A DNA stretch of 64,000 nucleotides from Haloarcula halophila (GCF_029278565.1 NZ_CP119559.1:1984001-2048000), one strand, 5' to 3'. Shown: positions 1-64,000, counted from the stretch's first letter. A program made the numbers and translations. Notes: a model not told the origin generated them from the letters alone.

Positions 1-348
1 CCGGCCGGATGGTACGCCTACACCGGGAGCGCGCTCGGTTCGGGCGGGTTCGGCCGGATCGACCGTCATCGTGCGGTCGCGGCCGGCGAGAACGACACCC
101 GCCACTGGCACGTCGACTACCTCCTCGGCGATCCGGCGACGACCGTCGACACCGTCGTGACGACCGAGGCCGCTGTCGAGTGTGCGGTCGCCGGCCGGAT
201 CGGCGATCCGACGGCCGACGGGTTCGGGGGCGTCACCGGATTCGGCTGTTCGGACTGTGACTGTCCGACCCACCTCACCTCTCACGAGCGCCGGGACGTG
301 TTGCTCGCCAGCGTCGAACGGGCTCACGAGGCCGCGGCGGCCGACTAA
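1..348 (+). CDS. DUF123 (Uri/GIY-YIG-like) protein, 3' part
   Basis: The gene is cut by the left window edge, so only the last 115 residues are seen. The visible part starts with GWYAYTGSALG, continues with a basic-histidine stretch (GRIDRHRAVAAG) and WHVDYLL, and ends with a cysteine-rich segment CSDCDCPTHL. This pattern fits the DUF123/COG1833 family, which is related to GIY-YIG (Uri-type) endonucleases; the Y-A-Y-T-G element is the GIY-YIG-like strand. Cellular role is not established for the family. The gene converges on the HMA gene and their stop codons overlap by three bases (taa against tag). Confidence 0.75.
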   Translation, partial: PAGWYAYTGSALGSGGFGRIDRHRAVAAGENDTRHWHVDYLLGDPATTVDTVVTTEAAVECAVAGRIGDPTADGFGGVTGFGCSDCDCPTHLTSHERRDVLLASVERAHEAAAAD

Positions 349-548
349 GCCAGTTCGTAGCCGGCGTCGGCGACTGCCGACCCGATCGCTTCCTCGTCGA
401 CGTCGCCGTCTGTCTCGACGGTCACCGTCCCCGCGCCGTGGTCGGCCGATACCGAGACGACGCCGGAGAGTTCCCCCAGCGCCTGCTCGACGGCGTCTTC
501 ACAGCCGGTACAGGACATCCCCGTCACCGAGAGGGTCTGCGTGCTCAT
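345..548 (-). CDS. heavy-metal-associated (HMA) domain protein
   Basis: A 67-residue single-domain protein. The metal-binding loop MSCTGC (Cys13 and Cys16) sits after the first beta strand, and the overall pattern (TLSVTGMSCTGC ... VSVSADHGAGTVTVETDG ... VADAGYEL) is the ferredoxin-like HMA fold of CopZ-type copper chaperones. It probably binds and delivers Cu(I) or a similar soft metal in the cytoplasm. I chose the ATG just before STQTLS because it starts the domain; longer in-frame extensions are Arg/Ser-rich and not protein-like. No copper ATPase is visible in the window, so the partner is unknown. Confidence 0.88.
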   Translation of the reverse strand: MSTQTLSVTGMSCTGCEDAVEQALGELSGVVSVSADHGAGTVTVETDGDVDEEAIGSAVADAGYELA

Positions 549-669
549 AGCCGTCCCTAACTGCCGGTCAGCCAAAACCGCTTCCCTCGGGGTAGTCACG
601 ATCCGCCGCCGTGTGAGAGTCCGCCGCGGGACCGACACGCCTAATTTCCGCCGTCGAGAACCGACGCCC

Positions 670-2052
670 ATGTTATCGAGACAGTTCGTCCGGGAGAACC
701 CCGAGACGGTCCGTGACGCCATCGAGCGCAAGGGCGTGACAGGCGTCGACCTCGACGAGATCCTCGAAATCGACGAGGAGTGGCGCGGGCTGAAAGCCGA
801 CGGCGACGGGCTCCGCCAGGAACGCAACGAGATCTCCAGCAAGATCGGCCAGTACAAACAGGAAGGCGACGAGGAGGCCGCTCAGGAGGCCATCGAGCGC
901 TCCCAGGAACTGAAAGCCGAACTCCAGGAGATCGAGGAGCGCGCCGACGAACTGGAGGCGAACCTGGAGGCGGCGCTGCTGGAACTGCCGAACGTCCCCC
1001 ACGAGTCGGTCCCGACCGGCGAGGACGAATCCGACAACGTCGAGCGGTACCGCCGCGGCTTCGAGGACCTGCGGGATCTCCCCGAGGACGTCGTTCCCCA
1101 TTACGACCTGGGCGAAGAACTGGACGTCTTGGACTTCGAGCGCGGCGCGAAAGTCTCGGGCGGGGGCTACCAGTTCGTCAAAGGCGAGGGCGCTCGTCTG
1201 GAGCACGCGCTGATCCAGTTCATGCTGGAGATCCACCGCGAGCAGGGCTACACCGACGTGTTGCCGCCGATCCCCGTCAACTCCGCCTCGATGGAGGGCA
1301 CCGGCCAACTCCCGAAGTTCGACGAGGACGCCTACCGTGTGAGTGCTCGCCAGGACGACGACTACGACGACGACGACCTCTGGCTGCTCCCGACGGCGGA
1401 GGTCCCCGTGACGAACATGTACCGCGACGAGATCCTGCTGGACGACGACCTCCCGGTGAAACACCAGGCGTTCTCGCCGAACTTCCGCCGGGAGGCCGGC
1501 GAACACGGCACCGAGACCCGCGGATACGTCCGCGTCCACCAGTTCCACAAGGTCGAACTCGTCAACTTCGTCCGGCCCGAGGACAGCTACGACCGCTTAG
1601 AGGCCCTGCTGGGGGAGGCCGAGGAAGTGCTCGACCGCCTGGAGCTCCCCTACCGCGTGCTGGACATGTGTACCGGCGACATGGGCTTTACACAGGCCAA
1701 GAAGTACGACATCGAGGTGTGGGCGCCCGGCGACGACATGGCGGACGGTCCCGAGGTCGGCGGTCGCTGGCTCGAAGTCTCCTCGGTCTCGAACTTCGAG
1801 GACTTCCAGGCTCGCCGGGCCGGGTTGCGGTACCGTCCGGAGCGCCACGAGTCCGCCGACTACCTCCACACGCTGAACGGCTCCGGGCTGGCGGTCCCCC
1901 GCGTCCTCGTCGCCATCATGGAGTACTACCAGAACGACGACGGGACGATCACGGTCCCGGAACCGCTGCGGCCCTACATGGGCGGCCAGGAACGGATTAA
2001 GGGCCACGAACCCGTCGGCGAGAGCGCGGTCGGCGCCGGCGAGAAGGAGTAA
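670..2052 (+). CDS. serS: seryl-tRNA synthetase
   Basis: A 460-residue class II aminoacyl-tRNA synthetase charging tRNA-Ser (and tRNA-Sec where present). The N-terminal part (about residues 30-105) is a charged helical coiled coil that grips the tRNA variable arm. The catalytic core has motif 2 (FRREAGEHGTETRGYVRVHQ, followed by FHKVELV) and motif 3 (TLNGSGLAVPR). This is the common bacterial-type SerRS used by haloarchaea, not the methanogen type. The ATG at 670 begins MLSRQFVRENPETVRDAI, the normal start; the open frame further upstream is not protein-like. It is monocistronic by appearance. Confidence 0.97.
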   Translation: MLSRQFVRENPETVRDAIERKGVTGVDLDEILEIDEEWRGLKADGDGLRQERNEISSKIGQYKQEGDEEAAQEAIERSQELKAELQEIEERADELEANLEAALLELPNVPHESVPTGEDESDNVERYRRGFEDLRDLPEDVVPHYDLGEELDVLDFERGAKVSGGGYQFVKGEGARLEHALIQFMLEIHREQGYTDVLPPIPVNSASMEGTGQLPKFDEDAYRVSARQDDDYDDDDLWLLPTAEVPVTNMYRDEILLDDDLPVKHQAFSPNFRREAGEHGTETRGYVRVHQFHKVELVNFVRPEDSYDRLEALLGEAEEVLDRLELPYRVLDMCTGDMGFTQAKKYDIEVWAPGDDMADGPEVGGRWLEVSSVSNFEDFQARRAGLRYRPERHESADYLHTLNGSGLAVPRVLVAIMEYYQNDDGTITVPEPLRPYMGGQERIKGHEPVGESAVGAGEKE

Positions 2053-2123
2053 CGCGGCTCACTCGCCGTCGACGACCGACCGACAGAGCTGTCGGACCTG
2101 CGGGAGTGTCTCGGGTGGGCCTC

Positions 2124-2456
2124 TCAGTCCGTATAGGTGTGTAGCCGCGTGATCTCGCCATCGGTGGTGAACACGTCGACGAAGCCGAACAACACGTCCC
2201 CGTCGGCTCCTTCCAGCCGACCGCGGACGGCGACCGCTCCCTCCCCGTCGACCGGCTCGTACACCTGGTCGAGCACGTGGGTCGTGTCGGTCTGCGGACG
2301 CTCCTCGCGCATGAACCGGACGAACCGATCACGGCCGTCGAGCGTCCGATCGGGGCGGTCGTGGACGAACCCCTCGGCCAGCAGATCGACCAGGTCATCG
2401 TACTCGCCGGCGTCGATGGCCCGGTAGTACGCCCGAACCAGGTCGGTCGGTTCCAC
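2124..2456 (-). CDS. SnoaL-like / NTF2-fold protein
   Basis: A 110-residue protein with the NTF2-like (SnoaL, nuclear transport factor 2) pattern: an N-terminal helix (LVRAYYRAIDAGEYDDLVDLL), then VHDRPDRTLDGRDRFVRFMREE and antiparallel strands ending FVDVFTTDGEITRLHTYTD. Such proteins are small isomerases, ligand-binding or stress proteins; the substrate cannot be told from sequence. Its start lies only three bases after the stop of the peroxiredoxin gene on the same strand, so the two are probably cotranscribed. Confidence 0.8.
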   Translation of the reverse strand: MEPTDLVRAYYRAIDAGEYDDLVDLLAEGFVHDRPDRTLDGRDRFVRFMREERPQTDTTHVLDQVYEPVDGEGAVAVRGRLEGADGDVLFGFVDVFTTDGEITRLHTYTD

Positions 2457-2459
2457 GGA

Positions 2460-4229
2460 TCAGTCCTCCGCCTCCCCCTCGTCGTCCTCGTCCTCGTCCT
2501 CGCTCCCGGTCACTGGCCCCGTGTCGGGCGTGACGTAGCCGCCGAACTCGTCGTCCGGAGCGGCGTAGCCACCGGGTTCCCCGTCGGAGGGGGTCGCCGC
2601 GTCGTCGGGACGGTCTCGGTCGTCGGGTGCTGCTCGTGACACGTCTTCGCCTGTCTCGGATACTCCCTCGTCGGCGGCCACGGAGTCGGCGTCCGGCCCG
2701 CTGTCGGTCGTCCGGGCGCTCCCATCGTCGTCGGCGACTTCGGTGTCGTCCTCGCCGCTGTCGGTCCGGGTATCGGTCGGGTCCTCGGGCGAATCCGCGT
2801 CCTCGGTTCCGGCTGTCCCGCCGTCAGCCGGGTCTCCGGGTGGGGCCTCGACCATGGCTGTCGGCTCTTCGGGCACGCTCTCGTCGGTGCTGTCGGGCTG
2901 ACCGGCCAGTTCCGCCTGGAGGTCCGCCAAGTCCTCGTCTTCGGCTGGCGTGTCGGCGTCGACACTGTCAGCGACGCTGTCGGGTGGGGCCTCGACCATG
3001 GCCGTCGGCTCTTCGGTGATCTCCTCGGGAGTGGGCTCGGACTCGGGGTGAGTGGCTTCGAGTTCGGCCTGGATCTCTTCGAGTTCGGCGTCGTCGATGG
3101 AGTCGGCCGCCTGGTCGCTGTCGGCCGCGACCGCTGTCCCGCTTTCCGCTTCGGTCTCGTCCGGCTCGGGACTGCTTGTGGCCGTCGACGGCGTGGTCTC
3201 GGCCCCGCTCGGTTCGGCCGACTCGCTCTCCTCGACCTCGGCGTCGATATCCACGTCTAGGGCCGCGTCGTCGGGCTCGTCGGCCCTCGGGAGGATGCTC
3301 TCCTGTTGGCTCTCGTCTTTCTCCAGGTCGTCCATCTCCGGGGGCCAGTCGTCCGGATCGGGGGGCTCCTCGTACTTCCGGGCGGTTTCGAGGGGCCGTT
3401 CGGCGTCGTCGCGCCACTCTTGGCCGGCGGCACCGCTGCCACTGGAGTAGTCGCTTGCGGACTCGGCCAGCCAGTCGGCGGCCTGCCAGAGGGCGTTTGC
3501 CTTCGTCTTGGCCCCCTCGTAGATGGCACCCGTCCCGTCGTCGTCGACGAACCGCAACGCGGTGTCGAATCGGTCTTCGGCCTCGGCGAACTCCTTGCGA
3601 GCCTGCTGGAAGTCCCCCTGAGCCATCATCCACTCGGAGTCCTGGAACGCGCCCATCGCCGAGGTGAACGCCCGCCGTCCCTCCGTGTAGTGGGCGTGGC
3701 CGACCCGGTAACGGGCGAACGCGGTATCGTCCCCGCCGGTCTCGGCGATGGCGTCTTTGATCGGTTCGACGGCGGGCAACTCGGTGAGATCGGCCGTGCT
3801 CCAGGCGTACTGGACGACCCCGTCGTGGTCGATGACGACGACGCCGCGCTCGATCAGTTGTTGCCCGATGTCGTCGACGAAGTCGATCCCGTACTCCTCG
3901 GCCACGTCGTGGTCGGTATCCGAGAGCAACGGGACGTTCAGGTTGTACTGTTCGGCGAAGGCACGGTGGCTGTAGACGGAATCGGGGCTGACCCCCAGGA
4001 TCGTGACGTCTTTCTGCATCGTAAAGAGGTCGAGTTCGTCGAGGTCACAGGACTCCCCGTCACAGGCGGGGTTGAAATCCGCCGGGTAGAACGCCAGGAT
4101 GACGACGTCCTCGCCGACGTAGTCGTCGAGCGCGACCCGACGGCGCTGGCCGTCGGCGAGAGCGGGCAACTCGAACGACGGGGCCACCGTCCCCTCTGAA
4201 ATCACAGTCTGTACTTGCCGTCCTGTCAC
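2460..4229 (-). CDS. peroxiredoxin with helical domain and long acidic tail
   Basis: A 589-residue protein. Residues 10-160 form an AhpC/TSA-type peroxiredoxin of the BCP/PrxQ kind, with the candidate peroxidatic Cys56 (NPACDGESCDL) and a possible resolving Cys61 five residues later. Residues about 170-280 look helical (GDFQQARKEFAEAEDRFDTA, then KTKANALWQAADWLAESA), somewhat TPR-like. From about 290 to the end it is very acidic, Ser/Thr/Pro/Glu-rich and probably disordered, with two imperfect copies of a block containing EEPTAMVEAPP. The frame begins at a GTG; a second in-frame GTG at 4205 lies about 26 bases after a gttaagt box, so leaderless initiation there (581 residues) is at least as likely. 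Usual PrxQ is about 155 residues, so the fusion is unusual. Confidence 0.85.
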   Translation of the reverse strand: MTGRQVQTVISEGTVAPSFELPALADGQRRRVALDDYVGEDVVILAFYPADFNPACDGESCDLDELDLFTMQKDVTILGVSPDSVYSHRAFAEQYNLNVPLLSDTDHDVAEEYGIDFVDDIGQQLIERGVVVIDHDGVVQYAWSTADLTELPAVEPIKDAIAETGGDDTAFARYRVGHAHYTEGRRAFTSAMGAFQDSEWMMAQGDFQQARKEFAEAEDRFDTALRFVDDDGTGAIYEGAKTKANALWQAADWLAESASDYSSGSGAAGQEWRDDAERPLETARKYEEPPDPDDWPPEMDDLEKDESQQESILPRADEPDDAALDVDIDAEVEESESAEPSGAETTPSTATSSPEPDETEAESGTAVAADSDQAADSIDDAELEEIQAELEATHPESEPTPEEITEEPTAMVEAPPDSVADSVDADTPAEDEDLADLQAELAGQPDSTDESVPEEPTAMVEAPPGDPADGGTAGTEDADSPEDPTDTRTDSGEDDTEVADDDGSARTTDSGPDADSVAADEGVSETGEDVSRAAPDDRDRPDDAATPSDGEPGGYAAPDDEFGGYVTPDTGPVTGSEDEDEDDEGEAED

Positions 4230-4336
4230 TTAACAGTGTTTCTCCGCCCGCCGTCCCGAGGGCAGTCTGTCGGCCGTGATCCGGCACTCTCCCGACGAAC
4301 GAGCGGTTTTTGCCCGTCGGCCCGGTAGCCAGCGGT

Positions 4337-4852
4337 GTGGAACTACACGTCCGGTACGAGGGCGACGACGACCCCGAGAAGTGCAGCGCCCGGAAACTCG
4401 CCCGGTTCGACCTCGCCGAACTCCATCGGGCGACCCGTTCGACGCCGCCGGGGATCGTCCTCAACCCCTTCGCGGATCGCGCGCTCTCGCCGGCCGACCG
4501 GCCGACGGCGGGTGACGGCGCCCGCCACGACCGCCTGGTCGCGCTGGACTGTTCGTGGGAGACCGCCGAGCGGGAGGCGTTCGACCTGGAGGGGGTCCAC
4601 CGCTCGCTCCCCTTCCTCGTGGCCGGCAACCCGGTCAACTACGGGACCGCCTTCCAGTTGAACACCGTCGAGGCCTTCGCCGGCGCGCTCTGTATCCTCG
4701 GGGAACGTGACCACGCCGAGCGGCTCCTCTCGAAGTTCTCCTGGGGGCATACTTTCCTCGAACTCAACGAGGAACCGCTGGCCCGCTACGCCGACTGTGG
4801 GGACTCCAGCGACGTGGTCGCGGTCCAGGACGACTACCTCGCCGAGGAGTGA
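4337..4852 (+). CDS. tsr3: Tsr3-type rRNA aminocarboxypropyltransferase
   Basis: A 171-residue protein of the Tsr3 (DUF367 with RLI-like N-terminus) family. In eukaryotes Tsr3 transfers the 3-amino-3-carboxypropyl group from SAM to a hypermodified uridine of small-subunit rRNA, and archaeal homologues do so on the equivalent 16S position. Family signatures seen: [11 protein letters not shown] near the N-terminus, [35 protein letters not shown] and [13 protein letters not shown]. The GTG at 4337 gives the usual length and N-terminus ([17 protein letters not shown]). It converges on the enolase-like gene with three bases between stops. Confidence 0.92.
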
Positions 4853-4855
4853 CGG

Positions 4856-5911
4856 TCAGTCGAAGCCGGTCCCGATCCCGCGGAAGTCCGCAGGTGGTGA
4901 GAGCGGACTCGCCGGGAGGTCCCCCGCGGCGTCGGGGTCGTTGTATCCGCCCGGCGCGACGTCGTTGGGGCCGTCGGGGTAACACAGCGAGGCCAGCGCC
5001 TGGATGTGGTCCCGGCCGACCCCGAGTTCAAACTGGCCGCCGCCGTACAGCCGGATCCCCTCGCGTTCGCAGTACGCGATCGTCTCAAGCACCGACTCGA
5101 CGGTGCCACACCGGGACGGTTTCATGTTGAGCCAGTCGGGCTCGAACGGCAGATCCTCGACGCTCTCGACGCCGGTGATCGGCACGTCCCAGCTCACCCG
5201 CCCCTCGCGACCGTCGAACACCGATCGAGTCTCGTCGGTCAGGTCCGGGTCCTCGACCAGGGCGTTCGGGAGCCCGTCGACCACGCGGCGGTAGAAGTCG
5301 GCGTCGGCGTCGACCGCGACCTCGCCGTCGTCGTACAGCCCTTTCATGTCGACGACGCGGACGTCGTAGTCGTCGACCGATGCCACGAACGCCTCGTCCC
5401 AATCGGGGGTCGGATCGAGCTTGAACGCGAGGTCGTCGTGTACCGCCAGGAGGCTGTCGAGCCGGTCGGTCGACGGCGGCGCGTCGTCGCCGGGGTCCGA
5501 GAGCCGCGTCGAGACGACGAACGTCACCGGGTCGTACGACCGGTCGAGCGCGGCACCGAGGTCCGTGTCGGCCTGCTTCAGGGCGAGGTCCAGCGCGGCG
5601 CTCTCGAAGGCCCACCGCCGGTAGTGACGGAACCGTTCCTCGTCGGGTGGCTCGGGCCAGAGGTCGGCGGTATCGAGGCGGTCAGAGAACGAATCGAGCG
5701 TGTACTCGCCGGTCACCTTGACAGTGTGGTCGGCCAGTGCGTCGTGGGCCGCGTTGGTGTAGGTAACGTCTTCTCCGCGGCCCGTTTGGCCGGCACCGGA
5801 GAGCGCGATGGTCGTCGTCGCCCGGTCGAACCCGCTGGACGTGGCTCGCTCGCGCACCTCGAAGGAACACTCCTCGACGGTCACCGGTAGGTCGGCCACC
5901 TGATCGTACAT
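4856..5911 (-). CDS. enolase-superfamily enzyme (muconate/mandelate type)
   Basis: A 351-residue protein with the two-domain layout of the enolase superfamily: an N-terminal capping domain (residues 1-110) and a barrel. Barrel residues that fit the superfamily are FKLDPTPDW (catalytic lysine strand), VVDMKG (metal Asp), LVEDPDL (metal Glu) and LNMKPSRCGTV near the C-terminus. These enzymes abstract a proton alpha to a carboxylate (racemases, cycloisomerases, dehydratases). The substrate is not predictable; the gene has no sugar- or aromatic-degradation neighbours. The ATG gives a start directly before the divergently spaced gap to the next gene. Confidence 0.82.
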   Translation of the reverse strand: MYDQVADLPVTVEECSFEVRERATSSGFDRATTTIALSGAGQTGRGEDVTYTNAAHDALADHTVKVTGEYTLDSFSDRLDTADLWPEPPDEERFRHYRRWAFESAALDLALKQADTDLGAALDRSYDPVTFVVSTRLSDPGDDAPPSTDRLDSLLAVHDDLAFKLDPTPDWDEAFVASVDDYDVRVVDMKGLYDDGEVAVDADADFYRRVVDGLPNALVEDPDLTDETRSVFDGREGRVSWDVPITGVESVEDLPFEPDWLNMKPSRCGTVESVLETIAYCEREGIRLYGGGQFELGVGRDHIQALASLCYPDGPNDVAPGGYNDPDAAGDLPASPLSPPADFRGIGTGFD

Positions 5912-5947
5912 ACGGGTCGGTGGTGTCCGGTGGCCTAAAAACCCCGC

Positions 5948-6922
5948 TCAGAACGGCAGCGGGAACGGGACAGAACCGACGGCGTACCCCTCGACACTGC
6001 CGTCGGGGCGACACCGGAACACCACCGTCGGCTGGTAGCCGGGGTCGGGCTTCTCGGCGAAGATGCGGCCCCACTCGTCGTCGCGGAACGACGAGCAGTC
6101 GACCACGAGGACGGCCCCGGGATGGGCCGCGAGTTGGTCGCGGGTCTTCGCGTCCGTCGAGGCCGTCAGCGCGCCGATCGCGGTGTCGACCTGCCGCCTG
6201 GTCGGCGGTCGGGGGCGAGTCACCTCGACGAGCGTGTCCTCGACCCGGAAGTCGACGGAGTGGCCCGACCCCAGTTCGACCTCCGGTTCGAAGTCGTTGC
6301 CCGCGTCCGCGAGGAGTTTGGCGACGTTGAACTCGCCCATCGTCGCCGCCATCCGGGTCCGGTCGAACCCCTCGCTGGTCCCCAGTTTGCTGGCCATCGT
6401 GTACCGGAACTCGTCGAGGACGCCACTGCCCAGGAACTCGTCGTAGAAGGACAGCGCCGTTTCGCGGTCGGCGTCGGGAAAGCCCGCGGCGTGGTCCCGG
6501 AAGAACTCACGGGTCGACTCCCGGCCGTCCTTCGAGAGCAACACCGGCAGGAAGAACTCCGCGAGGGACTCGTACTCGGTGAGCCACGGGTCTTCGACCT
6601 CCAGTTGTGCGAACAGTTCCCGTTGTGCCCACTCCGCGACGGGGTCGGGAGCCTCGTCGAAGGTGTACTTCGTCGTCTGCCAGAGAGCACGGGGGGTTTC
6701 CGTGTTCCCGAGCCAGTAGGCCTCCTGGCCGTTCCAGCAAAAGAGCGCCAGGTCGCCGTTGTGCATCTCCAGCCGTTTGGCTGCCCACCCCTCGGGCGGC
6801 GCGAACCACGGCGAGTTCAGGTCGGCGCCAAACGACTCCGCGAGCGGTGCCAGCAGGTCCTGCCGGACGCGGTCCTCGCTCCAGCGTTCCTTCGAGTGAC
6901 GGAATCGGATCGGGCCAGCCAC
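5948..6922 (-). CDS. DUF5784-like haloarchaeal protein
   Basis: A 324-residue soluble protein resembling the haloarchaeal family I remember as DUF5784; function unknown. The N-terminal half is helical and rich in Trp/Phe (PWFAPPEGWAAKRLEMHNGD). In the second half, ELGSGHSVDFRVEDTLVEVT followed by RPRPP resembles the core of a PD-(D/E)XK nuclease, with VDF as the first acidic position and VEVT where E-x-K would be, so the catalytic lysine may be missing. This is my own reading of a weak pattern. The gene lies 36 bases upstream of the enolase-like gene on the same strand, so they may share a transcript. Confidence 0.7.
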   Translation of the reverse strand: MAGPIRFRHSKERWSEDRVRQDLLAPLAESFGADLNSPWFAPPEGWAAKRLEMHNGDLALFCWNGQEAYWLGNTETPRALWQTTKYTFDEAPDPVAEWAQRELFAQLEVEDPWLTEYESLAEFFLPVLLSKDGRESTREFFRDHAAGFPDADRETALSFYDEFLGSGVLDEFRYTMASKLGTSEGFDRTRMAATMGEFNVAKLLADAGNDFEPEVELGSGHSVDFRVEDTLVEVTRPRPPTRRQVDTAIGALTASTDAKTRDQLAAHPGAVLVVDCSSFRDDEWGRIFAEKPDPGYQPTVVFRCRPDGSVEGYAVGSVPFPLPF

Positions 6923-7075
6923 ACCGTCCTCTAGATCGGCTGGTGTCTTGTGGGTTCCGTCTGTCCGTACTGGGTCGGATCGGGCGAATCGGACGCGCTC
7001 GACGGGACGAAACGGGAAATCCGGCTGACCGTTACATTGATAGGTACTAGTTCACAAGGTTGAGTGTGGTAAGCT

Positions 7076-7249
7076 ATGTCGATGGGAGCGTATGACGACG
7101 ACGAACACGAACGCCGTGAGCGCAAGAACAACGAGGTCGACCTCTCGGAGGACGACGACCGGACAGCGTATCACGGGTCCGTCGAGTACGACTCCGGGGA
7201 GTCGACGGAGGAACTCCTCGATCAGTTCAAGCAGATCAACTCGGACTAG
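7076..7249 (+). CDS. small acidic haloarchaeal protein (DUF5786-like)
   Basis: A 57-residue, highly charged protein beginning MSMGAYDDDEHERRERKNNE, with the middle DDDRTAYHGSVEYDSGESTE and ending LLDQFKQINSD. It matches the small haloarchaeal family I recall as DUF5786; no function is known. It has no cysteine and no membrane segment. Its 3' end overlaps the end of the convergent membrane-protein gene by 14 bases. An AT-rich stretch (gttacattgataggtactag) lies upstream and may hold its promoter. Confidence 0.8.
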   Translation: MSMGAYDDDEHERRERKNNEVDLSEDDDRTAYHGSVEYDSGESTEELLDQFKQINSD

Positions 7250-7970
7250 CGTCTACGGTTCTGGACCTGACTCGTAACAGCAGTACCGACAGGCCCGTCA
7301 CGACCGTCACTGCCGTCACGTGTGCGAGCAGCGCCGCCAGTAACACGGGGTAGTTCAGCACGAACGGGACCAACACGAGTTGGAGGATGCCGAACCCGAG
7401 CGTCTCCAGGTCCGCCCGCTGGAAGACGCGCGCGGTCTGTGGGTCGAACTGGTAGCGCGCCGACCGCCAGAGGCCGGTGACGCTGGCCCACCAACCCGTG
7501 CCGATGCGGTAGCTCACGTCCCAGAGAATGAGCAACATCAGGTAGACGACCAGAACCGGCGGTTCCTCGCCGAACAGGTCGGTGACGATCGGGTTCTGGC
7601 TCATCTGTGGGTCGAACACGAACAGGTGGGTCAGCATCGCGATGTAGGCGAGTACCGACAACACTACCTCGACGTTCGAGGAGAACAACAGCGCCTGGTA
7701 GGTCTCGGGGACGTCGATCCGTCGGACGAGCGTACTGATCCGGAGCATCTCGACGCTGCCGATGGAGGCGACGATGACCACCGCGGTCCCCGCGATCGCC
7801 GCCGGCCAGACGTCGTAGTACCAGGACAACGCGACGATACCGACCTCGAAGATCGAGAGCTGTATCGCCACGGCTGCCCACGTAGGGACTTCTATCCCCG
7901 GCAGCGCGCCGACGATGCTTTCGTACACCCAGGTCTCGCCGTAGACTGGACGCGGGTCGCCACGGCTCAT
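7236..7970 (-). CDS. integral membrane protein, unknown function
   Basis: A 244-residue protein with about six hydrophobic segments (around residues 30-55, 55-80, 95-118, 138-155 and two in 190-235). A charged loop with WWASVTGLWRSARYQFDPQT separates the fourth and fifth segments. I recognise no catalytic motif; it looks like a conserved haloarchaeal membrane protein. Its ATG overlaps the end of the upstream epimerase-like gene by four bases, so the two are translationally coupled and may work together, for example on a lipid or quinone-like substrate (inference only). Confidence 0.8.
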   Translation of the reverse strand: MSRGDPRPVYGETWVYESIVGALPGIEVPTWAAVAIQLSIFEVGIVALSWYYDVWPAAIAGTAVVIVASIGSVEMLRISTLVRRIDVPETYQALLFSSNVEVVLSVLAYIAMLTHLFVFDPQMSQNPIVTDLFGEEPPVLVVYLMLLILWDVSYRIGTGWWASVTGLWRSARYQFDPQTARVFQRADLETLGFGILQLVLVPFVLNYPVLLAALLAHVTAVTVVTGLSVLLLRVRSRTVDASPS

Positions 7971-8902
7971 CGACTCTCACCGCCGGCAGCGACAGTCCGC
8001 TGTGGCGTCGGCCCCCCCGTCCAGTCGGCGTTCGCTCGTCTGACCGCCTCATCGAAGGGGGTCAGATCGACGGGGACCGCGTCGTGGATCCGCGTCTCGT
8101 CGGCGACGACCGGTGTCTTCAGGCCGTCGACGAGCGGTCGGGCGACCGCTGTCGGGACATCCGTCAGGTACCCGACCACGTAGGCGGCGATACCGGGGGT
8201 GAACAGCGGTACCGGGACGATCCGTGGAGCCGTCCCGCCGAGGAGGTCGCCGGTCCGTCGGAGGATCTCCGCGTAACTCATCACCTCCGGCCCGCCGATC
8301 TCGTAGGTCTCCCCGGCCGTTTCGGACGCGTCGAGGACACCGACGAGATAGGCGACTACGTCGTCGATAGCGATGGGGTGACAGTCGGTCCGGACCCACT
8401 TGGGTGCAAGCAGTACCGGGAATTGGGTCGCAAGCGCGCGAATGATCCGGAAACTGGCGCTGCCCTCGCCGACGACGATCGCCGCACGCAACACCGTCAG
8501 GTCGTAGTCGCCGGCGGCCAGTAGCCGTTCGACCTCCCGTCGGGAGGCGAGATGCGCCGAGAGGCCGTCCTCGCCGCCCAGCCCGCCGAGATAGACGACC
8601 CGATCGACGCCGGCGTCCTCGGCCGCCGAGCGGAAGTTCCGGGCCGCTCGGCGGTCCCGGTCGGCGTAGTCCGCGCCGGCGCGCATCGAGTGGACCAGGT
8701 AGTACGCGGCCTCGACCCCCTCCAGCGCCTGCTCGAAACTGCCCGGCTCCAGCAGATCGCCGGTGGCGACATCGACCCCAGCCGGTGGGTCGTACCCCGT
8801 GGGGTCACGGACGAGCACGCGGACGTCGTGGCCGGCCCGACGCAGTCTGTCGACGAGGCGTCCGCCGACGAAGCCTGTCGCACCGGTGACCAGGACGTGC
8901 AT
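7967..8902 (-). CDS. NAD(P)-binding epimerase/NmrA-type SDR protein
   Basis: A 311-residue atypical short-chain dehydrogenase/reductase. The N-terminal GATGFVGGRLVDRLRRAGHD is the Rossmann dinucleotide loop, followed by GDLLEPGSF and AYYLVHSM. VHSMRAGADYADRDRRAARN and VVYLGGLGG are typical of the DUF2867/NmrA-like group of SDRs, members of which act on lipids or quinone side groups or have regulatory roles. The typical YxxxK pair is not seen, as in other atypical members. It is the first gene of a two-gene operon with the membrane protein downstream (four-base overlap). Confidence 0.85.
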   Translation of the reverse strand: MHVLVTGATGFVGGRLVDRLRRAGHDVRVLVRDPTGYDPPAGVDVATGDLLEPGSFEQALEGVEAAYYLVHSMRAGADYADRDRRAARNFRSAAEDAGVDRVVYLGGLGGEDGLSAHLASRREVERLLAAGDYDLTVLRAAIVVGEGSASFRIIRALATQFPVLLAPKWVRTDCHPIAIDDVVAYLVGVLDASETAGETYEIGGPEVMSYAEILRRTGDLLGGTAPRIVPVPLFTPGIAAYVVGYLTDVPTAVARPLVDGLKTPVVADETRIHDAVPVDLTPFDEAVRRANADWTGGPTPQRTVAAGGESR

Positions 8903-8970
8903 ACAGCCACACGGGCCGGAAGCGGGTTAAAAGGTCGGCTGTCGTGTGCCACGGCCACAGGCGGACCGTC

Positions 8971-9576
8971 TCAGCCCTGCTCGGCGACCAACACGCCGAC
9001 CTGGTCGCTGACTAGCTCGACGGCAGTCAGCGCGTAGCCCGCGTCGGTGAACGCGTCGGCCAACACGCCGACCGTCGCCGGGTCGTCGACCTCGGGGCTG
9101 TAGAAGGGGTCTTCGGGGTTCGGTTCGCCGAAGAACATCACGTCGCCGAGGACGATCCGCCGGGGCTCCAGGCCGGCGATGACGTCGATGGCCTCGCGTT
9201 TCTCGTCGTCACTCAGATGGTGCATCGCGAAGTTCGAGGTGACGACGTCGACCGACGCCTCGACGTTTGGCTCGCGGAACCGCCCCTCGCCGAAACTGAC
9301 TGTCTCGACGCCCTGCTCGTCGGCCTTCTCGCGGGCCTGTTCGAGCATCCCCTCGCTGATGTCACGGCCGATCACGCGCCGGGCGTCGGGCGCGAGACCG
9401 AAGGCGATGGCGCCGGTGCCGGCTCCCAGATCCAGCACCACGTCGTCGCCGTCGGGGGCGGCGTGTTCGACGACCAGGTCCGCACAGGCCCGGTACTCCG
9501 GGGAGTCCTGGCTCTCGTCGTAGTCGGCGGCGTGATCAGAGAACCGCTCGGCGTGTTCGTCGATGGACTTCTTCAT
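8971..9576 (-). CDS. class I SAM-dependent methyltransferase
   Basis: A 201-residue methyltransferase with the SAM-binding motif VVLDLGAGTGAIAFGLA (motif I), acidic RVIGRDISEGML (motif II) and VDVVTSNFAMHHL (motif IV region). The substrate is unknown. I place the start at the ATG opening MKKSIDEHAERFSDHA, where homology to other haloarchaeal members normally begins; an in-frame ATG at 9636 would add 20 residues (MSFPGQCTGTYFTDPREAAS) that look less conserved. The divergent small zinc-binding gene starts 26 bases beyond that upstream ATG. Confidence 0.87.
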   Translation of the reverse strand: MKKSIDEHAERFSDHAADYDESQDSPEYRACADLVVEHAAPDGDDVVLDLGAGTGAIAFGLAPDARRVIGRDISEGMLEQAREKADEQGVETVSFGEGRFREPNVEASVDVVTSNFAMHHLSDDEKREAIDVIAGLEPRRIVLGDVMFFGEPNPEDPFYSPEVDDPATVGVLADAFTDAGYALTAVELVSDQVGVLVAEQG

Positions 9577-9662
9577 GGACGCGGCTTCGCGCGGGTCGGT
9601 GAAGTACGTCCCGGTGCACTGCCCGGGGAAAGACATTCACGGGGCTCGTCCCAAGTGGGGGT

Positions 9663-9872
9663 ATGGCATCCCAGCCCTGTGACGGCTGTGGCACCGAGGT
9701 GTCGATCGGCGGCGGTATCACCGGCATCTGGGCCAGCAAGAGCCAGCCCACCGAAGGGATCATCCTGGAACTGGCCGACGACACCGAACAGTTCCTGTGT
9801 TACGACTGTATCGACCGGCTACCCGACGACCGCGAGGTCACGGCCGACGACGTGGCCGCCCTTGACGAGTAG
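9663..9872 (+). CDS. small zinc-ribbon-like protein
   Basis: A 69-residue haloarchaeal protein with two CxxC pairs, CDGC (Cys6/Cys9) and CYDC (Cys46/Cys49), that probably bind one zinc ion. Between them is SIGGGITGIWASKSQPTEGI. No enzymatic motif is present, and no function is known to me; similar mini-proteins in haloarchaea are thought to be regulators or adaptor proteins (inference). It is transcribed divergently from the methyltransferase. Confidence 0.8.
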   Translation: MASQPCDGCGTEVSIGGGITGIWASKSQPTEGIILELADDTEQFLCYDCIDRLPDDREVTADDVAALDE

Positions 9873-9955
9873 CGTGGCTGCCGACGGTTCGGGAACTCGA
9901 CGCGACCACAGCGCAGTCGCTCGTCGGGTAGCTTCGAAGAAAACGCTTCAGACGT

Positions 9956-9973
9956 GACCGCCGGCTGGCGGTC
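9956..9973 (-). terminator. hairpin terminator of the cold-shock gene
   Basis: A perfect 7-bp stem (gaccgcc/ggcggtc) with a four-base loop lies ten bases beyond the cold-shock protein stop codon. On the minus strand it is followed about ten bases later by a T-rich stretch (gttttctt), which is the usual archaeal termination signal. The fit is good but not tested. Confidence 0.6.
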
Positions 9974-9983
9974 CGAAATCAGC

Positions 9984-10178
9984 TTAGTTGCGGACGACGT
10001 TGGTCGCGCGCGGACCTTTGTCAGCCTGTTCGATGTCGAATTCGATCTCCTGTCCCTCTTCGAGGTCCGGGCCGCCAACGTCTTCCATGTGGAAGAAAAC
10101 GTCCTCGTCCGCGTCCTCAGTCTCGATGAAACCGTAACCGCCAGTGTCGTTGAAGAAATCAACAGTTCCTTGCGCCAT
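9984..10178 (-). CDS. cold-shock domain protein (CspA family)
   Basis: A 64-residue single cold-shock domain. RNP1-like KGFGF is represented by GGYGFIETED and RNP2 by DVFFHMEDV; it ends GPRATNVVRN, as in typical haloarchaeal Csp proteins. It binds single-stranded RNA or DNA in the cytoplasm and acts as an RNA chaperone. The acidic surface is a halophilic adaptation. I chose the ATG before AQGTVDFFN, the family start; a further upstream ATG adds residues unlike the family. The gene stands alone between a hairpin terminator and an upstream box around 10208-10216 (ccttat on the coding strand). Confidence 0.96.
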   Translation of the reverse strand: MAQGTVDFFNDTGGYGFIETEDADEDVFFHMEDVGGPDLEEGQEIEFDIEQADKGPRATNVVRN

Positions 10179-10392
10179 TTCAAATAACTGTACAGCCGGA
10201 CGGGGGATAAGGGTTCTGAGAGTACCGCTCACACGACCGTGTGTATGTCACCACTGCCCACGAACGGTGGGGAGACGCCCCACTGGCTGCGGCGACAGCG
10301 GAGCGGTGACGCTTCCGGAGCCGATCAGTCGGGCGATCCGGGCACACGGGACGCCGTGCTCCTGGCTCTGTGCGCCGGCGACCGACAGGAAA

Positions 10393-10400
10393 GGTTTACG
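10393..10400 (+). promoter_or_regulatory. TATA-like box of the helicase gene
   Basis: The sequence ggtttacg lies 25-32 bases upstream of the GTG at 10425. This is the usual spacing for a haloarchaeal leaderless transcript, and it decides the start codon of the helicase. Confidence 0.5.
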
Positions 10401-10424
10401 CCGACCCTGACCCTGACTCCTGTC

Positions 10425-12152
10425 GTGTACCCCGCGCGGATTCACGACGAGTTTCCCGCCCCCAGCTACCGCGGGAACCAGAAGCAGGCCCTCGCGGACA
10501 TCCGCGCGGCGTTCGAAGCCGGCAACGACATCGTCCTCGTGCGCGCGCCGACCGGTAGCGGCAAGTCCCTGTTGGCCCGGGCGATCGCCGGCTGTGCCCG
10601 CACGGCCGGGGAGGCCGCTCCCGAACAGGTCTGTGACGCCTACTACACGACGCCACAGGTCTCCCAACTGGACGACGTGGCCGAGGACCCCTTGCTGTCG
10701 GATCTGTCGGTGATCCGCGGGAAGAACAACTACGACTGCATCCTCCCCGGGGAGACCGACACCCCGGTGAACCAGGCCCCCTGCGTTCGGGAACGGGAGT
10801 TCGACTGCCAGGTCAAACACCGCTGTCCGTACTTCTCGGACCGCGCCATCGCCTCGAACCGCCGGATCGCCGCGATGACGCTGGCGTATTTCATGCAGAC
10901 CGCCGGCAGCGACGTCTTCGGCAAGCGCGACGTGGTCGTCGTCGACGAGGCCCACGGGCTGGGCGACTGGGCCGAGATGTACGCGACGATCGATCTCTCG
11001 CCCGGGACCATCCCGTTGTGGGACGATATCGAGGTTCCCGACCTCGACGGACTGGACGAGGCCGTCTCCCTCGCCGAACGCGTCGAACACGTCGCCGAAC
11101 GCCGCGTGAAGGAACTTCGGGGCAACGCCGAACTCTCGCCCGACGAGGTGGCCGAACGGGACTCGCTGAACACGCTCCGGCAGGACCTCCAGTGGTTCCA
11201 GGAGGACTACCGGGACACGGACAGCGCGACCACCTGGGTCGTCGACCAGCCCGACGGCGCGGGCGGCGCGGTGACGATCAAACCGATGAACCCCGAGCGG
11301 TACCTCAAACACACCGTCTGGGACCGCGGCAACCGCTTTGCCCTCCTGTCGGCGACGATCCTCAACAAGGCGGCCTTCTGTGCGAACGTCGGCCTCGACC
11401 CCGAGAACGTCGCGCTCGTCGAGGTCGGCCACACGTTCCCCGTCGAGAACCGGCCGCTGTACGACGTGACCCAGGGGAAGATGACCTACGAACACCGCGA
11501 GGAGACCCTGCCCGACATCGCCCGGACGATCGTCCGGATCATGGCCGCCCACCCCGACGAGAAGGGGTTGGTCCACTGTCACTCCTATGCCATCCAGGAG
11601 CGTCTGCGCGAGTTGCTCGACGACTTCGGCGTCGGCGCTCGCGTCCGCGACCACGACAAGGACGGGCGGGACGCGGCCCTCTCGGCCTGGAAACGTAGCG
11701 ACAACCCCGACTGTTTCCTCTCGGTGAAGATGGAGGAGGCCCTCGACCTGGAGGGCGAGCTGTGTCGCTGGCAAGTCATCTGCAAGGCACCGTACCCGAA
11801 CACGCGGGACTCGCGGGTCGCCCGCCGGCTGGAGGACGACCAGTGGGGCTGGTACTACCGGACCGCGCTCCGGACGGTCATCCAGGCGTGTGGCCGGGTC
11901 GTCCGTGCGCCCGACGACTACGGGGAGACGTATCTGGCGGACTCGTCGCTGGTGGACGTGTTCGACCGGGCGAGCCACGACACGCCCGACTGGTTCGCGG
12001 CACAGGTCTCCCGGCTGTCGACACCGGACCTCCCGCGGTTCGATCCCGACGGGGCGTTGTCGGGTGTCAGCGCGGGGACGAAGCGGCGGCGCGATCGCTC
12101 ACAGTCGCGGTCGGGCGACGGGAGCCATCCCCTCTCGGACGTCTGGGACTAG
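10425..12152 (+). CDS. DinG/XPD-type FeS DNA helicase
   Basis: A 575-residue superfamily 2 helicase. Walker A is APTGSGKS (41-48), the Walker B box is DEAH (174-177), and four cysteines C105, C120, C128 and C134 are spaced like the 4Fe-4S ligands of XPD, DinG and related 5'-3' helicases. Helicase domain 2 includes LVHCHSYAIQERL and the motif VI-like QACGRVVRAPDDYG. Roles in the family are DNA repair and resolution of blocked replication forks. The GTG start is favoured because a ggtttacg box lies 25-32 bases upstream, giving a leaderless mRNA; an ATG at 10245 would add 60 low-quality residues. The stop overlaps that of the 28-residue gene on the other strand. Confidence 0.9.
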   Translation: MYPARIHDEFPAPSYRGNQKQALADIRAAFEAGNDIVLVRAPTGSGKSLLARAIAGCARTAGEAAPEQVCDAYYTTPQVSQLDDVAEDPLLSDLSVIRGKNNYDCILPGETDTPVNQAPCVREREFDCQVKHRCPYFSDRAIASNRRIAAMTLAYFMQTAGSDVFGKRDVVVVDEAHGLGDWAEMYATIDLSPGTIPLWDDIEVPDLDGLDEAVSLAERVEHVAERRVKELRGNAELSPDEVAERDSLNTLRQDLQWFQEDYRDTDSATTWVVDQPDGAGGAVTIKPMNPERYLKHTVWDRGNRFALLSATILNKAAFCANVGLDPENVALVEVGHTFPVENRPLYDVTQGKMTYEHREETLPDIARTIVRIMAAHPDEKGLVHCHSYAIQERLRELLDDFGVGARVRDHDKDGRDAALSAWKRSDNPDCFLSVKMEEALDLEGELCRWQVICKAPYPNTRDSRVARRLEDDQWGWYYRTALRTVIQACGRVVRAPDDYGETYLADSSLVDVFDRASHDTPDWFAAQVSRLSTPDLPRFDPDGALSGVSAGTKRRRDRSQSRSGDGSHPLSDVWD

Positions 12153-12235
12153 AAGGCAAACGAGATCCCGTAGACGATCCCCGAGCCGACCATCAACAGG
12201 GTCAGGAAGATCGCCATGATCTGCTGTCGATCCAT
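12149..12235 (-). CDS. 28-residue single-span membrane microprotein
   Basis: A very small gene: MDRQQIMAIFLTLLMVGSGI followed by VYGISFAF and a tag stop. It encodes one hydrophobic helix after a short polar N-terminus (DRQQ), so it is probably inserted in the membrane with the N-terminus inside. An in-frame ATG nine bases upstream would give 31 residues. A cctaattg box at 12252-12261 is placed for leaderless initiation near 12235. Similar tiny proteins occur in other haloarchaea as far as I recall; function is unknown. The stop codon overlaps that of the helicase in the shared ctag tetranucleotide. Confidence 0.7.
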   Translation of the reverse strand: MDRQQIMAIFLTLLMVGSGIVYGISFAF

Positions 12236-12313
12236 ACGGCCCATTGACTGCTGGGGCAATTAGGCGTTACGCACCGTCTATCGACCGAGCAGGTTCGGAT
12301 CGACACGGCCGAA

Positions 12314-13402
12314 TCAGTCGATGCGTGCGTCCACGACGACGTGGGCGACGCCCTCGCTGTAGCCTTTCACGCGGCGGGTGTCAAGCACCTCGACTGATCG
12401 GCCGGCCTCGGCGGCCGCCGATTCCAGGCGCTCGATGGGCCGGTCGAAGACAAGCGCCTCCGGCGTCGCCTCGTGCATGTGGAGGACACCGCCGGGTGCG
12501 AGTGCCGTCAGCGCGCTGTCCAGATACTCCCAGGCCTCGTAGTAGCCCATCACGACGCGGTCGACACGCTGTTCGGTGGCGAACCCGGAGACGACCTCCC
12601 GACAGTCCGCCCGGTAGGGATGGACCCGCTCGCTCACGTCGTTGAGCATCGTGTTCTCGACGAGAAAGCGGAAGGCGGTCGGGTTCCGTTCGACCGCCGT
12701 CACCGTCGCCCCCGCCCGGGCCATCGGCAGCGTGAAGTAGCCGATGCCGGCGAACATATCCAACACGTGCTCGTCGGTGTCGCTCGCGGCGTCACCGCTG
12801 GCCTGCCCCTCGCTGACGACCTCGCCCATCCGGGCGCGCTCGGCTTTGTTTCCGTGCGAGAACATCACTTCCGCGAGGTCCATCGAATACCGCGTGCCGT
12901 GTTCAGTGTGGATCGTCTCGGTGTCGCCCGTGCCCGCGATGACTTCCACGTCGGGTTCGCGGTGGTCGCCGTCGATGCCGTGGCGGGCCAGGACGGTGTC
13001 GGCCTCGCCGTGGAGGGCCAGGAGTGCCTCGCCGACCTCCGCCGGTCGGGGACTGTCGCCGATGTCGACGAGGACGACGCTGCCGATGACCGCCCACGAC
13101 GACGGGGCCTGTTCGCACTCGGCGTCGGTCCAGCCCCGCTCCCGGAGGTGGTCGGCCAGCGTCCGTACACGTGGCTCCCCGACCTGCCGGACCACCTCGC
13201 GGTACGTGACCGACTGTGGCGGGTCGGTCACCGGGATCGCGACGCTGTCGGCTTCCCACTCCCGGACGCTCCGGTCGGCGTCGTAGACGCCCTCCGCCCG
13301 CAACTGCTCGATGACTGTCTGGCTCCGGGGCTTCGCGACGACGACGGCCAGTGCGTCGGCCCCTTCGCCCGCGCTGTCGGTCCTGCCCTGCTCGTCACTC
13401 AT
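12314..13402 (-). CDS. Trm5/TYW2-family tRNA methyl- or aminocarboxypropyl-transferase
   Basis: A 362-residue class I SAM enzyme of the Trm5/TYW2 (Met-10+) family that modifies G37 of tRNA next to the anticodon. Visible signatures: N-terminal D1-like and D2 regions (ALAVVVAKPRSQTVIEQLR; SWAVIGSVVLVDI), SGVIxx-like HGTRYSMDLAEVMFSHGNKA, and SAM-binding HVLDMFAGIGYFTLPMARAG. Where Trm5 has an N-x-P motif, this protein has DRVVMGYYEAWEYLDSAL, which leaves the choice between m1G37 methylase (Trm5) and the wyosine enzyme TYW2/Taw2 open. It overlaps the upstream nmd3 gene by eight bases, an arrangement that links tRNA and ribosome maturation. Confidence 0.88.
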   Translation of the reverse strand: MSDEQGRTDSAGEGADALAVVVAKPRSQTVIEQLRAEGVYDADRSVREWEADSVAIPVTDPPQSVTYREVVRQVGEPRVRTLADHLRERGWTDAECEQAPSSWAVIGSVVLVDIGDSPRPAEVGEALLALHGEADTVLARHGIDGDHREPDVEVIAGTGDTETIHTEHGTRYSMDLAEVMFSHGNKAERARMGEVVSEGQASGDAASDTDEHVLDMFAGIGYFTLPMARAGATVTAVERNPTAFRFLVENTMLNDVSERVHPYRADCREVVSGFATEQRVDRVVMGYYEAWEYLDSALTALAPGGVLHMHEATPEALVFDRPIERLESAAAEAGRSVEVLDTRRVKGYSEGVAHVVVDARID

Positions 13403-14519
13403 CGTCGTCCCGTTCGGGCAGTACGTGTAGCCCCGATCGGCTCTTGAGGACGGTGACGGTGTCGGCGTCGGTATCGAGATACTCCGGTCGAGGGACGGTC
13501 ACACTCTCGAAGGTCTCCGGATCGAGCACCTGGACGGCGTGGGCGTCCTCGACGGCGACCAGGGTCGTCTCCTCACCGTCCTCGCGGAAGCCCAGCCGCG
13601 TCGCGTCGGGGGCTTCACCGTCCTCGAAACTGGCCTCGTACGCCGCGCCGGTCGCCAGGCGGACGCCCTTGAGGTTCCCCTGGACCGACCGCACCAGGAC
13701 GGGGCCGTCGCCGTCCTCGGGGTCGATGACCTCCCCCTGGCGATAGCGGGGGAGGCGGACGGCGTAGGTCACCCGGTAGAGGCGCTGGCCGTCCTCGTCC
13801 TCGCTGATGAGCCGTTTCGAGTCCGTGTACGACCCGCCCAGTTGCGCGGTGATGCGCTTGGCGATGCCGTGACCCATCTGCGTCGTCGAGATCTTCATGT
13901 TCAGCCCCTCGTCGACGGTGCTGGTCTCCGTGATGAAGGCGTTGCGGTCGCCGGTGTCCTCGCGGGCCGCGATGTACTCCTCGGCGATGGTCTCGGCCCG
14001 TTCGAGTTCCTCGTCGGTCGGGTTCCGGCCGTCCCCTCGAACCTGGACGACGCTGGCGAAGGAGCCGCCGGCGATCTTCCCGCAGCGCTCGCAGGTCTGC
14101 CGGGAGATCTTGACGGGGACCACCACCTCCTCGGTGACCGGTGTCTCCCGTATGACACCGGAGAACTCCGCGTGCATCCGGATCGTGTTCTTGTCGACCT
14201 GTTCGGGGGCGACCTGCCAGGCGACCGACTGGGCGTCGATGTGGACGCCCAGCGCCTCGCTGACCTGATCGACGGCCACGTCGGTGTAGTCCTCGGCACC
14301 CACGTCGACCCAGCGGTTCCCCTTGTGGACCGCGCCACACCGCGAGCAGACCCGCACCTCGATGCGGTCGGGCGCGTCCACGAGATCGAACTCCTCGAAG
14401 TAACAGGCGTCACACAGCACGCTATCCGGATCGCGCTGGTCGGCCGCGCTCGGCCGCTCACCGGCCCGCTCCGGGATCTCGTCGCCACAGCGCGGACAGA
14501 ACTCTCCCGACCGACTCAT
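13395..14519 (-). CDS. nmd3: Nmd3-family ribosome maturation protein
   Basis: A 374-residue protein of the Nmd3 family. The N-terminal zinc-binding region carries CxxC pairs FCPRCG (8/11), CDAC (36/39), CSRC (58/61) and CERC (about 143/146). In eukaryotes Nmd3 is the export adaptor of the 60S subunit; archaeal homologues are thought to act in large-subunit maturation. It has the later domains NTIRMHAEFSG and GNLKGVRLATGA typical of archaeal members. It is the promoter-proximal gene of a two-gene operon with the tRNA-modifying enzyme. Confidence 0.93.
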   Translation of the reverse strand: MSRSGEFCPRCGDEIPERAGERPSAADQRDPDSVLCDACYFEEFDLVDAPDRIEVRVCSRCGAVHKGNRWVDVGAEDYTDVAVDQVSEALGVHIDAQSVAWQVAPEQVDKNTIRMHAEFSGVIRETPVTEEVVVPVKISRQTCERCGKIAGGSFASVVQVRGDGRNPTDEELERAETIAEEYIAAREDTGDRNAFITETSTVDEGLNMKISTTQMGHGIAKRITAQLGGSYTDSKRLISEDEDGQRLYRVTYAVRLPRYRQGEVIDPEDGDGPVLVRSVQGNLKGVRLATGAAYEASFEDGEAPDATRLGFREDGEETTLVAVEDAHAVQVLDPETFESVTVPRPEYLDTDADTVTVLKSRSGLHVLPERDDDE

Positions 14520-14658
14520 TGTGCGTTCGTAGACGCGTGGGTCGTTTAAGCAGTGCGTTTGCGGCCCCAGGCGATCCGGCCGGATAGGTTAAGTCATTCA
14601 GCTCACATGTGTGTGTCATGGGATCACAGTCTCTCGGTGGCTGTGTCGGTGGTGGGCA

Positions 14659-16824
14659 ATGATACTCACGTCCGTCGTCCACGTCGGCTTGCTCGCGCTC
14701 TCGGTGGTGACGACGACCGGCCTGGCGGGCTACGCGTGGCGACACCGGTACGAGCACGGCGCGACGGCGTTTCTCGGGTTGATGATCGGGTTCTCCGTCT
14801 CCTCCGCTACGCACCTGATCGGACTCCTGACGACTGACCTCGGGTGGCGGCTGTTCTGGGAGTACCTCCAGTGGACCGGGACCGCGGTGGTCCCGGTGTT
14901 CTGGTTCCTGTTCGCACTGACCTACACCGGCTACGACGAGGTGATCGACCGACGGACCGTCGCCGTCCTCGCGGCCGTCCCGGCGGTGACGATCGTCCTG
15001 ACGTGGACGAACCACTGGCACGGGCTCATGTGGGCCGAGAACGCCCTGGTCGTCGTCGACGGGCTGGCGATACTCGAACAGACCTTCGGGCCGTGGTTCT
15101 GGGTCTACACGGTTTCGATGTACGCTCTCACCGTCGCCGGCGGGGTCCTGCTGGTGCGGCTCGTGTGGGTCTCCAACCATCTCTACGCCGATCAGGCGAT
15201 CCTGGTTGTCCTGGGGGTGGCCGCGCCGATCGTCGCCGGCGGCCTCTCCGTGCTGTCGGTAACGCCGATCCGGAACCCGCCGCTGGACATGACGCCGTAT
15301 TCGTTCGTCGTCACCGGGGCGGCTTTCGGCTACGCGCTGTTTCGTCACCGGCTGTTCGACCTGGTGCCGGCGACCCGCCAACTCGGGCGGAGTGCGGTCA
15401 TCCAGCACCTCGAGGACGGTGTCGTCATCGTCGACACGGAGCGGCAGGTGCTGTATCTCAACCCGACCGCCGCGGAGCTGTTCGACTGTACGCCGTCGGC
15501 GGTCCTCGGCCGCCCGGTCCGCTCGCTCGTCGACGACGCGGCCATCGACTTCGAGGCTGAGGACGCGCTGGCGGAGGTCGAACTCGATGACGGCGTCTAC
15601 GAGGTACGGACCTCGCCGATCCGGGACCGACACGGTCGGCTGACCGGCCACACACTCGTCGTCCACGACATCACCGCCCGGACGCGCCGCGAGCGACGGC
15701 TCGAACGGCTGGACGAGCTCAATACCGCGGTCCGGGGAGTCCACCGGGCGCTGGTCGACGCTGACGGGGACGACGACATCACGCGGGCAGTCTGCCGACG
15801 GCTCGTCGACACGGGGCTCTACCGGGCGGCGTGTGCCGCGGATCTCGCGACCTGGAACGGCGACGCCGACCGCTGGACCGTCGCCGGCACGGACGGGAAG
15901 CCACCGACACTTCCCGATGCTATTCCGACCGAGACCGACGGCGGGGGAACGATTGCGGCCGCCGACCCGGACGGCCAGCGGGACGCCTGGACGGTCGTCC
16001 CACTGGTCTACGGCTCGACCGTCTACGGGGCGCTTGCCCTCCAGTCCTCGCGTGCTAACGGGGCGATTACCGACCGGGAACGGGACGTGCTGTCGGAACT
16101 GGGGGAACTCATCGGGTACGCCCTCGACGCCGCCGAGAACCGTCGCCTGCTGAGCGCCGACTCGGTCGTCGAACTGACCTTCCACAGCGAGGACACCGAC
16201 GGGACGTTGCTCCAGGCTGCTCGGCAGACGGCGTGTCGGATCGAACTCGACGGACTGGTCCCGAACGTCACTGCGGGCCATCTGGCCTATCTCCGCACCG
16301 ACGGCGACCCCGACGCGGTCGCGGCGGCGCTCGCTGATCTCGGTGCCGCCCGGACCCGGACGGTCAGTGCCGACGACGGACTGCTCGAAGTCACGCTTCC
16401 CGAGGGGACACTCGTCGCCGCCCTCGTCGACGACGGTGCACACGTTCTGGAGGTCACAGTCGAGGAGGCGGCGACCGAGGCCGTCGTCGAGGTCGCGACC
16501 GACACCGACATCCGGGACCTCGTGGATCGACTCACGTCGGCGTTCCCGGCGACACGGCTGGACGCGAAACGGCGGCGTGACAGTCCGACCGTCCCCGAGG
16601 CCGGCCTCTCCGGCGAGGCTGTGGCGGATCTCACTGACCGTCAGCGGGAGGTACTGGAGACCGCCTACCGCGCCGGCTACTTCGACTGGCCCCGGGAGTC
16701 GACGGCCGAGGAAGTCGCCGACACGCTGGATATCACTGCGCCGACGGTACACGCCCACCTCCGGAAGGCCGAACGGACGCTGTTTGCCGACCTCTTCGCT
16801 CGGAAGCCAGAGCGTCGGGAGTGA
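14659..16824 (+). CDS. membrane-bound 7TM-PAS-GAF-HTH_10 regulator
   Basis: About 721 residues. Residues 1-225 carry seven hydrophobic helices resembling the histidine-kinase 7TM sensor module. A PAS domain follows (about 235-345; QHLEDGVVIVDTERQVLYLN), then a GAF-type domain (about 365-500), a region like the bacterio-opsin activator module (515-640), and a C-terminal HTH_10 DNA-binding domain (LTDRQREVLETAYRAGYFDW ... AEEVADTLDITAPTVHAHL). No H-box or HATPase is present, so it appears to be a one-component, membrane-tethered transcription regulator. The ATG used begins directly at the first helix; a GTG at 14611 would add 16 residues and sits nearer to a ggttaagtc box at 14587-14595. Confidence 0.85.
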   Translation: MILTSVVHVGLLALSVVTTTGLAGYAWRHRYEHGATAFLGLMIGFSVSSATHLIGLLTTDLGWRLFWEYLQWTGTAVVPVFWFLFALTYTGYDEVIDRRTVAVLAAVPAVTIVLTWTNHWHGLMWAENALVVVDGLAILEQTFGPWFWVYTVSMYALTVAGGVLLVRLVWVSNHLYADQAILVVLGVAAPIVAGGLSVLSVTPIRNPPLDMTPYSFVVTGAAFGYALFRHRLFDLVPATRQLGRSAVIQHLEDGVVIVDTERQVLYLNPTAAELFDCTPSAVLGRPVRSLVDDAAIDFEAEDALAEVELDDGVYEVRTSPIRDRHGRLTGHTLVVHDITARTRRERRLERLDELNTAVRGVHRALVDADGDDDITRAVCRRLVDTGLYRAACAADLATWNGDADRWTVAGTDGKPPTLPDAIPTETDGGGTIAAADPDGQRDAWTVVPLVYGSTVYGALALQSSRANGAITDRERDVLSELGELIGYALDAAENRRLLSADSVVELTFHSEDTDGTLLQAARQTACRIELDGLVPNVTAGHLAYLRTDGDPDAVAAALADLGAARTRTVSADDGLLEVTLPEGTLVAALVDDGAHVLEVTVEEAATEAVVEVATDTDIRDLVDRLTSAFPATRLDAKRRRDSPTVPEAGLSGEAVADLTDRQREVLETAYRAGYFDWPRESTAEEVADTLDITAPTVHAHLRKAERTLFADLFARKPERRE

Positions 16825-16935
16825 CGGTCAATCGGTCGATCGCCACGACGAAATCGGGGTTCCCCGGACGAGTATCGTCGGCACTACACAGTTGGCGACG
16901 ACGTATTTGTCGACACTCCGTCGTCGACAGGGACG

Positions 16936-17187
16936 ATGGTATCCGACGACGACACAAAGACGGTGAACCGGCGGACGCTCCTGTGGACCGCTGCCACGCT
17001 GTCGGTGGCCGGGCTCGCCGGGCGTTCGACATCGACACCCTTCGGTGACCTCGATGCGAGCGGTGGTGGGGACGGTGGTACCACACAGACGCCGGCACCG
17101 GTGACGAGAACGGTTTCGGTCGTGGACGGGGTTGGTGTCGCACACAGATTCCTGTGGCCCCGGCTGTGTTGGCTTCTCTCACGATAG
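16936..17187 (+). CDS. short Tat-signal-like protein, possibly truncated
   Basis: An 83-residue frame starting MVSDDDTKTVNRRTLLWTAA, i.e. a twin-arginine-type leader (NRR + TLLWTAATLSVAGLAG) followed by a Gly/Thr-rich linker (DASGGGDGGTTQTPAP). After VSVVDGVG the sequence turns to WPRLCWLLSR, which does not look like a mature extracellular domain. A gtatttgtc box at 16900-16908 is at the right distance for leaderless transcription. The best reading is a secreted protein gene that was truncated or frameshifted; an intact short lipid- or cell-surface peptide cannot be excluded. Confidence 0.45.
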   Translation: MVSDDDTKTVNRRTLLWTAATLSVAGLAGRSTSTPFGDLDASGGGDGGTTQTPAPVTRTVSVVDGVGVAHRFLWPRLCWLLSR

Positions 17188-17222
17188 CGGGGTTTTAGAG
17201 TGTCGACCGCCTACGCCCGTCT

Positions 17223-18104
17223 ATGCAGTGGAAAACGGACTGGGGACTCCGGGGACGGATGGTCCTGACGATGTTCTTGCTGTTCGTGCTGTACATCGTC
17301 TTCATCGGGCTCCTCAGTCTCTACTTCACGCGGCTCTCCTCGATCGTCCTCGTCATGGCGCTGTTCATGGGCGCACAGTTCTTCTTCAGCGACAAACTGG
17401 CGCTGTACTCGATGGGTGCCCGCGAGGTCGACCCCGACGAGTACCCCGAACTCCACCGGGCGGTCGAACGCCTCTCCCAGCAGGCCGACCTCCCGAAACC
17501 GAAAGTCGCCGTCGCCGACTCGCGGGTCCCCAACGCCTTCGCTACGGGCCGTTCACAGAAGAGCGCGGCCGTCTGCGTGACGACGGGGATCATGAACACG
17601 CTCGATCAGGAGGAACTGGAGGGAGTCATCGCCCACGAACTCGCTCACGTCAAGAACCGCGACGTGATGGTGATGACCATCGCCTCGTTCCTCTCGACGA
17701 TCGCCTTCCTCATCGTCCGCTGGGGCTGGCTGTTCGCCGGCGGCCGTGACCGGGGCGGCCAGCAGGCCGCGCCGGTGATCGTCGCGATTCTGGCCTCGCT
17801 CGTGGTCTGGGTGATCTCGTTCCTGCTCATCCGGGCGCTCTCCCGGTACCGGGAGTACGCCGCCGACCGCGGGGCTGCGGTCATCACGGGCAAGCCCTCG
17901 GCGCTGGCGACCGCGCTCATGAAGATCGACAGCGGCATGGAAAAAGTCCCCAAGGACGACCTCCGCAGTGAGGCCGAGATGAACGCCTTCTTCATCATCC
18001 CGATCCGGAGTGGCTGGCTGGGACGACTGTTCAGTACCCACCCCTCGACCGAGAAGCGGATCGACCGCCTGCGCGACCTCGAACGGGAACTGGAAGGGCG
18101 CTAG
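17223..18104 (+). CDS. htpX: HtpX-type membrane metalloprotease
   Basis: A 293-residue M48 peptidase. Two hydrophobic helices at the N-terminus (residues 12-60) precede the cytoplasmic zinc site HELAH (about 137-141); the third ligand is the Glu in SRYREYAADRGA. Two more membrane segments lie at about 155-205. HtpX cleaves misfolded membrane proteins and takes part in envelope stress responses. It is followed by pspAB 62 bases downstream, an arrangement known from other archaea that ties HtpX to the Psp membrane-stress network. Confidence 0.95.
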   Translation: MQWKTDWGLRGRMVLTMFLLFVLYIVFIGLLSLYFTRLSSIVLVMALFMGAQFFFSDKLALYSMGAREVDPDEYPELHRAVERLSQQADLPKPKVAVADSRVPNAFATGRSQKSAAVCVTTGIMNTLDQEELEGVIAHELAHVKNRDVMVMTIASFLSTIAFLIVRWGWLFAGGRDRGGQQAAPVIVAILASLVVWVISFLLIRALSRYREYAADRGAAVITGKPSALATALMKIDSGMEKVPKDDLRSEAEMNAFFIIPIRSGWLGRLFSTHPSTEKRIDRLRDLERELEGR

Positions 18105-18166
18105 AGCCGGGTCCCGCGTTCGATGTGGACGAAAACCCCCTTATCCCCGGCAACCGAGGTAGCGGT

Positions 18167-18784
18167 ATGGGACTGCTCGACGGACTCAAAAGCGTCCTCG
18201 GCGTGAAAGCCGAGGCCGACGCCACCCGCGAGGCCGATCCCGACGACCTGTTCGGGATGTCGACGGCCTACATCACGATGGAGGCGGACCTGGGCTACGA
18301 GGCGACCGGGGACGCCGCGCTCTGTTTCGGTGACGTCGACAGCACGGACTTCCGGGACGCCAAACAGGAGGTCCGGGAGATCTTAGACGCCGGTGCCCGG
18401 GAGACCGGCACCGAGGTCGAGTTCACGGCGGACGACCACGGCTACCAGTGGGTCGTCCTCCACGACGACGACTTCGAGGATCTGGTCACCTCGATCCACT
18501 TCGCCGCGGACACGCTCATCGAGCGCCGCTACGGATCGCGGCTGCTCGCGGCGCTGTTCGGCTTCGAGAGCGACCGGAACTTCGACCCGGTCTACTGGGT
18601 GTACTCGTTCCGCCGCGGGGCCTACTACCCGTTCGCCCCGGACCCGGACCGTGACCACGAACGGGATACCACCGCGGAGTTCAAACTGGAGAGCAACCTC
18701 GACGGGGAACTCACCGTCGAGGCCGACAAGGAGTACTGGTATCCGCTGTGGCCCGACCGAGTCGGGAACCACCCGTGGGAGTGA
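18167..18784 (+). CDS. pspAB: PspA-associated protein PspAB
   Basis: A 205-residue soluble protein starting MGLLDGLKSVLGVKAEAD, with FGMSTAYITMEADLGYEATG, DDHGYQWVVLHDDDFEDLV and FRRGAYYPFAP. This matches the PspAB family, known as a partner of HtpX and of PspA/Vipp1-like membrane-stress proteins in archaea and actinobacteria; its biochemical activity is not known. The ATG at 18167 is favoured over one 42 bases upstream because a ccttatccc box lies about 27 bases before it. It is followed after one base by a membrane-protein gene. Confidence 0.88.
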   Translation: MGLLDGLKSVLGVKAEADATREADPDDLFGMSTAYITMEADLGYEATGDAALCFGDVDSTDFRDAKQEVREILDAGARETGTEVEFTADDHGYQWVVLHDDDFEDLVTSIHFAADTLIERRYGSRLLAALFGFESDRNFDPVYWVYSFRRGAYYPFAPDPDRDHERDTTAEFKLESNLDGELTVEADKEYWYPLWPDRVGNHPWE

Positions 18785-18785
18785 G

Positions 18786-19226
18786 ATGAGCGACGCGAGC
18801 CCCACGGTCTACGACCACCTCCGCCCGACGACGGCCGACTATCCGGCGGGTATCTATCGAGTCGTCGGTGTCGGCGACGAGGTCACGCTCCTGCGCGTGA
18901 GCGACGCCGACGGGCGGCGGGCGAACACCGGCGCAGTCGTGACCGTCCCCGCCGACTCGCTCGCGGGCTTCGAGCGGGCCGAGAATCCCGACGGGGACCG
19001 GCGACCGACCGCCATCGTCCGGTCGTCGCTCGACAACCTCTACTGGTCGGCACGGGCGTTCGTCCGGACGCTGGCGAAGCAGCCGCTCCTGTCGGCCGGC
19101 GCGCTCGCGCTCTTGCTCGCCGGCGAGTTCGGACAGGACCTCCTCTCGCTGACGGGGCTCCAGGCCGGCGCGCTCATCGTCGTCGGCGGCCTCGCCCTGA
19201 TCTACGTCGGGAGCGGTCGGCTCTGA
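18786..19226 (+). CDS. membrane protein coupled to pspAB
   Basis: A 146-residue protein. Residues 1-80 are soluble and beta-rich (YRVVGVGDEVTLLRVSDADG; TGAVVTVPADSLAGFE), and residues 93-146 hold two hydrophobic segments (LLSAGALALLLAGEF; AGALIVVGGLALIYVG) ending at the C-terminus. I do not recognise a named family. The start codon comes one base after the pspAB stop, so the gene is almost certainly cotranscribed and translationally coupled with htpX-pspAB. It could be the membrane anchor of that system (inference). Confidence 0.78.
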   Translation: MSDASPTVYDHLRPTTADYPAGIYRVVGVGDEVTLLRVSDADGRRANTGAVVTVPADSLAGFERAENPDGDRRPTAIVRSSLDNLYWSARAFVRTLAKQPLLSAGALALLLAGEFGQDLLSLTGLQAGALIVVGGLALIYVGSGRL

Positions 19227-19240
19227 GGCCGCCGGTCGAA

Positions 19241-19258
19241 CTCCTCTTTCCTTCTAAA
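19241..19258 (+). terminator. pyrimidine/T-rich terminator after the htpX operon
   Basis: The stretch ctcctctttccttctaaa follows the last operon gene by about 14 bases. T-rich runs without a stable hairpin are common archaeal terminators; the match is only moderate. Confidence 0.35.
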
Positions 19259-19359
19259 CCTCCCGATATCGATCCGACCGATCGGGGTTCCGTCCGGCTG
19301 TTTCACTTTCACTCCCCTGTTAACGTGGGTTTATGTGCCACCGGGCGCAACCCACGTCC

Positions 19360-20406
19360 ATGTCCGCAAGTGAGGACCTCGAAGACCTGCCCGGCGTCGG
19401 CCCGGCGACAGCAGAGAAACTCAAAGACAACGGCTTCGACTCCTACCAGGGGATCGCCGTCGCCTCCCCCGGCGAACTGTCGAACACGGCCGACATCGGC
19501 GAGTCGTCGGCCGCCGACATCATCAACGCGGCCCGCGAGGCCGCCGATATCGGCGGGTTCGAGACCGGCTCGACGGTGCTGGAACGGCGCGAACAGATCG
19601 GCAAGCTCTCGTGGGGCGTCGACGAGGTCGACGACCTGCTTGGTGGCGGCGTCGAGACCCAGTCGATCACCGAAGTGTACGGCGAGTTCGGGGCCGGCAA
19701 GTCCCAGGTGACCCACCAGCTGGCCGTCAACGTCCAGCTCCCGGCCGAACACGGCGGGTTGGAGGGCAGCGCCATCTTCATCGACTCCGAGGATACGTTC
19801 CGCCCCGAACGGATCGAACAGATGGTCGACGGCCTGGACGACGCGGTCATCGAGGACACGATGGTCTTCCACGGCATCGCCGAGGAAGGCGAGGCCGACG
19901 CCACGGACGAGGCGCTGTTCGACGCGCTCGTCGACTCCGTCCTCGAGAAGATCCACGTCGCGAAGGCGTTCAACTCCAACCACCAGATCCTGCTGGCCGA
20001 GAAGGCCCAGGAGATCGCCAGCGAGACCCAGGAAGACGAGTTCCCGGTGCGCCTGCTCGCCGTCGACTCTCTGACGGCCCACTTCCGAGCGGAGTACGTC
20101 GGCCGCGGGGAACTCGCCGAACGCCAGCAGAAACTCAACAAACACCTCCACGACCTGATGCGCGTCGGTGACCTCAACAACACCGCCGTCGTCGTCACCA
20201 ACCAGGTCGCCTCCAACCCCGACTCGTTCTTCGGTGACCCGACCCAGCCCATCGGCGGGAACATCCTGGGTCACACGTCGACGTTCCGGATGTACCTCCG
20301 GAAGTCCAAGGGGAACAAACGCATCGTCAAACTGGTCGACGCGCCGAACCTCCCGGACGGCGAGGGCGTCATGCGCGTCGAGGAAGGCGGCCTGATGAAC
20401 GAGTAA
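19360..20406 (+). CDS. radA: DNA recombinase RadA
   Basis: A 348-residue archaeal RecA/Rad51 homologue that forms filaments on single-stranded DNA and catalyses strand exchange in homologous recombination. The N-terminal helix-hairpin-helix domain ([20 protein letters not shown]) is followed by the ATPase core with Walker A GEFGAGKS (about 108-115), Walker B LLAVDSL and the [13 protein letters not shown] region that contacts DNA. Full length, with no intein. The ATG at 19360 is supported by a gtttatgtg box at 19328-19336; the upstream in-frame ATG lies inside that box. Confidence 0.97.
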
Positions 20407-20425
20407 GGTCGTCGGCAGCCAGGTG

Positions 20426-20435
20426 CTATTTTTAC
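20426..20435 (+). promoter_or_regulatory. TATA-like box of the PAS histidine kinase
   Basis: The AT-rich ctatttttac lies 22-31 bases before the GTG at 20457 and supports leaderless initiation at that codon. Confidence 0.5.
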
Positions 20436-20456
20436 TTCTGGTGTGTATGGGCACGT

Positions 20457-21494
20457 GTGAGCGACGACCTGGGAACAGCTGATCGGCTTGCAGCGGCAGT
20501 GTTCGACGAGATACCCGATCAGCTTGCGGTCCTGGACGCCGACGGAACGATCCTGGCGACGAACCGATCCTGGCGAGAGTTCGGGCTCGACAACGGACTC
20601 GAAGTGGGTGGTGACATGGTCGGGGTCGACTACCTCGACGTCTGCCGGCGCTCCGACGACGAGACGGCGACCGCCGCCGTCGAGGGGATCGAGGCGGTCG
20701 TCGACGGCGGGATGACGGAGTTCTCCTTCGAGTATCCCTGTCACTCCCCGGACAAACAACTGTGGTTCAGGATGCGTGTGACGGCCTTTACCTTCGACGA
20801 GGAGGAACGCGTCCTCATCAGTCACACTGATATCACCGACCGTCACCTGGCTGAACAGGAGGTCAGCGACCGCAACGACACGCTGGAGCTGGTCGCGGGT
20901 ATCCTCAGCCACGACCTCCAGAACCCGCTGTCGGTAGCGCTCGCCCGTTCCGAGATGGTCGAGGACGACGCGCACGCGCCGGTGATCGAGCGCTCGCTCG
21001 AACGGATGAAAGACATCATCGACGACGCGCTCCTGATTGCCCGCAAGAGCGACCTCGACACGCTCGAACCCGTCGACCTCGAAACCTGTGGCTGGGCCGC
21101 CTGGTCCCACGTCACGACCGATGCCGGGACGCTCCAGGTCGAATCGGATGCGACGATCATGGCCGACGCGTCACTGCTGACGCAACTCCTGGAGAACCTC
21201 TTCCGGAACGCGCTCGACCACGCCGGCCCGGACGTGACCGTTACGCTTAGCCACCACGAGGACGGCTTCGCCGTGAGCGACGACGGACCCGGCGTGCCAC
21301 CCGACGAGCGCGAGCAGATCCTCGAAGACGGGTTCACCACGGACAAACAGGGCGGTGGCACCGGACTGGGGCTCACGATCGTCCAACAGGTCGCGGAGGC
21401 CCATGGCTGGGAACTCCAGGTCGGTCAGAGCCCCGATGGGGGTGCGACGTTCTCCCTCACTGGCGTGGCGCGCGTCCCGGCGACAGAGACGTGA
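20457..21494 (+). CDS. PAS-domain sensor histidine kinase
   Basis: A 345-residue soluble kinase. A PAS domain (about 10-130) begins DQLAVLDADGTILATNRSW. The HisKA H-box is GILSHDLQNPLSVAL with phospho-acceptor His152. The ATP-binding domain has N-box QLLENLFRNALDHA, G1 DDGPGVP and G2 GGGTGLGL. No membrane segment is present, so it senses a cytoplasmic signal. No response regulator gene is adjacent, which is common for haloarchaeal orphan kinases. The GTG start fits the upstream TATA-like box. Confidence 0.92.
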   Translation: MSDDLGTADRLAAAVFDEIPDQLAVLDADGTILATNRSWREFGLDNGLEVGGDMVGVDYLDVCRRSDDETATAAVEGIEAVVDGGMTEFSFEYPCHSPDKQLWFRMRVTAFTFDEEERVLISHTDITDRHLAEQEVSDRNDTLELVAGILSHDLQNPLSVALARSEMVEDDAHAPVIERSLERMKDIIDDALLIARKSDLDTLEPVDLETCGWAAWSHVTTDAGTLQVESDATIMADASLLTQLLENLFRNALDHAGPDVTVTLSHHEDGFAVSDDGPGVPPDEREQILEDGFTTDKQGGGTGLGLTIVQQVAEAHGWELQVGQSPDGGATFSLTGVARVPATET

Positions 21495-21795
21495 CCGTGT
21501 GACCCGTCCCCGAACCCCTTCGTTTCATCTCGAACCGGTCGCCGTCCGGCGTCTTTCGTCCGTCTGACGCACCGGAGTGAAAGTAGTCATCATGGGAGGA
21601 AACCGCAGGACGGCGGTACATCTCCTGACGAAACAAGGGGGTTATCGACGAGAACCGGGAGACGTGACGGGGATCAGACGAGTTGAGTGCGAGTCGCGTC
21701 TCGCCTGCAGATTCCGGTCGCGGCGGGCACAGCGGCTCGGGTGTCAGCCACCACTCCCTGCCGGGTGTCGCGGGCCGGCGATGGACCGTCCTCGG
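21495..21795. other. gap between kinase and aldo-keto reductase
   Basis: About 300 bases between two convergent genes. I found no convincing gene, RNA or hairpin. Open frames here are short, Arg-rich and read on into antisense of the reductase. It probably contains only 3' untranslated sequences. Confidence 0.5.
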
Positions 21796-22848
21796 TTAGT
21801 CGCCCGCCGATTTCATCCCGGTTCCCTCCAGGTCTTCGCCGCCGACAGAGGACCGCAGGGCGTCCATCCCGTCGTCGCGGTCGATGCCGAAGTTGTCGGC
21901 GGACAGTTCCTGGACCCGGTCGAACTCCGCGTCGCTGAGCGGCGGGGTATCGGGCGCGCCGGCCCACTCGTCGATGTCGGCGGTCGTCCGGAACGTCGGC
22001 GTGACCGAGGCCACCTCGTCGTGGGCCAGCAGCCACTGGATGGCGGCCTGGCCCATCGTGCGCTCGCCGTCACGTTCCAAGAACCGGATGGACTCTACTT
22101 TCTCCCAGCCGGTCTCGTACCACTCGTCGGGCCGGTGGGCGCGGTGGTCACCCTTCCCCAGTTCGGTCTCGGGCGTGACCTGCTCGTTCAACAGTCCCGA
22201 GGAGTGGGGGACCCGAGCGATGATCGAGGTGTCGGCCCCGTGTTCGCGGATCGTCTCGACGAAGTGTCGACCCGGCGTCTGCTCGAAGAGGTTGAAGACG
22301 GTCTGGAGAGCGTCGAACTCGTTGGCGACGGCGGCGTCGCCCTCGGCCAACCAGCCGATCGAAGGGCCGAGCGCCCAGCCGATGGCCTCGACTTTCCCCT
22401 GTTCGCGGAGTTCGTCCAGGGCTTCGAGAACGTCCTCGTCGACCTCCTCGACGTTGGCGTTGTGGAGCATCAGCAGGTCGACGTACTCCATGTCCAGGCG
22501 CTCCAGCGAGCGGTCGGTCGCCGTGTGGATCCACTCGGGGGTAACCTTCTTGGGGAGTTCGCCGTGGCCGGCCTGTGGGTTGTTGTAGAAGTCGTAGCCG
22601 ATCTTCGTACTGACGGCCACCTCGTCCCGGCGGTCGGCGAGTGCCTCGCCGACGATCTCCTCGCTGTCACCGTGGCCGTAGACGTCTCCAGTATCGAAGT
22701 AGCTCACGCCCTGCTCGACGGCGTGGTCGATCATCGCGACGGCGTCCTCGCGTGTCCGGTCGCCCCACCAGTCGGTTCCGACGACCCAGGCACCGAAACC
22801 GACCTGGGAGACCTCGACGTCAGTCGTCCCGAGCGTGTCGTATTTCAT
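21796..22848 (-). CDS. aldo/keto reductase
   Basis: A 350-residue NAD(P)H-dependent oxidoreductase of the aldo-keto reductase family (YajO/General stress protein 69-like). The catalytic tetrad is visible: Asp52 and Tyr57 in FDTGDVYGHG, Lys82 in VSTKIGYDF and His129 in LLMLHNAN. LGTTDVEVSQVGFGAWVVG is the usual N-terminus and fixes the start. It probably reduces small aldehydes or ketones; the physiological substrate is unknown. It stands alone downstream of the CPBP gene, with 25 bases between them on the same strand. Confidence 0.92.
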   Translation of the reverse strand: MKYDTLGTTDVEVSQVGFGAWVVGTDWWGDRTREDAVAMIDHAVEQGVSYFDTGDVYGHGDSEEIVGEALADRRDEVAVSTKIGYDFYNNPQAGHGELPKKVTPEWIHTATDRSLERLDMEYVDLLMLHNANVEEVDEDVLEALDELREQGKVEAIGWALGPSIGWLAEGDAAVANEFDALQTVFNLFEQTPGRHFVETIREHGADTSIIARVPHSSGLLNEQVTPETELGKGDHRAHRPDEWYETGWEKVESIRFLERDGERTMGQAAIQWLLAHDEVASVTPTFRTTADIDEWAGAPDTPPLSDAEFDRVQELSADNFGIDRDDGMDALRSSVGGEDLEGTGMKSAGD

Positions 22849-22873
22849 AGCCGGGCGTTGGGCCGCAGGACAC

Positions 22874-23890
22874 TTATCGCTCGTGGTTCTCCCGGATCGC
22901 GTACCGCAGCGTCGGGATCGCGATGGCCTCGCGGACGGCGACGTCGCCGTACTCCCGGCCGACCCACCAGGCGAGTGCAAGCGTCCCGAGCAGGAGGCCG
23001 ACGAGCGCGATCAGCCCGCCCTCGGGGCCGAACGAACCGCCGGTCAGGACCGCCGAACCGGTCGCCCGCGTCCCGACCAGCGCCGCGCCCGTCCGCAGGC
23101 CGCTGACCGGGAACCCGTACAGCCCGAGGGTGAAGTTCCAGGCGACGTGGAACCCACAGGCGATCCCCAGCCGCCCAGTCAGGACGTAACACCCGCCCAG
23201 GAGGACACCGTACAGCGTGATGTTCGCGACGCTGAGCAGCGAGGAACTGGGGTTGGCCGCGTGCAGGACCCCGAACAGGACGCCGGTCGCGACCGTCGTG
23301 ACGACGACCGCGCGCCACTTCCCGAGGGTCCCGGCCAGTCCCTCGGCAGCGTTGGTCAGCAGGTAGCCCCGGACGACGATCTCCTCGGCGGAGGCCTGGA
23401 CGATGAAAAACAACCCGAGGAGCGCGAGCCGCTCGACCGCTCCCAGCGGCCCGAACGCGAAGGTGTCGGAGGGGCCGGTCACGAGGAGACCGGTCACCGT
23501 CAGGAGGCCGGTCGCGAGTTGCCCGAGGAGAAACAGTGTCGGGAGTCCGATCCCCAGCCCGAGGCCGAAGGCGGCGTCACGCCACCACTGGCGGTCGAAC
23601 CCCAGCCCGTAGTCCGAGAGGTGGCGCCGGTCGAGCAGATAGCCGACACCGACCGCGATGGCGGTGAGCCCGGCGTAGACGGCGATCTGTCGGACAGCGA
23701 CGTAGGTCGCCCGGAGTCCCGGACCGAACGAAGCCGGATTCACCAGCTGTGAGAGGGTGCCGGCGAAGACGATCGCACCGAACGCGGCCACGAAGAACCA
23801 GAGGACGACCCGCCAGAGCGCCCGCAAGCGCTTCTCGCGTGGGTTGATCATGTAGCCGCGGATCTCCATGATGAAATCCGACCTGACCAT
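22874..23890 (-). CDS. CPBP-family intramembrane metalloprotease
   Basis: A 338-residue protein with about eight hydrophobic segments. Motifs of the CPBP/Rce1 (CAAX protease) family are complete: EE169-170 with Arg174 (SAEEIVVRGYLL), His210 (FGVLHAANPS) and His248/Asn252 (GFHVAWNF). Such enzymes cleave within or near membranes and process peptides or prenylated proteins; the substrate is unknown. A cttatact box (agtataag on the coding strand) at 23911-23918 is about 25 bases before the ATG, supporting this start. Confidence 0.9.
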   Translation of the reverse strand: MVRSDFIMEIRGYMINPREKRLRALWRVVLWFFVAAFGAIVFAGTLSQLVNPASFGPGLRATYVAVRQIAVYAGLTAIAVGVGYLLDRRHLSDYGLGFDRQWWRDAAFGLGLGIGLPTLFLLGQLATGLLTVTGLLVTGPSDTFAFGPLGAVERLALLGLFFIVQASAEEIVVRGYLLTNAAEGLAGTLGKWRAVVVTTVATGVLFGVLHAANPSSSLLSVANITLYGVLLGGCYVLTGRLGIACGFHVAWNFTLGLYGFPVSGLRTGAALVGTRATGSAVLTGGSFGPEGGLIALVGLLLGTLALAWWVGREYGDVAVREAIAIPTLRYAIRENHER

Positions 23891-24031
23891 ACCGGGTGGT
23901 CGGTCGCCCGGCTCTTATACTGTCGGCAGAAACGCCGAGAAACTGTGTGAGACGCTGTCGTAACACCGGTGTCACCGGGTACCGAACTGGTAACGGAAAC
24001 CCATATCTGCGACCGTACCGATTGCTCGTCT

Positions 24032-24931
24032 ATGACGAAACGCCACGTCTCGCTGCCGCCGGCCGCCGAGGAGGGGCTCCGGAGTTTCATCCAGGAGGTC
24101 GACGAGCGACTGTCGAGCGAGGAGGATACCTGCGACGTGGTCACCGACGTCCTGGTCGATCTCCACGGTGATCGGGACGCCTACGAGCGCTGGCAGTCCG
24201 GCGGCGACGTCTCGCCGGCCGAACGCGTTCGACTCCAGGGATACGACCCGTGTAACACCACACTGGAGAGCGAGTACTACGCGGAGAAAGACGAGGAGAA
24301 GTTCAAACGCTCGAAACACCTCCAGTGGCTCTGGCGCCAGTTCGACGCCACCCCGATGGCCGACAACGTCGAGTTCGCCCTGCGGTTCCGGCGGATGCTC
24401 GCCGACCACCTCTTCGAGTCCTGTGGCGACGACTGCCGCTTTTTCAAGGGGATCTCTTTCACCTACGGCCACAACATCGAGGTCGGCGACAACGTCGTCA
24501 TCCACGACGACGTCCACCTCGACGACCGCGGAAAGCTCACCATCGGCGATCGGGTCTCGATTTCGGACGACACACACGTCTACAGCCACGACCACGACGC
24601 GGTCGACCAGACTCATATCGACAACTTCCACACGATCATCGAGGACGACGTACGCCTGACCTACGACTCGATGGTCCGGGCCGGTGTCCGTGTCGGCGAG
24701 AACGCGATCCTGGCCGCCAAATCGATCGCCGGCAAGGACATCCCCGCCCACCACATCGCCGCCGGCACGCCCGCGAAGTCGATTGCGGTCAAAGACGGGT
24801 GGGAGTCCGTCGCAGCCCCCCTCGACGACGCCAACGTCGATCGTCGCAGCGACCGGGAACTCGACTACGACCTCCCGGACAACCTCGACGTCTTCGACGA
24901 GTTCCAGCGCGATCTGACGCCGCCGGAGTGA
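24032..24931 (+). CDS. left-handed beta-helix acyltransferase
   Basis: A 299-residue protein. The N-terminal half is helical and charged, and the C-terminal half has hexapeptide repeats (NIEVGDNVVIHDDVHLDDRG; LTIGDRVSISDDTHVYSHDH; GVRVGENAILAAKSIAGKDI) ending AAGTPAKSIAVKDGW, as in trimeric maltose/galactoside O-acetyltransferases of the LbH family. It probably transfers an acetyl or other acyl group from CoA to a sugar. An accatatctg box at 23999-24008 fits leaderless initiation at 24032. No sugar cluster is near. Confidence 0.85.
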   Translation: MTKRHVSLPPAAEEGLRSFIQEVDERLSSEEDTCDVVTDVLVDLHGDRDAYERWQSGGDVSPAERVRLQGYDPCNTTLESEYYAEKDEEKFKRSKHLQWLWRQFDATPMADNVEFALRFRRMLADHLFESCGDDCRFFKGISFTYGHNIEVGDNVVIHDDVHLDDRGKLTIGDRVSISDDTHVYSHDHDAVDQTHIDNFHTIIEDDVRLTYDSMVRAGVRVGENAILAAKSIAGKDIPAHHIAAGTPAKSIAVKDGWESVAAPLDDANVDRRSDRELDYDLPDNLDVFDEFQRDLTPPE

Positions 24932-25007
24932 CCCGTCCCCCGTCTGAGTATCATATCTGATATTCAGGGCCGAACACCGAAGTGATCGCCGCCCGTTCTA
25001 TCGTGGT

Positions 25008-25271
25008 ATGCAACTGTGGGGCTGGCTCATCGCGTACGTGGTCACGTTCGGGCTCGTGCAACTCCTCCTGTACCACTACTTCCAGCACCGCGGTACGTCG
25101 AGTGAGTCCCCCGAGTCGACGCCGGCCGGCGCCGGTCACGGAAGCGCCCCGGTCGAACCGGAGGGGGGATCGGTGTCGGGCGAGGTTGTGCCCTGCCCCG
25201 AGTGTGGGACCCGCAACGACGGCCACCGGATGATCCGGTACTGCCGGTCCTGTGCGGCCTCGCTCCAATAG
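25008..25271 (+). CDS. membrane-anchored zinc-ribbon protein
   Basis: An 87-residue protein with one N-terminal membrane helix (WGWLIAYVVTFGLVQLLLYH) then a polar linker and a C-terminal zinc ribbon with CPEC (63/66) and CRSC (79/82). This layout matches small haloarchaeal proteins that I recall as DUF7577-like. Function unknown; it is likely an adaptor at the cytoplasmic face of the membrane. It is followed 30 bases downstream by the Nmad3-like gene on the same strand. Confidence 0.78.
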   Translation: MQLWGWLIAYVVTFGLVQLLLYHYFQHRGTSSESPESTPAGAGHGSAPVEPEGGSVSGEVVPCPECGTRNDGHRMIRYCRSCAASLQ

Positions 25272-25301
25272 GCACTTGCTCGACCGTCCCGAACTACGCC
25301 C

Positions 25302-26021
25302 ATGCGCAGCGTCGCCATCAACGTCGGGGCCAACACCAACGAACCCGGCTTCCGCGGTCCCGTGTTCCCCGACGGCTCCTTCGAGTATATCCCGATTCCC
25401 GAGTCCGAGCCGACGGCCGAACCCGTCCCGACCTACGCCGACCTCGACCTGGAGACGGACGTCTCCGCGGTCGCCGACCGGCCGGTCCACTTCGACCCGG
25501 AGTTCCCCGAAGCCGGCGGTGACCGCTATACCTACGGTGACGAACACGGGGTGAAAGCCGGGCCGCTCTCGGAACTGTCGGCCGGCGACTACCTCTTCTT
25601 CTACGCGACGCTCTCGACGGTCGGCGAGGGGGCGGTCTGGGCACCGCCCGAGTGGGGTGCTTACGTCGTCGGTCACTTCTGTCTGGCCCGTGACGCGGTG
25701 ACCGGCGAGGGCTACCGGGAGCTGTCCGCCGAGGAACAGGCCGTCTTCGACTCCAACGCCCACGTCAAACGTGAGTCCGTCGACGCCCGGGTCCTCGTGT
25801 TGGGGGACCCGGCGGCGTCGCAACTCTACGAGACGGTCGTCCCGCTCTCGACACCCGACGGCGGCACCGAGGCGAACCACCTCGTCACGGACCTGTCCTC
25901 GGACTCGGGGAAGGGGCCGTGGTGGCGTCGTCCCATGCGGTTCGACGAAGCCGGCACCGAGCGACTGTTGGCGCTGGCGACTGCTCCGCCGGCGAGCGCA
26001 GCAGGTGAAACAGGCGAATGA
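25302..26021 (+). CDS. Nmad3-like putative nucleotide-modification protein
   Basis: A 239-residue protein. The N-terminus MRSVAINVGANTNEPGFRGP continuing VFPDGSFEYIPIPE closely follows the signature of the Nmad3 family (nucleotide modification associated domain 3), whose members begin with a G...P-(I/V)-(F/L)-PDG...PIPE element and are found with DNA hypermodification genes of phages and mobile elements. Other family-like parts are GDYLFFYATLS and YVVGHFCLARD. The assignment rests on pattern memory. No thymidine/pyrimidine hypermodification enzyme is adjacent; the next gene downstream is a KaiC-like ATPase, 33 bases away. Confidence 0.65.
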   Translation: MRSVAINVGANTNEPGFRGPVFPDGSFEYIPIPESEPTAEPVPTYADLDLETDVSAVADRPVHFDPEFPEAGGDRYTYGDEHGVKAGPLSELSAGDYLFFYATLSTVGEGAVWAPPEWGAYVVGHFCLARDAVTGEGYRELSAEEQAVFDSNAHVKRESVDARVLVLGDPAASQLYETVVPLSTPDGGTEANHLVTDLSSDSGKGPWWRRPMRFDEAGTERLLALATAPPASAAGETGE

Positions 26022-26054
26022 GTTATCACCACTGAGAACAGAACGTGAAAGCAT

Positions 26055-26768
26055 ATGCCGAAACGTGCTCAGACTGGAGGTATGCGCATCTCCAGCGGTG
26101 TCCCCGGATTCGACGAACTCGTCGAAGGGGGGCTCTTGACCGACCGCCTGTACGTCGTCAGCGGCCCTCCAGGGAGCGGAAAGACGACGTTCTGCTCGCA
26201 GTTTATCACACAAGGGGCGAAGGAAGGGGACTCCTGTCTCTACGTGACGATGCACGAGACGAAGACCGAACTGATGCAGGACATGTCGGGCTACGAGTTC
26301 GGGTTCGACCGGGCGATCCAGTCCGACGCCGTCCAGTTTCTCAACCTCGTGACCGAGAACGGTAAACGGACGATCACACAGTTCGGCTCGGAGGGTGGGT
26401 TGACCAACCGACTCGTCGCCTACATCAGACAGAACGACATCGAACGGGTCGTCATCGACTCGACGATGCTCCTCCAGCATTTCATGAACGACGTCGGCGA
26501 CGAGATCACCGGGTTTCTCTCGGCGCTGAAACAGACCGAGGCGACGACGCTGCTCATCTCGGAGATGACCGATCCCTCCTCGTACAGCGACGAACACTAC
26601 CTCGCCCACGGGGTCATCTTCTTCCACAACTTCTTGGAAGGCGGTAGCATGATACGAGGCCTCCAGGTGATCAAGATGCGTGGGACTGCCATCGACTGTG
26701 ACATCCGCCAGATCCAGTTCTCGGACGAGGGCCTGCGGGTCCTGCCCGACCAGAAGGTCGAGTCATGA
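26055..26768 (+). CDS. KaiC/RAD55-like RecA-family ATPase
   Basis: A 237-residue single-domain RecA-like ATPase. It has the KaiC-type opening SSGVPGFDELVEGGLL, Walker A GPPGSGKT (37-44), and Walker B RVVIDST (131-137). It lacks the second KaiC domain. Single-domain KaiC-like (RadA-like, RAD55 family) proteins in archaea act in signalling and motility; the haloarchaeal ones are mostly uncharacterised. An in-frame ATG at 26082 would shorten it by nine residues. A gagttatc box at 26020-26027 supports the start used. The stop overlaps the start of the next gene by four bases (atga), so both proteins are made in a coupled fashion. Confidence 0.88.
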   Translation: MPKRAQTGGMRISSGVPGFDELVEGGLLTDRLYVVSGPPGSGKTTFCSQFITQGAKEGDSCLYVTMHETKTELMQDMSGYEFGFDRAIQSDAVQFLNLVTENGKRTITQFGSEGGLTNRLVAYIRQNDIERVVIDSTMLLQHFMNDVGDEITGFLSALKQTEATTLLISEMTDPSSYSDEHYLAHGVIFFHNFLEGGSMIRGLQVIKMRGTAIDCDIRQIQFSDEGLRVLPDQKVES

Positions 26769-27175
26769 GCCGCTATGCGCGCGAGTTCGACACCGACTGG
26801 GAGACCATCGACAAGGACGAGGCGACCGAGCGCGCCTACGCTATCGGTGTCGCCGAGCGACTCGGCGAGTACAACCGTGAGGAACTCGAGCGCATCTACG
26901 CCGAGATGGGATCGGCCTACCAGAAGAGTCTGGTCGAACTGGCCTACGACGAGGGCCGCAACGAGGCAGCGGAGATCGCGGAGACCACCGACGCCGACGG
27001 GACTGCCGTCTGGGAGGATCTGGTCAACGGCGAGAAGAGCTATATCGCCGAGGACGAGATGCCGACCGGCGGCCGGGACGGCCTTCCGGAAGCACTCGAA
27101 CCCTCGGAACTGCTCGACAGGCAGGAGGTCGACAGCACCGAGCGCGTCGACAAACCCAACTTTCTGGACCGCTGA
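26765..27175 (+). CDS. acidic partner protein of the KaiC-like ATPase
   Basis: A 136-residue acidic, largely helical protein (TERAYAIGVAERLGEYNREE; QKSLVELAYDEGRNEAAEIA) with a tail ending ERVDKPNFLDR. No cysteine, no membrane segment and no recognised domain. Its start overlaps the stop of the ATPase gene by four bases, which argues for equal amounts and a complex with it. I do not know its function. Confidence 0.8.
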   Translation: MSRYAREFDTDWETIDKDEATERAYAIGVAERLGEYNREELERIYAEMGSAYQKSLVELAYDEGRNEAAEIAETTDADGTAVWEDLVNGEKSYIAEDEMPTGGRDGLPEALEPSELLDRQEVDSTERVDKPNFLDR

Positions 27176-27188
27176 GACGGACGGCCGT

Positions 27189-27716
27189 TCACTCCGGGGG
27201 TTCGACCGGCGCTTCTAGCTGGGCGATATCCACGACGAGTTGGTTGTTCGTCGCGTCGACGGCGACGACCGTCCCGGCGACGACGAGTCCCGCGACCGGG
27301 GTCGGACCGAGCGCGACGGCCTGCCCGACGCTGAACTGCGAGACGGGGTCCTGCAGGTGGACCCGCGCCTGGCACTTCTCGGGGTGGTGGACCCCGGTCA
27401 GGTTGATCTCCTCGACCGTGACGTCGACGCGCTCGAAGTCGTGGGCCAGCGTCACTGATTCGGCGTCGTCCATCGAATCGCGCCCGATCGCCTCGTAAGC
27501 CAGTTCGGTCGGCTTGTATCCGCCACTGGGTCCGGAGACGCTCTCGACCAGACCCAGCGCTGCGAGGCTCTGCATCTGGTTCTGGACGGTACCGAGGTTG
27601 CGGTCGATCTCGTCGGCGATGACGCGGCCCTTCACCGGCCCGTCGGCTGACTGGTGCCTGTTGACCAGCGTCGTGAGCGTGCGCTGTTGACTGCCGGTCA
27701 ACTCGATCTGGACCAT
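27189..27716 (-). CDS. HTH transcriptional regulator (Rrf2/winged-helix-like)
   Basis: A 175-residue protein. Residues 1-75 form a winged helix-turn-helix (TGSQQRTLTTLVNRHQSADG, VIADEIDRNLGTVQNQMQSL, LGLVESVSGPSGGYKPTELA) with the GPSGGYKP wing typical of Rrf2-like proteins. The C-terminal half is a beta-rich domain (EEINLTGVHHPEKCQARVHL; LGPTPVAGLVVAGTVVAVDA), probably ligand-binding. It has only one cysteine, so it is not an FeS Rrf2. The ATG at 27716 is chosen because a TATA-like box (agtataa, 27741-27747) lies 25-31 bases upstream. It converges on the ATPase operon and diverges from the ribbon-helix-helix gene. Confidence 0.85.
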   Translation of the reverse strand: MVQIELTGSQQRTLTTLVNRHQSADGPVKGRVIADEIDRNLGTVQNQMQSLAALGLVESVSGPSGGYKPTELAYEAIGRDSMDDAESVTLAHDFERVDVTVEEINLTGVHHPEKCQARVHLQDPVSQFSVGQAVALGPTPVAGLVVAGTVVAVDATNNQLVVDIAQLEAPVEPPE

Positions 27717-27740
27717 ATCGTCTGTTCCACGAGTAGGCAC

Positions 27741-27807
27741 TTATACTGTGGGCTCGGAGAAACACCTGTGACTGTTCCGCCCCCGATGGGAACAGGAGTT
27801 ATATACC
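27741..27807. promoter_or_regulatory. divergent promoter pair between HTH and RHH genes
   Basis: Two TATA-like boxes face opposite directions: ttatact (27741-27747; agtataa for the minus-strand HTH gene) and gttatatacc (27798-27807; for the plus-strand gene starting at GTG 27829). Both are 25-31 bases from their start codons. Because both genes encode DNA-binding proteins, mutual or autoregulation through this 110-base space is plausible. Confidence 0.6.
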
Positions 27808-27828
27808 AGAGTCGATAAGCCGGCCACT

Positions 27829-28065
27829 GTGAGCAAAGTCAAGGTGTCACTGTCGGACCAGACTGTGACCGACATCGAACGGCTCGTCGAACAGGGAGAG
27901 TTCATCAATCAGGACCAGGCCATCGAAGACCTCCTCAAGCGTGGGGTCTCGGCCTACAACACGACCGAGGAGTCGACGGAGTCCGAACTGGACGATCAGA
28001 TGTTCGGCCAGACTGCCGCCGACCAGCAGGACCCGGCCATGCAGGACGACGACTACGGGTTCTGA
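27829..28065 (+). CDS. ribbon-helix-helix-like regulator (DUF7120-like)
   Basis: A 78-residue protein. The first 45 residues (KVKVSLSDQTVTDIERLVEQ, GEFINQDQAIEDLLKRGVSA) have the strand-helix-helix pattern of CopG/MetJ ribbon-helix-helix DNA-binding proteins: alternating hydrophobic strand, then two amphipathic helices. The tail is acidic and Gln/Asp-rich (QTAADQQDPAMQDDDYGF). It starts at GTG, supported by the strong gttatatacc box. It probably binds DNA as a dimer; targets are unknown. Confidence 0.8.
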   Translation: MSKVKVSLSDQTVTDIERLVEQGEFINQDQAIEDLLKRGVSAYNTTEESTESELDDQMFGQTAADQQDPAMQDDDYGF

Positions 28066-28104
28066 TACCGTCGACGAAAAACGAGTGCTGGGGCCGCAGC
28101 GGCG

Positions 28105-28392
28105 TCAGAACGAGACCTGATCGGGGCCGTCTTCGCCCATCGCGACGGGATCACGGTCCGAGTACCCCTTGCGCCCGATCGCCTTGCTGGAGACCGCCGA
28201 GTACGTCGCCAGCCGCGCCTCTTCGGGCGTCTCGTAGGTCTCGGAGGTGAGACGACCCAACGCGTCCGCCAAGGTCTCGGTCCCGTTCGGTAGCTCCAGT
28301 GTGGTGTCCCCGACGGCTTCGATGAGTTCCTCGGTCGTCAGCGGGTAGGTCTGTGCATCGTACGACTCGGTCGCCTCGGCTAGCATCCGCAT
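28105..28392 (-). CDS. DUF5789-like small haloarchaeal protein
   Basis: A 95-residue protein (MRMLAEATESYDAQTYPLTT, EELIEAVGDTTLELPNGTET, SETYETPEEARLATYSAVSS, ending GEDGPDQVSF). It resembles the haloarchaeal family I recall as DUF5789, related in pattern to DUF2795 proteins with an EELIEAVGD..LPNG core. Function unknown. On the coding strand a tttattatc box (28413-28421) lies about 25 bases upstream of the ATG and supports leaderless initiation. Confidence 0.75.
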   Translation of the reverse strand: MRMLAEATESYDAQTYPLTTEELIEAVGDTTLELPNGTETLADALGRLTSETYETPEEARLATYSAVSSKAIGRKGYSDRDPVAMGEDGPDQVSF

Positions 28393-28541
28393 ACATCCCG
28401 GAAGTTAACGGAAGATAATAAACCTTCACCATTTATAATCATAATACTCCTTAATGCGTATAATGCACGCACGTCGTGTGTGGACAGATCACGCACGGAG
28501 CATGTCGAAGGGTCTTCCTGCCCGGCGGAACTGTCGTCTGT
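28393..28541. promoter_or_regulatory. AT-rich divergent promoter region
   Basis: An unusually AT-rich stretch (28403-28466) in a high-GC genome. It contains gataataaacc (28413-28423), catttataatcataatact (28430-28448) and gcgtataatgc (28456-28466). The first fits the minus-strand DUF5789-like gene; the last points toward the PHP gene and would give it a short leader of roughly 50-60 bases. The middle block has no assigned gene and may be an operator. Confidence 0.5.
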
Positions 28542-29318
28542 ATGGTTGTCGCGGATCTCCACGTCCATACCACGCGCTCCGACGGGACACTCACGCTGGC
28601 GACGCTTCCGGAGGCTGCCCGGGCCGCCGGCGTCGAGGCGGTCGCCGTCACCGACCACGACCGACTCAACCCCGATCTCGACGGTCCAGTGACCGATCGG
28701 GACGGACTGACGATCGTCCACGGGATCGAACTCCGCGTCGACGCCGGCGATCAGCGATTGGATCTGCTGGGGTACGGTGTCGACCCGACCGACGACCTCC
28801 GGGAGGCGTGTGCGACCATCCAGCAGAACCGCCGCGAGCGTGGCCGACAGATCATCGAGTGCGTCGAGGACCGACTGGGCGTGCCACTCCCGGTCGAACC
28901 ACGTGACGGTCTCGGTCGGCCACACATCGCACGCGCCATCGCAGAGGTCAGCGACTACGGCTACGGGGAGGCCTTCGAGGAACTCATCGGGAACGACTGC
29001 CCCTGTTTCGTCGCCCGCGAGATCCCGTCGTTCGAGCGCGGCCGGGACCTGCTCGCGGATGCCTGTGGGCTCGTCGGGCTGGCTCACCCGTTCCGCTACG
29101 AGGACACCGAGGCCGCACTGGCCCGCTGTGCGTCCGTCGACGCCGTCGAGCGGTGGTACCCCTACGACGACGCCGTCGACACCGAGCGGATCGAGCGCGC
29201 CGTCGACCGCTACGACCTCGTCCCGACCGGCGGTAGCGACGCCCACGGCGAGACCGTCGGGGGCGCGGGACTCGACGACCGGGCCTGGCAGCGGGTCCGG
29301 CGTGCCCTCGGTGTCTGA
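28542..29318 (+). CDS. PHP-domain metal-dependent phosphoesterase
   Basis: A 258-residue PHP-fold protein (TrpH/YciV-like). Motifs: ADLHVHTTRSDGT (metal-binding DxHxHxxxSDG), VAVTDHDRLNP, VHGIELRVDA, GLAHPFRYED and GGSDAHGE near the C-terminus, which together supply the trinuclear metal site. Relatives are RNA/DNA 5'-3' exonucleases (RNase AM) or 3',5'-bisphosphate nucleotidases, so a nucleic-acid or nucleotide phosphoesterase is likely. The ATG beginning MVVADLHVH is the family start; an in-frame GTG 66 bases upstream gives residues that do not fit. Confidence 0.88.
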   Translation: MVVADLHVHTTRSDGTLTLATLPEAARAAGVEAVAVTDHDRLNPDLDGPVTDRDGLTIVHGIELRVDAGDQRLDLLGYGVDPTDDLREACATIQQNRRERGRQIIECVEDRLGVPLPVEPRDGLGRPHIARAIAEVSDYGYGEAFEELIGNDCPCFVAREIPSFERGRDLLADACGLVGLAHPFRYEDTEAALARCASVDAVERWYPYDDAVDTERIERAVDRYDLVPTGGSDAHGETVGGAGLDDRAWQRVRRALGV

Positions 29319-29372
29319 CGGGTGGCGCACGGAATCCGAGGGTTCAATGTGGGCCGGCTACTACCGGTGGGT

Positions 29373-29537
29373 ATGCAGTGTCACTACTGTGACGACGAGG
29401 CCGACATCGCCGTCGAGAAAGACGGTCTGAAGGTCGGTGTCTGTAAGACCCACTTCCGCGAGCAGATGGCGGAACTGGAAGACGCCGACTGGATGGACGA
29501 ACTCGACGAGCAACTCGACATCGACCGGCGGGAGTAA
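29373..29537 (+). CDS. 54-residue zinc-binding protein (DUF6757-like)
   Basis: A 54-residue protein beginning MQCHYCDDEADIAVEKDGLK, then VGVCKTHFREQM and an acidic helix. Cys3, Cys6, Cys24 and His27 could bind one zinc in a CxxC-x17-CxxH arrangement. It resembles small haloarchaeal proteins that I recall as DUF6757. Function unknown. The start was chosen at the ATG before QCHYC; upstream residues are not conserved in character. A weak hairpin (gccgcc/ggcggc, 29542-29567) follows its stop. Confidence 0.78.
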   Translation: MQCHYCDDEADIAVEKDGLKVGVCKTHFREQMAELEDADWMDELDEQLDIDRRE

Positions 29538-29580
29538 CCGGGCCGCCAACGCTTTCCTTTCGGCGGCGACACCCCCGCGT

Positions 29581-30048
29581 ATGCGAAAGTGTTCTCTCGA
29601 CGACGCCGAGACGCGCATTGGACCGGCAGCGATCAAACGCCCGCTGACAGACCCGCTCGGTATCGAGAACGCGGCACTGAACTACTACGAACTCGCACCC
29701 GGCGACGCCTTTGGCTTCGGGTACCACCGTCACGCCGACCAGGAGGAAGTGTTCTACGTCCAGCGTGGGACCGTGACCTTCGAGACCGAAGCCGGGTCGG
29801 TCACCGTCAGCGCGGACGAGGCGGTTCGCTTCGGGCCGGGCGAGTGGCAAGTGGGCCGCAACGAGGGCGAGGAACGCGTCGTCGCGCTGGCGATGGGCGC
29901 ACCCCGCGACGCCGGCGAGACGGAGATGCGCCGCGAGTGTCCCGACTGTGGCGAGCGGACACCCAACCGGATCGAGTTCGCCGACGACCGGGAGGCGCTG
30001 GTCACGCTGTGTGCGGACTGTGGCGCCGAAACCGGTCGATTCACCTAA
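29581..30048 (+). CDS. cupin with C-terminal zinc ribbon
   Basis: A 155-residue protein. Residues 30-110 are a cupin barrel with the metal-binding motif GYHRHADQEEVFYVQRG (two His and one Glu) and a second motif with FGPGEWQVGRNEG. The C-terminus adds a zinc ribbon with CPDCG (about 119-123) and CADCG (about 144-148). Cupins of this kind are small metal-dependent isomerases, dioxygenases or sensors; the zinc-ribbon addition suggests binding to nucleic acid or protein. It converges with the lipoprotein gene, overlapping by four bases. Confidence 0.85.
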   Translation: MRKCSLDDAETRIGPAAIKRPLTDPLGIENAALNYYELAPGDAFGFGYHRHADQEEVFYVQRGTVTFETEAGSVTVSADEAVRFGPGEWQVGRNEGEERVVALAMGAPRDAGETEMRRECPDCGERTPNRIEFADDREALVTLCADCGAETGRFT

Positions 30049-30554
30049 CCGCGACAGCTCGTCGCGAGCGCCGTCGAGTCGTTGGCACCGATCGTCAACC
30101 GCGCCTCGACTGTGGTCGCGTCGGGGTGACACTGGAACCGGGTCCAGAGTTGCATCCGATCGTCGCCGGTCGTCCGCCGGACGACGAGCCAGAGCATCGA
30201 ACCACCGGTCTCGTCCCGAAGCTGCGTCCCGATCCCGCTGTTGGCCGGAACTCGGAACTCCTCGCTCGTGAGGTTCGCCCCGACCAGACGCACGTCGACG
30301 ACCGAGCCCAGCGACGACGGGCCGGACTCGGTCAACACGGTCGGCGAACGCCGCTGGACGGTTCCGTTGGCGTAGACGACGTCGACGCCGGTCGGCGCTT
30401 CGGGTGCGATGGAGACGCGCACGTCGTAGGGCTCGGCTGCCTGGTTGTCGACCGACAGCGAGATCGGCTGACCCGGCGCTGTCGGTTGGCCGCCGAAGCC
30501 GAGACAGCCGGCCGAGAGACAGCACAGCGCCACCACGAGCGGCAGCCGGTCCAT
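30045..30554 (-). CDS. putative lipoprotein
   Basis: A 169-residue protein with a secretion leader PLVVALCCLSAGC; LSAGC is a lipobox, so Cys17 is probably lipid-modified and the protein is anchored outside the membrane. The mature part is beta-rich and polar (PISLSVDNQAAEPYDVRVSI) with two further cysteines (FQCHPDATT; ATSCRG) that could form a disulfide. It resembles conserved haloarchaeal lipoproteins of unknown function. Confidence 0.82.
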   Translation of the reverse strand: MDRLPLVVALCCLSAGCLGFGGQPTAPGQPISLSVDNQAAEPYDVRVSIAPEAPTGVDVVYANGTVQRRSPTVLTESGPSSLGSVVDVRLVGANLTSEEFRVPANSGIGTQLRDETGGSMLWLVVRRTTGDDRMQLWTRFQCHPDATTVEARLTIGANDSTALATSCRG

Positions 30555-30633
30555 ACCCGACGGTCGGTTCGCAGCCGCAAAACCCTGTGGGCGAACGTCA
30601 GCGTTTAGTGTGGCGATCCTGACGCTGGCTACA

Positions 30634-31125
30634 GTGACACGTCAGAACCGTGCAGTGTGGGCCAGACAGACGGGGCGGATCGGTGCGCTCCTGTCGGCGC
30701 TGGGCGTCGTCGTCTGGGCCAGCGGGCTCCCGTTCCTGTTTCCAAGCCTCGGGCCGACGGCGTACCTCTACGCGACGCAGCCGTCTGCACCGACGTGTCG
30801 GGTCCGGCGGGTCCTGGGTGGTCACGCCGTCGGGGTCGCCGCCGGGCTCGTCGCCTATCACACCGTGGCCGGCGGTGTCGTCATCACGGCCTCCATGACC
30901 GCCGGCGCACCGGGGACGCTACGACTGGCAGCGAGCGGTGTCGTCGCGGCGATGTTGACGACCGTCGGGATGTTCGTGACCGACACGCACCACGCGCCGG
31001 CGTGTGCGACGACGCTCATCGTCGGACTGGGGATTCTCCCGTCGCTCCGGGAGGGGGGAATCATCCTCGTGGCGGTCTCGGTGTTGGCCGTCGAACACGC
31101 GCTCGTCGGCCGACTGCTCGAGTGA
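30634..31125 (+). CDS. HPP-family membrane protein
   Basis: A 163-residue protein with four to five hydrophobic helices. It matches the HPP family: SLGPTAYLYATQPSAPTCRV (the position of the HPP-like SxGPTAxLLF...P.A.PR signature), GGHAVGVAAGLVAY, and FVTDTHHAPACATTLIVGLG. Some family members transport nitrite or are linked to nitrogen metabolism; the function here is unknown. The GTG at 30634 lies about 26 bases after a gtttagtg box (30603-30610) and is preferred to a GTG at 30610 that lies in the box itself. Confidence 0.78.
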   Translation: MTRQNRAVWARQTGRIGALLSALGVVVWASGLPFLFPSLGPTAYLYATQPSAPTCRVRRVLGGHAVGVAAGLVAYHTVAGGVVITASMTAGAPGTLRLAASGVVAAMLTTVGMFVTDTHHAPACATTLIVGLGILPSLREGGIILVAVSVLAVEHALVGRLLE

Positions 31126-31126
31126 G

Positions 31127-31846
31127 TTAGTCGTCGTCTGCGGCGACTTCGCCCCGAGCCGTGGCATCGGACTGGACCGTCCGGACGTACTCCGTGAAGT
31201 TCTCGAACAGCTGTTTGGCCTCACAGGCCGCCCGGTAGTTCTCTTCGGTGATGCCGTCGATGACCCGCTGGACGCGCTCGTCGGCTAGTTCGTCCTTCCC
31301 CGAGGTGACCGTCTCGGCGGTCTGGGTGTCGTACTCCGGGTGGAACTGCACGGAGAAGACGTGTCCTTTCCGGAAGCCGTGGACGCCGTAGTCGTTCTCG
31401 GCGAACTGTTCGGCACCCGGCGGGAGCTGTGCGACGTGGTCCGAGTGGGTCGTAAACACGGTAAAGGAATCAGAAACCCCGTCGAGAAGCTCGTTCTCGC
31501 CGTCGTGTTCGACGGTCCGGTAGCCGATCTCGTAGTCGTCCATCGGCTCGACGCGGCCACCGAGCGTGTGTGCCAGGAGCTGGTGGCCGAAACAGACGCC
31601 CAGGAACGGCAGCCCGCGGTCGATAGCCGAGCCGACCCACGACTCCAGGTCGGCGATCCAGGGTTCGTCCCAGTAGACTGAGGCCCGCGATCCGGTGACG
31701 AGACAGCCGTCGAACGCGAAGTCTTCGGGCAGTTCGCGCTCGGTGACGTCGTACTCCACGAGGTCGGCGTCTAGTTCCCGCCGGAAGTTCCGGCGGTTGG
31801 CCGTGCCGTCGTGGGCCGCGTTCAGCAGGGCGATACGCAGACTCAT
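31127..31846 (-). CDS. class I glutamine amidotransferase
   Basis: A 239-residue stand-alone GATase1 (GMP-synthase glutaminase-like). The catalytic triad is complete: Cys85 in GVCFGHQLLAH, His169 and Glu171 in FSVQFHPEYD. VTGSRASVYWDEPWI is the usual second signature. Such free-standing proteins hydrolyse gamma-glutamyl groups or provide ammonia to a partner; no synthase domain is nearby. The C-terminal acidic helix (about 180-239) is a haloarchaeal extension. Its stop is one base from the end of the HPP gene (convergent). Confidence 0.9.
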   Translation of the reverse strand: MSLRIALLNAAHDGTANRRNFRRELDADLVEYDVTERELPEDFAFDGCLVTGSRASVYWDEPWIADLESWVGSAIDRGLPFLGVCFGHQLLAHTLGGRVEPMDDYEIGYRTVEHDGENELLDGVSDSFTVFTTHSDHVAQLPPGAEQFAENDYGVHGFRKGHVFSVQFHPEYDTQTAETVTSGKDELADERVQRVIDGITEENYRAACEAKQLFENFTEYVRTVQSDATARGEVAADDD

Positions 31847-31906
31847 TCACGGAAAGACAGACGCCCGAGGCGTAAAAACCTGCATATCCGTCCCAGCACT
31901 TGCCGC

Positions 31907-32353
31907 TCACTCCGACAGCCGGAGGCCGACCGCCGCGGCCGTGCCGTAGCCGACGGCGACCGCCACCGGCCACACCGTCGCCGTCGTCAGGACCCACGGG
32001 AGGGCGACGCCGTAGGCCAGTCCCAGGGTTGCGCCGGTCACCGTCCGGACGGCGTTGTAGCCCCGACGGTCGGTAAACGTCGTTACCGCCCAGTCTGCCA
32101 GTGCCGGTGCCGGCCCGAACGCGACCAGCGGCGCCCACAGCCCGCCCCCGACACCGAACAGGACGGCGAGGGAACCGAGGACGATTCCGGGGTAAACGCC
32201 GGAACAGCGGGCACAGACCGCGACCTCGCGGTCGGCTACCCGGAGCCGGTGGCATCGATAGTACTCGTCGGCCCGGTGGTGTGAGAGGAGGTACGGCGCC
32301 ATCGCTGCGAGCGCACGCCGGAGTTCCGTGGTCCGGTCACTCGGAGTGGCCAT
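31907..32353 (-). CDS. DUF2085 membrane protein
   Basis: A 148-residue protein with about three to four membrane helices. The DUF2085 signature is present: YYRCHRLRVADREVAVCARC followed by SGVYPGIVLG; the three cysteines suggest metal or disulfide chemistry at the membrane face. Function of the family is unknown. Its start overlaps the 3' end of the upstream TM2-domain gene by 17 bases, indicating coupled translation. Confidence 0.85.
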   Translation of the reverse strand: MATPSDRTTELRRALAAMAPYLLSHHRADEYYRCHRLRVADREVAVCARCSGVYPGIVLGSLAVLFGVGGGLWAPLVAFGPAPALADWAVTTFTDRRGYNAVRTVTGATLGLAYGVALPWVLTTATVWPVAVAVGYGTAAAVGLRLSE

Positions 32354-32999
32354 CGTCGATGTCGTCGGGACCGTCGACGCGGGTGCTCTCGGTGTCCTCG
32401 GCTGTCGCGGACGCTGCTGTACTCTCGTGTGCCGACTCCGCTCCGTCCTCGTCGCTCTCGTCGTCTTCGTCGCTCTCGTCGTCTTCGTCGTCGACGTACG
32501 CGCGCTGGAACTCTTGGTCGGTCTTGGACAGATAGAGGATTCCCTCGATCAACCCTACGACCGCCGGGATGCCGGTCCAGAAGAAACAGAGGTACAACAC
32601 GCCGATACCGATGTTTCCCAGGTAGAAGTGGTGTGCACCCAGCCCGCCGAGCAGGATCCCCAGGACGCCCGCGGTGACGCGATCCTTCGGCGATTCGGCG
32701 GTGCTTCCGGCGGCTGTGGCGTCTGCCTGCTCCGTTCCACACGCCGAGCAGAACTTCGCGTCGGCGTCGAGTGTCGTCCCGCAGCTCTGACAGTACTTCT
32801 CCCCGGCCGGTGCCGTCTCGACTGTCCCGGATTCGGCCGTGGCGTCGTCCGGGTCACCGCTATCGTCCGTCCCGCCGGTGTCGGTGTCTATCGGCCCGTT
32901 GCTGTCGTCGTCGAACTCGACCCAGTCGTCCTCGTCGAGGGGGGCGTCCCCCGCCTCGGTGGGGTCGCTGTCGTCGGAGGGATCGTCGTCCGGGGACAT
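32337..32999 (-). CDS. zinc-ribbon and TM2-domain membrane protein
   Basis: A 220-residue protein with four parts: an acidic disordered N-terminus (1-65), a zinc ribbon (CQSCG and CSACG, about 70-90), a TM2 domain with two helices (GVLGILLGGLGAHHFYLGNI, then GVLYLCFFWTGIPAVVGLIE), and a very acidic C-terminus (DDEDDESDEDDESDEDG). TM2 proteins are small membrane proteins of unclear role. It is the first gene of an operon with the DUF2085 gene. Confidence 0.88.
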   Translation of the reverse strand: MSPDDDPSDDSDPTEAGDAPLDEDDWVEFDDDSNGPIDTDTGGTDDSGDPDDATAESGTVETAPAGEKYCQSCGTTLDADAKFCSACGTEQADATAAGSTAESPKDRVTAGVLGILLGGLGAHHFYLGNIGIGVLYLCFFWTGIPAVVGLIEGILYLSKTDQEFQRAYVDDEDDESDEDDESDEDGAESAHESTAASATAEDTESTRVDGPDDIDDGHSE

Positions 33000-33025
33000 A
33001 CCAGGGAGACTCGACAGCCCGGCTG

Positions 33026-33802
33026 TTAAACCTCGTGGTCGGTGTGGGTATCGAGCGTCGCCAGCAACCGGTCGGTGACGGCGGGAGCGTGTTCGACGAA
33101 ACAGAGGTGTCGCCCCTCGACAGCCTCGCTGTCCCCCCGCGGCAGCTCAGCGGCCAGCGACTCCGCCGCCTCCGGGGCCACCACCGGATCGTCGAGGCCG
33201 TAGTACACCGTCGTCGGAAGCGTCACCTCGTACAGCGGCGGCGCCGAGAACCCCGTCATCGCCGCCGCCTGAGCCTCCCAGGGGTCGCCGGACGCGTCCT
33301 CCTCCCGTCGCCACCCCGTGACCCGGTCGAGGAGATCGGCCGCTTCCGTTCGGAACTGCTCGGAGAACGCACCCGAGAGGGACGCCTCGGGACCGGCGTC
33401 CAGCGAGAGCTCCGCGAGGGCGTCCGCGTCGATATCGTCGCCGTCGGCCGCCGTACAGTACAGCGTCAGCGTCGACGCACGGGTGTACTCGTGGGCGTAC
33501 CGCAGCGCGACCATCCCGCCGAGCCCGGCGCCGACGACGTGTGCCGACCGGACGCCGTGGTCGGCGAGCACCGCTTCCAGATCGGCGGCGAGCGTCCCCA
33601 CGTCGTAGGGGCCTGTGGGAGCGTCCGACCGGCCGGTCCCCCGCTGGTCGAACACCACCGTCTCGTAGGGGCCGGCGACGGCGTCGTGGTGCCAGCCCCA
33701 CAGCCACGCGCCGTAGCCCACGTCGCCGACGAAGGCCACGGTGGGTCCGTCCCCGTCGGTCTCGTAGTAGAGGTCGACTCCGCGGTTGGTCGCTGTCGGC
33801 AT
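33026..33802 (-). CDS. alpha/beta hydrolase fold protein lacking the serine nucleophile
   Basis: A 258-residue alpha/beta hydrolase-fold protein: VVFDQRGTGRSDAP is the strand-helix around the oxyanion region, YGLDDPVVAP holds the acid, and EGRHLCFVEHAP holds the histidine. At the nucleophile elbow, where G-x-S-x-G is expected, the sequence reads VVGAGLGGMVAL, so serine is replaced by glycine (the codon ggg is clear). The protein may therefore be non-hydrolytic, e.g. a binding or regulatory protein, or use other chemistry. The remaining fold signatures are normal. Confidence 0.85.
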   Translation of the reverse strand: MPTATNRGVDLYYETDGDGPTVAFVGDVGYGAWLWGWHHDAVAGPYETVVFDQRGTGRSDAPTGPYDVGTLAADLEAVLADHGVRSAHVVGAGLGGMVALRYAHEYTRASTLTLYCTAADGDDIDADALAELSLDAGPEASLSGAFSEQFRTEAADLLDRVTGWRREEDASGDPWEAQAAAMTGFSAPPLYEVTLPTTVYYGLDDPVVAPEAAESLAAELPRGDSEAVEGRHLCFVEHAPAVTDRLLATLDTHTDHEV

Positions 33803-33850
33803 CGTCGGTCCGTTCCCGGGACAGGGGCCTGGCTCTTTCGGTCGCCCGGC

Positions 33851-34699
33851 TCAGCGGGAGTCGGCGAGTTCCACCCGGTGGTCGGGCGACGTGATAGCTT
33901 CCGCCGCCTCGGGAGCCAGCGCCGGGACGACGCCGTCGCGGGCCGCCTCGCGGTAGTGATACCCCCAGAACGCCCCCGAGAGATAGAGTCCGTACGTCGA
34001 GACGAACGCCGGCCCGACGAGGGTGAACCAGGACGCGAGCCAGATCGCTCCGACGACGAGCGCCAGCCCCAGCCAGAGGACGAACCCTTTCAGATACGCC
34101 CCCCGGAAGGCGACTGCGCCGGCGAACTGCTGGGAGAACGACGCGCCCACCCGACCGGTCGCCGCACACGTCGTCAGCACTGCTGGCGTGACGTAGAGAC
34201 CGGCCAGCCCGACGGCCGTGAGCACGAGCGGGTCCCAGCCGCCCAGACCGGCTTCCGCCAGGAGCGCGGTCAACGACGCGCCCAGGGCGGCGACGACGGC
34301 CCACAGCACGACGACTGCGACCGTGGCCCGGCCCCCGTCGACGAGCAGGTCCCGCCATCCTTCGAAGGGGGGCTGGGTTCGGTCCCCGCGTGCGGCCCCG
34401 CGGCACAACTGGACCGCGTAGCCGACGGTGAACAACTGCAGGGGCGGCAGGATCGCACCCAGCAGGCTCACGACACTCCCCAGCAGGAACGGGTCGTACC
34501 GGTCCTGGACCGGATACCCCAGCGCGAACCCGGCGACCCCGCGCTCGAAGGGGTCCTCGTCGCTCTCGTCCGGTCCCGAGTCACTGTCACCGTCCACCGC
34601 GTTCGTCTCGGAGAGTGGGCTCCCCAGTTCGTGGCCACACTGCTGGCAGAACGTGTCCGCGTCGTCGACGGCGGCCCCGCAGGCCGTACAGTACGGCAT
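33851..34699 (-). CDS. zinc-ribbon DUF4013 membrane protein
   Basis: A 282-residue protein. The N-terminus MPYCTACGAAVDDADTFCQQ, with CGHELG, is a zinc ribbon. A membrane domain follows (about 75-265) with some six helices and the DUF4013 features: GYPVQDRYDPFLLGSVVSLL and PPFEGWRDLLVDGGRATVAV. The ATG at 34699 places the zinc ribbon first, as is usual. Function of DUF4013 proteins is unknown. It lies immediately downstream of alaS on the same strand (46 bases). Confidence 0.87.
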   Translation of the reverse strand: MPYCTACGAAVDDADTFCQQCGHELGSPLSETNAVDGDSDSGPDESDEDPFERGVAGFALGYPVQDRYDPFLLGSVVSLLGAILPPLQLFTVGYAVQLCRGAARGDRTQPPFEGWRDLLVDGGRATVAVVVLWAVVAALGASLTALLAEAGLGGWDPLVLTAVGLAGLYVTPAVLTTCAATGRVGASFSQQFAGAVAFRGAYLKGFVLWLGLALVVGAIWLASWFTLVGPAFVSTYGLYLSGAFWGYHYREAARDGVVPALAPEAAEAITSPDHRVELADSR

Positions 34700-34745
34700 A
34701 CAGTCGGTGGTTCGACACGAAGGGGTTTCGTTCTTTCCCTCCCTC

Positions 34746-37529
34746 TCAGACGTCCGCGACCGACCGCAGGATCTCCGGTGCGTCCGCCAGAGCGTCGTCG
34801 AGGCGGTCCCCGTCGGGGCCGCCACCCTGTGCGAAGTCCGGCGGACCGCCGCCACCGCCGCCGACGCGGCCGGCGAGTTCACCGACGACCTCGCCGGCGT
34901 CGACACCGACGCCCTCTGGGACGGCGACGACGAACTGTGCGCCCTCCCGCCCGGAGCCCAGGACGGCGATTTGTCCCTGTTCGACGAGGGCGTTCGCCTG
35001 TGCTCGGAGTTCCTCCATGTCCGCGTCGATACGTTGGACGACCGCGGTGGTCTCGCCCACGTCGATCTCCTCTGCGTCGGCGCCGCCGGAGGCGCGGGCC
35101 TCGGCCAGTTGCTCTTTGAGGTCCTCGATCTCTTTCCCGCGGGCCTTCCACTCGTCGAAGAACCGGGCGGCCGTCTCGGGGACCTCCTCGTGGGCCACGT
35201 CCAACACGTCGGCGGCCTCAGCGAGCGCGTCCTCGGTGGCGTGGGTCGCTTCGATCGCCGCGTTCCCGGCCGAGAAGGTCAGCCTGATGACCCCGTCCTG
35301 GATGCGCTCGGTGTTTTGCAGTTTGATCGTCCCGATGTCGCCGGTCCGGGCGACGTGGGTCCCGCCGCAGGCCTGGACGTCCTCGGCGATCTGGATCAGC
35401 CGGATCTGCTCGCCGGCGGGAATCCCGCCCTGATAGAGGTCGAAGCCGTGTTCCTCCTCGGCCTCGTGGCGGTCGGGCCACTGCTGGTTGACCGGGACGT
35501 TGTCCTGGACGAGTTCGTTGGCCAGCAACTCGATCTGTTTGACCTGTTCGCGGTCGATCGAGTCGTAGTGGCGAACGTCGATCCGGGCCGAGTCGGTCCC
35601 TTTCTGGGCACCGGCCTGCCGGATATGCTCGCCCAGCACCTGCCGGGCGCTGTGGATGACGATGTGGGTCGCGGTGTGGTGTTGCATCAGGCGCTTGCGC
35701 CGGTTCCCGTCCAGTTGCCCGCGGACGAACTCGCCTTTCCCGGGATCGTCGTCACAGGTGTGGACGACCACGTCGTCGTAACGCTGGACGTCGGTCACCT
35801 CGACGGTGATGTCGTCGGTCGACAGCGTCCCGTGGTCCGGGGGTTGGCCACCGCCTTCGGGGTAGAACATCGTCTGGTCGAGGACCACGTCGTAGTCGCC
35901 ATCCTCGCGATCGAACACCTCCAGGACGACGGCCTCGAACTCCGTGCGCTGCTGGTCCTCGTAGTAGAGGCGGTCGGTGTCGGGCAGTTCTGTCAGCCGG
36001 TCGGCGTAGGGCGTCTCGTCGCCCGTCTCGGCCGCTTCGCCCCCGCCGTGGCGGCTCGCGACCACCGAGTAGAAGTCGTCGGGCACGTCGACGGCGACCC
36101 CGCGTTCGGCGGCGATCTCCTCGACCATATCGGGCTGGATGCCGTGTGAGTCGTACAGTTCGACCAGTTCCTCGGTCGGGATCGGCTCGCCGGACTCGGC
36201 GTACTCGTCGGCGAGCTGGCGGACCCGGCGGCCCCCGCGGTCGAGGGTCTCGCGGTACTTCTCGACCTCGGTACGGACGATATCCCGGATCGTGTCGCGG
36301 TTCTCGTAGTCGAGGCGCTCGGCCTGCATGTCGACGAGTTCGTCCAGCGGCGCGTCGACGCCGACGCTGTCGACCAGCCGTTTCGTCCGGCGGAGGACCA
36401 TCCGTGCGAGATAGCCCGTGCCGACGTTCGAGGGGACGATGCCGTCCCCGAGCATGTACGCCAGCGTCCGGCAGTGATCCGCGATGGCGTAGATCTCCTC
36501 CAGGGGCTCGATCAGTTCCCGGAGTTCCGTGACGGAGACGCCGACCTCGGCGGCGATCTCGTCGCGGGCGGCCTCGATGTCCTCGGCCTCGTCGATGTCC
36601 ATGTGACCCGCCAGCTTCGCGGCGTCGTGGACGATGGTGGCTTCCTCGTCCGTGAGGTCGATCCCGGCGTTGTCCTTGAGGAAGGCGATCATCTCGGGGT
36701 AGATCGCCTCGTACACCGTCGGCGTTCCCTGGCTCATCCAGGTCCACCGTTCGAGACCGTACCCGGTGTCGACGATGTAGGTGTCCATCTCCGAGTACGT
36801 GTTCCCGTCTTTCATCTCGTACTCGCCGTCGGGGTCCTGTTCGAGGGACATGAACACAAGCGTCGCCAGTTCCGCGCCCTTGTAGATGACCTCGAAGGCG
36901 GGGCCGGCGTTGCCGCCCCCGACCCAGGGGTCCTCGATGAGGGTCAGTTCCGCGGGGTCGGCGCCCAGTTCCTCGAACAACTCGACACAGTACTGGACGG
37001 TCTCGTCCTTCCAGTAGACCTCGCCCTCGTAGGCGTACTGCTCGGGGTCCTCGATGTCCTCGCGGGCGTTGAACGCGTGGTGGGCCATCATCTCGAAGGC
37101 CATGGTGTGGCGGCCGGTCTTGCCCACGTTGTCGATGTCCTGCATCCGGATACAGGGCTGGCTGATACACAGCGGGTTGGCCGGTGGCGGCGTCGTCCCG
37201 CTGGTGACCAGCGGCTGGAAGTCGTAGACAGAGGCCTGGGTCAGCAAGACGTCGTCGCGCCAGCGGTTGGCCGCGACCGGGTACGGCTCGATGCGTTCGT
37301 GGTCCCGTTCCTCGAAGAAAGAGAGGAAGACCTCCCGCATCTCTTCGAGCGTGTACGATTCGTCGAACCCGGGGTCGTCGATGAACCCGTACTCCTCACA
37401 CGGCGGTTCGCCGCAGGTCTCGCGCTGGGTCCGTGCCCAGAACCTGGCCCCACAAGACGAGCACTCCTGGCGGCTAAACCCCGCCTCTTCGAAGTACTCC
37501 AGTCGATAGGCCTCGTCGAGGTCGCTCAT
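34746..37529 (-). CDS. alaS: alanyl-tRNA synthetase
   Basis: A 927-residue archaeal-type AlaRS. An N-terminal zinc-type segment ([20 protein letters not shown]) precedes the class II catalytic core ([35 protein letters not shown]). The editing domain has [10 protein letters not shown] (HxxxH) and CGGTHV, the residues that bind zinc and clear mischarged Ser/Gly-tRNA-Ala. The C-Ala domain ends with the Gly-rich [18 protein letters not shown]. The ATG before [17 protein letters not shown] is the normal start; the open frame upstream is not protein-like. Confidence 0.97.
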
Positions 37530-37575
37530 TGGGGTACAGTTGGCCCACGTTCGCGTAAAACTGTTCCGAAGGGGG

Positions 37576-38193
37576 CTACACCGCGACTGCGGACCCGCCC
37601 GAGAGGGTCTGGGGGACGACGATGCGTTCGGTCGTGGTCGCTCCGGAGGTGGTGGTGATCCGGACCGTCGCCGTCTCGCCCTCGTCCAGTTCCTCGCCGA
37701 ACTCGGTGGCACCGACGTTGTCGGAGTCACCGAGATCGAGCGTGATCCTGAACCTGTCCTCCGAATCGTCCAGAACCGGCTGCGAGTCGTCGTCGTCCTG
37801 GATCGTCGTCACGAGGAACCGGCCGTCGGGACTCCCGGATGCGCCGCTCTCGGCGAGCTGGTAGTACGAGCCGCTCGGACCGATCCACTGGACCGTCGCC
37901 TGGCCGAGGTCGACCGGTCCCGACCCCGGCGTCCGTCTGACCGTGAGGTTCACCACGCCGACCTGTTTGTTCGTGAAGTGATTCCCCGTCGCGCTGACGA
38001 TCCCCACTCGGTTCGTCGTCGAGTCACTGGACTGTTCGCCGGTCGTCTCCGCGGAACTCTGGAGGTAGCCGGACGTATCGATGAGGACACCCGCCGCGAT
38101 GGCCGCTACCAGCACCATCGAGATGAAGACGATGAGCGTCCCGATACCGACCTGGCCACGCTCGCCTGCCCTCCGGTTGGTCGACCCGTTCAT
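37576..38193 (-). CDS. archaellin (flagellin) or archaellin-like pilin
   Basis: A 205-residue type IV-pilin-like secreted protein. The class III signal is [20 protein letters not shown], with likely cleavage by the prepilin peptidase before the [20 protein letters not shown] hydrophobic helix. [10 protein letters not shown]...[13 protein letters not shown] is diagnostic for haloarchaeal archaellins. The mature part contains N-x-S/T sequons (e.g. NLT) suited to glycosylation. No arl/fla genes lie nearby, so it is a stand-alone locus. A ccttatgac box (cataagg on the coding strand) at 38222-38230 is about 30 bases before the ATG. Confidence 0.88.
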
Positions 38194-38337
38194 TTCAGTG
38201 TGTGATAGTTGCTTACTCGATCGTCATAAGGGTCAGTGCGCAATTATTAGCGGTGAGAACTGGCGTCTCGTACCGTTTCAGACGTGTTCAGTGTGTCCAG
38301 GACTGTCGGCGATAGAAGACGTTTCACCGGTTCAGTT

Positions 38338-38363
38338 CCCGGATTTCAGTCGCTGAAACCGGG
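38338..38363 (-). terminator. hairpin downstream of rfcS
   Basis: A strong inverted repeat: cccgg-a-tttcag pairs with ctgaaaccggg, an 11-bp stem with one bulged A and a tcg loop. It begins 12 bases beyond the rfcS stop codon on the minus strand. No clear T-run follows, so it may be a terminator or an RNA-stabilising 3' structure. Confidence 0.5.
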
Positions 38364-38375
38364 GCCGACCGACAC

Positions 38376-39353
38376 TCACTCCGACTGTGCGAGCGAGGCG
38401 AGCATCGCCTCCAGTTGCACCCGCTCGTTTGCCCCCTGGGTGATCCGGTAGTCGGTCTCGCCCACCCGTTCGAGGACTCGGACGGCCGCCCGGTCGTCGA
38501 TGTCGAACTCCCAGATCGAGCGATGCAGTTGGTCGATGATGTCGCCACCGGCGATCCCCTCCTCCGTGAGCAGTCGGTCGAGCGTCGCCCGGGCCGCGGT
38601 GAAATCGCCGTCCAGCGCCGACTGGACCATCTCGTGGATCTCCTCGGGTCGTGCGGTGGCGGTGATCGTGTAGACCGCCGACTCGTCGACCACGTCGCCG
38701 CTGACCGAGGCTGCCTGGAGCCCGTTGATCGCCTTGCGCATGTCGCCGGCGGCAGCGTAGACCAGCGCGTCCAGGCCATCGTCTGTCAACTCGATCCCCT
38801 CCTCGGCGGCGATGTGGCGGATCTCCGCCCCGACGGCCTCGTCCGACAGCGGTGAGAACCGAAAGACCGCACACCGCGACTGGATCGGGTCGATGATCTG
38901 GCTGGAGTAGTTACACGAGAGGATGAACCGGACGTTGTTCGAGAACTGCTCCATGGTGCGGCGGAGCGCTGACTGAGCGTCGCTCGTGAGCGCGTCTGCC
39001 TCGTCGAGGAAGATGATGCGGTAGTCGTGGCCGCCGAAACTGGTGCGGGCGAAGTTCTTGATCCGGTCCCGGACCACGTCGATGCCCCGCTCGTCGGAGG
39101 CGTTGAGTTCGAGGAAGTGCTCGCGCCAGTCCTCGCCGTACAGTTCCCGGGCGATGGCGGTCGCACAGCTCGTCTTCCCGGTGCCTGCTGGCCCCGAGAA
39201 CAACATGTGGCTCAGATCGTTCCGGGAGACGTAGCTCTGGAGGCGGCCGACGATGTTCTCGTGGCCCATCACGTCGTCGAGGGTCTCCGGGCGGTACTTC
39301 TCGATCCACACTTCCTCACGCCCCGCCCGCGACTCGGAGTCGGCCTCGCTCAT
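38376..39353 (-). CDS. rfcS: replication factor C small subunit
   Basis: A 325-residue AAA+ clamp-loader subunit that opens the PCNA ring and places it on primed DNA. Motifs: RFC box II-like [20 protein letters not shown], Walker A GPAGTGKT (54-61), Walker B FLDEAD (115-120), sensor 1 [11 protein letters not shown] and the SRC arginine finger in IQSRCAVF. The C-terminal helical collar (about 230-325) completes the subunit. The ATG before [15 protein letters not shown] gives the expected length; upstream sequence is antisense to samp2. Confidence 0.97.
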
Positions 39354-39483
39354 GTCTCCGGGGAGGCGTGGGCTACCCTTAAACGAACCGTTCAGCCGAG
39401 TCGGCCGGCTGCCGATCACGACGACGCTCGCCGGATCGACACCAGCCGACACACTCAAGCCCGCGATGCCAGTAGGGACGGCT

Positions 39484-39684
39484 ATGCACGTCACCGTCGA
39501 GGTGGCCGGCGAGGAGACACACGAGGTCGACGTCGGCGAGGACGCCACCTACGCCGAGGTGGTGGAGTCGCTGGACCTCTCGCCACACGCCGTCTCGGTG
39601 ATGGTCGAGGATCGGACGGTCCCGACCGACCAGCCCGTCGACAGCGACCACGTCACGGTCGTCCGACTCATCAAGGGCGGGTGA
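39484..39684 (+). CDS. samp2: ubiquitin-like small archaeal modifier protein SAMP2
   Basis: A 66-residue beta-grasp protein ending in RLIKGG; the C-terminal di-glycine is the conjugation site. SAMP2 of haloarchaea is activated by the E1-like UbaA and serves both as a protein modifier and as sulfur carrier for tRNA thiolation. Size and C-terminus match SAMP2 rather than SAMP1. The ATG opens [15 protein letters not shown]. It is transcribed divergently from rfcS with 130 bases between the starts, and converges on a small membrane protein. Confidence 0.93.
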
Positions 39685-39688
39685 GCCA

Positions 39689-39901
39689 TCACTCGTTGCG
39701 TTCGGCCAGGTCTCCCCGGACGATGGTCCAGAGGAGCCCGATACCGCCCCCGAACTGGAGCACACCGACGAGGGCGTAAAACCAGACGCTGTCCAGCGAC
39801 AGTCCCGGGACCGTCTGTGACGCGACGGTCCCGCTCAGGGCGAGGAACCCGCCGACGGCGACGAGGGCGGCCGACAGGCGGACCGATCGCTTCGCATTCA
39901 T
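39689..39901 (-). CDS. small two-span membrane protein
   Basis: A 70-residue protein: MNAKRSVRLSAALVAVGGFL (first helix), a short external loop with VASQTVPGLSLDSV, then FYALVGVLQFGGGIGLLWTI (second helix) and a charged C-terminus. It is similar in layout to small haloarchaeal membrane proteins of unknown function. A longer version starting at 40021 is possible but its first 40 residues are Arg-rich and unlikely. Confidence 0.72.
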   Translation of the reverse strand: MNAKRSVRLSAALVAVGGFLALSGTVASQTVPGLSLDSVWFYALVGVLQFGGGIGLLWTIVRGDLAERNE

Positions 39902-39980
39902 ATCCTGTCCTGCACACCGGGCACCAAGAAACCGCATGAGACGGATCGGGCGACGGAGCAGGGCCGGTCGCTCACCGTCC

Positions 39981-39990
39981 GTTTTTGCCC
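39981..39990 (+). promoter_or_regulatory. TATA-like box before a leaderless 8-codon frame and the GNAT gene
   Basis: The box gtttttgccc lies 22-31 bases before an ATG at 40012, not before the GTG at 40042. From 40012 the frame reads ATG + 7 codons (MSTPAGEG), then TGA, one codon, then the GTG of the acetyltransferase in the same frame. Confidence 0.45.
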
Positions 39991-40041
39991 GTCGAGGTCC
40001 CACAGACGGCCATGTCGACACCCGCGGGGGAGGGCTGACCC

Positions 40042-40419
40042 GTGCACGTTCGTGACGCGACCGCCGAGGACCTCACCCCGGTGATGAACGTCCTCGACGG
40101 CGCAGTACTGGCCGTCGATGTCGAGACCGTCCGCGCGAGCATCGGCCGTGACGCGACGCTCGTCGCGATCTCCGACGAGGGGCAGGTACTGGGCGCACTC
40201 GTCCTCGACGGTTGCCACATCGAGGCCGTCGCCGTCCGCCGCCGTCGACGCGGGCAGGGGATCGGGACGGCACTGATAACAACTGCGGCCGACGGCCGGG
40301 CGTCCCTTACCGCCGAGTTCGACGTGGCGGTCCGGCCGTTCTACGAGTCGCTGGGCTTTGCCGTCGACTCCCTGGAGGAACCCGGCCGCTGTCGAGCCGT
40401 CTACCGACCGGCGGAGTAA
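40042..40419 (+). CDS. GNAT-family N-acetyltransferase
   Basis: A 125-residue GNAT protein. The acetyl-CoA-binding motif A is IEAVAVRRRRRGQGIGTALI (the R/Q-x-x-G-x-G/A loop), and the C-terminal VRPFYESLGFAVDS is the motif B region. The first residues VRDATAEDLTPVMNVLD are the standard N-terminus, so the GTG is the functional start. The acceptor substrate is unknown. An in-frame leaderless 8-codon frame ends three bases upstream and may control translation. Confidence 0.88.
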   Translation: MHVRDATAEDLTPVMNVLDGAVLAVDVETVRASIGRDATLVAISDEGQVLGALVLDGCHIEAVAVRRRRRGQGIGTALITTAADGRASLTAEFDVAVRPFYESLGFAVDSLEEPGRCRAVYRPAE

Positions 40420-40420
40420 G

Positions 40421-41821
40421 TCACACCAGCGGGGTGACGATCTCGCGGCCGGCGGCGAGCAGTTCCTGAACCCGGTCTTTGCTCCCCGCTTCGGCGTAGA
40501 CGCGGAGCTTCGGCTCGGTCCCCGAAGGGCGGACGAGCAGCCAGGTCCCGTCCGCCAGTCGGATCTTGAACCCGTCGACGGTGTTGATCCCGTCGACGGC
40601 GACGCCCGCGACCGACTCGGGCAGGGACTCCTCCAGTGCCGCGAGTACCGGCTCCTTCCGGTCGTCCAGGCAGTCGACGCTGACGCGGTTCTGGTGGATC
40701 TCGCCGTGCGCGTCCAGCAACCGGTCGACGCGCTCGTCGAGCGGTTCGGCCGTGTCGGCTGCGACCGCGAGCAGCGCCATCAGGACCCCGTCCTTGTTCC
40801 GGAGGTGGTCGGTCAGGCCGAACCCGCCCGACTCCTCGCCGCCCAGCAGGGCGTCGTTGTCGGCCATCGCTTCGGCGACCCACTTGAACCCGACAGCGGT
40901 CTCGAAGACGGGCTCGTCGTGAGCCTCGGCGACGCGGTCGATGATGCTCGACGAGGAGACGGTCCGGACGACCGGGCCGTCCCGCGATTCGAGGAGGTAG
41001 TCGTACAGCGCGGCGAAAAAGAGGTTCGGCCCGAGGAACCCGCGTTCGGGCGTGACGACGCCGATGCGGTCGGCGTCGCCGTCGTTGACGATCCCGATCT
41101 CCCCCTCCCCGTCGGCGACCCGATCGATGAGTTCACCGACCTTCCCGGCGGTCGGTTCCGGCGAACTCCCGCCGAACTCCGGGTCGAGGTCGTCACGCAG
41201 CGCGGTCACGTCCGCGCCGGCCCGGGCGAGCAGGTCGCCGGTGACGCCGCGCCCGCTGCCGTGCATCGCGTCGTAGACGACGGCGTGCCCCGAGAGATCG
41301 ACGTCGGCGTAGTCGAGTGCGTGTTCGCGGTAGTTTCCGAGCAGCGACTCCTCGGTGATGGCCCCCCACTCCTCCTCGGGCAGCGGGTCCGGTTCGGCGA
41401 GTGCGGCCTCGATCTCCTCGGTGAGTCCCGGGAGCGCGGGCGCGCCCTCGTCGGAGAGGAACTTCACGCCGTTGTACTCCGGCGGGTTGTGACTGGCCGT
41501 GATCTGGAGCCCCCCGGCCAGGTCCCGGTCACGGACCGTCCAGGCGACCACGGGCGTGGGCGTGTCACGGTCGGGGAGGAGTACGTCGAACCCGTTCGCA
41601 CAGATGACCCGCGCGAGTTCCTCGGCGAACCCACGCGAACTCTCCCGGGCGTCGTAGCCGACGGCAACGGGACGGGTCTCCCCTCGGGCGTCGAGGACCG
41701 TCGCGACGGCCTGTCCGACCATCCGGACGCGGGGCGTCGTGAACGTATCCAGTGTCGCCCGCCAGCCGTCCGTCCCGAACTCGATGGCCGCAGCCTTCTC
41801 CGCAGCACCGTCTGATACCAT
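40421..41821 (-). CDS. phosphohexomutase (phosphoglucomutase/phosphomannomutase)
   Basis: A 466-residue alpha-D-phosphohexomutase that interconverts hexose 1- and 6-phosphates. The phosphoserine loop is TASHNPPEYNG with Ser110, the metal loop is NDGDADRIGVV, the sugar-binding loop is GGEESGGFG and the phosphate-binding C-terminal loop is RPSGTEPKLRVYAEA. Whether glucose, mannose or glucosamine phosphate is the main substrate cannot be told. The ATG before VSDGAAEKAAAIEFGTDGW is the family start. It converges on the GNAT gene (one base between stops). Confidence 0.93.
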   Translation of the reverse strand: MVSDGAAEKAAAIEFGTDGWRATLDTFTTPRVRMVGQAVATVLDARGETRPVAVGYDARESSRGFAEELARVICANGFDVLLPDRDTPTPVVAWTVRDRDLAGGLQITASHNPPEYNGVKFLSDEGAPALPGLTEEIEAALAEPDPLPEEEWGAITEESLLGNYREHALDYADVDLSGHAVVYDAMHGSGRGVTGDLLARAGADVTALRDDLDPEFGGSSPEPTAGKVGELIDRVADGEGEIGIVNDGDADRIGVVTPERGFLGPNLFFAALYDYLLESRDGPVVRTVSSSSIIDRVAEAHDEPVFETAVGFKWVAEAMADNDALLGGEESGGFGLTDHLRNKDGVLMALLAVAADTAEPLDERVDRLLDAHGEIHQNRVSVDCLDDRKEPVLAALEESLPESVAGVAVDGINTVDGFKIRLADGTWLLVRPSGTEPKLRVYAEAGSKDRVQELLAAGREIVTPLV

Positions 41822-41888
41822 ACACCGCAGTGCGCCCCGGGTGGGCAAAAAGCTCCCGTCGCTGTGGCTCACGCGTTCCGGCCGCGGA

Positions 41889-42161
41889 TCACGCTGTCGT
41901 CGATTCGTCGACCAACTCTTCTTTCCGGTCCCGTGAGAACTGTTTGATCTGGTGCTCACGGCTCATCGCGGCGGACCGGCTCTCGAAACCCTCGACGTGG
42001 ACCAACTCGACGGGGGTCCGTCCGCGCGTGTACTTCGCGCCGTCACCGGCGTCGTGTTCGGCCACGCGGCGCTGGACGTCGGTCGTGTAACCGGTGTAGA
42101 AGGTTCCGTCGCTGCACCGAACTACGTAGGTGTAATGTTGCGTGTGCTGCGAGTTGGTCAT
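41889..42161 (-). CDS. GIY-YIG nuclease domain protein (UPF0213-like)
   Basis: A 90-residue GIY-YIG protein: [20 protein letters not shown] carries the YVV...YTGYT core, followed by [20 protein letters not shown], then [20 protein letters not shown]. These small proteins (YhbQ/UPF0213 group) are predicted nucleases; cellular role not established here. It is a free-standing domain without a partner. A DUF7563-like gene lies 26 bases upstream on the same strand. Confidence 0.92.
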
Positions 42162-42187
42162 CGGTCGATACGGCGGATGGATGGGCC

Positions 42188-42337
42188 TTACACTTGTCGG
42201 GCACGCTCTCTCGACACTTCGGCGATCCCAGCGTTCGCCGAACAGTTGGGGCAGGCCCGGATGTGTCCGTGCTCGTCAGCGAACACACGGGCGAACTGTT
42301 CCGAGACGTGCGCGCCACAGTGGTCACATTCAGTCAT
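42188..42337 (-). CDS. 49-residue zinc-finger protein (DUF7563-like), copy 1
   Basis: A 49-residue protein [49 protein letters not shown]. Two CxxC pairs (Cys4/Cys7 and Cys29/Cys32) probably bind zinc. It resembles the haloarchaeal DUF7563 family and is a clear paralogue of the 52-residue gene at 44.6 kb. I chose the internal ATG because the family starts there; a longer frame to 42442 exists but its first 35 residues are atypical. Confidence 0.78.
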
Positions 42338-42438
42338 CGTATTCGTCGGCAGTTCGACCACCGACAATGTTCCCTTAGCGCCCACCCCCTGAATCACGTG
42401 TGCCCAACTAGTTTGGTGGGTGTTGCCACCCGACCAGA

Positions 42439-43200
42439 TCACCGTGTAGCATCGATCTGACGGGCGATCAGCCCTGCCTGGACACCGGCGGTGAACCCCG
42501 CGTCGACGTTGACGACAGAGAGAGCCGTACAGGACTGTAGCATTCCGGAGAGGGCGGCTTCGCCGTTCCCGCCGTGGCCGTAGCCGGTCGAGACCGGGAG
42601 GCCGATGACGGGAACGTCGACCAGGCCCGCGACGACTGTCGGGAGCGCACCTTCTCGGCCGGCGGCGACGATCAGGACGTCCTGGTCGCGCAGTCGGTCG
42701 ACGGCGTCGATGGTCCGGGCCATGCTGGCGACGCCGACATCGTCGACCCGGGTGACCGCCGCACCCATCTCGCCGACGATCATCGCGGCTTCACCGGCCG
42801 GGACGGCGTCGGAGGTTCCGGCCGTGACGACGCCGACAGTGGCATCGAGCGACGGCCGCTCGAACGACGGCGTGGTCGCGACGAGCCAGCGAGCGCGCTC
42901 GTCCCAGCGGAGCGTCGCCGCCGGTGCCGTATCGGCTACCGTCTCCCTGACCGCCGTGACCGCTGGCGCTTCGATACGGGTCACGATCGCCCGGCCGGTC
43001 GTCTCGACGGCCGTCTCGGCCAGCGCCGCGACCTCTGCCGGCGTCTTCCCGTCCCCGAGAATCGCCTCGGGGACCCCCGAGCGGGACTCCCGTGTCGCGT
43101 CGAACCGTCCGGCGCCGCTCGTCGCGTACCCCGCCAGTTCCGCTTGGGCCTCGGCTGGGCTCACCTCGCCGGCCGCGACCGCTTCGAGTAGATCACGCAT
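42439..43200 (-). CDS. larB: LarB-type pyridinium-3,5-biscarboxylate mononucleotide synthase
   Basis: A 253-residue PurE-related protein. LarB carboxylates and hydrolyses nicotinic acid adenine dinucleotide in the first step of nickel-pincer nucleotide cofactor synthesis. Signatures: N-terminal RDLLEAVAAGEVSPAEAQAEL, GVPEAILGDGKTPAEVAAL, then the PurE-like core VGVVTAGTSDAVPAGEAAMI, LIVAAGREGALPTVVAGLVD and LPVSTGYGHGGNGEAALSGM. LarC and LarE, needed for the complete cofactor, are not in this window. Confidence 0.9.
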   Translation of the reverse strand: MRDLLEAVAAGEVSPAEAQAELAGYATSGAGRFDATRESRSGVPEAILGDGKTPAEVAALAETAVETTGRAIVTRIEAPAVTAVRETVADTAPAATLRWDERARWLVATTPSFERPSLDATVGVVTAGTSDAVPAGEAAMIVGEMGAAVTRVDDVGVASMARTIDAVDRLRDQDVLIVAAGREGALPTVVAGLVDVPVIGLPVSTGYGHGGNGEAALSGMLQSCTALSVVNVDAGFTAGVQAGLIARQIDATR

Positions 43201-43418
43201 ACGTCACATCGGTGTGCCGGGCACTCCTATGCGTCGGTTCGGTCGCCGTCGCGCGAGCGGGCCACAGCGTCCCGCTGGCGCGCGAGCGTGGCGGTCGGCG
43301 AAACTACCGGCAATTGTCTCTTATACTCGGTTCTCAGGCACGGATTTATAAGTGAGGGAACTATCGAAATCGCCTCAGACCCCCGCGAATAGGGGACAGA
43401 GCGGGATAATTGGGGAAA

Positions 43419-43427
43419 GTATTTAAG
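43419..43427 (+). promoter_or_regulatory. TATA box of the DUF1931 gene
   Basis: The box gtatttaag lies 26-34 bases upstream of the ATG at 43453. A second box (gatttataag, about 43342-43351) lies further upstream in the same 250-base space. The latter has no gene at the right distance on the plus strand. Confidence 0.55.
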
Positions 43428-43452
43428 CGCCCCCTTCGGATGGGATCACTGT

Positions 43453-43620
43453 ATGGCAGACCTAATTGTCAAAGCCGCCGTGAAGGAATCGCTCGACGAC
43501 ATGAACGTTGCCTCTGACTTCTACGACGCACTCGACGAGGAAGTCGAGGAGCTCCTCGCCGACGCCGCCCGACGCGCAGAGGCAAACGACCGCAAGACAG
43601 TCCAGCCGCGCGACCTGTAA
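43453..43620 (+). CDS. DUF1931 mini histone-fold protein
   Basis: A 55-residue protein: MADLIVKAAVKESLDDMNVA, SDFYDALDEEVEELLADAAR, RAEANDRKTVQPRDL. It belongs to DUF1931, a family with a histone-like fold; the end RKTVQPRDL is the typical helix alpha 3/strand of histone folds (K-T-V-Q-P-R-D). It lacks the basic surface of true DNA-packing histones and is acidic. Role unknown; DNA or protein binding as a dimer is a fair guess. It is monocistronic with a strong promoter and its own terminator, suggesting high expression. Confidence 0.9.
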   Translation: MADLIVKAAVKESLDDMNVASDFYDALDEEVEELLADAARRAEANDRKTVQPRDL

Positions 43621-43628
43621 GGTCGACT

Positions 43629-43660
43629 CCATTTCTTTCTTTCGCTACCCCGGTAGCGAT
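43629..43660. terminator. bidirectional terminator between DUF1931 gene and rpiA
   Basis: A T-rich stretch atttctttctttcg directly after the DUF1931 stop is followed by a hairpin with stem tcgctac/gtagcga (43642-43659). It lies between two convergent genes and can serve both. Confidence 0.55.
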
Positions 43661-43694
43661 GGCTCTGGCCAAGTGATGCCGCTGGGTGTGTCAG

Positions 43695-44375
43695 TTACGG
43701 CTCGCGAACAGTGACCCCGTCCTCGGTCCCGACGTGGATCTCGTCGGCCAGTCCGACGAACAGGCCGTGTTCGACCACACCTGGGGTGTCGGCCAGCCGG
43801 CGGGCGAGCCGCTCCGGGTCCTCGATGGGGCCGAAGGCACAGTCGAGGACGAGGTTGCCGTTGTCGGTCACCACGGGGCCGTCCTTGCGTTCGGCGGCCC
43901 GAAGCTGTGGGTCCCCGCCCAGCTCCTCGACGGTCGCGGCGACGGTCGTCCGGGCGGCCGGCAGGACTTCGACTGGCACCGGCACGGAGAGGCTCTCGGC
44001 CGCCTTCGTCGGGTCCGCGACCACCAGAAACCGGTCGGCGCTGGCGTCGACGATCTTCTCTCTGGCGTGGGCTGCACCGCCGCCTTTGATCAGATCGCCG
44101 CCGGCGACCTCGTCGGCGCCGTCGATCGCCAGGTCGATCGAGGCCTCGTCGACCTCCGCCAGCGGGACGCCACACTCCCGGGCCAACTGGCGGGACTGAA
44201 ACGAGGTCGGAACTCCCGTCACGTCCAGCCCGTCGTCGATCTGTCGGCCGAGCGCCCGGATGGCGTGTGCCGCAGTGCTTCCCGTCCCGAGGCCGACGAC
44301 CATCCCGTCCTCGACGGCCTCGGCTGCGGACTCCCCGGCCGCTCGTTTCGCCGCGTCGGAACCGCCTTGTTTCAT
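43695..44375 (-). CDS. rpiA: ribose-5-phosphate isomerase A
   Basis: A 226-residue RpiA that interconverts ribose 5-phosphate and ribulose 5-phosphate. Motifs: GLGTGSTAAHAI (phosphate loop), SFQSRQLARECGVPLAEVDE, AIDGADEV (catalytic Asp), and LIKGGGAAHAREKIV (catalytic Glu/Lys loop). The ATG opening MKQGGSDAAKRAAGESA is preferred; an in-frame ATG 27 bases upstream would add nine residues (MSASHDSAS). No pentose-pathway neighbour is seen. Confidence 0.95.
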   Translation of the reverse strand: MKQGGSDAAKRAAGESAAEAVEDGMVVGLGTGSTAAHAIRALGRQIDDGLDVTGVPTSFQSRQLARECGVPLAEVDEASIDLAIDGADEVAGGDLIKGGGAAHAREKIVDASADRFLVVADPTKAAESLSVPVPVEVLPAARTTVAATVEELGGDPQLRAAERKDGPVVTDNGNLVLDCAFGPIEDPERLARRLADTPGVVEHGLFVGLADEIHVGTEDGVTVREP

Positions 44376-44534
44376 GCTCGCGGAGTCGTGGCTGGCCGAC
44401 AAAACGTTTGTTCTCCCGGCTCAGTCGGCGTCGCCACACGCCGTACTGAGCGGACAGTGGTGTGGCCACGCGGCCACAGAAACAGTCGGAGCTGACTCAG
44501 CTGGAGGTGACTCAGTCGGAGGTGGCCCCAGACG

Positions 44535-44693
44535 CTATCCTCGTCGCGTCGACCGCGCCTCGCGAACGTCGGCGCCGTCCCGGATCTTGTCTTCACACTG
44601 CGGGCACACTCGCGGCTTCTCGACCCCATTCGGTGTGAATACCCGCGCGTAGGCGGCTGTGACAAAATTACCGCAGTTCTGGCATTCCGGCAT
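44535..44693 (-). CDS. 52-residue zinc-finger protein (DUF7563-like), copy 2
   Basis: A 52-residue protein MPECQNCGNFVTAAYARVFT, PNGVEKPRVCPQCEDKIRDG, ADVREARSTRRG. Cys4/Cys7 and Cys30/Cys33 form two CxxC pairs and probably bind one zinc ion. It matches the haloarchaeal DUF7563 family very well and is a paralogue of the copy at 42.2 kb. A caattaaga box (44719-44727 on the coding strand) is about 27 bases from the ATG, so it is probably transcribed as a leaderless mRNA. Confidence 0.85.
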   Translation of the reverse strand: MPECQNCGNFVTAAYARVFTPNGVEKPRVCPQCEDKIRDGADVREARSTRRG

Positions 44694-44758
44694 ACAGCCG
44701 AACGAACGTTCTATTCCCTCTTAATTGTTGGTGCTTTGGTAGGAATTACCACACCGGT

Positions 44759-45337
44759 TCAGAACTCGCTGGTGACGGTACCGTCCTCGGCGAGTTCGAC
44801 GACGCCGTCGAACTGCTCCCGGAAGGCCGCGACCGTCTCCGCGTCGTGGACTTCCTCCGCGAGGTGGAACAGCCCGACTGCATCGTACTCGGCAAGCAAC
44901 GCCAGGATGTCGCCGACTGCCTCCAGCGCGCGCTGTTCGTCGGCGTAGTAGATCAGTTCCGTGACCGAGTCGAAACTCACGCGGAGTTTCCCGTCGTGGT
45001 CTTGCAGGAACCGCTCGGTCTGTTCGACGATACCCTCCAGATCGTCGGGAGCGGAGACGTACTGGACGTTACTGGACTGGCGGCGAGTGTAGCCACGTTC
45101 GACCGACAGGGTATCGAGGATCGTCGCGGTCTCCTCGTCGACCTCGTAGTACTCCAGTTTCTGCTTGACTTCCCGTGCTGTCGTCCGCGTCGAGATAACC
45201 AACATCGCGTCGGTGTCAGTCGAGAGGAAGTCGGTGTCGATCCGGTCTGTCTCACCGGTACTCGGGTGCAAGAGGAGGATACCGGTCCCGCCCGGGACGG
45301 TATCGGGCGCGTTGTCGATCGCCAACGTATACTCCAT
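44759..45337 (-). CDS. RecA/KaiC-like protein with degenerate P-loop (DUF7090-like)
   Basis: A 192-residue protein with the order of strands and helices seen in single-domain KaiC/RAD55-like ATPases. The P-loop position reads LLLHPSTGETDR instead of GxxGxGKT: the lysine and glycines are lost. A Walker B-like strand LRVSFDSVTELIYY is kept. It therefore is unlikely to hydrolyse ATP and may act as a regulatory or partner subunit of KaiC-like ATPases. The assignment to a DUF7090-type family is from memory. Confidence 0.72.
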   Translation of the reverse strand: MEYTLAIDNAPDTVPGGTGILLLHPSTGETDRIDTDFLSTDTDAMLVISTRTTAREVKQKLEYYEVDEETATILDTLSVERGYTRRQSSNVQYVSAPDDLEGIVEQTERFLQDHDGKLRVSFDSVTELIYYADEQRALEAVGDILALLAEYDAVGLFHLAEEVHDAETVAAFREQFDGVVELAEDGTVTSEF

Positions 45338-45388
45338 ATGCCGGTGAAAGCGGACGGACCCGCATTAAGTCTGCGGGTCTGTGGTCGC

Positions 45389-45826
45389 TCAGAACACGCT
45401 GTCGGCGGTCGCGGCGCCGACGACGCTGAAGATCGCCCCCACAGCGGTCGCCTTCAGCGTCGTCACCGCGAGTCGCTCCGCTGTCGGGTCGGGGAGGATC
45501 TCGTTTTTGACGAGGAACGTCTCGGGCGCAGTGAACACCAGCGCAAGGGTCGCCACCGACCCGAACGAGACGATCATCAGGGAGACAAAGCGGATCGGGA
45601 CGCCGGCGACCTCCGCCTCGGTCTCGACGTCACGGCCGGCGTCGGCCTGGTAGAGCGCACCGTAGCCGATCGCGAAAACGATGGCCGTCACGACTGCCGC
45701 GTGGTAGTTGCTCATGTTCGTGGCGAGCACCCACACCTCCTCGGTGACGACGAACGGCCCGGCGAGCAGAAATCCCCCGACGACCTGTTGGGCAGTGTCA
45801 GCGATCCGGTAGCGTCGTCGAGCCAT
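45389..45826 (-). CDS. DUF2391-like membrane protein
   Basis: A 145-residue membrane protein with about four helices: VVGGFLLAGPFVVTEEVWVL, AAVVTAIVFAIGYGALYQAD, VSLMIVSFGSVATLALVFTA and TTLKATAVGAIFSVVGAATA. The pattern resembles the DUF2391 (TIGR02587-type) putative integral membrane proteins; no function is known. The ATG before ARRRYRIADTAQQ is chosen; an upstream open frame is antisense to the methyltransferase gene. Confidence 0.75.
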   Translation of the reverse strand: MARRRYRIADTAQQVVGGFLLAGPFVVTEEVWVLATNMSNYHAAVVTAIVFAIGYGALYQADAGRDVETEAEVAGVPIRFVSLMIVSFGSVATLALVFTAPETFLVKNEILPDPTAERLAVTTLKATAVGAIFSVVGAATADSVF

Positions 45827-45955
45827 ACTCTCCCATTGTGATATCGGCCCGGATAACGCTACTGGGTTCGGTACCCGACACCAATCGCCCGGCTTCGGGC
45901 GGCCTCGATCTCCCGAAACACAACCGGTTTTTGGCTCGCGGGCGGTGGTCCGGAT

Positions 45956-46633
45956 ATGAGCGTCAGCGACGAGTTCGACGAGTGGGCGGCCGCCGGGAAG
46001 GACCGGGGGATGGAGGACCGACACTGGCATACCGCCAAACACGTCCTGGCTCGGATGCCCGTCGAGGCCGGCGAGACGGTACTGGACCTGGGCTGTGGCA
46101 GCGGCTACGCCGGCCGCGCGCTCAGAGAGACCAAAGACGCGGGCCGCGCCTACGGGATCGACGCCGCCCCCGAGATGGCCCACAACGCCGCCGACTACAC
46201 CGACGACCCACAGATCGGCTACCTGATCGGGGACTTCGAGCACCTGCCTTTCGAGACCGACAGCATCGACCACTGCTTCTCGATGGAGGCGTTCTACTAC
46301 GCGAGCGACCCCCACGCCGCACTCGCCGAACTCGCCCGTGTGATCCGCCCCGGTGGCACCTTCCACTGTGCGGTCAACTACTACGAGGAGAACGTCCACT
46401 CCCACGAGTGGCAGTCGTTCATCGACGTTCCGATGACCCGCTGGGACCGCAGTCAGTACAGAGCGGCCTTCCGGGAGGCCGGCTTCTCGGTCGCCGTCCA
46501 GGACAACATCCCGGACCGAGAGATCGAGATTCCGCCCGCGAGTGAGTTCCCGACCGAGGACTGGGAACGCCGTGAGGCGATGGTGGAACGATACCGGGAG
46601 TACGGGACTCTGGTCACCGTCGGCGTCCGTTGA
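45956..46633 (+). CDS. class I SAM-dependent methyltransferase
   Basis: A 225-residue methyltransferase: TVLDLGCGSGYAGRAL is the SAM motif I, AYGIDAAPEMAHNA motif II, and DSIDHCFSMEAFYYASDPHA the motif IV region. LARVIRPGGTFHCAVNYYEE is the post-motif strand found in UbiE/Methyltransf_11 enzymes. The HWHTAKHVLARMP and WERREAMVERYREYG segments are shared by a haloarchaeal subgroup. Substrate unknown. The AI-2E-type permease gene follows after 40 bases. Confidence 0.9.
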   Translation: MSVSDEFDEWAAAGKDRGMEDRHWHTAKHVLARMPVEAGETVLDLGCGSGYAGRALRETKDAGRAYGIDAAPEMAHNAADYTDDPQIGYLIGDFEHLPFETDSIDHCFSMEAFYYASDPHAALAELARVIRPGGTFHCAVNYYEENVHSHEWQSFIDVPMTRWDRSQYRAAFREAGFSVAVQDNIPDREIEIPPASEFPTEDWERREAMVERYREYGTLVTVGVR

Positions 46634-46673
46634 GGCCGGGAATGCTTTTCCCCCTGCCTGTCGAACACCGAGC

Positions 46674-47678
46674 GTGAGATCCCGACAGCGGACGTACGTC
46701 CTCGGCGGCCTCTTCGTCGCGACGGTGCTACTGGCGACGTGGTTACTGTCGAGCGTGCTGGCGACGGTCTTTTTCGCTATCACGGTCGCATATGTCCTCT
46801 ATCCGCTCTCGGAGCGGCTCGTCGACCGTGGGCTCTCGAAGCGTGTGGCTGCGATGCTCTCGACGGTCGTCGCGTTCCTCGCTGGGACGGCTATCACGCT
46901 CCCGCTCGTCGGCGTGTTGTACGTCCGCCGCCGGGACCTCTTCGTCTTTCTCCAGCAACTCCCAGAGACGCTGACGCTCCGGGTCGGCGAGTTCGCCTAC
47001 CCGATCAACGTCGCCGACATCCTGCTGGCACTCAGGGGAATCGTCCAGGGGTTCGCGGTTACGCTGGCGACGCTGATGCCGATTCTGGCGCTGAAAGCGG
47101 TGTTGTTCGCGATCCTGGTCTACGCGATCCTCTGGCGTCCGGCGGCGCCGAAACACGAGATCTACGAGCTGATCCCGCGCCGGTATCACGACATCCTCGA
47201 CCGCCTCCACAGACGGCTCCGGTCGACGCTGTACGCCATCTACGTCCTCCAGGCCGCGACCGCCTTCGGCACCTTCCTGATGGCGTGGGCGGTGTTCGCC
47301 ACGCTCGGCTATCAGAGCGCCTTCGCGCTGGCGGTCGTCGCTGGCATCCTCCAGTTCGTCCCGGTGGTCGGTCCGAGCGTCGTCGTCCTGGCGATCGCCG
47401 CCGCCGACGTGGTCGCGGGGGACGTGGTCGGGGCCGTCCTGGTGACTGTCGTCGGTCTCGTCCTCGTGGGGTTCCTCCCGGACGCGGTCATCCGCCCACG
47501 GCTGGCCCGCTACACCGCGGGGATGCCGGCGAGCCTCTACTTCGTCGGGTTCACCGGCGGCGTGCTGTCGCTGGGGCTCGTGGGCTTCATCGCCGGTCCC
47601 GTGGTCGTCGCCCTCCTGATCGAGTTGATCCACCTGCTTACCGAAGACCGGTCGCCGACCCAACAACAGCTCTCGTAG
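46674..47678 (+). CDS. AI-2E-family transporter (YdiK/PerM-like)
   Basis: A 334-residue permease with eight hydrophobic segments. The family arrangement is clear: two N-terminal helices (LGGLFVATVLLATWLLSSVL, TVFFAITVAYVLYPLSERLV), a large soluble loop in the middle (YELIPRRYHDILDRLHRRLR) and the conserved ALAVVAGILQFVPVVGPSVV. Relatives export AI-2, Na+ or other small solutes. The GTG at 46674 lies about 25-32 bases after a gcttttcccc box, giving a leaderless start. Confidence 0.88.
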   Translation: MRSRQRTYVLGGLFVATVLLATWLLSSVLATVFFAITVAYVLYPLSERLVDRGLSKRVAAMLSTVVAFLAGTAITLPLVGVLYVRRRDLFVFLQQLPETLTLRVGEFAYPINVADILLALRGIVQGFAVTLATLMPILALKAVLFAILVYAILWRPAAPKHEIYELIPRRYHDILDRLHRRLRSTLYAIYVLQAATAFGTFLMAWAVFATLGYQSAFALAVVAGILQFVPVVGPSVVVLAIAAADVVAGDVVGAVLVTVVGLVLVGFLPDAVIRPRLARYTAGMPASLYFVGFTGGVLSLGLVGFIAGPVVVALLIELIHLLTEDRSPTQQQLS

Positions 47679-47679
47679 C

Positions 47680-48465
47680 CTACTCGGACTCGGTCACGAG
47701 CGGGCGCCCCTGTGCCTCCCACTCGGTGAGGCTCCCCTCGTAGAACCCGATCTCCGGGAAGCCAAGTTCCCGGAGGACCACGTAGGTGTGGCTGATCCGC
47801 CGGGCCGTGTTACAGTAGAGGACGATCCGTTTCTCCGGGACGATCCCGGCGGCTGCGAGCAGTTCCAGGGCTCGCTCACGGGGGAGCAGGCCGCGGCTCT
47901 CGGTGTCGACCAGATCCCGCCAATCCAGGAGGACCGCGCCCGGGATGTGCCCCGCCGCGTACTCGCTTTGCTCGCGGGTGTCGACGACGACGGCCTCGGG
48001 GTCCTCGGCCGCCGCCGACACCGCTTCGGGACCGACGAGGGGCGTCTCGTCGGGCGGGTCGACGGCGTAGTCCGCCGGCTCGACGGCCGTCGGCTCGCTC
48101 GTCGTCCCGAAGGAGCGTTGCCAGGCCGAGAAGTCGCCGTCGAGCAGGTGGAGTCGGTCGGGATCGTGGCCCAACAGCTCCGCCGTCACGAGGAACCGGG
48201 CGGCGAAAACGCCGTGGTGGTCGTCGTAGGCGACGATCTCGTCGTCTCCGCCGACGCCGGCCTCCGAGAGGAGGGCTGCCCAGGTTTCTTCTGTGGGGAG
48301 CATCCCGTCGCTGTCGTCCTCGCCCGTCCGAAACGTCTCGAAGGGCACGTTCACCGCTCCCGGAAGGTGGCCGAGTCCGTCGTATTCCCAGGCGTCCCGC
48401 ACGTCTACCAGCTTGAGCGCGCCGAGGCGGTCGTTGACCCAGTCGGCCGAGACGATATCTGTCAT
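47680..48465 (-). CDS. two-domain rhodanese sulfurtransferase
   Basis: A 261-residue tandem rhodanese (thiosulfate or mercaptopyruvate sulfurtransferase). The inactive N-terminal domain includes LKLVDVRDAWEYDGLGHLPG; the catalytic C-terminal domain includes AVVVDTREQSEYAAGHIPGA and the active-site loop YCNTARRISHTY with the persulfide-forming cysteine. It probably moves sulfane sulfur in thiosulfate detoxification or cofactor synthesis. It converges on the permease gene (one base between stops) and is divergent from a second rhodanese gene. Confidence 0.92.
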   Translation of the reverse strand: MTDIVSADWVNDRLGALKLVDVRDAWEYDGLGHLPGAVNVPFETFRTGEDDSDGMLPTEETWAALLSEAGVGGDDEIVAYDDHHGVFAARFLVTAELLGHDPDRLHLLDGDFSAWQRSFGTTSEPTAVEPADYAVDPPDETPLVGPEAVSAAAEDPEAVVVDTREQSEYAAGHIPGAVLLDWRDLVDTESRGLLPRERALELLAAAGIVPEKRIVLYCNTARRISHTYVVLRELGFPEIGFYEGSLTEWEAQGRPLVTESE

Positions 48466-48712
48466 TATCGGCCGTTATCGCCCCCGACGGCTTGAAAACT
48501 CCTATTGGTCCCGGTCGAAGGTAGAAGCAAAAGCTGCCTCGAAACTATCACTGTGATTCACTCTCACGCCACAGCTCGATATCCGGCCGCCCGCTCGTGG
48601 TTCGCGCCGACGACCGCCGGTTTCGGCGAGCCGACGCCGTAGTGGCTCGTGCAGATGACGGCAACATATGCCGGTGCAAGGGAGGACTGGACGTACCTGC
48701 CGACACTCGTGG

Positions 48713-48720
48713 TAATATAT
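48713..48720 (+). promoter_or_regulatory. TATA-like box of the second rhodanese gene
   Basis: The box taatatat lies 29-36 bases upstream of the ATG at 48749. The rest of the 280-base divergent space (48466-48748) shows no gene or strong hairpin. Confidence 0.5.
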
Positions 48721-48748
48721 GTGTGGTGGACTAACGGTTCAATGCATT

Positions 48749-49612
48749 ATGACTGAATACGCCAACGACGTGCTCGTCTCGGCCGACTGGGTCAGCGAGC
48801 ACCTCGACGAGTTCCAGAGCGACGACTCGGCCCACCGGCTGGTCGAGGTCGACGTCGACACGGAGCTGTACGACGAGAGCCACATCCCCGGTGCCATCGG
48901 GTTCAACTGGGAGACAGACCTCCAGGACCAGACAACGCGGGATATCCTCTCGAAGGACGACTTCGAGGACCTGCTCGGTGCCCACGGCATCAGCGAGGAC
49001 TCGACGGTCGTCCTCTACGGTGACAACTCCAACTGGTTCGCCGCCTACACCTACTGGCAGTTCAAGTACTACGGCCACGACGACGTGAAGCTGCTCGACG
49101 GCGGCCGCGAGTACTGGGTCGAGAACGACTACGAACTGACCGACGAGGTACCCGAGTTCGACGCCGTCGACTACGAGGCCTCCGGCCCGCGTGAGTCCAT
49201 CCGTGCCTACCGCGAGGACGTCGAGAACGCCATCGAGCGTGAACTACCGCTCGTCGACGTTCGCTCGCCCGAGGAGTTCTCCGGCGAGATCCTCGCGCCC
49301 CCCGGACTCCAGGAGACCGCCCAGCGTGGCGGCCACGTCCCCGGCGCACAGAACATCTCCTGGGCGGCCGTCACCAACGACGACGGGACGTTCAAGGACT
49401 ACGACGAACTCGAAGCGCTCTACGCCGAACACGGCATCGACGGCGACTCCACGACGGTCGCCTACTGCCGCATCGGCGAGCGCTCCTCGGTCGCCTGGTT
49501 CGCGCTCCACGAACTGCTGGGGTACGACGACACGATCAACTACGACGGCTCCTGGACCGAGTGGGGCAACCTGGTCGGTGCGCCCATCGAGAAGGGCGAG
49601 GCCGACGACTGA
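48749..49612 (+). CDS. two-domain rhodanese sulfurtransferase
   Basis: A 287-residue tandem rhodanese. N-terminal domain: RLVEVDVDTELYDESHIPGA and VVLYGDNSNWFAAYTYWQFK (no cysteine). C-terminal domain: PLVDVRSPEEFSGEILAPPG and the catalytic loop VAYCRIGERSSVAWF with the active cysteine. The CRxGxR loop is that of thiosulfate sulfurtransferases (CRxG[ST/ER]). The ATG before TEYANDVLVSADWV gives the standard N-terminus. Sequence differs clearly from the neighbouring rhodanese, so this is not a recent duplication. Confidence 0.93.
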   Translation: MTEYANDVLVSADWVSEHLDEFQSDDSAHRLVEVDVDTELYDESHIPGAIGFNWETDLQDQTTRDILSKDDFEDLLGAHGISEDSTVVLYGDNSNWFAAYTYWQFKYYGHDDVKLLDGGREYWVENDYELTDEVPEFDAVDYEASGPRESIRAYREDVENAIERELPLVDVRSPEEFSGEILAPPGLQETAQRGGHVPGAQNISWAAVTNDDGTFKDYDELEALYAEHGIDGDSTTVAYCRIGERSSVAWFALHELLGYDDTINYDGSWTEWGNLVGAPIEKGEADD

Positions 49613-49745
49613 GCGTAGCGAGGGAGTCGGCCTCGTAGCGGAACGGGGAGCCCGCAGGGCGACCCGTGAAGCAGGCGAAGCTGAGTAAGCGCTAGCGCAC
49701 GAAGCTTCGGATCGAAGCGGGACCGTAGCCGACCCGCAGCGAAGG
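49613..49745. repeat. structured GC-rich extragenic sequence
   Basis: The 130 bases after the rhodanese stop consist of repeated short motifs (gtagcgag, gtagcgga, agcgctagcgc, agcgaag) and several small inverted repeats: the 10-base palindrome cgaagcttcg (49700-49709) overlaps the hairpin cttcg-gat-cgaag (49704-49716), and gtcggc (49626-49631) can pair with gccgac (49728-49733). It looks like a folded 3' untranslated or extragenic element; no open frame in it is convincing. Confidence 0.45.
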
Positions 49746-49760
49746 GCGACGCGGACGACC

Positions 49761-49785
49761 GGTCGTTCTCGCCGTTTTTTCGGCA
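49761..49785 (+). terminator. T6 terminator after the rhodanese gene
   Basis: A run of six T (49775-49780) follows the structured GC-rich element. This combination fits transcription termination for the plus-strand rhodanese gene. Confidence 0.5.
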
Positions 49786-49852
49786 GCACGTGGATGACGC
49801 GTAGCCACGCAATCGGCCGTGGATTCAAGGCTCTCGGGACCAACTGACACCC

Positions 49853-50137
49853 GTGGACAGAACTGAACTCGAAGGGGAACTCCGGGGTGCGTTCGACGCC
49901 GAGGAGGCGGTTATCTCCGTCGTCGCCAGGCAGGCACGCGATATGGCGGAGGGTGGGCAGTTCGCTGCCGACTTCGATGCGGAACTGACACCGGAAACCG
50001 TCGTCGACAACCTCGCGGACGCTCCCGAGGGGTACTCACTGGTCGAGCGGTGGAACTGGTGGCTCGGTGCGCTGGATCTCTCTCACGGGGGGTACACGCG
50101 GTTCAGTGTTCGGCCGGACATCGAGCGACAAGCGTAG
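49853..50137 (+). CDS. hypothetical haloarchaeal protein
   Basis: A 94-residue acidic protein starting at GTG: MDRTELEGELRGAFDAEEAV, with VVARQARDMAEGG, then FDAELTPETVVDNLADAPEG, LVERWNWWLGALDLSHGGYT and a C-terminus FSVRPDIERQA. The Trp-rich WNWWLG core suggests a folded domain. I recognise no family and no catalytic residues; no cysteine or membrane helix is present. It stands alone, and no clear TATA box is seen. Confidence 0.65.
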   Translation: MDRTELEGELRGAFDAEEAVISVVARQARDMAEGGQFAADFDAELTPETVVDNLADAPEGYSLVERWNWWLGALDLSHGGYTRFSVRPDIERQA

Positions 50138-50180
50138 CTCGACGGCTCCCGACCGAAAAAATCGGCGCCAGCCAGCCGGC

Positions 50181-50303
50181 TCAGAATACGTTGAGCCCGT
50201 GCGATTCTCGTGCGTGTTCGAGAAGCTCGTCCGTGCTCTCGAACGCCTCACCACAGCTGCACGTGTGATACGTGGTCGTCGGTGTCTGCTGGCTTGTCGC
50301 CAT
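50181..50303 (-). CDS. 40-residue C2H2 zinc-finger protein
   Basis: A 40-residue protein MATSQQTPTTTYHTCSCGEA, FESTDELLEHARESHGLNVF. It holds one C2H2-like finger, C-x-C-x(12)-H-x(4)-H (Cys15, Cys17, His30, His35), with the usual hydrophobic Phe and Leu between. A strong tataataa box (50328-50335 on the coding strand) sits about 25-32 bases upstream of the ATG, so the gene is probably well expressed and leaderless. Mini C2H2 proteins in haloarchaea can act as regulators; no target is known for this one. Confidence 0.8.
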   Translation of the reverse strand: MATSQQTPTTTYHTCSCGEAFESTDELLEHARESHGLNVF

Positions 50304-50324
50304 GACGGTTACGTGTAGATGCCG

Positions 50325-50337
50325 GACTATAATAATT
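50325..50337 (-). promoter_or_regulatory. strong TATA box of the C2H2 mini-protein
   Basis: On the minus strand the sequence reads attattatagtcc. It is one of the most AT-rich points in the window and is correctly spaced from the ATG at 50303. The rest of the space up to 50510 holds no gene I can support. Confidence 0.55.
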
Positions 50338-50522
50338 GTTTATGGTAATGTGGTACCGAGACACAATCGTCGTGTTGACGAGTCCCACAGTTTCGCGTGG
50401 CGACCCACCGGTCCCGATTGCCGATCGATCTCTGTGGAGGGCTCTTCCGCGCCGATATCGCCACCGACGTGGCAGTGCGGACCCATAGAGTCATATCCGT
50501 GGAACCCTGACTACAGCTAGAT

Positions 50523-52487
50523 ATCAGCTCCTCCAGTACGTCCGAAACGAACTCGTCCGCACCAGCCCGGGAACGTGTTTACGAAGCGTTCGCCGACCGG
50601 AGTCGTCCGCTCAGCGACGCGGTCAAGACGGCGCTGTCTGCCGGCTGTGAGCGGCTGGATCTCTCAGTCGGGTTTCTGACGGGGATCGACGACGGGAGAC
50701 AGTACATCGAGGAGGCGGTCGGCGACCACCCCGAGATCCGGCCGGGTACGGAGTGTCCACTGAGTGAGGCATACTGTCGCCGGACCGTCGAAATCGACGG
50801 ACAGTTGAGCATTCAGGACGCTGCGGCCGCACCCGAGATCGCCGACGCGGCCTACGACCGGTTCGGACTCGGAGCCTACGTCGGGAGTAAAGTCGTCGCC
50901 GACGACGAGGTGTACGGGACCGTCTGTTTCGCCGACGAGAAGCAGCGTGACGAGCCCTTCACCGAGGCCGACGAGTTGTTCGTCGAACTGGTCGCACGAC
51001 TCGTCGGGCGGGGCATCGAGCAGCGGGCCTACGAGCGCGAGCGAACGGAACGGACCGCACAGCTGTCGGCGGAGAAACGGCGCTTCGAGGGGATCGCCGA
51101 GAACAGTTTCGACGTCATCTTCCGAGTCGACACGGAGGGCCGACTTACGTACGTCTCCAAGGCCGTCGAGCGGGTACTGGGGTACGACCCCGACACGCTC
51201 GTCGGCGACACGTTCTCGGCGTATCTGACCCCGACCGCTACCGCCGACGCTCTGGAATCGTTCGATACACTCCTGGCCGGGGAGTCGATCCAGGGCATCG
51301 AACTGACGTTCGAACACCGTGACGGCAGTGAGGTCGTCGTCGAGGTCAACGCGACGCCCATCTTCGACGACGGGACCGTCACGGCGATTCAGGGCGTCGG
51401 TCGCGACATCACCGAGCGCCGCGAGCGCGAGCGGCAACTCCGAATCCGAACCCGCGCCATGGCCGAGGCCGAGGTCCCGATCACGATCGCCGACGCCACC
51501 GACCCGAACAACCCGATCACGTACGCAAACGACGCCTTCGAGACTGTCACCGGCTACAGCCCGGCCGAGATCACTGGCCGGAACTGCCGAATCCTGCAGG
51601 GACCCGAGACCGATCCCGACGATGTCGCCCGGCTCGCGGCCGGAATCGCGGAGCAACGAGCGGTCACCACGGAGATCCTCAACTACCGTCAGGACGGGTC
51701 GCCGTTCTGGAACCGGGTCACGATCACGCCGGTCGAGAACGACGACGGGGACGTCACCCACTACCTCGGGTTCCAGCAGGACGTTACCGACAGCAAACGC
51801 AGCGAGCGACTTATCGGGCTATTGAACCGCGTTCTCCGGCACAACCTCCGGAACGAACTGACGATCATCCAGGGGTACGCCGAGTTCATCGACGACCCGC
51901 CCCCGGACACCGATGTCGCGGCCAGCATCCGTCGCCCCGTCGATCGGCTCCTCGACCTGAGCGAGAAGGCCCGTGAACTGGAGAGCTACGCGCGACGTGA
52001 TCGCCGTCCCACCCGACTCGATCCGGGGCTGTTCCTTCCTGCGACCACGGCTCCCCTCCAGGAGGCACATCCGGCGGCGACGGTAGAGGTGACCGTCCGG
52101 ACCGACCGCGATATCTGCGCCGGAGCGGAACTCGAACGTGCCGTCGAGGAACTCGTCACCAACGCCCTCGAACACGACCCGAAGCCGGAGACGACGGTCG
52201 AGATCACCGCCAGGGACGCGGGTGAGTGGGTCGAGATCGAGGTCCGGGACGACGGGCCGGGCATCCCGCCGATGGAGGCCCGTGTCGTCGAGACCGGCGA
52301 GGAGACCGAACTCCAGCACGGGAAGGGGCTGGGCCTGTGGCTCGTCAACTGGACGGCGACCCGATACGGTGGGTCGTTCCAGATCACCGACGAGGACGGG
52401 ACCGTTGCGACCCTTCGGCTGCCAGCGATCACCGACGACCAGACCGTCGAGGCGGCCGCCCGGCGTCCGACGGTCCTCTTCCGGTGA
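50523..52487 (+). CDS. GAF-PAS-PAS sensor histidine kinase without a standard start codon
   Basis: About 654 residues, soluble. A GAF domain (about 20-165) includes DLSVGFLTGIDDGRQYIEEA, RPGTECPLSEAYCRR and YGTVCFADE. PAS 1 follows (about 190-310) and PAS 2 (about 315-430, with the flavin-binding-like GRNCRILQGPETD motif, so it may be a LOV domain). The H-box is RVLRHNLRNELTIIQG (His near 440), and the ATP-binding part has DDGPGIPPME and GKGLGLWLVNW. The frame opens after a tga at 50508, and no ATG or GTG occurs in frame before a TTG at 50805, which is in the middle of the GAF domain. Initiation at a rare codon (e.g. ATC at 50523, about 30 bases after gtcatatcc), a mutation or a sequence error must be considered. 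Confidence 0.8.
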   Translation: MSSSSTSETNSSAPARERVYEAFADRSRPLSDAVKTALSAGCERLDLSVGFLTGIDDGRQYIEEAVGDHPEIRPGTECPLSEAYCRRTVEIDGQLSIQDAAAAPEIADAAYDRFGLGAYVGSKVVADDEVYGTVCFADEKQRDEPFTEADELFVELVARLVGRGIEQRAYERERTERTAQLSAEKRRFEGIAENSFDVIFRVDTEGRLTYVSKAVERVLGYDPDTLVGDTFSAYLTPTATADALESFDTLLAGESIQGIELTFEHRDGSEVVVEVNATPIFDDGTVTAIQGVGRDITERRERERQLRIRTRAMAEAEVPITIADATDPNNPITYANDAFETVTGYSPAEITGRNCRILQGPETDPDDVARLAAGIAEQRAVTTEILNYRQDGSPFWNRVTITPVENDDGDVTHYLGFQQDVTDSKRSERLIGLLNRVLRHNLRNELTIIQGYAEFIDDPPPDTDVAASIRRPVDRLLDLSEKARELESYARRDRRPTRLDPGLFLPATTAPLQEAHPAATVEVTVRTDRDICAGAELERAVEELVTNALEHDPKPETTVEITARDAGEWVEIEVRDDGPGIPPMEARVVETGEETELQHGKGLGLWLVNWTATRYGGSFQITDEDGTVATLRLPAITDDQTVEAAARRPTVLFR

Positions 52488-52530
52488 CGAACCGACGGAG
52501 GGAAACCCGGGGCCGTGCTAGAGCGTCCTG

Positions 52531-53805
52531 ATGGAGGTCCAGTTCCTCGGTGGTGCCGGCGAGATCGGCCGTAGCGCTGTCCTCGTCAGCGGGGGCGACC
52601 GCGCCTCGGACAGCGGGGCGGGGTCCGACGACGCCAGTCTGCTACTCGACTACGGGATGGCCAGCGAGTCACCACCGCAGTACCCGGTCGGCGACGTCGA
52701 TCCCGACGCCGTCGTCGTGAGCCACGGCCACCTGGACCACGCTGGGGCCGTTCCCGCGCTGATGTCGAGTGGCGACCTCCCGCCGGTCCACTGGACGCCG
52801 CCGACGCGGGAGCTGGCGACGACGCTGGCCGAGGACACGCTCAAGTTACACGGCTCGACGCCACGGTGTCCGTTCACCGACACCGACGTTCGCCGGCTCA
52901 CACAGGCCTCGGTGACTCACGGCTACGAGGACCCCTTCGAGGCGGCCGGTTTCGAAGTCACCTTCTACAACGCGGGCCACATCCCCGGAAGCGCACACGT
53001 GGTGGTCGACGACGGCGAGACGCGACTGCTCTATTCGGGTGACTTCCACACCGGCGACCAACGGCTCGTCGCTCCCTCGACGGCCCGGCCCGAGGCCGAC
53101 GCCGTCGTCTGCGAGTCGACGTACTCCGACGTGACTCACGACGCGCGCGACAGGGTAGAAAAACGGTTCGTCGACTCCGTCAAACAGACCGTCTGGCAGG
53201 GGGGAACCGTCGTCGTCCCCGCCTTCGCCATCGGCCGGACCCAGGAGATCATGCTGGTCTGTGCCGCCCACGACATCGACTGCTACGTCGACGGGATGGG
53301 CCAGCGAGTGACGAAACAGCTCAAACGACATCCGGCGTTCCTGCGGGATGCCGACGCGCTCGCGGGCGCTACCTCCAGCGCACGCTTCGTCGACGGCCGG
53401 GACGGGCAACGCCGGCGGATCGCCGACCAAAACACCGTCATCATCACTACTTCGGGGATGCTCTCGGGCGGACCGGCGATGACCTACGTTCCGGCGATCC
53501 GACAGCACCCGACCAACAAGGTCGCGATGACCGGCTACCAGGTCGAGGGGACGCCCGGACGGGACCTCTTAGAGACCGGTAGCGCGGAACTGGACGGCCG
53601 CGTGATGCCGGTCAGCGCACAGGTCGAGCAACACGATTTCTCGGCACACGCCGACCGAAACGGACTCCTGTCCTTTCTGGATTCCTACCGGGACACGCCG
53701 GTCCTGGTGAACCACGGCGATCGCTGTGGGGGGTTCGCTGCGGAGCTACGCGAGGACGGCTTCTCGGCCAGTGCGCCCGCGCTCGGCGAAACCGTCGAGC
53801 TCTAG
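52531..53805 (+). CDS. beta-CASP metallo-beta-lactamase RNase (CPSF-like)
   Basis: A 424-residue beta-CASP ribonuclease of the archaeal CPSF group, without the N-terminal KH domains of FttA/aCPSF1 (so aCPSF2-like). MBL motifs: VVSHGHLDHAGAVPAL (HxHxDH), NAGHIPGSAHVV, LYSGDFHTGDQRLV. Beta-CASP motifs: ESTYSDVTHD (A), VVVPAFAIGRTQEIM region, TSGMLSGGPA, and QVEQHDFSAHADRNGL (motif C His). It likely cuts or trims RNA 3' ends. Its stop codon shares a ctag with the small gene on the opposite strand. Confidence 0.92.
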   Translation: MEVQFLGGAGEIGRSAVLVSGGDRASDSGAGSDDASLLLDYGMASESPPQYPVGDVDPDAVVVSHGHLDHAGAVPALMSSGDLPPVHWTPPTRELATTLAEDTLKLHGSTPRCPFTDTDVRRLTQASVTHGYEDPFEAAGFEVTFYNAGHIPGSAHVVVDDGETRLLYSGDFHTGDQRLVAPSTARPEADAVVCESTYSDVTHDARDRVEKRFVDSVKQTVWQGGTVVVPAFAIGRTQEIMLVCAAHDIDCYVDGMGQRVTKQLKRHPAFLRDADALAGATSSARFVDGRDGQRRRIADQNTVIITTSGMLSGGPAMTYVPAIRQHPTNKVAMTGYQVEGTPGRDLLETGSAELDGRVMPVSAQVEQHDFSAHADRNGLLSFLDSYRDTPVLVNHGDRCGGFAAELREDGFSASAPALGETVEL

Positions 53806-53957
53806 TCCTGCGCTTTGAGCCACTCGTCGAGCAGGTCCCTGACCGCCGCGTCGCGGTTCTCGCGGTGGTCTTTGAAGGCTTTCTCGTCGATCGCGTCCAG
53901 CAACTCCTCGTCGAGTTCGAGTTCGACCGCTTCGAGGTCGATGTGCGCCTCGTTCAT
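53802..53957 (-). CDS. 51-residue acidic protein, RHH/antitoxin-like
   Basis: A 51-residue protein MNEAHIDLEAVELELDEELL, DAIDEKAFKDHRENRDAAVR, DLLDEWLKAQD. The order strand (IDLEAVELELD), helix (EELLDAIDEKAF), Arg-Asn turn, helix (RDAAVRDLLDEWL) is that of a ribbon-helix-helix regulator, such as the antitoxin-like proteins (DUF7557-like) common in archaea. No toxin gene is adjacent. The stop codon overlaps that of the beta-CASP gene in a ctag. Confidence 0.75.
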   Translation of the reverse strand: MNEAHIDLEAVELELDEELLDAIDEKAFKDHRENRDAAVRDLLDEWLKAQD

Positions 53958-54026
53958 CGGGTCGATGGGAGGTCCCCGATCGGTTTATACCCTCGTCAGA
54001 CGGGCGTCGGCCGCCGGCGTGACGGC

Positions 54027-54557
54027 TCAGTGGAGCGTCCCCTCGCGGGCCTCTACGTCGGCCGCGAACAGGGCGTAGCCGACCTCGTCGACCCGGAAGC
54101 CGGTTTCGGCGGCGATCTCCCGGATCTGCTCGATCATCGTCACGTAGTCGGCGGCGTCGAAGCGCTCTTTCCGCCCGTCGAGATAGTCTAGCCGGTCCAG
54201 CGAGGCCCACACCCGCGTGTCGACGACGGCGTGACGTTCGGGGTCCAGTGCCGTCAGGACTGCCGAGGCCGTCGGGGCCTTGAACCCACGCAGGCCCGAG
54301 ACGAGCTGTATCTTCGAGAAGTCGCCGTCGACGGCGACGACGTTCTCGGTGACCTCCCGGCACCGCTGGTCGGGGTTGTTCTCCACGTGGTAGGCGCTGC
54401 GGGTCGAACTCGCGTAGGCCACGTCGTACAACTGCTCGCGGGTGAGATACCCCTGCTCGCGGTAGGTCTTACCGACCTCCTCGAGCCAGGTGGGGTCGAG
54501 TCCCTGGGTGTCGGCGTAGTCGGCAAGCGCCGACCGGACGTACTCGGTCAGGTCCAT
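54027..54557 (-). CDS. HhH-like protein, possible DNA glycosylase-fold
   Basis: A 176-residue helical protein. VSGLRGFKAPTASAVLTALD followed by PERHAVVDTRVWASLDRLD resembles the helix-hairpin-helix plus conserved Asp of the HhH-GPD DNA glycosylase superfamily, where the motif L.G.G...A..vL......VDT.V contains the catalytic Asp. It is shorter than full HhH-GPD enzymes (about 210 or more) and no lysine before the hairpin is evident. The start is the ATG before DLTEYVRSALADYA. I regard it as a likely but unproven DNA-binding protein. Confidence 0.65.
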   Translation of the reverse strand: MDLTEYVRSALADYADTQGLDPTWLEEVGKTYREQGYLTREQLYDVAYASSTRSAYHVENNPDQRCREVTENVVAVDGDFSKIQLVSGLRGFKAPTASAVLTALDPERHAVVDTRVWASLDRLDYLDGRKERFDAADYVTMIEQIREIAAETGFRVDEVGYALFAADVEAREGTLH

Positions 54558-54666
54558 GTCGGCGCTCTGGCCCGCGCCCCGTTGAACGTTGCCCTCGTCG
54601 CCTCCCTCGCGTCCCGATCGAGGTCGGGACGGAACCATTTTTGTCGTCCGGGAGCTACCGCTGGCG

Positions 54667-55914
54667 ATGTCATCGCTCCGGTCACTGCTGGCGTCCCATC
54701 GGTACGACGCGGTCGTCGCGTGGGCGGTCACGCTCGGTCTCGTCGGCGCGGTCGGGCAGTTCCTGCGAGCCGGCGAACCGGACTGGGCGGTGTTTACGGC
54801 ACTGTTGGTCGCCGTCGCCGTCGTCGTCCCGGTCGCGACACGCGACCCGACTGTCACGATCCCGGCAGAACTGCTCGCGGTCGTGGCGCTTCCGGTCGCA
54901 GTCCGGGCTGCCGGTGCGCTCCCACAGGCGACGCCGTTCGTCGCCGCGGCCGCGCTCGCGTTGTTGGTCGCCGTCGTCCTGGACGCCTTCACCTCGCTGT
55001 CGATGACACCGCGGTTCGCGGCGGTCTTCGTCGTCGTCACCACGATGGCCGCCGCGGGCGCGTGGGCGGTCGGAGTGTGGCTCGTCGACACGGTCGCCGG
55101 GACAGCCTTCGTCGGCGGGAAGACCGAACTCATGTGGGACTTGGTCGTCGCCACTACGGTCGGTATCGGTGCCGGGGTTCTCCTCGACGGATACTTCCAC
55201 GTCTCCGACCGGATCGACCGGCTCCGGTCGGCCGCCGGCGGCGACACCGACGATGCCGACGACACTGTCGAGACCGGCACGGACCTCCCCGGCGCTGTCC
55301 ACCAACATACCGCCGTCGTTCGGGCGTTACAACTGGTGTTGGTCGGTATCACCGTGGTCGCGCTCGCCCGTGGCAACGCGACGCTGGTCGTCAACAGCGC
55401 CGGTCCGCTGGCGATCACCTTCCTCCCCGCTGTCTTCCGCCGGGAGTACGACTACGCGATGGACACCGGCCTCGTGCTGTGGATCACGCTGGCGGCGACG
55501 CTCCACGCGATCGGTGCGTTCGCGCTCTACGGGTCGCTTGGTTGGTACGACAGCCTGACACACACCTTCTCCGCCAGCATCGTCGCCGGCGTCGGCTACG
55601 CGCTGGCCCGCAGCGTCGAACGCCACACCCACGCGGTCTCGTTCACGCGCGGGTTCCGCGCCGCCTTCGTCGTCCTGTTCGTCCTCGCGGTCGGTGTCGC
55701 CTGGGAGATCCTGGAGTTCGCCAGCGGTGGGCTGGCGACGCTGATCGGCGGCGAGGCGGTGCTGGCCCAGTACGGGACGACCGATATCGTCAACGATCTC
55801 GTGTTCAACACCGTCGGCGCGGTCCTGGCTGCGTCCCTGGCCAGTGCCCACTTCGAGGGCATCGCGGACCGACTCGTCGGCAGTGTCGGCGTGCTGGTCC
55901 GGGGCGGGGAGTGA
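54667..55914 (+). CDS. multi-span membrane protein (DUF2238/VanZ-like C-terminus)
   Basis: A 415-residue protein with about eleven hydrophobic segments, all along the chain except a polar loop near residues 195-215 (GGDTDDADDTVETGT). The C-terminal part has GWYDSLTHTFSASIVAGVGY (DxxxH), WEILEFASG and TDIVNDLVFNTVGAVLAA, typical of the DUF2238/VanZ-related membrane families, which carry conserved acidic residues in the membrane. Function unknown. A ccatttttgtc box (54635-54645) is placed for leaderless initiation at the ATG 54667. Confidence 0.78.
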   Translation: MSSLRSLLASHRYDAVVAWAVTLGLVGAVGQFLRAGEPDWAVFTALLVAVAVVVPVATRDPTVTIPAELLAVVALPVAVRAAGALPQATPFVAAAALALLVAVVLDAFTSLSMTPRFAAVFVVVTTMAAAGAWAVGVWLVDTVAGTAFVGGKTELMWDLVVATTVGIGAGVLLDGYFHVSDRIDRLRSAAGGDTDDADDTVETGTDLPGAVHQHTAVVRALQLVLVGITVVALARGNATLVVNSAGPLAITFLPAVFRREYDYAMDTGLVLWITLAATLHAIGAFALYGSLGWYDSLTHTFSASIVAGVGYALARSVERHTHAVSFTRGFRAAFVVLFVLAVGVAWEILEFASGGLATLIGGEAVLAQYGTTDIVNDLVFNTVGAVLAASLASAHFEGIADRLVGSVGVLVRGGE

Positions 55915-55949
55915 GACGGTTGGCGGGGTGAGAGGAACGACCGTCGAGC

Positions 55950-57062
55950 CTACTCCACGCCGGCCCGTTCGTCCTCGGGGTCCTGGATGTCGCCGACGAG
56001 TTCCTCTAGGGTGTCGGTGACGGTGACCATCCCGACGACCTCGCCGTCCTCCATGACCAGGGCCAGTTCCTGGCGCTCGGCCTGGAACCGGTCGATCGCG
56101 TCGCTGACGCTCGTTCCGGCCGACATCGTCATCGGCGGGGAGGCGACCGATTCGAGATCGATGCCGTCGAGCAGCCCGGTGTCCTCGGCCAACTCCTCGC
56201 GTTCGCGGACCAGCGCCGGGACGTAGACGATCCCCAGGAACTCCTCGAAGTCCTCGCCGATCAACGGAAACCGCGTGTGGGGGGTCTCGGCGAGTCGGCG
56301 GGCGTTGGTCTCGTCGTCGTCGCTCGTCGACAGCGCGACGATCTCCTCGCGGGGGATCATCACGTCGCGGACCTCCTGGTCGCCGACCTGGAACGCGGCC
56401 AGGATCTCCTCGCGACGCTCCTCCGGGAGATCGCCGCGTTCGAGGATGGAACTGAGTTCGGTCCGCAACTCAGCGCGGGACTCGATGCTCTCGACCTCCG
56501 CCTCCAGCCAGGCGCCGGACATCTCCACGCCGAACAGTCCCAGCGTCCACTTGGCGACGGAGTCGCCGATGGCGATCAGCGGCGAGATGAGTTTCGCGAA
56601 CCAGTACAGCGGGGCTGCACCGTACCGGCAGACGAACCGCGAGCGCTCGACGCCAAGATACGTCGGGGTCTGCTCGCCGTGGGTCAGGTGGACGAGGTTG
56701 ATGATGATGAAAGCGATGCTGGCACCGACGCCGATCCCCGCGAGGCGGGACCCCGCGAACAGCGGTTCGAAGATCGCCGCCAGCGCGGGTTCGGCGACGA
56801 TACCGACCGCGATCGAGGAGGCGGTGATGCCGACCTGACAGCTCGTCAGGTAGATCTCCAGGTCGTTGGTCATCTCCCAGGCGCGTTCCAGGGCGGGGTT
56901 CCCGTCGCCGACGAACTCGTCTTCGGTGAACTGCCGGGCACGAGTCAGGGCGAACTCGATGGCGACGAAGAAGCCGTTGGCCAGGATGAGTGCGACTCCG
57001 GCCAGCAGTCTGGCGACGACCTCGACTGTTTCCATGGAGTGGACGGCCGTGGCTGTTTGCAT
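55950..57062 (-). CDS. CNNM/hemolysin-C-type CBS-domain membrane protein
   Basis: A 370-residue protein: a DUF21/CNNM transmembrane domain (about 10-185; FFVAIEFALTRAR, YLTSCQVGITASSIAVGIVA, HLTHGEQTPTYLGVERSRFV) followed by two CBS domains (about 235-350; DVMIPREEIVALSTSDDDET and LEDGEVVGMVTVTDTLEEL-like VMEDGEVVGMVTVTDTL). Members transport or regulate Mg2+ (CorC/CNNM). The normal P-x-x-x motif in the membrane helices is replaced by HGEQTPTYLGVE. An ATG 27 bases in (METVEVVARL) is an alternative start. Confidence 0.9.
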   Translation of the reverse strand: MQTATAVHSMETVEVVARLLAGVALILANGFFVAIEFALTRARQFTEDEFVGDGNPALERAWEMTNDLEIYLTSCQVGITASSIAVGIVAEPALAAIFEPLFAGSRLAGIGVGASIAFIIINLVHLTHGEQTPTYLGVERSRFVCRYGAAPLYWFAKLISPLIAIGDSVAKWTLGLFGVEMSGAWLEAEVESIESRAELRTELSSILERGDLPEERREEILAAFQVGDQEVRDVMIPREEIVALSTSDDDETNARRLAETPHTRFPLIGEDFEEFLGIVYVPALVREREELAEDTGLLDGIDLESVASPPMTMSAGTSVSDAIDRFQAERQELALVMEDGEVVGMVTVTDTLEELVGDIQDPEDERAGVE

Positions 57063-57104
57063 GGAGTGGCCGGCCGTACTCGGCGGTGGCTGGAAAAACT
57101 GGTG

Positions 57105-58037
57105 CTACGCGACCTCGAACTCGACGCCGGTCAGCTCCTCGGAGACCTCCCAGAGCTTCGCCGCGGCCCCCTCGTCGCGGGAAGCCTCGTTGGATTGCTG
57201 GAACTCCGGATCGCCGCGCATCTCCAGCAGGCCGTCGGGGCCGACGTACTCACCCCCGATGACTGTCTCGGCGGTCGCGGCGTACAGCATCGGCAACGCC
57301 CCCCGCTCGGCGGACTGTCCGAACAGTGCGTTGGCGACTTTCATCCCCGCCAGCCGGAGGTTCGACCCCATCTCCTCCGGGCCGCGGAACTGGAGGTTCG
57401 TATCCGCATAGCCCGGGTGACAGGCCACACTGAGGACGTCGTCGACGCCGTTGTCGTCGATCCGGCGCTGGAGTTCGTAGGCGAAGTGGAGGTTCGCGAG
57501 CTTGCTCCGGCCGTAGGCCGCCCACTTCCCGTAGGACCGTTCCGACAGCAGATCGGAGAAGTCCATCTCGCCCATCTCGTGGGCGCCGCTGGACTGGGTG
57601 ACGACCCGCGCCTCCCCGTCGCTGGCCCGCAGTGCCGGCCAGAGCTGGCCTGTCAGAGCGAAGTGGCCCAGGTGGTTCACGCCGAACTGTTTCTCGAAGC
57701 CCTCCTCCGTCTCCTGGCGGGGGATCGCCATCACGCCGGCGTTGTTACAGAGGATATCGACCGCGTAGTCCTCCCGGACGCTCTCGGCGAACGCCGCGAC
57801 GCTGTCCAGCGAGGCCAGATCACACTGTCGAACGTCGAGGTCGGCGTCGGCTACGGCCCGTTCGATCTCGGAGGCGGCCTGCTGACCGCGCTCGACGCTC
57901 CGGCAGGCCATCACGACCGTCGCGCCCTTTCGCGTGAATGCCTTCGTTCCCTCGAAGCCGAGTCCACTGTTCGCGCCCGTCACGACGACTGTCTGTCCGT
58001 CGAGTGCGGGCATCTCCGCGACTGACCAGTCTCCCAT
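57105..58037 (-). CDS. short-chain dehydrogenase/reductase
   Basis: A 310-residue classical-type SDR like retinol/protochlorophyllide-type enzymes. The cofactor loop is VVTGANSGLGFEGTKAFTRK, followed by ACRSVER (arginine suggests NADPH), CNNAGVMAIPRQETEEGFEK, GVNHLGHFALTGQL, the catalytic Ser in VTQSSGAHEMG and YGRSKLANLHFAYEL (YxxxK). Substrate unknown. The start fits a normal N-terminus (DWSVAEMPALDGQTVVVTGA). A small divergent gene (glutaredoxin-like) lies 73 bases away. Confidence 0.92.
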   Translation of the reverse strand: MGDWSVAEMPALDGQTVVVTGANSGLGFEGTKAFTRKGATVVMACRSVERGQQAASEIERAVADADLDVRQCDLASLDSVAAFAESVREDYAVDILCNNAGVMAIPRQETEEGFEKQFGVNHLGHFALTGQLWPALRASDGEARVVTQSSGAHEMGEMDFSDLLSERSYGKWAAYGRSKLANLHFAYELQRRIDDNGVDDVLSVACHPGYADTNLQFRGPEEMGSNLRLAGMKVANALFGQSAERGALPMLYAATAETVIGGEYVGPDGLLEMRGDPEFQQSNEASRDEGAAAKLWEVSEELTGVEFEVA

Positions 58038-58110
58038 TATCCCCGTTAGTGGCTCGACCTACAGAAGGGCATCGCCAGTACATTTACCCGTCGAGGGTCT
58101 ACGACCGGCT

Positions 58111-58356
58111 ATGAGTGCTACGTCGATCACCGTCTACACGCGCGAGAACTGTGACCTCTGTGCGGAGGCTATCGAGACGATCGAACGCGTGGCCGCGGAG
58201 ACGGAGGCGTCGGTCGACCTCGATCTGGTCGACGTCGACGAGGACCCACAGTTACAGGAGGAGTACGGCGAGACGGTCCCACACGTCCTCGTCGACGGAT
58301 CGCCCGCGTTCACCTACGTCGTCCGGGAAGCCGACCTGCGCGAGCGGTTGGCCTGA
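58111..58356 (+). CDS. glutaredoxin-like protein (DUF836 type)
   Basis: An 81-residue thioredoxin-fold protein: ITVYTRENCDLCAEAIETIE with the redox pair CxxC (Cys14/Cys17), LVDVDEDPQLQEEYGETVPH with the cis-proline (VPHV) and a C-terminal VVREADLRERLA. This matches glutaredoxin-like (DUF836) proteins, which reduce disulfides or sense redox state. The ATG at 58111 is preceded by a catttaccc box (58081-58089), giving a leaderless transcript. Confidence 0.9.
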   Translation: MSATSITVYTRENCDLCAEAIETIERVAAETEASVDLDLVDVDEDPQLQEEYGETVPHVLVDGSPAFTYVVREADLRERLA

Positions 58357-58369
58357 CCGACGGCACCGC

Positions 58370-58576
58370 TCACGTGGTGCCGACGAGTCGCTCCCGCGCC
58401 GTCGTCGCCCGCTCTTCGGTCGCGTCGGTCAGTCTGAGTTGCCCGTCCCACTCACCGTCGCCGATGGTCGCAGCCAGCCCGTCCGAGACGTCGTAGCGCC
58501 GGTCGGCGTCGGTGCGGACGATCTCGAACTCGCCGGGCGACTCGGTGACGCCGGCCGTTCGGAACGTCTCGGCCAC
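58370..58576 (-). CDS. hypothetical small protein upstream-coupled to thiE
   Basis: A 68-residue acidic protein MAETFRTAGVTESPGEFEIV, DRRYDVSDGLAATIGDGEWD, ending GQLRLTDATEERATTARERL with VGTT. No cysteine and no recognised family. It begins four bases after the thiE stop codon on the same strand, so it is likely cotranscribed with thiE. Function unknown. Confidence 0.65.
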   Translation of the reverse strand: MAETFRTAGVTESPGEFEIVRTDADRRYDVSDGLAATIGDGEWDGQLRLTDATEERATTARERLVGTT

Positions 58577-58580
58577 GTCC

Positions 58581-59225
58581 CTACCGCTTGCTGCGACCCC
58601 GTTCGACGGCCTCGTTCAGCGCCCGTGTCGCCGCTTCGGGATCGTCGGCACCCGTGATCGCGGTGATGACTGCCACGCCGTCGGCACCGGCCGCGACGAC
58701 CTCGGTCGCGTTGTCGGCGGTGACACCGCCGATCCCGACCACCGGGATGTCGACGGCGGCGGCGATCTCCCCGAGGCGGTCGGTTCCGACGGCGTACTCG
58801 TCGTCCTCGATGTCGGCTTTCGAGCCGGTTGCGTACACCGCGCCAACGCCCAGATAGTCCGCGCCCGCCGCCTCGGCCGCACGAGCGTCCTCGACGAACG
58901 AGACCGACCGGCCGACGACGGCGTCCTCGCCGAGCAACTCGCGGGCCACCGGCACGGGCAGGTCCGCGTCACCCAGGTGGACCCCGTCGGCGTCGACCGC
59001 CTGCGCGAGGTCGATCCGGTCGTTGACGACGAAGGTCACGCCGGACTCCCGGGTCAGTGTCCGGAGCTGTCGGCCCAGTTCGTACCGCTCGCGGGCCGAC
59101 CGGTCCTTCTCGCGCAACTGGACGACCCCGACACCGCCCGCGATCGCCTGCTCGACGATCTTCGCGGTCGTTCGACCCTCCGACAGCGACGCCTGTGTCA
59201 CCAGGTACACGCCCCAGTCAACCAT
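58581..59225 (-). CDS. thiE: thiamine phosphate synthase
   Basis: A 214-residue TIM-barrel enzyme that joins HMP-pyrophosphate and the thiazole phosphate to make thiamine monophosphate. Typical signatures: VQLREKDRSARERYELGRQL, FVVNDRIDLAQAVDADGVHL, GDADLPVPVARELLGEDAVV, GADYLGVGAVYATGSKAD and VVGIGGVTADNATEVVAAGA. Full length for the family. Its start is the ATG before VDWGVYLVTQASL. It is the promoter-proximal gene of a pair with the small protein downstream. Confidence 0.95.
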   Translation of the reverse strand: MVDWGVYLVTQASLSEGRTTAKIVEQAIAGGVGVVQLREKDRSARERYELGRQLRTLTRESGVTFVVNDRIDLAQAVDADGVHLGDADLPVPVARELLGEDAVVGRSVSFVEDARAAEAAGADYLGVGAVYATGSKADIEDDEYAVGTDRLGEIAAAVDIPVVGIGGVTADNATEVVAAGADGVAVITAITGADDPEAATRALNEAVERGRSKR

Positions 59226-59494
59226 ACCGGGGTGTCGGCGGGCCTCCCTGCTGAGTCTTGCGTTCGACTCGTCCTGTTGGCTGTCCGACCCGTCGATACG
59301 GTCGCCAGCCGTGGCAACGAATCCCCCCGATCAGTTACAGCCAGCAGGGGCTGACGGTTCTCGCACGATTCATATCGCGGACAGAGCAACACGGACGACG
59401 CCATCTCCGCCGGCCGCGCTCGGCTGGACCGTCCGCTCGACGTGTTATCAGGTGTGTGGTGCGGGTTCTTCAACCCGATCTCCGCCGGAAGCCC

Positions 59495-59884
59495 TCACTG
59501 TTCGTCGAGCCAGCTCTTCGCGTCTTCCCTGTTGTCGAAGATCTGTATCGTGGTCTCTTCCCCGATCTCCTGTACGAGATCGTCGACTGACATCTCGGCG
59601 ACGACGCTTTCGGGCTGGATGATGGCCATGTTCGTCAACGACGTCTCGAACGCCCGCGGGTGCCACTCGTTTCGCGTCCACTCCTGATCCTCCTGTGACA
59701 CTGCCCCCATCTCCCGCAGATCGGCCAACCAGTTCTCCGCGCCGTGTTGTTCGATCACTTCCAGCCCTTTGTCCAGTCCCTCGCGGTACTCCTCGCCCTC
59801 CGCGAAGTCGGTCCAATTCATTATCACTGCCTCGATCGAACCGTCCCATTCGATGGTCAGGAAGGCTGATTCGTACTGTGCCAT
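59495..59884 (-). CDS. STAS/SpoIIAA-like domain protein
   Basis: A 129-residue protein: YESAFLTIEWDGSIEAVIMN, WTDFAEGEEYREGLDKGLEV, NWLADLREMGAVSQEDQEWT, then FETSLTNMAIIQPESVVAEM and a helix ending FDNREDAKSWLDEQ. This is the pattern of the SpoIIAA-like (STAS) family, often found as lipid-binding or sensing modules. The final NREDAKSWL is typical of the small STAS-like group. No kinase or sigma factor is adjacent. Confidence 0.8.
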   Translation of the reverse strand: MAQYESAFLTIEWDGSIEAVIMNWTDFAEGEEYREGLDKGLEVIEQHGAENWLADLREMGAVSQEDQEWTRNEWHPRAFETSLTNMAIIQPESVVAEMSVDDLVQEIGEETTIQIFDNREDAKSWLDEQ

Positions 59885-60013
59885 ACATTGATCAGTGGGA
59901 AACCCAGTAATACCTCTTTCCGAGAAATTCTCAATCGTGAAAATTCGGCTCTCACCCAGTTACCGTATACTCCGCTCCTCGAAAGCACCCCACTCCGGAC
60001 AAGATACGCAGGC

Positions 60014-60520
60014 TTACCCCGCCAACGCTCCGTTCGTCTCCCCGTCGGTCGTGGCGGTCGGCGACAGCCGCCAGCCCGCCACCCCCGCAGCGAGCAACAG
60101 CACGCCGCCGAGGACGAGGAGGTACGGTTCCGCGCCGAAGACGACCCGCCCCGCCGGGTCACCGACCGGGACGACGCCGGTGTAGACGCCGGTTCCTGGG
60201 TCCCCGAGATAGTGGAGGACGGCACGGACGGGATAGAAGAGGACGACACCGCCGGTCAGGACCGGGACCGCGGCCGCCTGCCGCCACCGCGTCGCGAGCA
60301 CCGATCCGACCAGGCCGACGCCGGCCAGCTGGGCCAGCAGTCGCTCCTCGTGGTTGAGCGAGTGGAGCAGGCGGGGCTGTCCCGGAACGCGGCCCCATCC
60401 TGTCGTGATCGTAAAGTCGTACATCGATCTGGCGTGCAGCAACTCGGTATGGATCCCGACCAGCACCGTCACGAGACCTGCGGCGGCGAGGCCGACCGGG
60501 AGGAGCCGGGTTCGATTCAT
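60014..60520 (-). CDS. four-span membrane protein, unknown
   Basis: A 168-residue protein with four hydrophobic helices (LLPVGLAAAGLVTVLVGIHT; AQLAGVGLVGSVLATRW; AVPVLTGGVVLFYPVRAVLH; YLLVLGGVLLLAAGVAGWRL) and a conserved-looking loop SMYDFTITTGWGRVPGQPRL. I do not recognise a named family. A tataaaact box (60553-60545 on the coding strand gttttatatc) is about 25-33 bases before the ATG. Confidence 0.72.
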   Translation of the reverse strand: MNRTRLLPVGLAAAGLVTVLVGIHTELLHARSMYDFTITTGWGRVPGQPRLLHSLNHEERLLAQLAGVGLVGSVLATRWRQAAAVPVLTGGVVLFYPVRAVLHYLGDPGTGVYTGVVPVGDPAGRVVFGAEPYLLVLGGVLLLAAGVAGWRLSPTATTDGETNGALAG

Positions 60521-60603
60521 GACAGTTATCCTATCGCTGTGGGGTGATATAAAACTTCCACCGTGGCCCGAACGTTCCTAAGTCCCGGGTCCCTATCGAC
60601 GGT

Positions 60604-60957
60604 ATGGTCCTCGGACTCGTCCTCTCGTTCGTCGTCGGCTTGCTCGTCGGCGGCCTGGCGATCCACGTCGGTGCGTCGCTGATCGTCGGATCGAGCACGT
60701 ACGGCAAGGCCCTCGTGACGGCGGCGATCGCCTGGTTCGCGTGGGGTGTCGTCTCACTGCTGGTCGGCTGGATTCCCCTGCTCGGCCCGCTCGTGGGTCT
60801 GCTGGTCTACGTCGGCGTCATCAACGTCCAGTACGATGGCGGCTGGCTGAACGCCGGCGCGATCGCGTTCGTGGCGTGGCTGACCTCGCTGCTCGTGCTG
60901 GCGCTCCTCCAGTTTCTCTCGCTCGGGGTCCGGATCGTCGGTGTCCCCGGCGTATAG
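60604..60957 (+). CDS. small membrane protein next to the S2P-type protease
   Basis: A 117-residue protein with four hydrophobic helices: MVLGLVLSFVVGLLVGGLAI, KALVTAAIAWFAWGVVSLLV, LLGPLVGLLVYVGVINVQYD and AFVAWLTSLLVLALLQFLSL. There are almost no polar motifs. It is similar in layout to conserved haloarchaeal membrane proteins. It lies 37 bases before the protease gene on the same strand, suggesting a joint role. Confidence 0.75.
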   Translation: MVLGLVLSFVVGLLVGGLAIHVGASLIVGSSTYGKALVTAAIAWFAWGVVSLLVGWIPLLGPLVGLLVYVGVINVQYDGGWLNAGAIAFVAWLTSLLVLALLQFLSLGVRIVGVPGV

Positions 60958-60994
60958 GGGAAACCATTAGCCCGCTCGGCTCCCGATACCTGAT

Positions 60995-62131
60995 GTGCGA
61001 AAGTTCCATCTCACGACGATCTGGGGGATCCCGATCCGTGTCAGCCTCTCGCTGCTGATCTTCCTGCCGGTGCTGGCCTGGCTCATCTCCAGTACCGCAC
61101 AGATCGAGGTGTACGCGGGAATCGTCTCGGTGCTCACAGGGACGCAACTGGATCTGGCCCGGCTCCAGGCCGGGTCGACGCCGTGGCTCGTCGGCGGTGC
61201 GGCGGCGATCGGCCTGTTCGCCAGCGTCGCGCTCCACGAACTGGGCCACTCCTACGCTGCGATGCGCTACGGGCTGGAGACGGAGTCGATCACGCTGTGG
61301 ATCCTCGGCGGGCTGGCCAGTTTCAAGACCATCCCCCGCGAGTGGGACCGCGAGTTCTGGATCGCGGTCGCCGGCCCGATCACGAGCGTCCTCGTCGGGG
61401 CGGTCTGTTACGCCGCCCTCCTGCTCTTACCGGCCAACGCTACCGTCGTGTTGTTCGTCGTCGGCTGGCTGGCGGTCACGAACATCGTCTTAGCGGTGTT
61501 CAACATGCTCCCGGCGTTCCCGATGGACGGCGGCCGGGTCCTGCGGGCGCTGCTGGCCCGGAACCGCCCGTACGCCTCGGCGACCCGGATCGCCGCCCGC
61601 ATCGGGACGGTCTTCGCCGTCCTCTTTGCCGTCGTCGGGGTGCTCTCTTTCTCCCCGCTCTTGCTCCTGCTCGCCCTGTTCATCTACGGGGCCGCGACCG
61701 GCGAGTCCCGTACCGTCGCACTGGCAGACTTACTGGAGGGACTCACCGTCGGTGACGTGGCCCGCCCGGCGACCGCGACTATCGAGGCCAGTGCCACCGT
61801 CGAGGAACTCGTCGACCGGATGTTCGCTGACCGAACGACCGAGTTCACCGTCACCGACGGCGGCGACGTCGTCGGTGTCGTCACCGTCCAGGACTTCCGT
61901 GCGCTCTCGAAGGCCGAACGCGAGGCCGACTCCGTGGCGGACCTGATGGAGACGGATCTCCCACGGTTCGAGGAGACGGTGGGTGCCTTCGACGCACTGG
62001 TCGAACTGGACACCGGCGGCTCCGGCGCTGCCCTCGTCGACGGTCCGTCGGGGACCCGCGTCGTCTCCCGGCAGGACTTCAGTTCGGCCATGGAGATGCG
62101 ACGGCTGATCGGTAACTCCGGGCCGTTCTGA
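60995..62131 (+). CDS. site-2-protease-type M50 metalloprotease with CBS domains
   Basis: A 378-residue intramembrane protease. HELGH (81-85) and the LPAFPMDGGRV loop with Asp178 form the zinc site; membrane helices run through residues 15-230. Two CBS domains follow (about 245-370; DVARPATATIEASATVEELV; DGGDVVGVVTVQDFRALSKA), which usually bind adenine nucleotides and regulate the enzyme. S2P enzymes release membrane-bound regulators by cleaving in the membrane. The GTG start has an aaccattag box about 25-33 bases upstream. Confidence 0.93.
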   Translation: MRKFHLTTIWGIPIRVSLSLLIFLPVLAWLISSTAQIEVYAGIVSVLTGTQLDLARLQAGSTPWLVGGAAAIGLFASVALHELGHSYAAMRYGLETESITLWILGGLASFKTIPREWDREFWIAVAGPITSVLVGAVCYAALLLLPANATVVLFVVGWLAVTNIVLAVFNMLPAFPMDGGRVLRALLARNRPYASATRIAARIGTVFAVLFAVVGVLSFSPLLLLLALFIYGAATGESRTVALADLLEGLTVGDVARPATATIEASATVEELVDRMFADRTTEFTVTDGGDVVGVVTVQDFRALSKAEREADSVADLMETDLPRFEETVGAFDALVELDTGGSGAALVDGPSGTRVVSRQDFSSAMEMRRLIGNSGPF

Positions 62132-62998
62132 CTACGCCGACTCTTCGGTGACCGTCACCGAGCCCGACAGTTCCCGTCCCGCGGGCGGGCCGAGGGTGAT
62201 CCCCTCCTCGTCGAACCGCCGTTTCACCCGCCGCCTGAACGCCGAGGCCACCTCGGCGGCGTCCCCGCTCGCGGGGTCGTCGATCCAGAACTCCGCCCTG
62301 ATCGTGACGTTGTCCGGTCCCATCTCGACGATACGGGTGGCCGGTGCGGGCTCCGCGGCGACACGGTCGTGGTTCGTCGCCACCTGCTGGAGTTCCAGCA
62401 GCGCGTGTTCGGTGTCCTCCCCGTAGGCGACGAACACGTCCTCTGTGATCCGGTAGCTGTCACGACCGAACGGCCGGGTCAGCGCGTTGTTCGTCAACTC
62501 CGTGTTCGGAACGGTGATGGTCTCGTTGTCCGGGGTCCTGATCCGTGTCACGCGGAAGTCGACCGCCTCGACGTGACCCTCGCCGCCGGGCCAACTGATC
62601 CAGTCGCCGACGTTGAAATCCGGATCGGCGACCAGGAAGATGCCACTGATCAGCGAGCCGAACACCTGCTGGCCAGCCACACCCAGCGTGAACGTCAACG
62701 CGGCGACCAGGATCGCGGAGTCGGTGTTCAACAGGAACCTCGCCTGACCGGCGGCGATCAGTCCGAGCAAGACCGCGACTCCGACGGATGCGACAGTGAG
62801 ATAGGTCTTTGTGGCGTTGATCAGCGTCGGGTTGTTCCGGTTCCGGTTCCGGACCGTCCGGACGGCCAGCGGGACGACGACGGTTCGCGCCAGGAGTACG
62901 GTCACGGCTGCGACGACGACGAACACTGTCACGTCCCAGAACAGTTCGCTGTACGGTTCGAAGACGGACCAGTCCGGGAGGGTGAGCTGCCGGCGCAC
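62132..62998 (-). CDS. MscS-family mechanosensitive channel
   Basis: A 288-residue small-conductance mechanosensitive channel. Three N-terminal helices (about 18-42, 62-83, 90-112) precede the pore helix region ALTFTLGVAGQQVFGSLISG and the beta domain with DPDFNVGDWISWPGGEGHVE and TRIRTPDNETITVPNTELTN, the classic MscS signature. The C-terminal domain is alpha/beta. It opens on hypo-osmotic shock to release solutes. It converges on the S2P-type protease gene with no space between the stops. Confidence 0.94.
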   Translation of the reverse strand: MRRQLTLPDWSVFEPYSELFWDVTVFVVVAAVTVLLARTVVVPLAVRTVRNRNRNNPTLINATKTYLTVASVGVAVLLGLIAAGQARFLLNTDSAILVAALTFTLGVAGQQVFGSLISGIFLVADPDFNVGDWISWPGGEGHVEAVDFRVTRIRTPDNETITVPNTELTNNALTRPFGRDSYRITEDVFVAYGEDTEHALLELQQVATNHDRVAAEPAPATRIVEMGPDNVTIRAEFWIDDPASGDAAEVASAFRRRVKRRFDEEGITLGPPAGRELSGSVTVTEESA

Positions 62999-63103
62999 GT
63001 CCGAATGTCACAGCCGGGCAATAAAAAGCCGCCTCCGACCGGGTGGTCACGTCGTCGTTCGCTAACAGGAACGCTTTTGTTCCCGCTGTGACATTCCCGA
63101 GGC

Positions 63104-63379
63104 ATGTTGCCCTCCCTCCAGGTCGGCTTTCCGGGTACAGCCGAACTCGTCATCCTGCTCCTGATCTTCGGCGTCTTGCTGGTCGTCCCGCTCGTCGTCT
63201 CCGTGTTCATCTACCGGGACGCCGCCGACCGAAACAGTAGCCACGCGCTCGCGTGGGCCGCCGGCTCGTTCTTCGGGGCCTTCCTCGGCGGGTTCTTCGG
63301 CGGCGTCGTCGTCTGGGTCCTCTACGTCGTCGTGCGCGACGAGGTCGGTCCCGGTGGCTCGTCCGGAACCGGGCCGTAA
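63104..63379 (+). CDS. small two-span membrane protein
   Basis: A 91-residue protein with hydrophobic segments GTAELVILLLIFGVLLVVPL and SFFGAFLGGFFGGVVVWVLY flanking a polar loop (YRDAADRNSSHALAW), and a Gly/Ser-rich end. It resembles haloarchaeal small membrane proteins of unknown function. It is divergent from the MscS gene. Confidence 0.75.
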   Translation: MLPSLQVGFPGTAELVILLLIFGVLLVVPLVVSVFIYRDAADRNSSHALAWAAGSFFGAFLGGFFGGVVVWVLYVVVRDEVGPGGSSGTGP

Positions 63380-63412
63380 CCCCGTACGAACCGCGATAGG
63401 GACCGGCGGTCG

Positions 63413-64000
63413 CTAGCGACGCAACTCCCGGAGCCGGTCGACGCCCCCGGCGACGACGGTGACGACGCCGACCAGTGTCAGCCCCAGGTGCAGTTCCGCG
63501 AACCAGAAGGGCGTCCAGGGAGCGACCGACTGGAGGCTCACGAGTAGCAGGGAGAGCCCGGGGACGCCGCCGGACGCTTCCTCGACGTCGCCGTCGGCGG
63601 TGTACCGCTGTGCGCCGACGCGTTCGCCTTCGGGTAGCCGTTCGGCCTCGTACGCGATGGGCGTGTCGTCGGGCGTCTGTCGGCTCCAGACGACGGTGCC
63701 GTTGGGAGTCACCTCGAAGACACGCTTGTTCAGCGTGTCGGTCACGAGCGTGTTGCCGTTGTCGAGTCGGTCGGCGTCACGGGGCCAGTGGAGGGGGACG
63801 CTGCCGGCCCGCGAGAGCGTCCAGGCCGGTTCCCACTCGCCGTCGACCTTGTGGAGTTCGACGACCCGGTCGTTGTCCGAGTCCGCGACGAGGACGGCGT
63901 CGGGGCCGAGCCACTGGGGGTTGTGCTGGTGGTCCAACACCGACGGGTCGCCACAGCGGATCTCGCCGTCGCCGTCGAAGTCTTTCAGCTGTGAGTCACG
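63413..64000 (-). CDS. arylsulfotransferase-like beta-propeller protein, 3' part
   Basis: The gene enters from the right edge; 195 C-terminal residues are seen. HQHNPQWLGPDAVLVADSDN, NRVVELHKV-like DRVVELHKVDGEWEPAW, HWPRDADRLDNGNTLVTDTL and NKRVFEVTPNGTVVWSRQTP are beta-propeller blades typical of the arylsulfotransferase (ASST) family, which moves sulfate between phenols, though many homologues have unknown roles. A C-terminal membrane helix (HLGLTLVGVVTVVAGGVDRL) anchors it. The N-terminus and catalytic His region lie outside the window. Confidence 0.75.
   Translation of the reverse strand, partial: RDSQLKDFDGDGEIRCGDPSVLDHQHNPQWLGPDAVLVADSDNDRVVELHKVDGEWEPAWTLSRAGSVPLHWPRDADRLDNGNTLVTDTLNKRVFEVTPNGTVVWSRQTPDDTPIAYEAERLPEGERVGAQRYTADGDVEEASGGVPGLSLLLVSLQSVAPWTPFWFAELHLGLTLVGVVTVVAGGVDRLRELRR

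Follow-up and report, generated by a model that had tools for sequence, protein, structure and literature searches.

The window analysed here is a stretch of 64,000 nt from Haloarcula halophila (NZ_CP119559.1:1984001-2048000). Five consecutive genes within it had been proposed in an initial annotation as a candidate uncharacterised system, and ORF checks confirm that all five are real and correctly delimited. The Nmad3 gene (25302-26021, + strand) matches PF18754 over its full length (E = 2.1e-47; 162 bits at a cut-off of 27 bits), so the Nmad3 assignment survives a Pfam profile search. It is followed by a gene for a KaiC-like ATPase of 237 aa (26055-26768, + strand) with, as described before, a single domain (PF06745, E = 9e-44) and an intact P-loop (Walker A, GPPGSGKTT), addressed as CirD-type in the following. 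The third gene (26765-27175, + strand) codes for an acidic protein of 136 aa, here called the partner, and was assigned by adjacency, alignment, AlphaFold2 and the ATGA at 26765-26768, which holds both the ATPase stop and the partner start and confirms the reported overlap of four bases. An HrcA-type winged-helix regulator (27189-27740, - strand; PF03444, E = 2e-26) and a ribbon-helix-helix-like protein of the DUF7120 family (27829-28065, + strand; PF23434) complete the stretch. Both calls agree with the earlier ones, and the two genes are indeed divergent, being 88 bp apart. The DUF7120 protein shows a weak N-terminal similarity to CdrS (NF058555; 21 bits at a cut-off of 100).

A zinc-ribbon ORF missing from the initial annotation (25008-25271, + strand; DUF7577, PF24463, E = 3e-10) ends 30 bp upstream of Nmad3, which in turn is separated from cirD by 33 bp on the same strand. 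Judging from these spacings and the ATGA overlap, zinc ribbon, Nmad3, cirD and partner are therefore likely co-transcribed in the genome of the window.

Gene order was compared in three sets of neighbourhoods, consisting of 20 loci sampled across genera (set 1), another 51 loci from haloarchaea, named with one exception (set 2), and 30 loci, mostly of the same genus and with the window among them (set 3). ATPase and partner are adjacent in every locus of all three sets, with 71/71 haloarchaeal loci in sets 1 (20/20) and 2 (51/51), which is far beyond chance. The gap from the cirD stop to the partner start is -1 bp in 24, -4 bp in 14 and +1 bp in 11 of 72 haloarchaeal pairs. Moreover, 65 of 115 relatives have the partner, and these are almost exactly the genomes encoding the ATPase; in one incomplete genome (G081) the ATPase is present and the partner was not detected.

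The other genes are separable from this pair. Nmad3 adjoins the ATPase in 8/20, 9/51 and 29/30 loci of sets 1, 2 and 3, respectively. It is present in 88 of the 115 relatives, often without the ATPase, while many ATPase-positive genomes have no Nmad3, and in several lineages carrying both the two sit apart. The winged-helix gene lies beside the pair in 1/20, 0/51 and 2/30 loci, the two of set 3 being the window itself and its nearest relative, and the ribbon-helix-helix gene near it in 2/20, 1/51 and 10/30; both are lineage-specific neighbours. Where Nmad3 is absent from the locus, a zinc ribbon directly precedes cirD in several genera. Orthologues of the DUF7577 zinc ribbon accompany Nmad3, or cirD where Nmad3 is missing. 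Taken together, a single five-gene system is rejected on gene order: the genes are dispersed in related genomes and conservation is confined to the ATPase and its partner, the outcome named in the initial annotation as refuting it. What stands of that proposal is the coupling of ATPase and partner, and the Nmad3, zinc-ribbon, winged-helix and ribbon-helix-helix genes are neighbours outside the conserved pair, although Nmad3 is probably co-transcribed with cirD in the window's lineage. The link from Nmad3 to phage DNA hypermodification drawn in the initial annotation is uninformative on function here, since 38 of the 48 haloarchaeal genera searched carry Nmad3 as an ordinary chromosomal gene. 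No base-modifying or phage genes were found near Nmad3; the near neighbours scanned belong to ordinary chromosomal families.

Primers for qPCR of cirD from Haloferax volcanii, one of four KaiC homologues, are given in Maniscalco 2014 (PMC3941300). Both map in correct orientation and with 0-2 mismatches to orthologues in the Haloferax loci L115, L118, L119 and L120 and in L088, the mapping being made on Haloferax relatives and not on a named H. volcanii record. Because the primers map to its Haloferax orthologues, we assign the window ATPase to CirD. It is 57-59% identical to the Haloferax forms, whereas paralogues reach at most 34% among the matches listed. In the phylogenetic tree the CirD clade is monophyletic together with methanogen forms (support 0.99) and separate from CirA and ArlH. 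The Haloferax orthologues also have the partner gene downstream of cirD, and in L088 cirD follows an aldo/keto reductase gene and precedes the partner. In H. volcanii CirD corresponds to HVO_2232 (PMC10869688). The term uncharacterised thus fits the partner but not the ATPase.

Met10 inside the window CirD aligns with the start of many orthologues. In L059 and L102 (MAG QS_1_68_17) an in-frame TAG lies inside cirD with the partner intact, possibly due to a pseudogene or an assembly error. Thaumarchaeal KaiC-like proteins (L163, L164 and L167) form the sister group of the CirD clade; the relatives examined have a convergent gene at the partner position and no partner. Two other identities were rejected: ArlH (38 bits at an NCBIfam cut-off of 215 bits) and clock KaiC (TIGR02655, 78.5 of 546 bits; one domain in 237 aa versus two KaiC domains). 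In L169 a true ArlH is encoded by a gene distinct from cirD.

Walker A, Walker B (Asp135) and the KMRGT finger are intact in the window CirD, and Walker A/B together with the Lys/Arg finger are retained in haloarchaeal CirD. In all haloarchaeal CirD forms aligned, the KaiC catalytic pair E77/E78 is represented by His67 and Glu68; the first catalytic Glu is absent from all aligned members of the CirD clade. Judging from its sequence, CirD may be an ATP-loaded oligomer, in which hydrolysis would be slow as this Glu is replaced by His. No Ser/Thr is found at the CirD positions aligned to the autophosphorylation pair of KaiC, and CirD presumably runs no phosphorylation cycle of the KaiC type. A structure search matches CirD to KaiC CI domains and archaeal KaiC-like proteins.

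The partner matches no Pfam or NCBIfam family above noise, and its fold has no PDB match at E ≤ 0.001. AlphaFold2 predicts for the partner alone helices at residues 3-7, 17-32, 38-47, 51-75 and 79-88, followed by a disordered tail, with block means of 85-96 over residues 1-70 and 82 over residues 71-90; the last residues of the tail regain some confidence. The layout is thus a predicted helical bundle (1-88), a disordered tail and a terminal P-x-F-L motif. In a fused model obtained by read-through (L096, TGA as Ser) the helical bundle is confident and the tail unplaced; no CirD-partner interface was derived from it, and the partner N-terminus is partly misaligned in the underlying alignment. 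The partners of L065, L109, L110 and L111 continue past the usual P-x-F-L end with a long extension rich in Ser and Asp (to 189-236 aa), the three named loci (L109, L110 and L111) being Halobiforma and Natrialba. A literature search for HVO_2233, presumably the partner's tag judging from HVO_2232, returned no paper, and the passages considered from the H. volcanii CirD publications (PMC3941300, PMC13286277, PMC10869688, PMC12240190) do not mention the partner. In the literature searched the partner is undescribed.

Counterparts were also found outside Halobacteria. Methanolobus, ANME and Syntrophoarchaeum have CirD orthologues with 38-44% identity, and downstream of each a small protein is encoded at the same position and with a layout similar to the haloarchaeal partner: a helical part with LG motif, a G-K-x-x-G motif, a variable tail and a late P-x-x-L element. 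Comparison of the methanogen and haloarchaeal partner profiles gives a weak match that is at most suggestive of homology (hhalign E = 0.02 over 57 columns, a score exceeded by 1 of 100 controls with shuffled columns). In a phylum-wide sample, all 21 genomes with a methanogen-type partner have PF04659, compared to 45 of ~180 non-Halobacteriales genomes (p ~ 3e-15, the total being estimated and the p-value holding for 178-182). Methanosarcinales encode a pair similar to cirD and its partner. The pair is old and archaeal, and the other three genes of the stretch are chance neighbours.

Two copies of the methanogen partner together with two PF04659 genes are seen in G375, G385, G403, G431, G435, G442, G450, G478 and G494 (all g129) as well as in G470 and G486 (g160), where one of the second hits is only a fragment. 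Methanosarcina has been reported to possess two archaellum loci (PMC4858521). In most Methanolobus-type loci the methanogen partner is followed by a convergent gene for a GTP-binding-protein-like product (344-345 aa in L138, L143, L145, L146, L149, L160 and L172).

The association with PF04659, used as a stand-in for the archaellum, is also seen within Halobacteriales. Among 293 genomes, sampled unevenly at the family level, CirD is present in 133, all of which have PF04659; 82 have PF04659 without CirD, 78 have neither and none has CirD without PF04659. Fisher's test gives p = 3e-26 by genome and p = 1.5e-7 by genus (38/0 vs 26/23), values that ignore shared ancestry, and the association holds in genera with both CirD-positive and PF04659-negative members (g9, g30, g49 and g79). 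An earlier sample of relatives comprised three CirD-positive genomes without PF04659, each with a completeness of only 60-81%. Across the sampled genomes, cirD and partner occur only together with the archaellum. The 82 archaellum-positive genomes without CirD imply in turn that CirD is no universal archaellum part.

In several lineages (Halorubrum, Natrialba, other Haloferacaceae and a genome of the same phylum) the pair is also physically linked to motility genes, being embedded in clusters for chemotaxis or the archaellum. Halorubrum, Halohasta, Natronocalculus and others show the arrangement cheW-cirD-partner, which is divergent from cheR-cheA-cheB in L117, L121-L135, L137, L175 and likewise L064. 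Natrialba (L110, L111) and L176 have the order cheB-cheA-cheD-cirD-partner, while in L113, L170 and L177 archaellins, csmR and cirA precede cirD and partner, with cheW following the pair in L170 and L177. The order of cirA, csmR and archaellin is kept beyond Haloferax volcanii (L113, L170, L174 and L177) and agrees with the CsmR/CirA pairing of the 2026 study. In L169, a seemingly Archaeoglobi-like locus from the same phylum, an operon of archaellin, ArlDE, ArlH, ArlI and ArlJ is divergent from EarA, a methyltransferase, cirD and partner, and no che genes were found in this 20-kb stretch. Haloferax volcanii is not known to have an EarA regulator. An EarA-type regulator with a methyltransferase has been noted at archaellum loci (PMC4858521). 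In the genome of the window a distance of more than 300 kb separates cirD and partner from the PF04659 genes. The pair is thus not part of the motility island in this lineage, having moved away in that genus.

Several data on CirD in H. volcanii have been published. Cells deleted for cirD neither swim nor carry archaella (Nussbaum 2026, PMC13286277), CsmR target transcripts change little in them, and a csmR cirD double deletion regains slight motility (both PMC13286277). The level of CirD protein is strongly reduced in conditioned medium (PMC12240190), and in cell-shape proteomics CirD groups with RdfA and chemotaxis proteins (PMC10869688). The cirD transcript is ~10-16-fold higher in darkness, and cir deletions lose the rhythms of other cir genes (both PMC3941300). 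While the deletion phenotype was thus already published, the co-occurrence with the archaellum and the linkage to motility genes are new here.

Based on this analysis, the pair is probably a two-gene motility module in which CirD and its translationally coupled partner act as a nucleotide-dependent switch permitting archaellum biogenesis. CirD would form an ATP-loaded, slowly hydrolysing oligomer, to which the partner may bind through its predicted helical bundle, reaching a target via the disordered tail and the P-x-F-L end. Both would then permit archaellum assembly, mainly after transcription, as suggested by the lack of archaella despite little change in CsmR targets. The slight motility of the csmR cirD double deletion counts against this explanation.

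The pair is directly linked to cheW in Halorubrum and its relatives, and in Natrialba to cheB-cheA-cheD, which would fit a role in chemotaxis signalling or assembly of receptor arrays (with CheW), the missing archaella being an indirect effect. Loss of chemotaxis alone normally leaves the filaments in place, however, whereas the cirD deletion is wholly devoid of archaella, and in L169 the pair goes with EarA and arl genes, no che gene having been found within 20 kb. We thus regard this role as unlikely. Somewhat less probable still is a part in a light/dark timing, clock-like circuit. CirD is one of four KaiC homologues with transcripts increased in darkness, and both its strong induction in darkness and the rhythms lost in cir deletions would be in line with such a circuit, but it is a single-domain protein without the KaiC phosphosite residues, scores far below the clock-KaiC cut-offs, and its deletion results in loss of archaella.

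A nucleic-acid modification or defence system of Nmad3 and KaiC-like ATPase, or of all five genes, would draw on the close same-strand spacing and the near-constant adjacency of Nmad3 and cirD in set 3. It is largely refuted by gene order already and very improbable: both genes are distributed independently, the winged-helix and ribbon-helix-helix genes are only local, and CirD tracks archaellum genes instead. Hardly conceivable is finally a RadA/RadB-like recombination paralogue with a cofactor. The RecA fold is common to KaiC, RadA and RadB, yet the scores for RadA (21.5 of 259) and RadB (20.9 of 172) are far below the NCBIfam cut-offs, by which either identity is rejected, and the co-occurrence with the archaellum would be left unexplained.

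The motility module may, more tentatively, be extended to an ancient ATP-driven checkpoint of two proteins, present in Halobacteria, Methanosarcinia and an Archaeoglobi-like lineage, which licenses archaellum assembly post-transcriptionally and is tied to chemotaxis; this broader reading is possible but falls short of being the probable one. The partner would then represent a new fold and the second component so far missing from an archaeal KaiC-like switch. Makarova and co-workers noted a clustering of KaiC-family ATPases with loci for the archaellum and pili, second components being rarely evident (PMC4858521), and the CirD partner would be such a component, mostly lacking for the KaiC-like ATPases of archaea. 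The wider question is how archaea decide when to build archaella, and the partner makes the cirD phenotype experimentally tractable.

Compared to known systems, the window CirD and that of H. volcanii belong to the same orthologous group and share the single KaiC domain and the partner gene downstream, but in the genus of the window cirD sits behind Nmad3 and near no motility gene. With ArlH (FlaH), the KaiC-like ATP-binding protein of the archaellum motor, CirD has the KaiC/RecA fold and the link to the archaellum in common. It forms a separate clade, however, and occurs in only some archaellated archaea, whereas ArlH was reported in all of them (PMC4858521). CirA, a KaiC-like regulator adjoining csmR and archaellins, is from the same superfamily, likewise regulates motility and neighbours cirD in L113, L170 and L177. 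In contrast to CirD it keeps both catalytic Glu residues, and its deletion is hypermotile, unlike the non-motile cirD deletion (PMC13286277). Closest in concept is the KaiC-like ATPase with a helical 'second component' predicted by Makarova, Koonin and Albers 2016 (arCOG01174 with arCOG03758, PMC4858521). Common to both pairs is the idea that a KaiC-like ATPase and its small helical partner regulate a type IV pilus system, the arCOG01174-arCOG03758 pair being linked to pilus subclade 4B and not to the archaellum.
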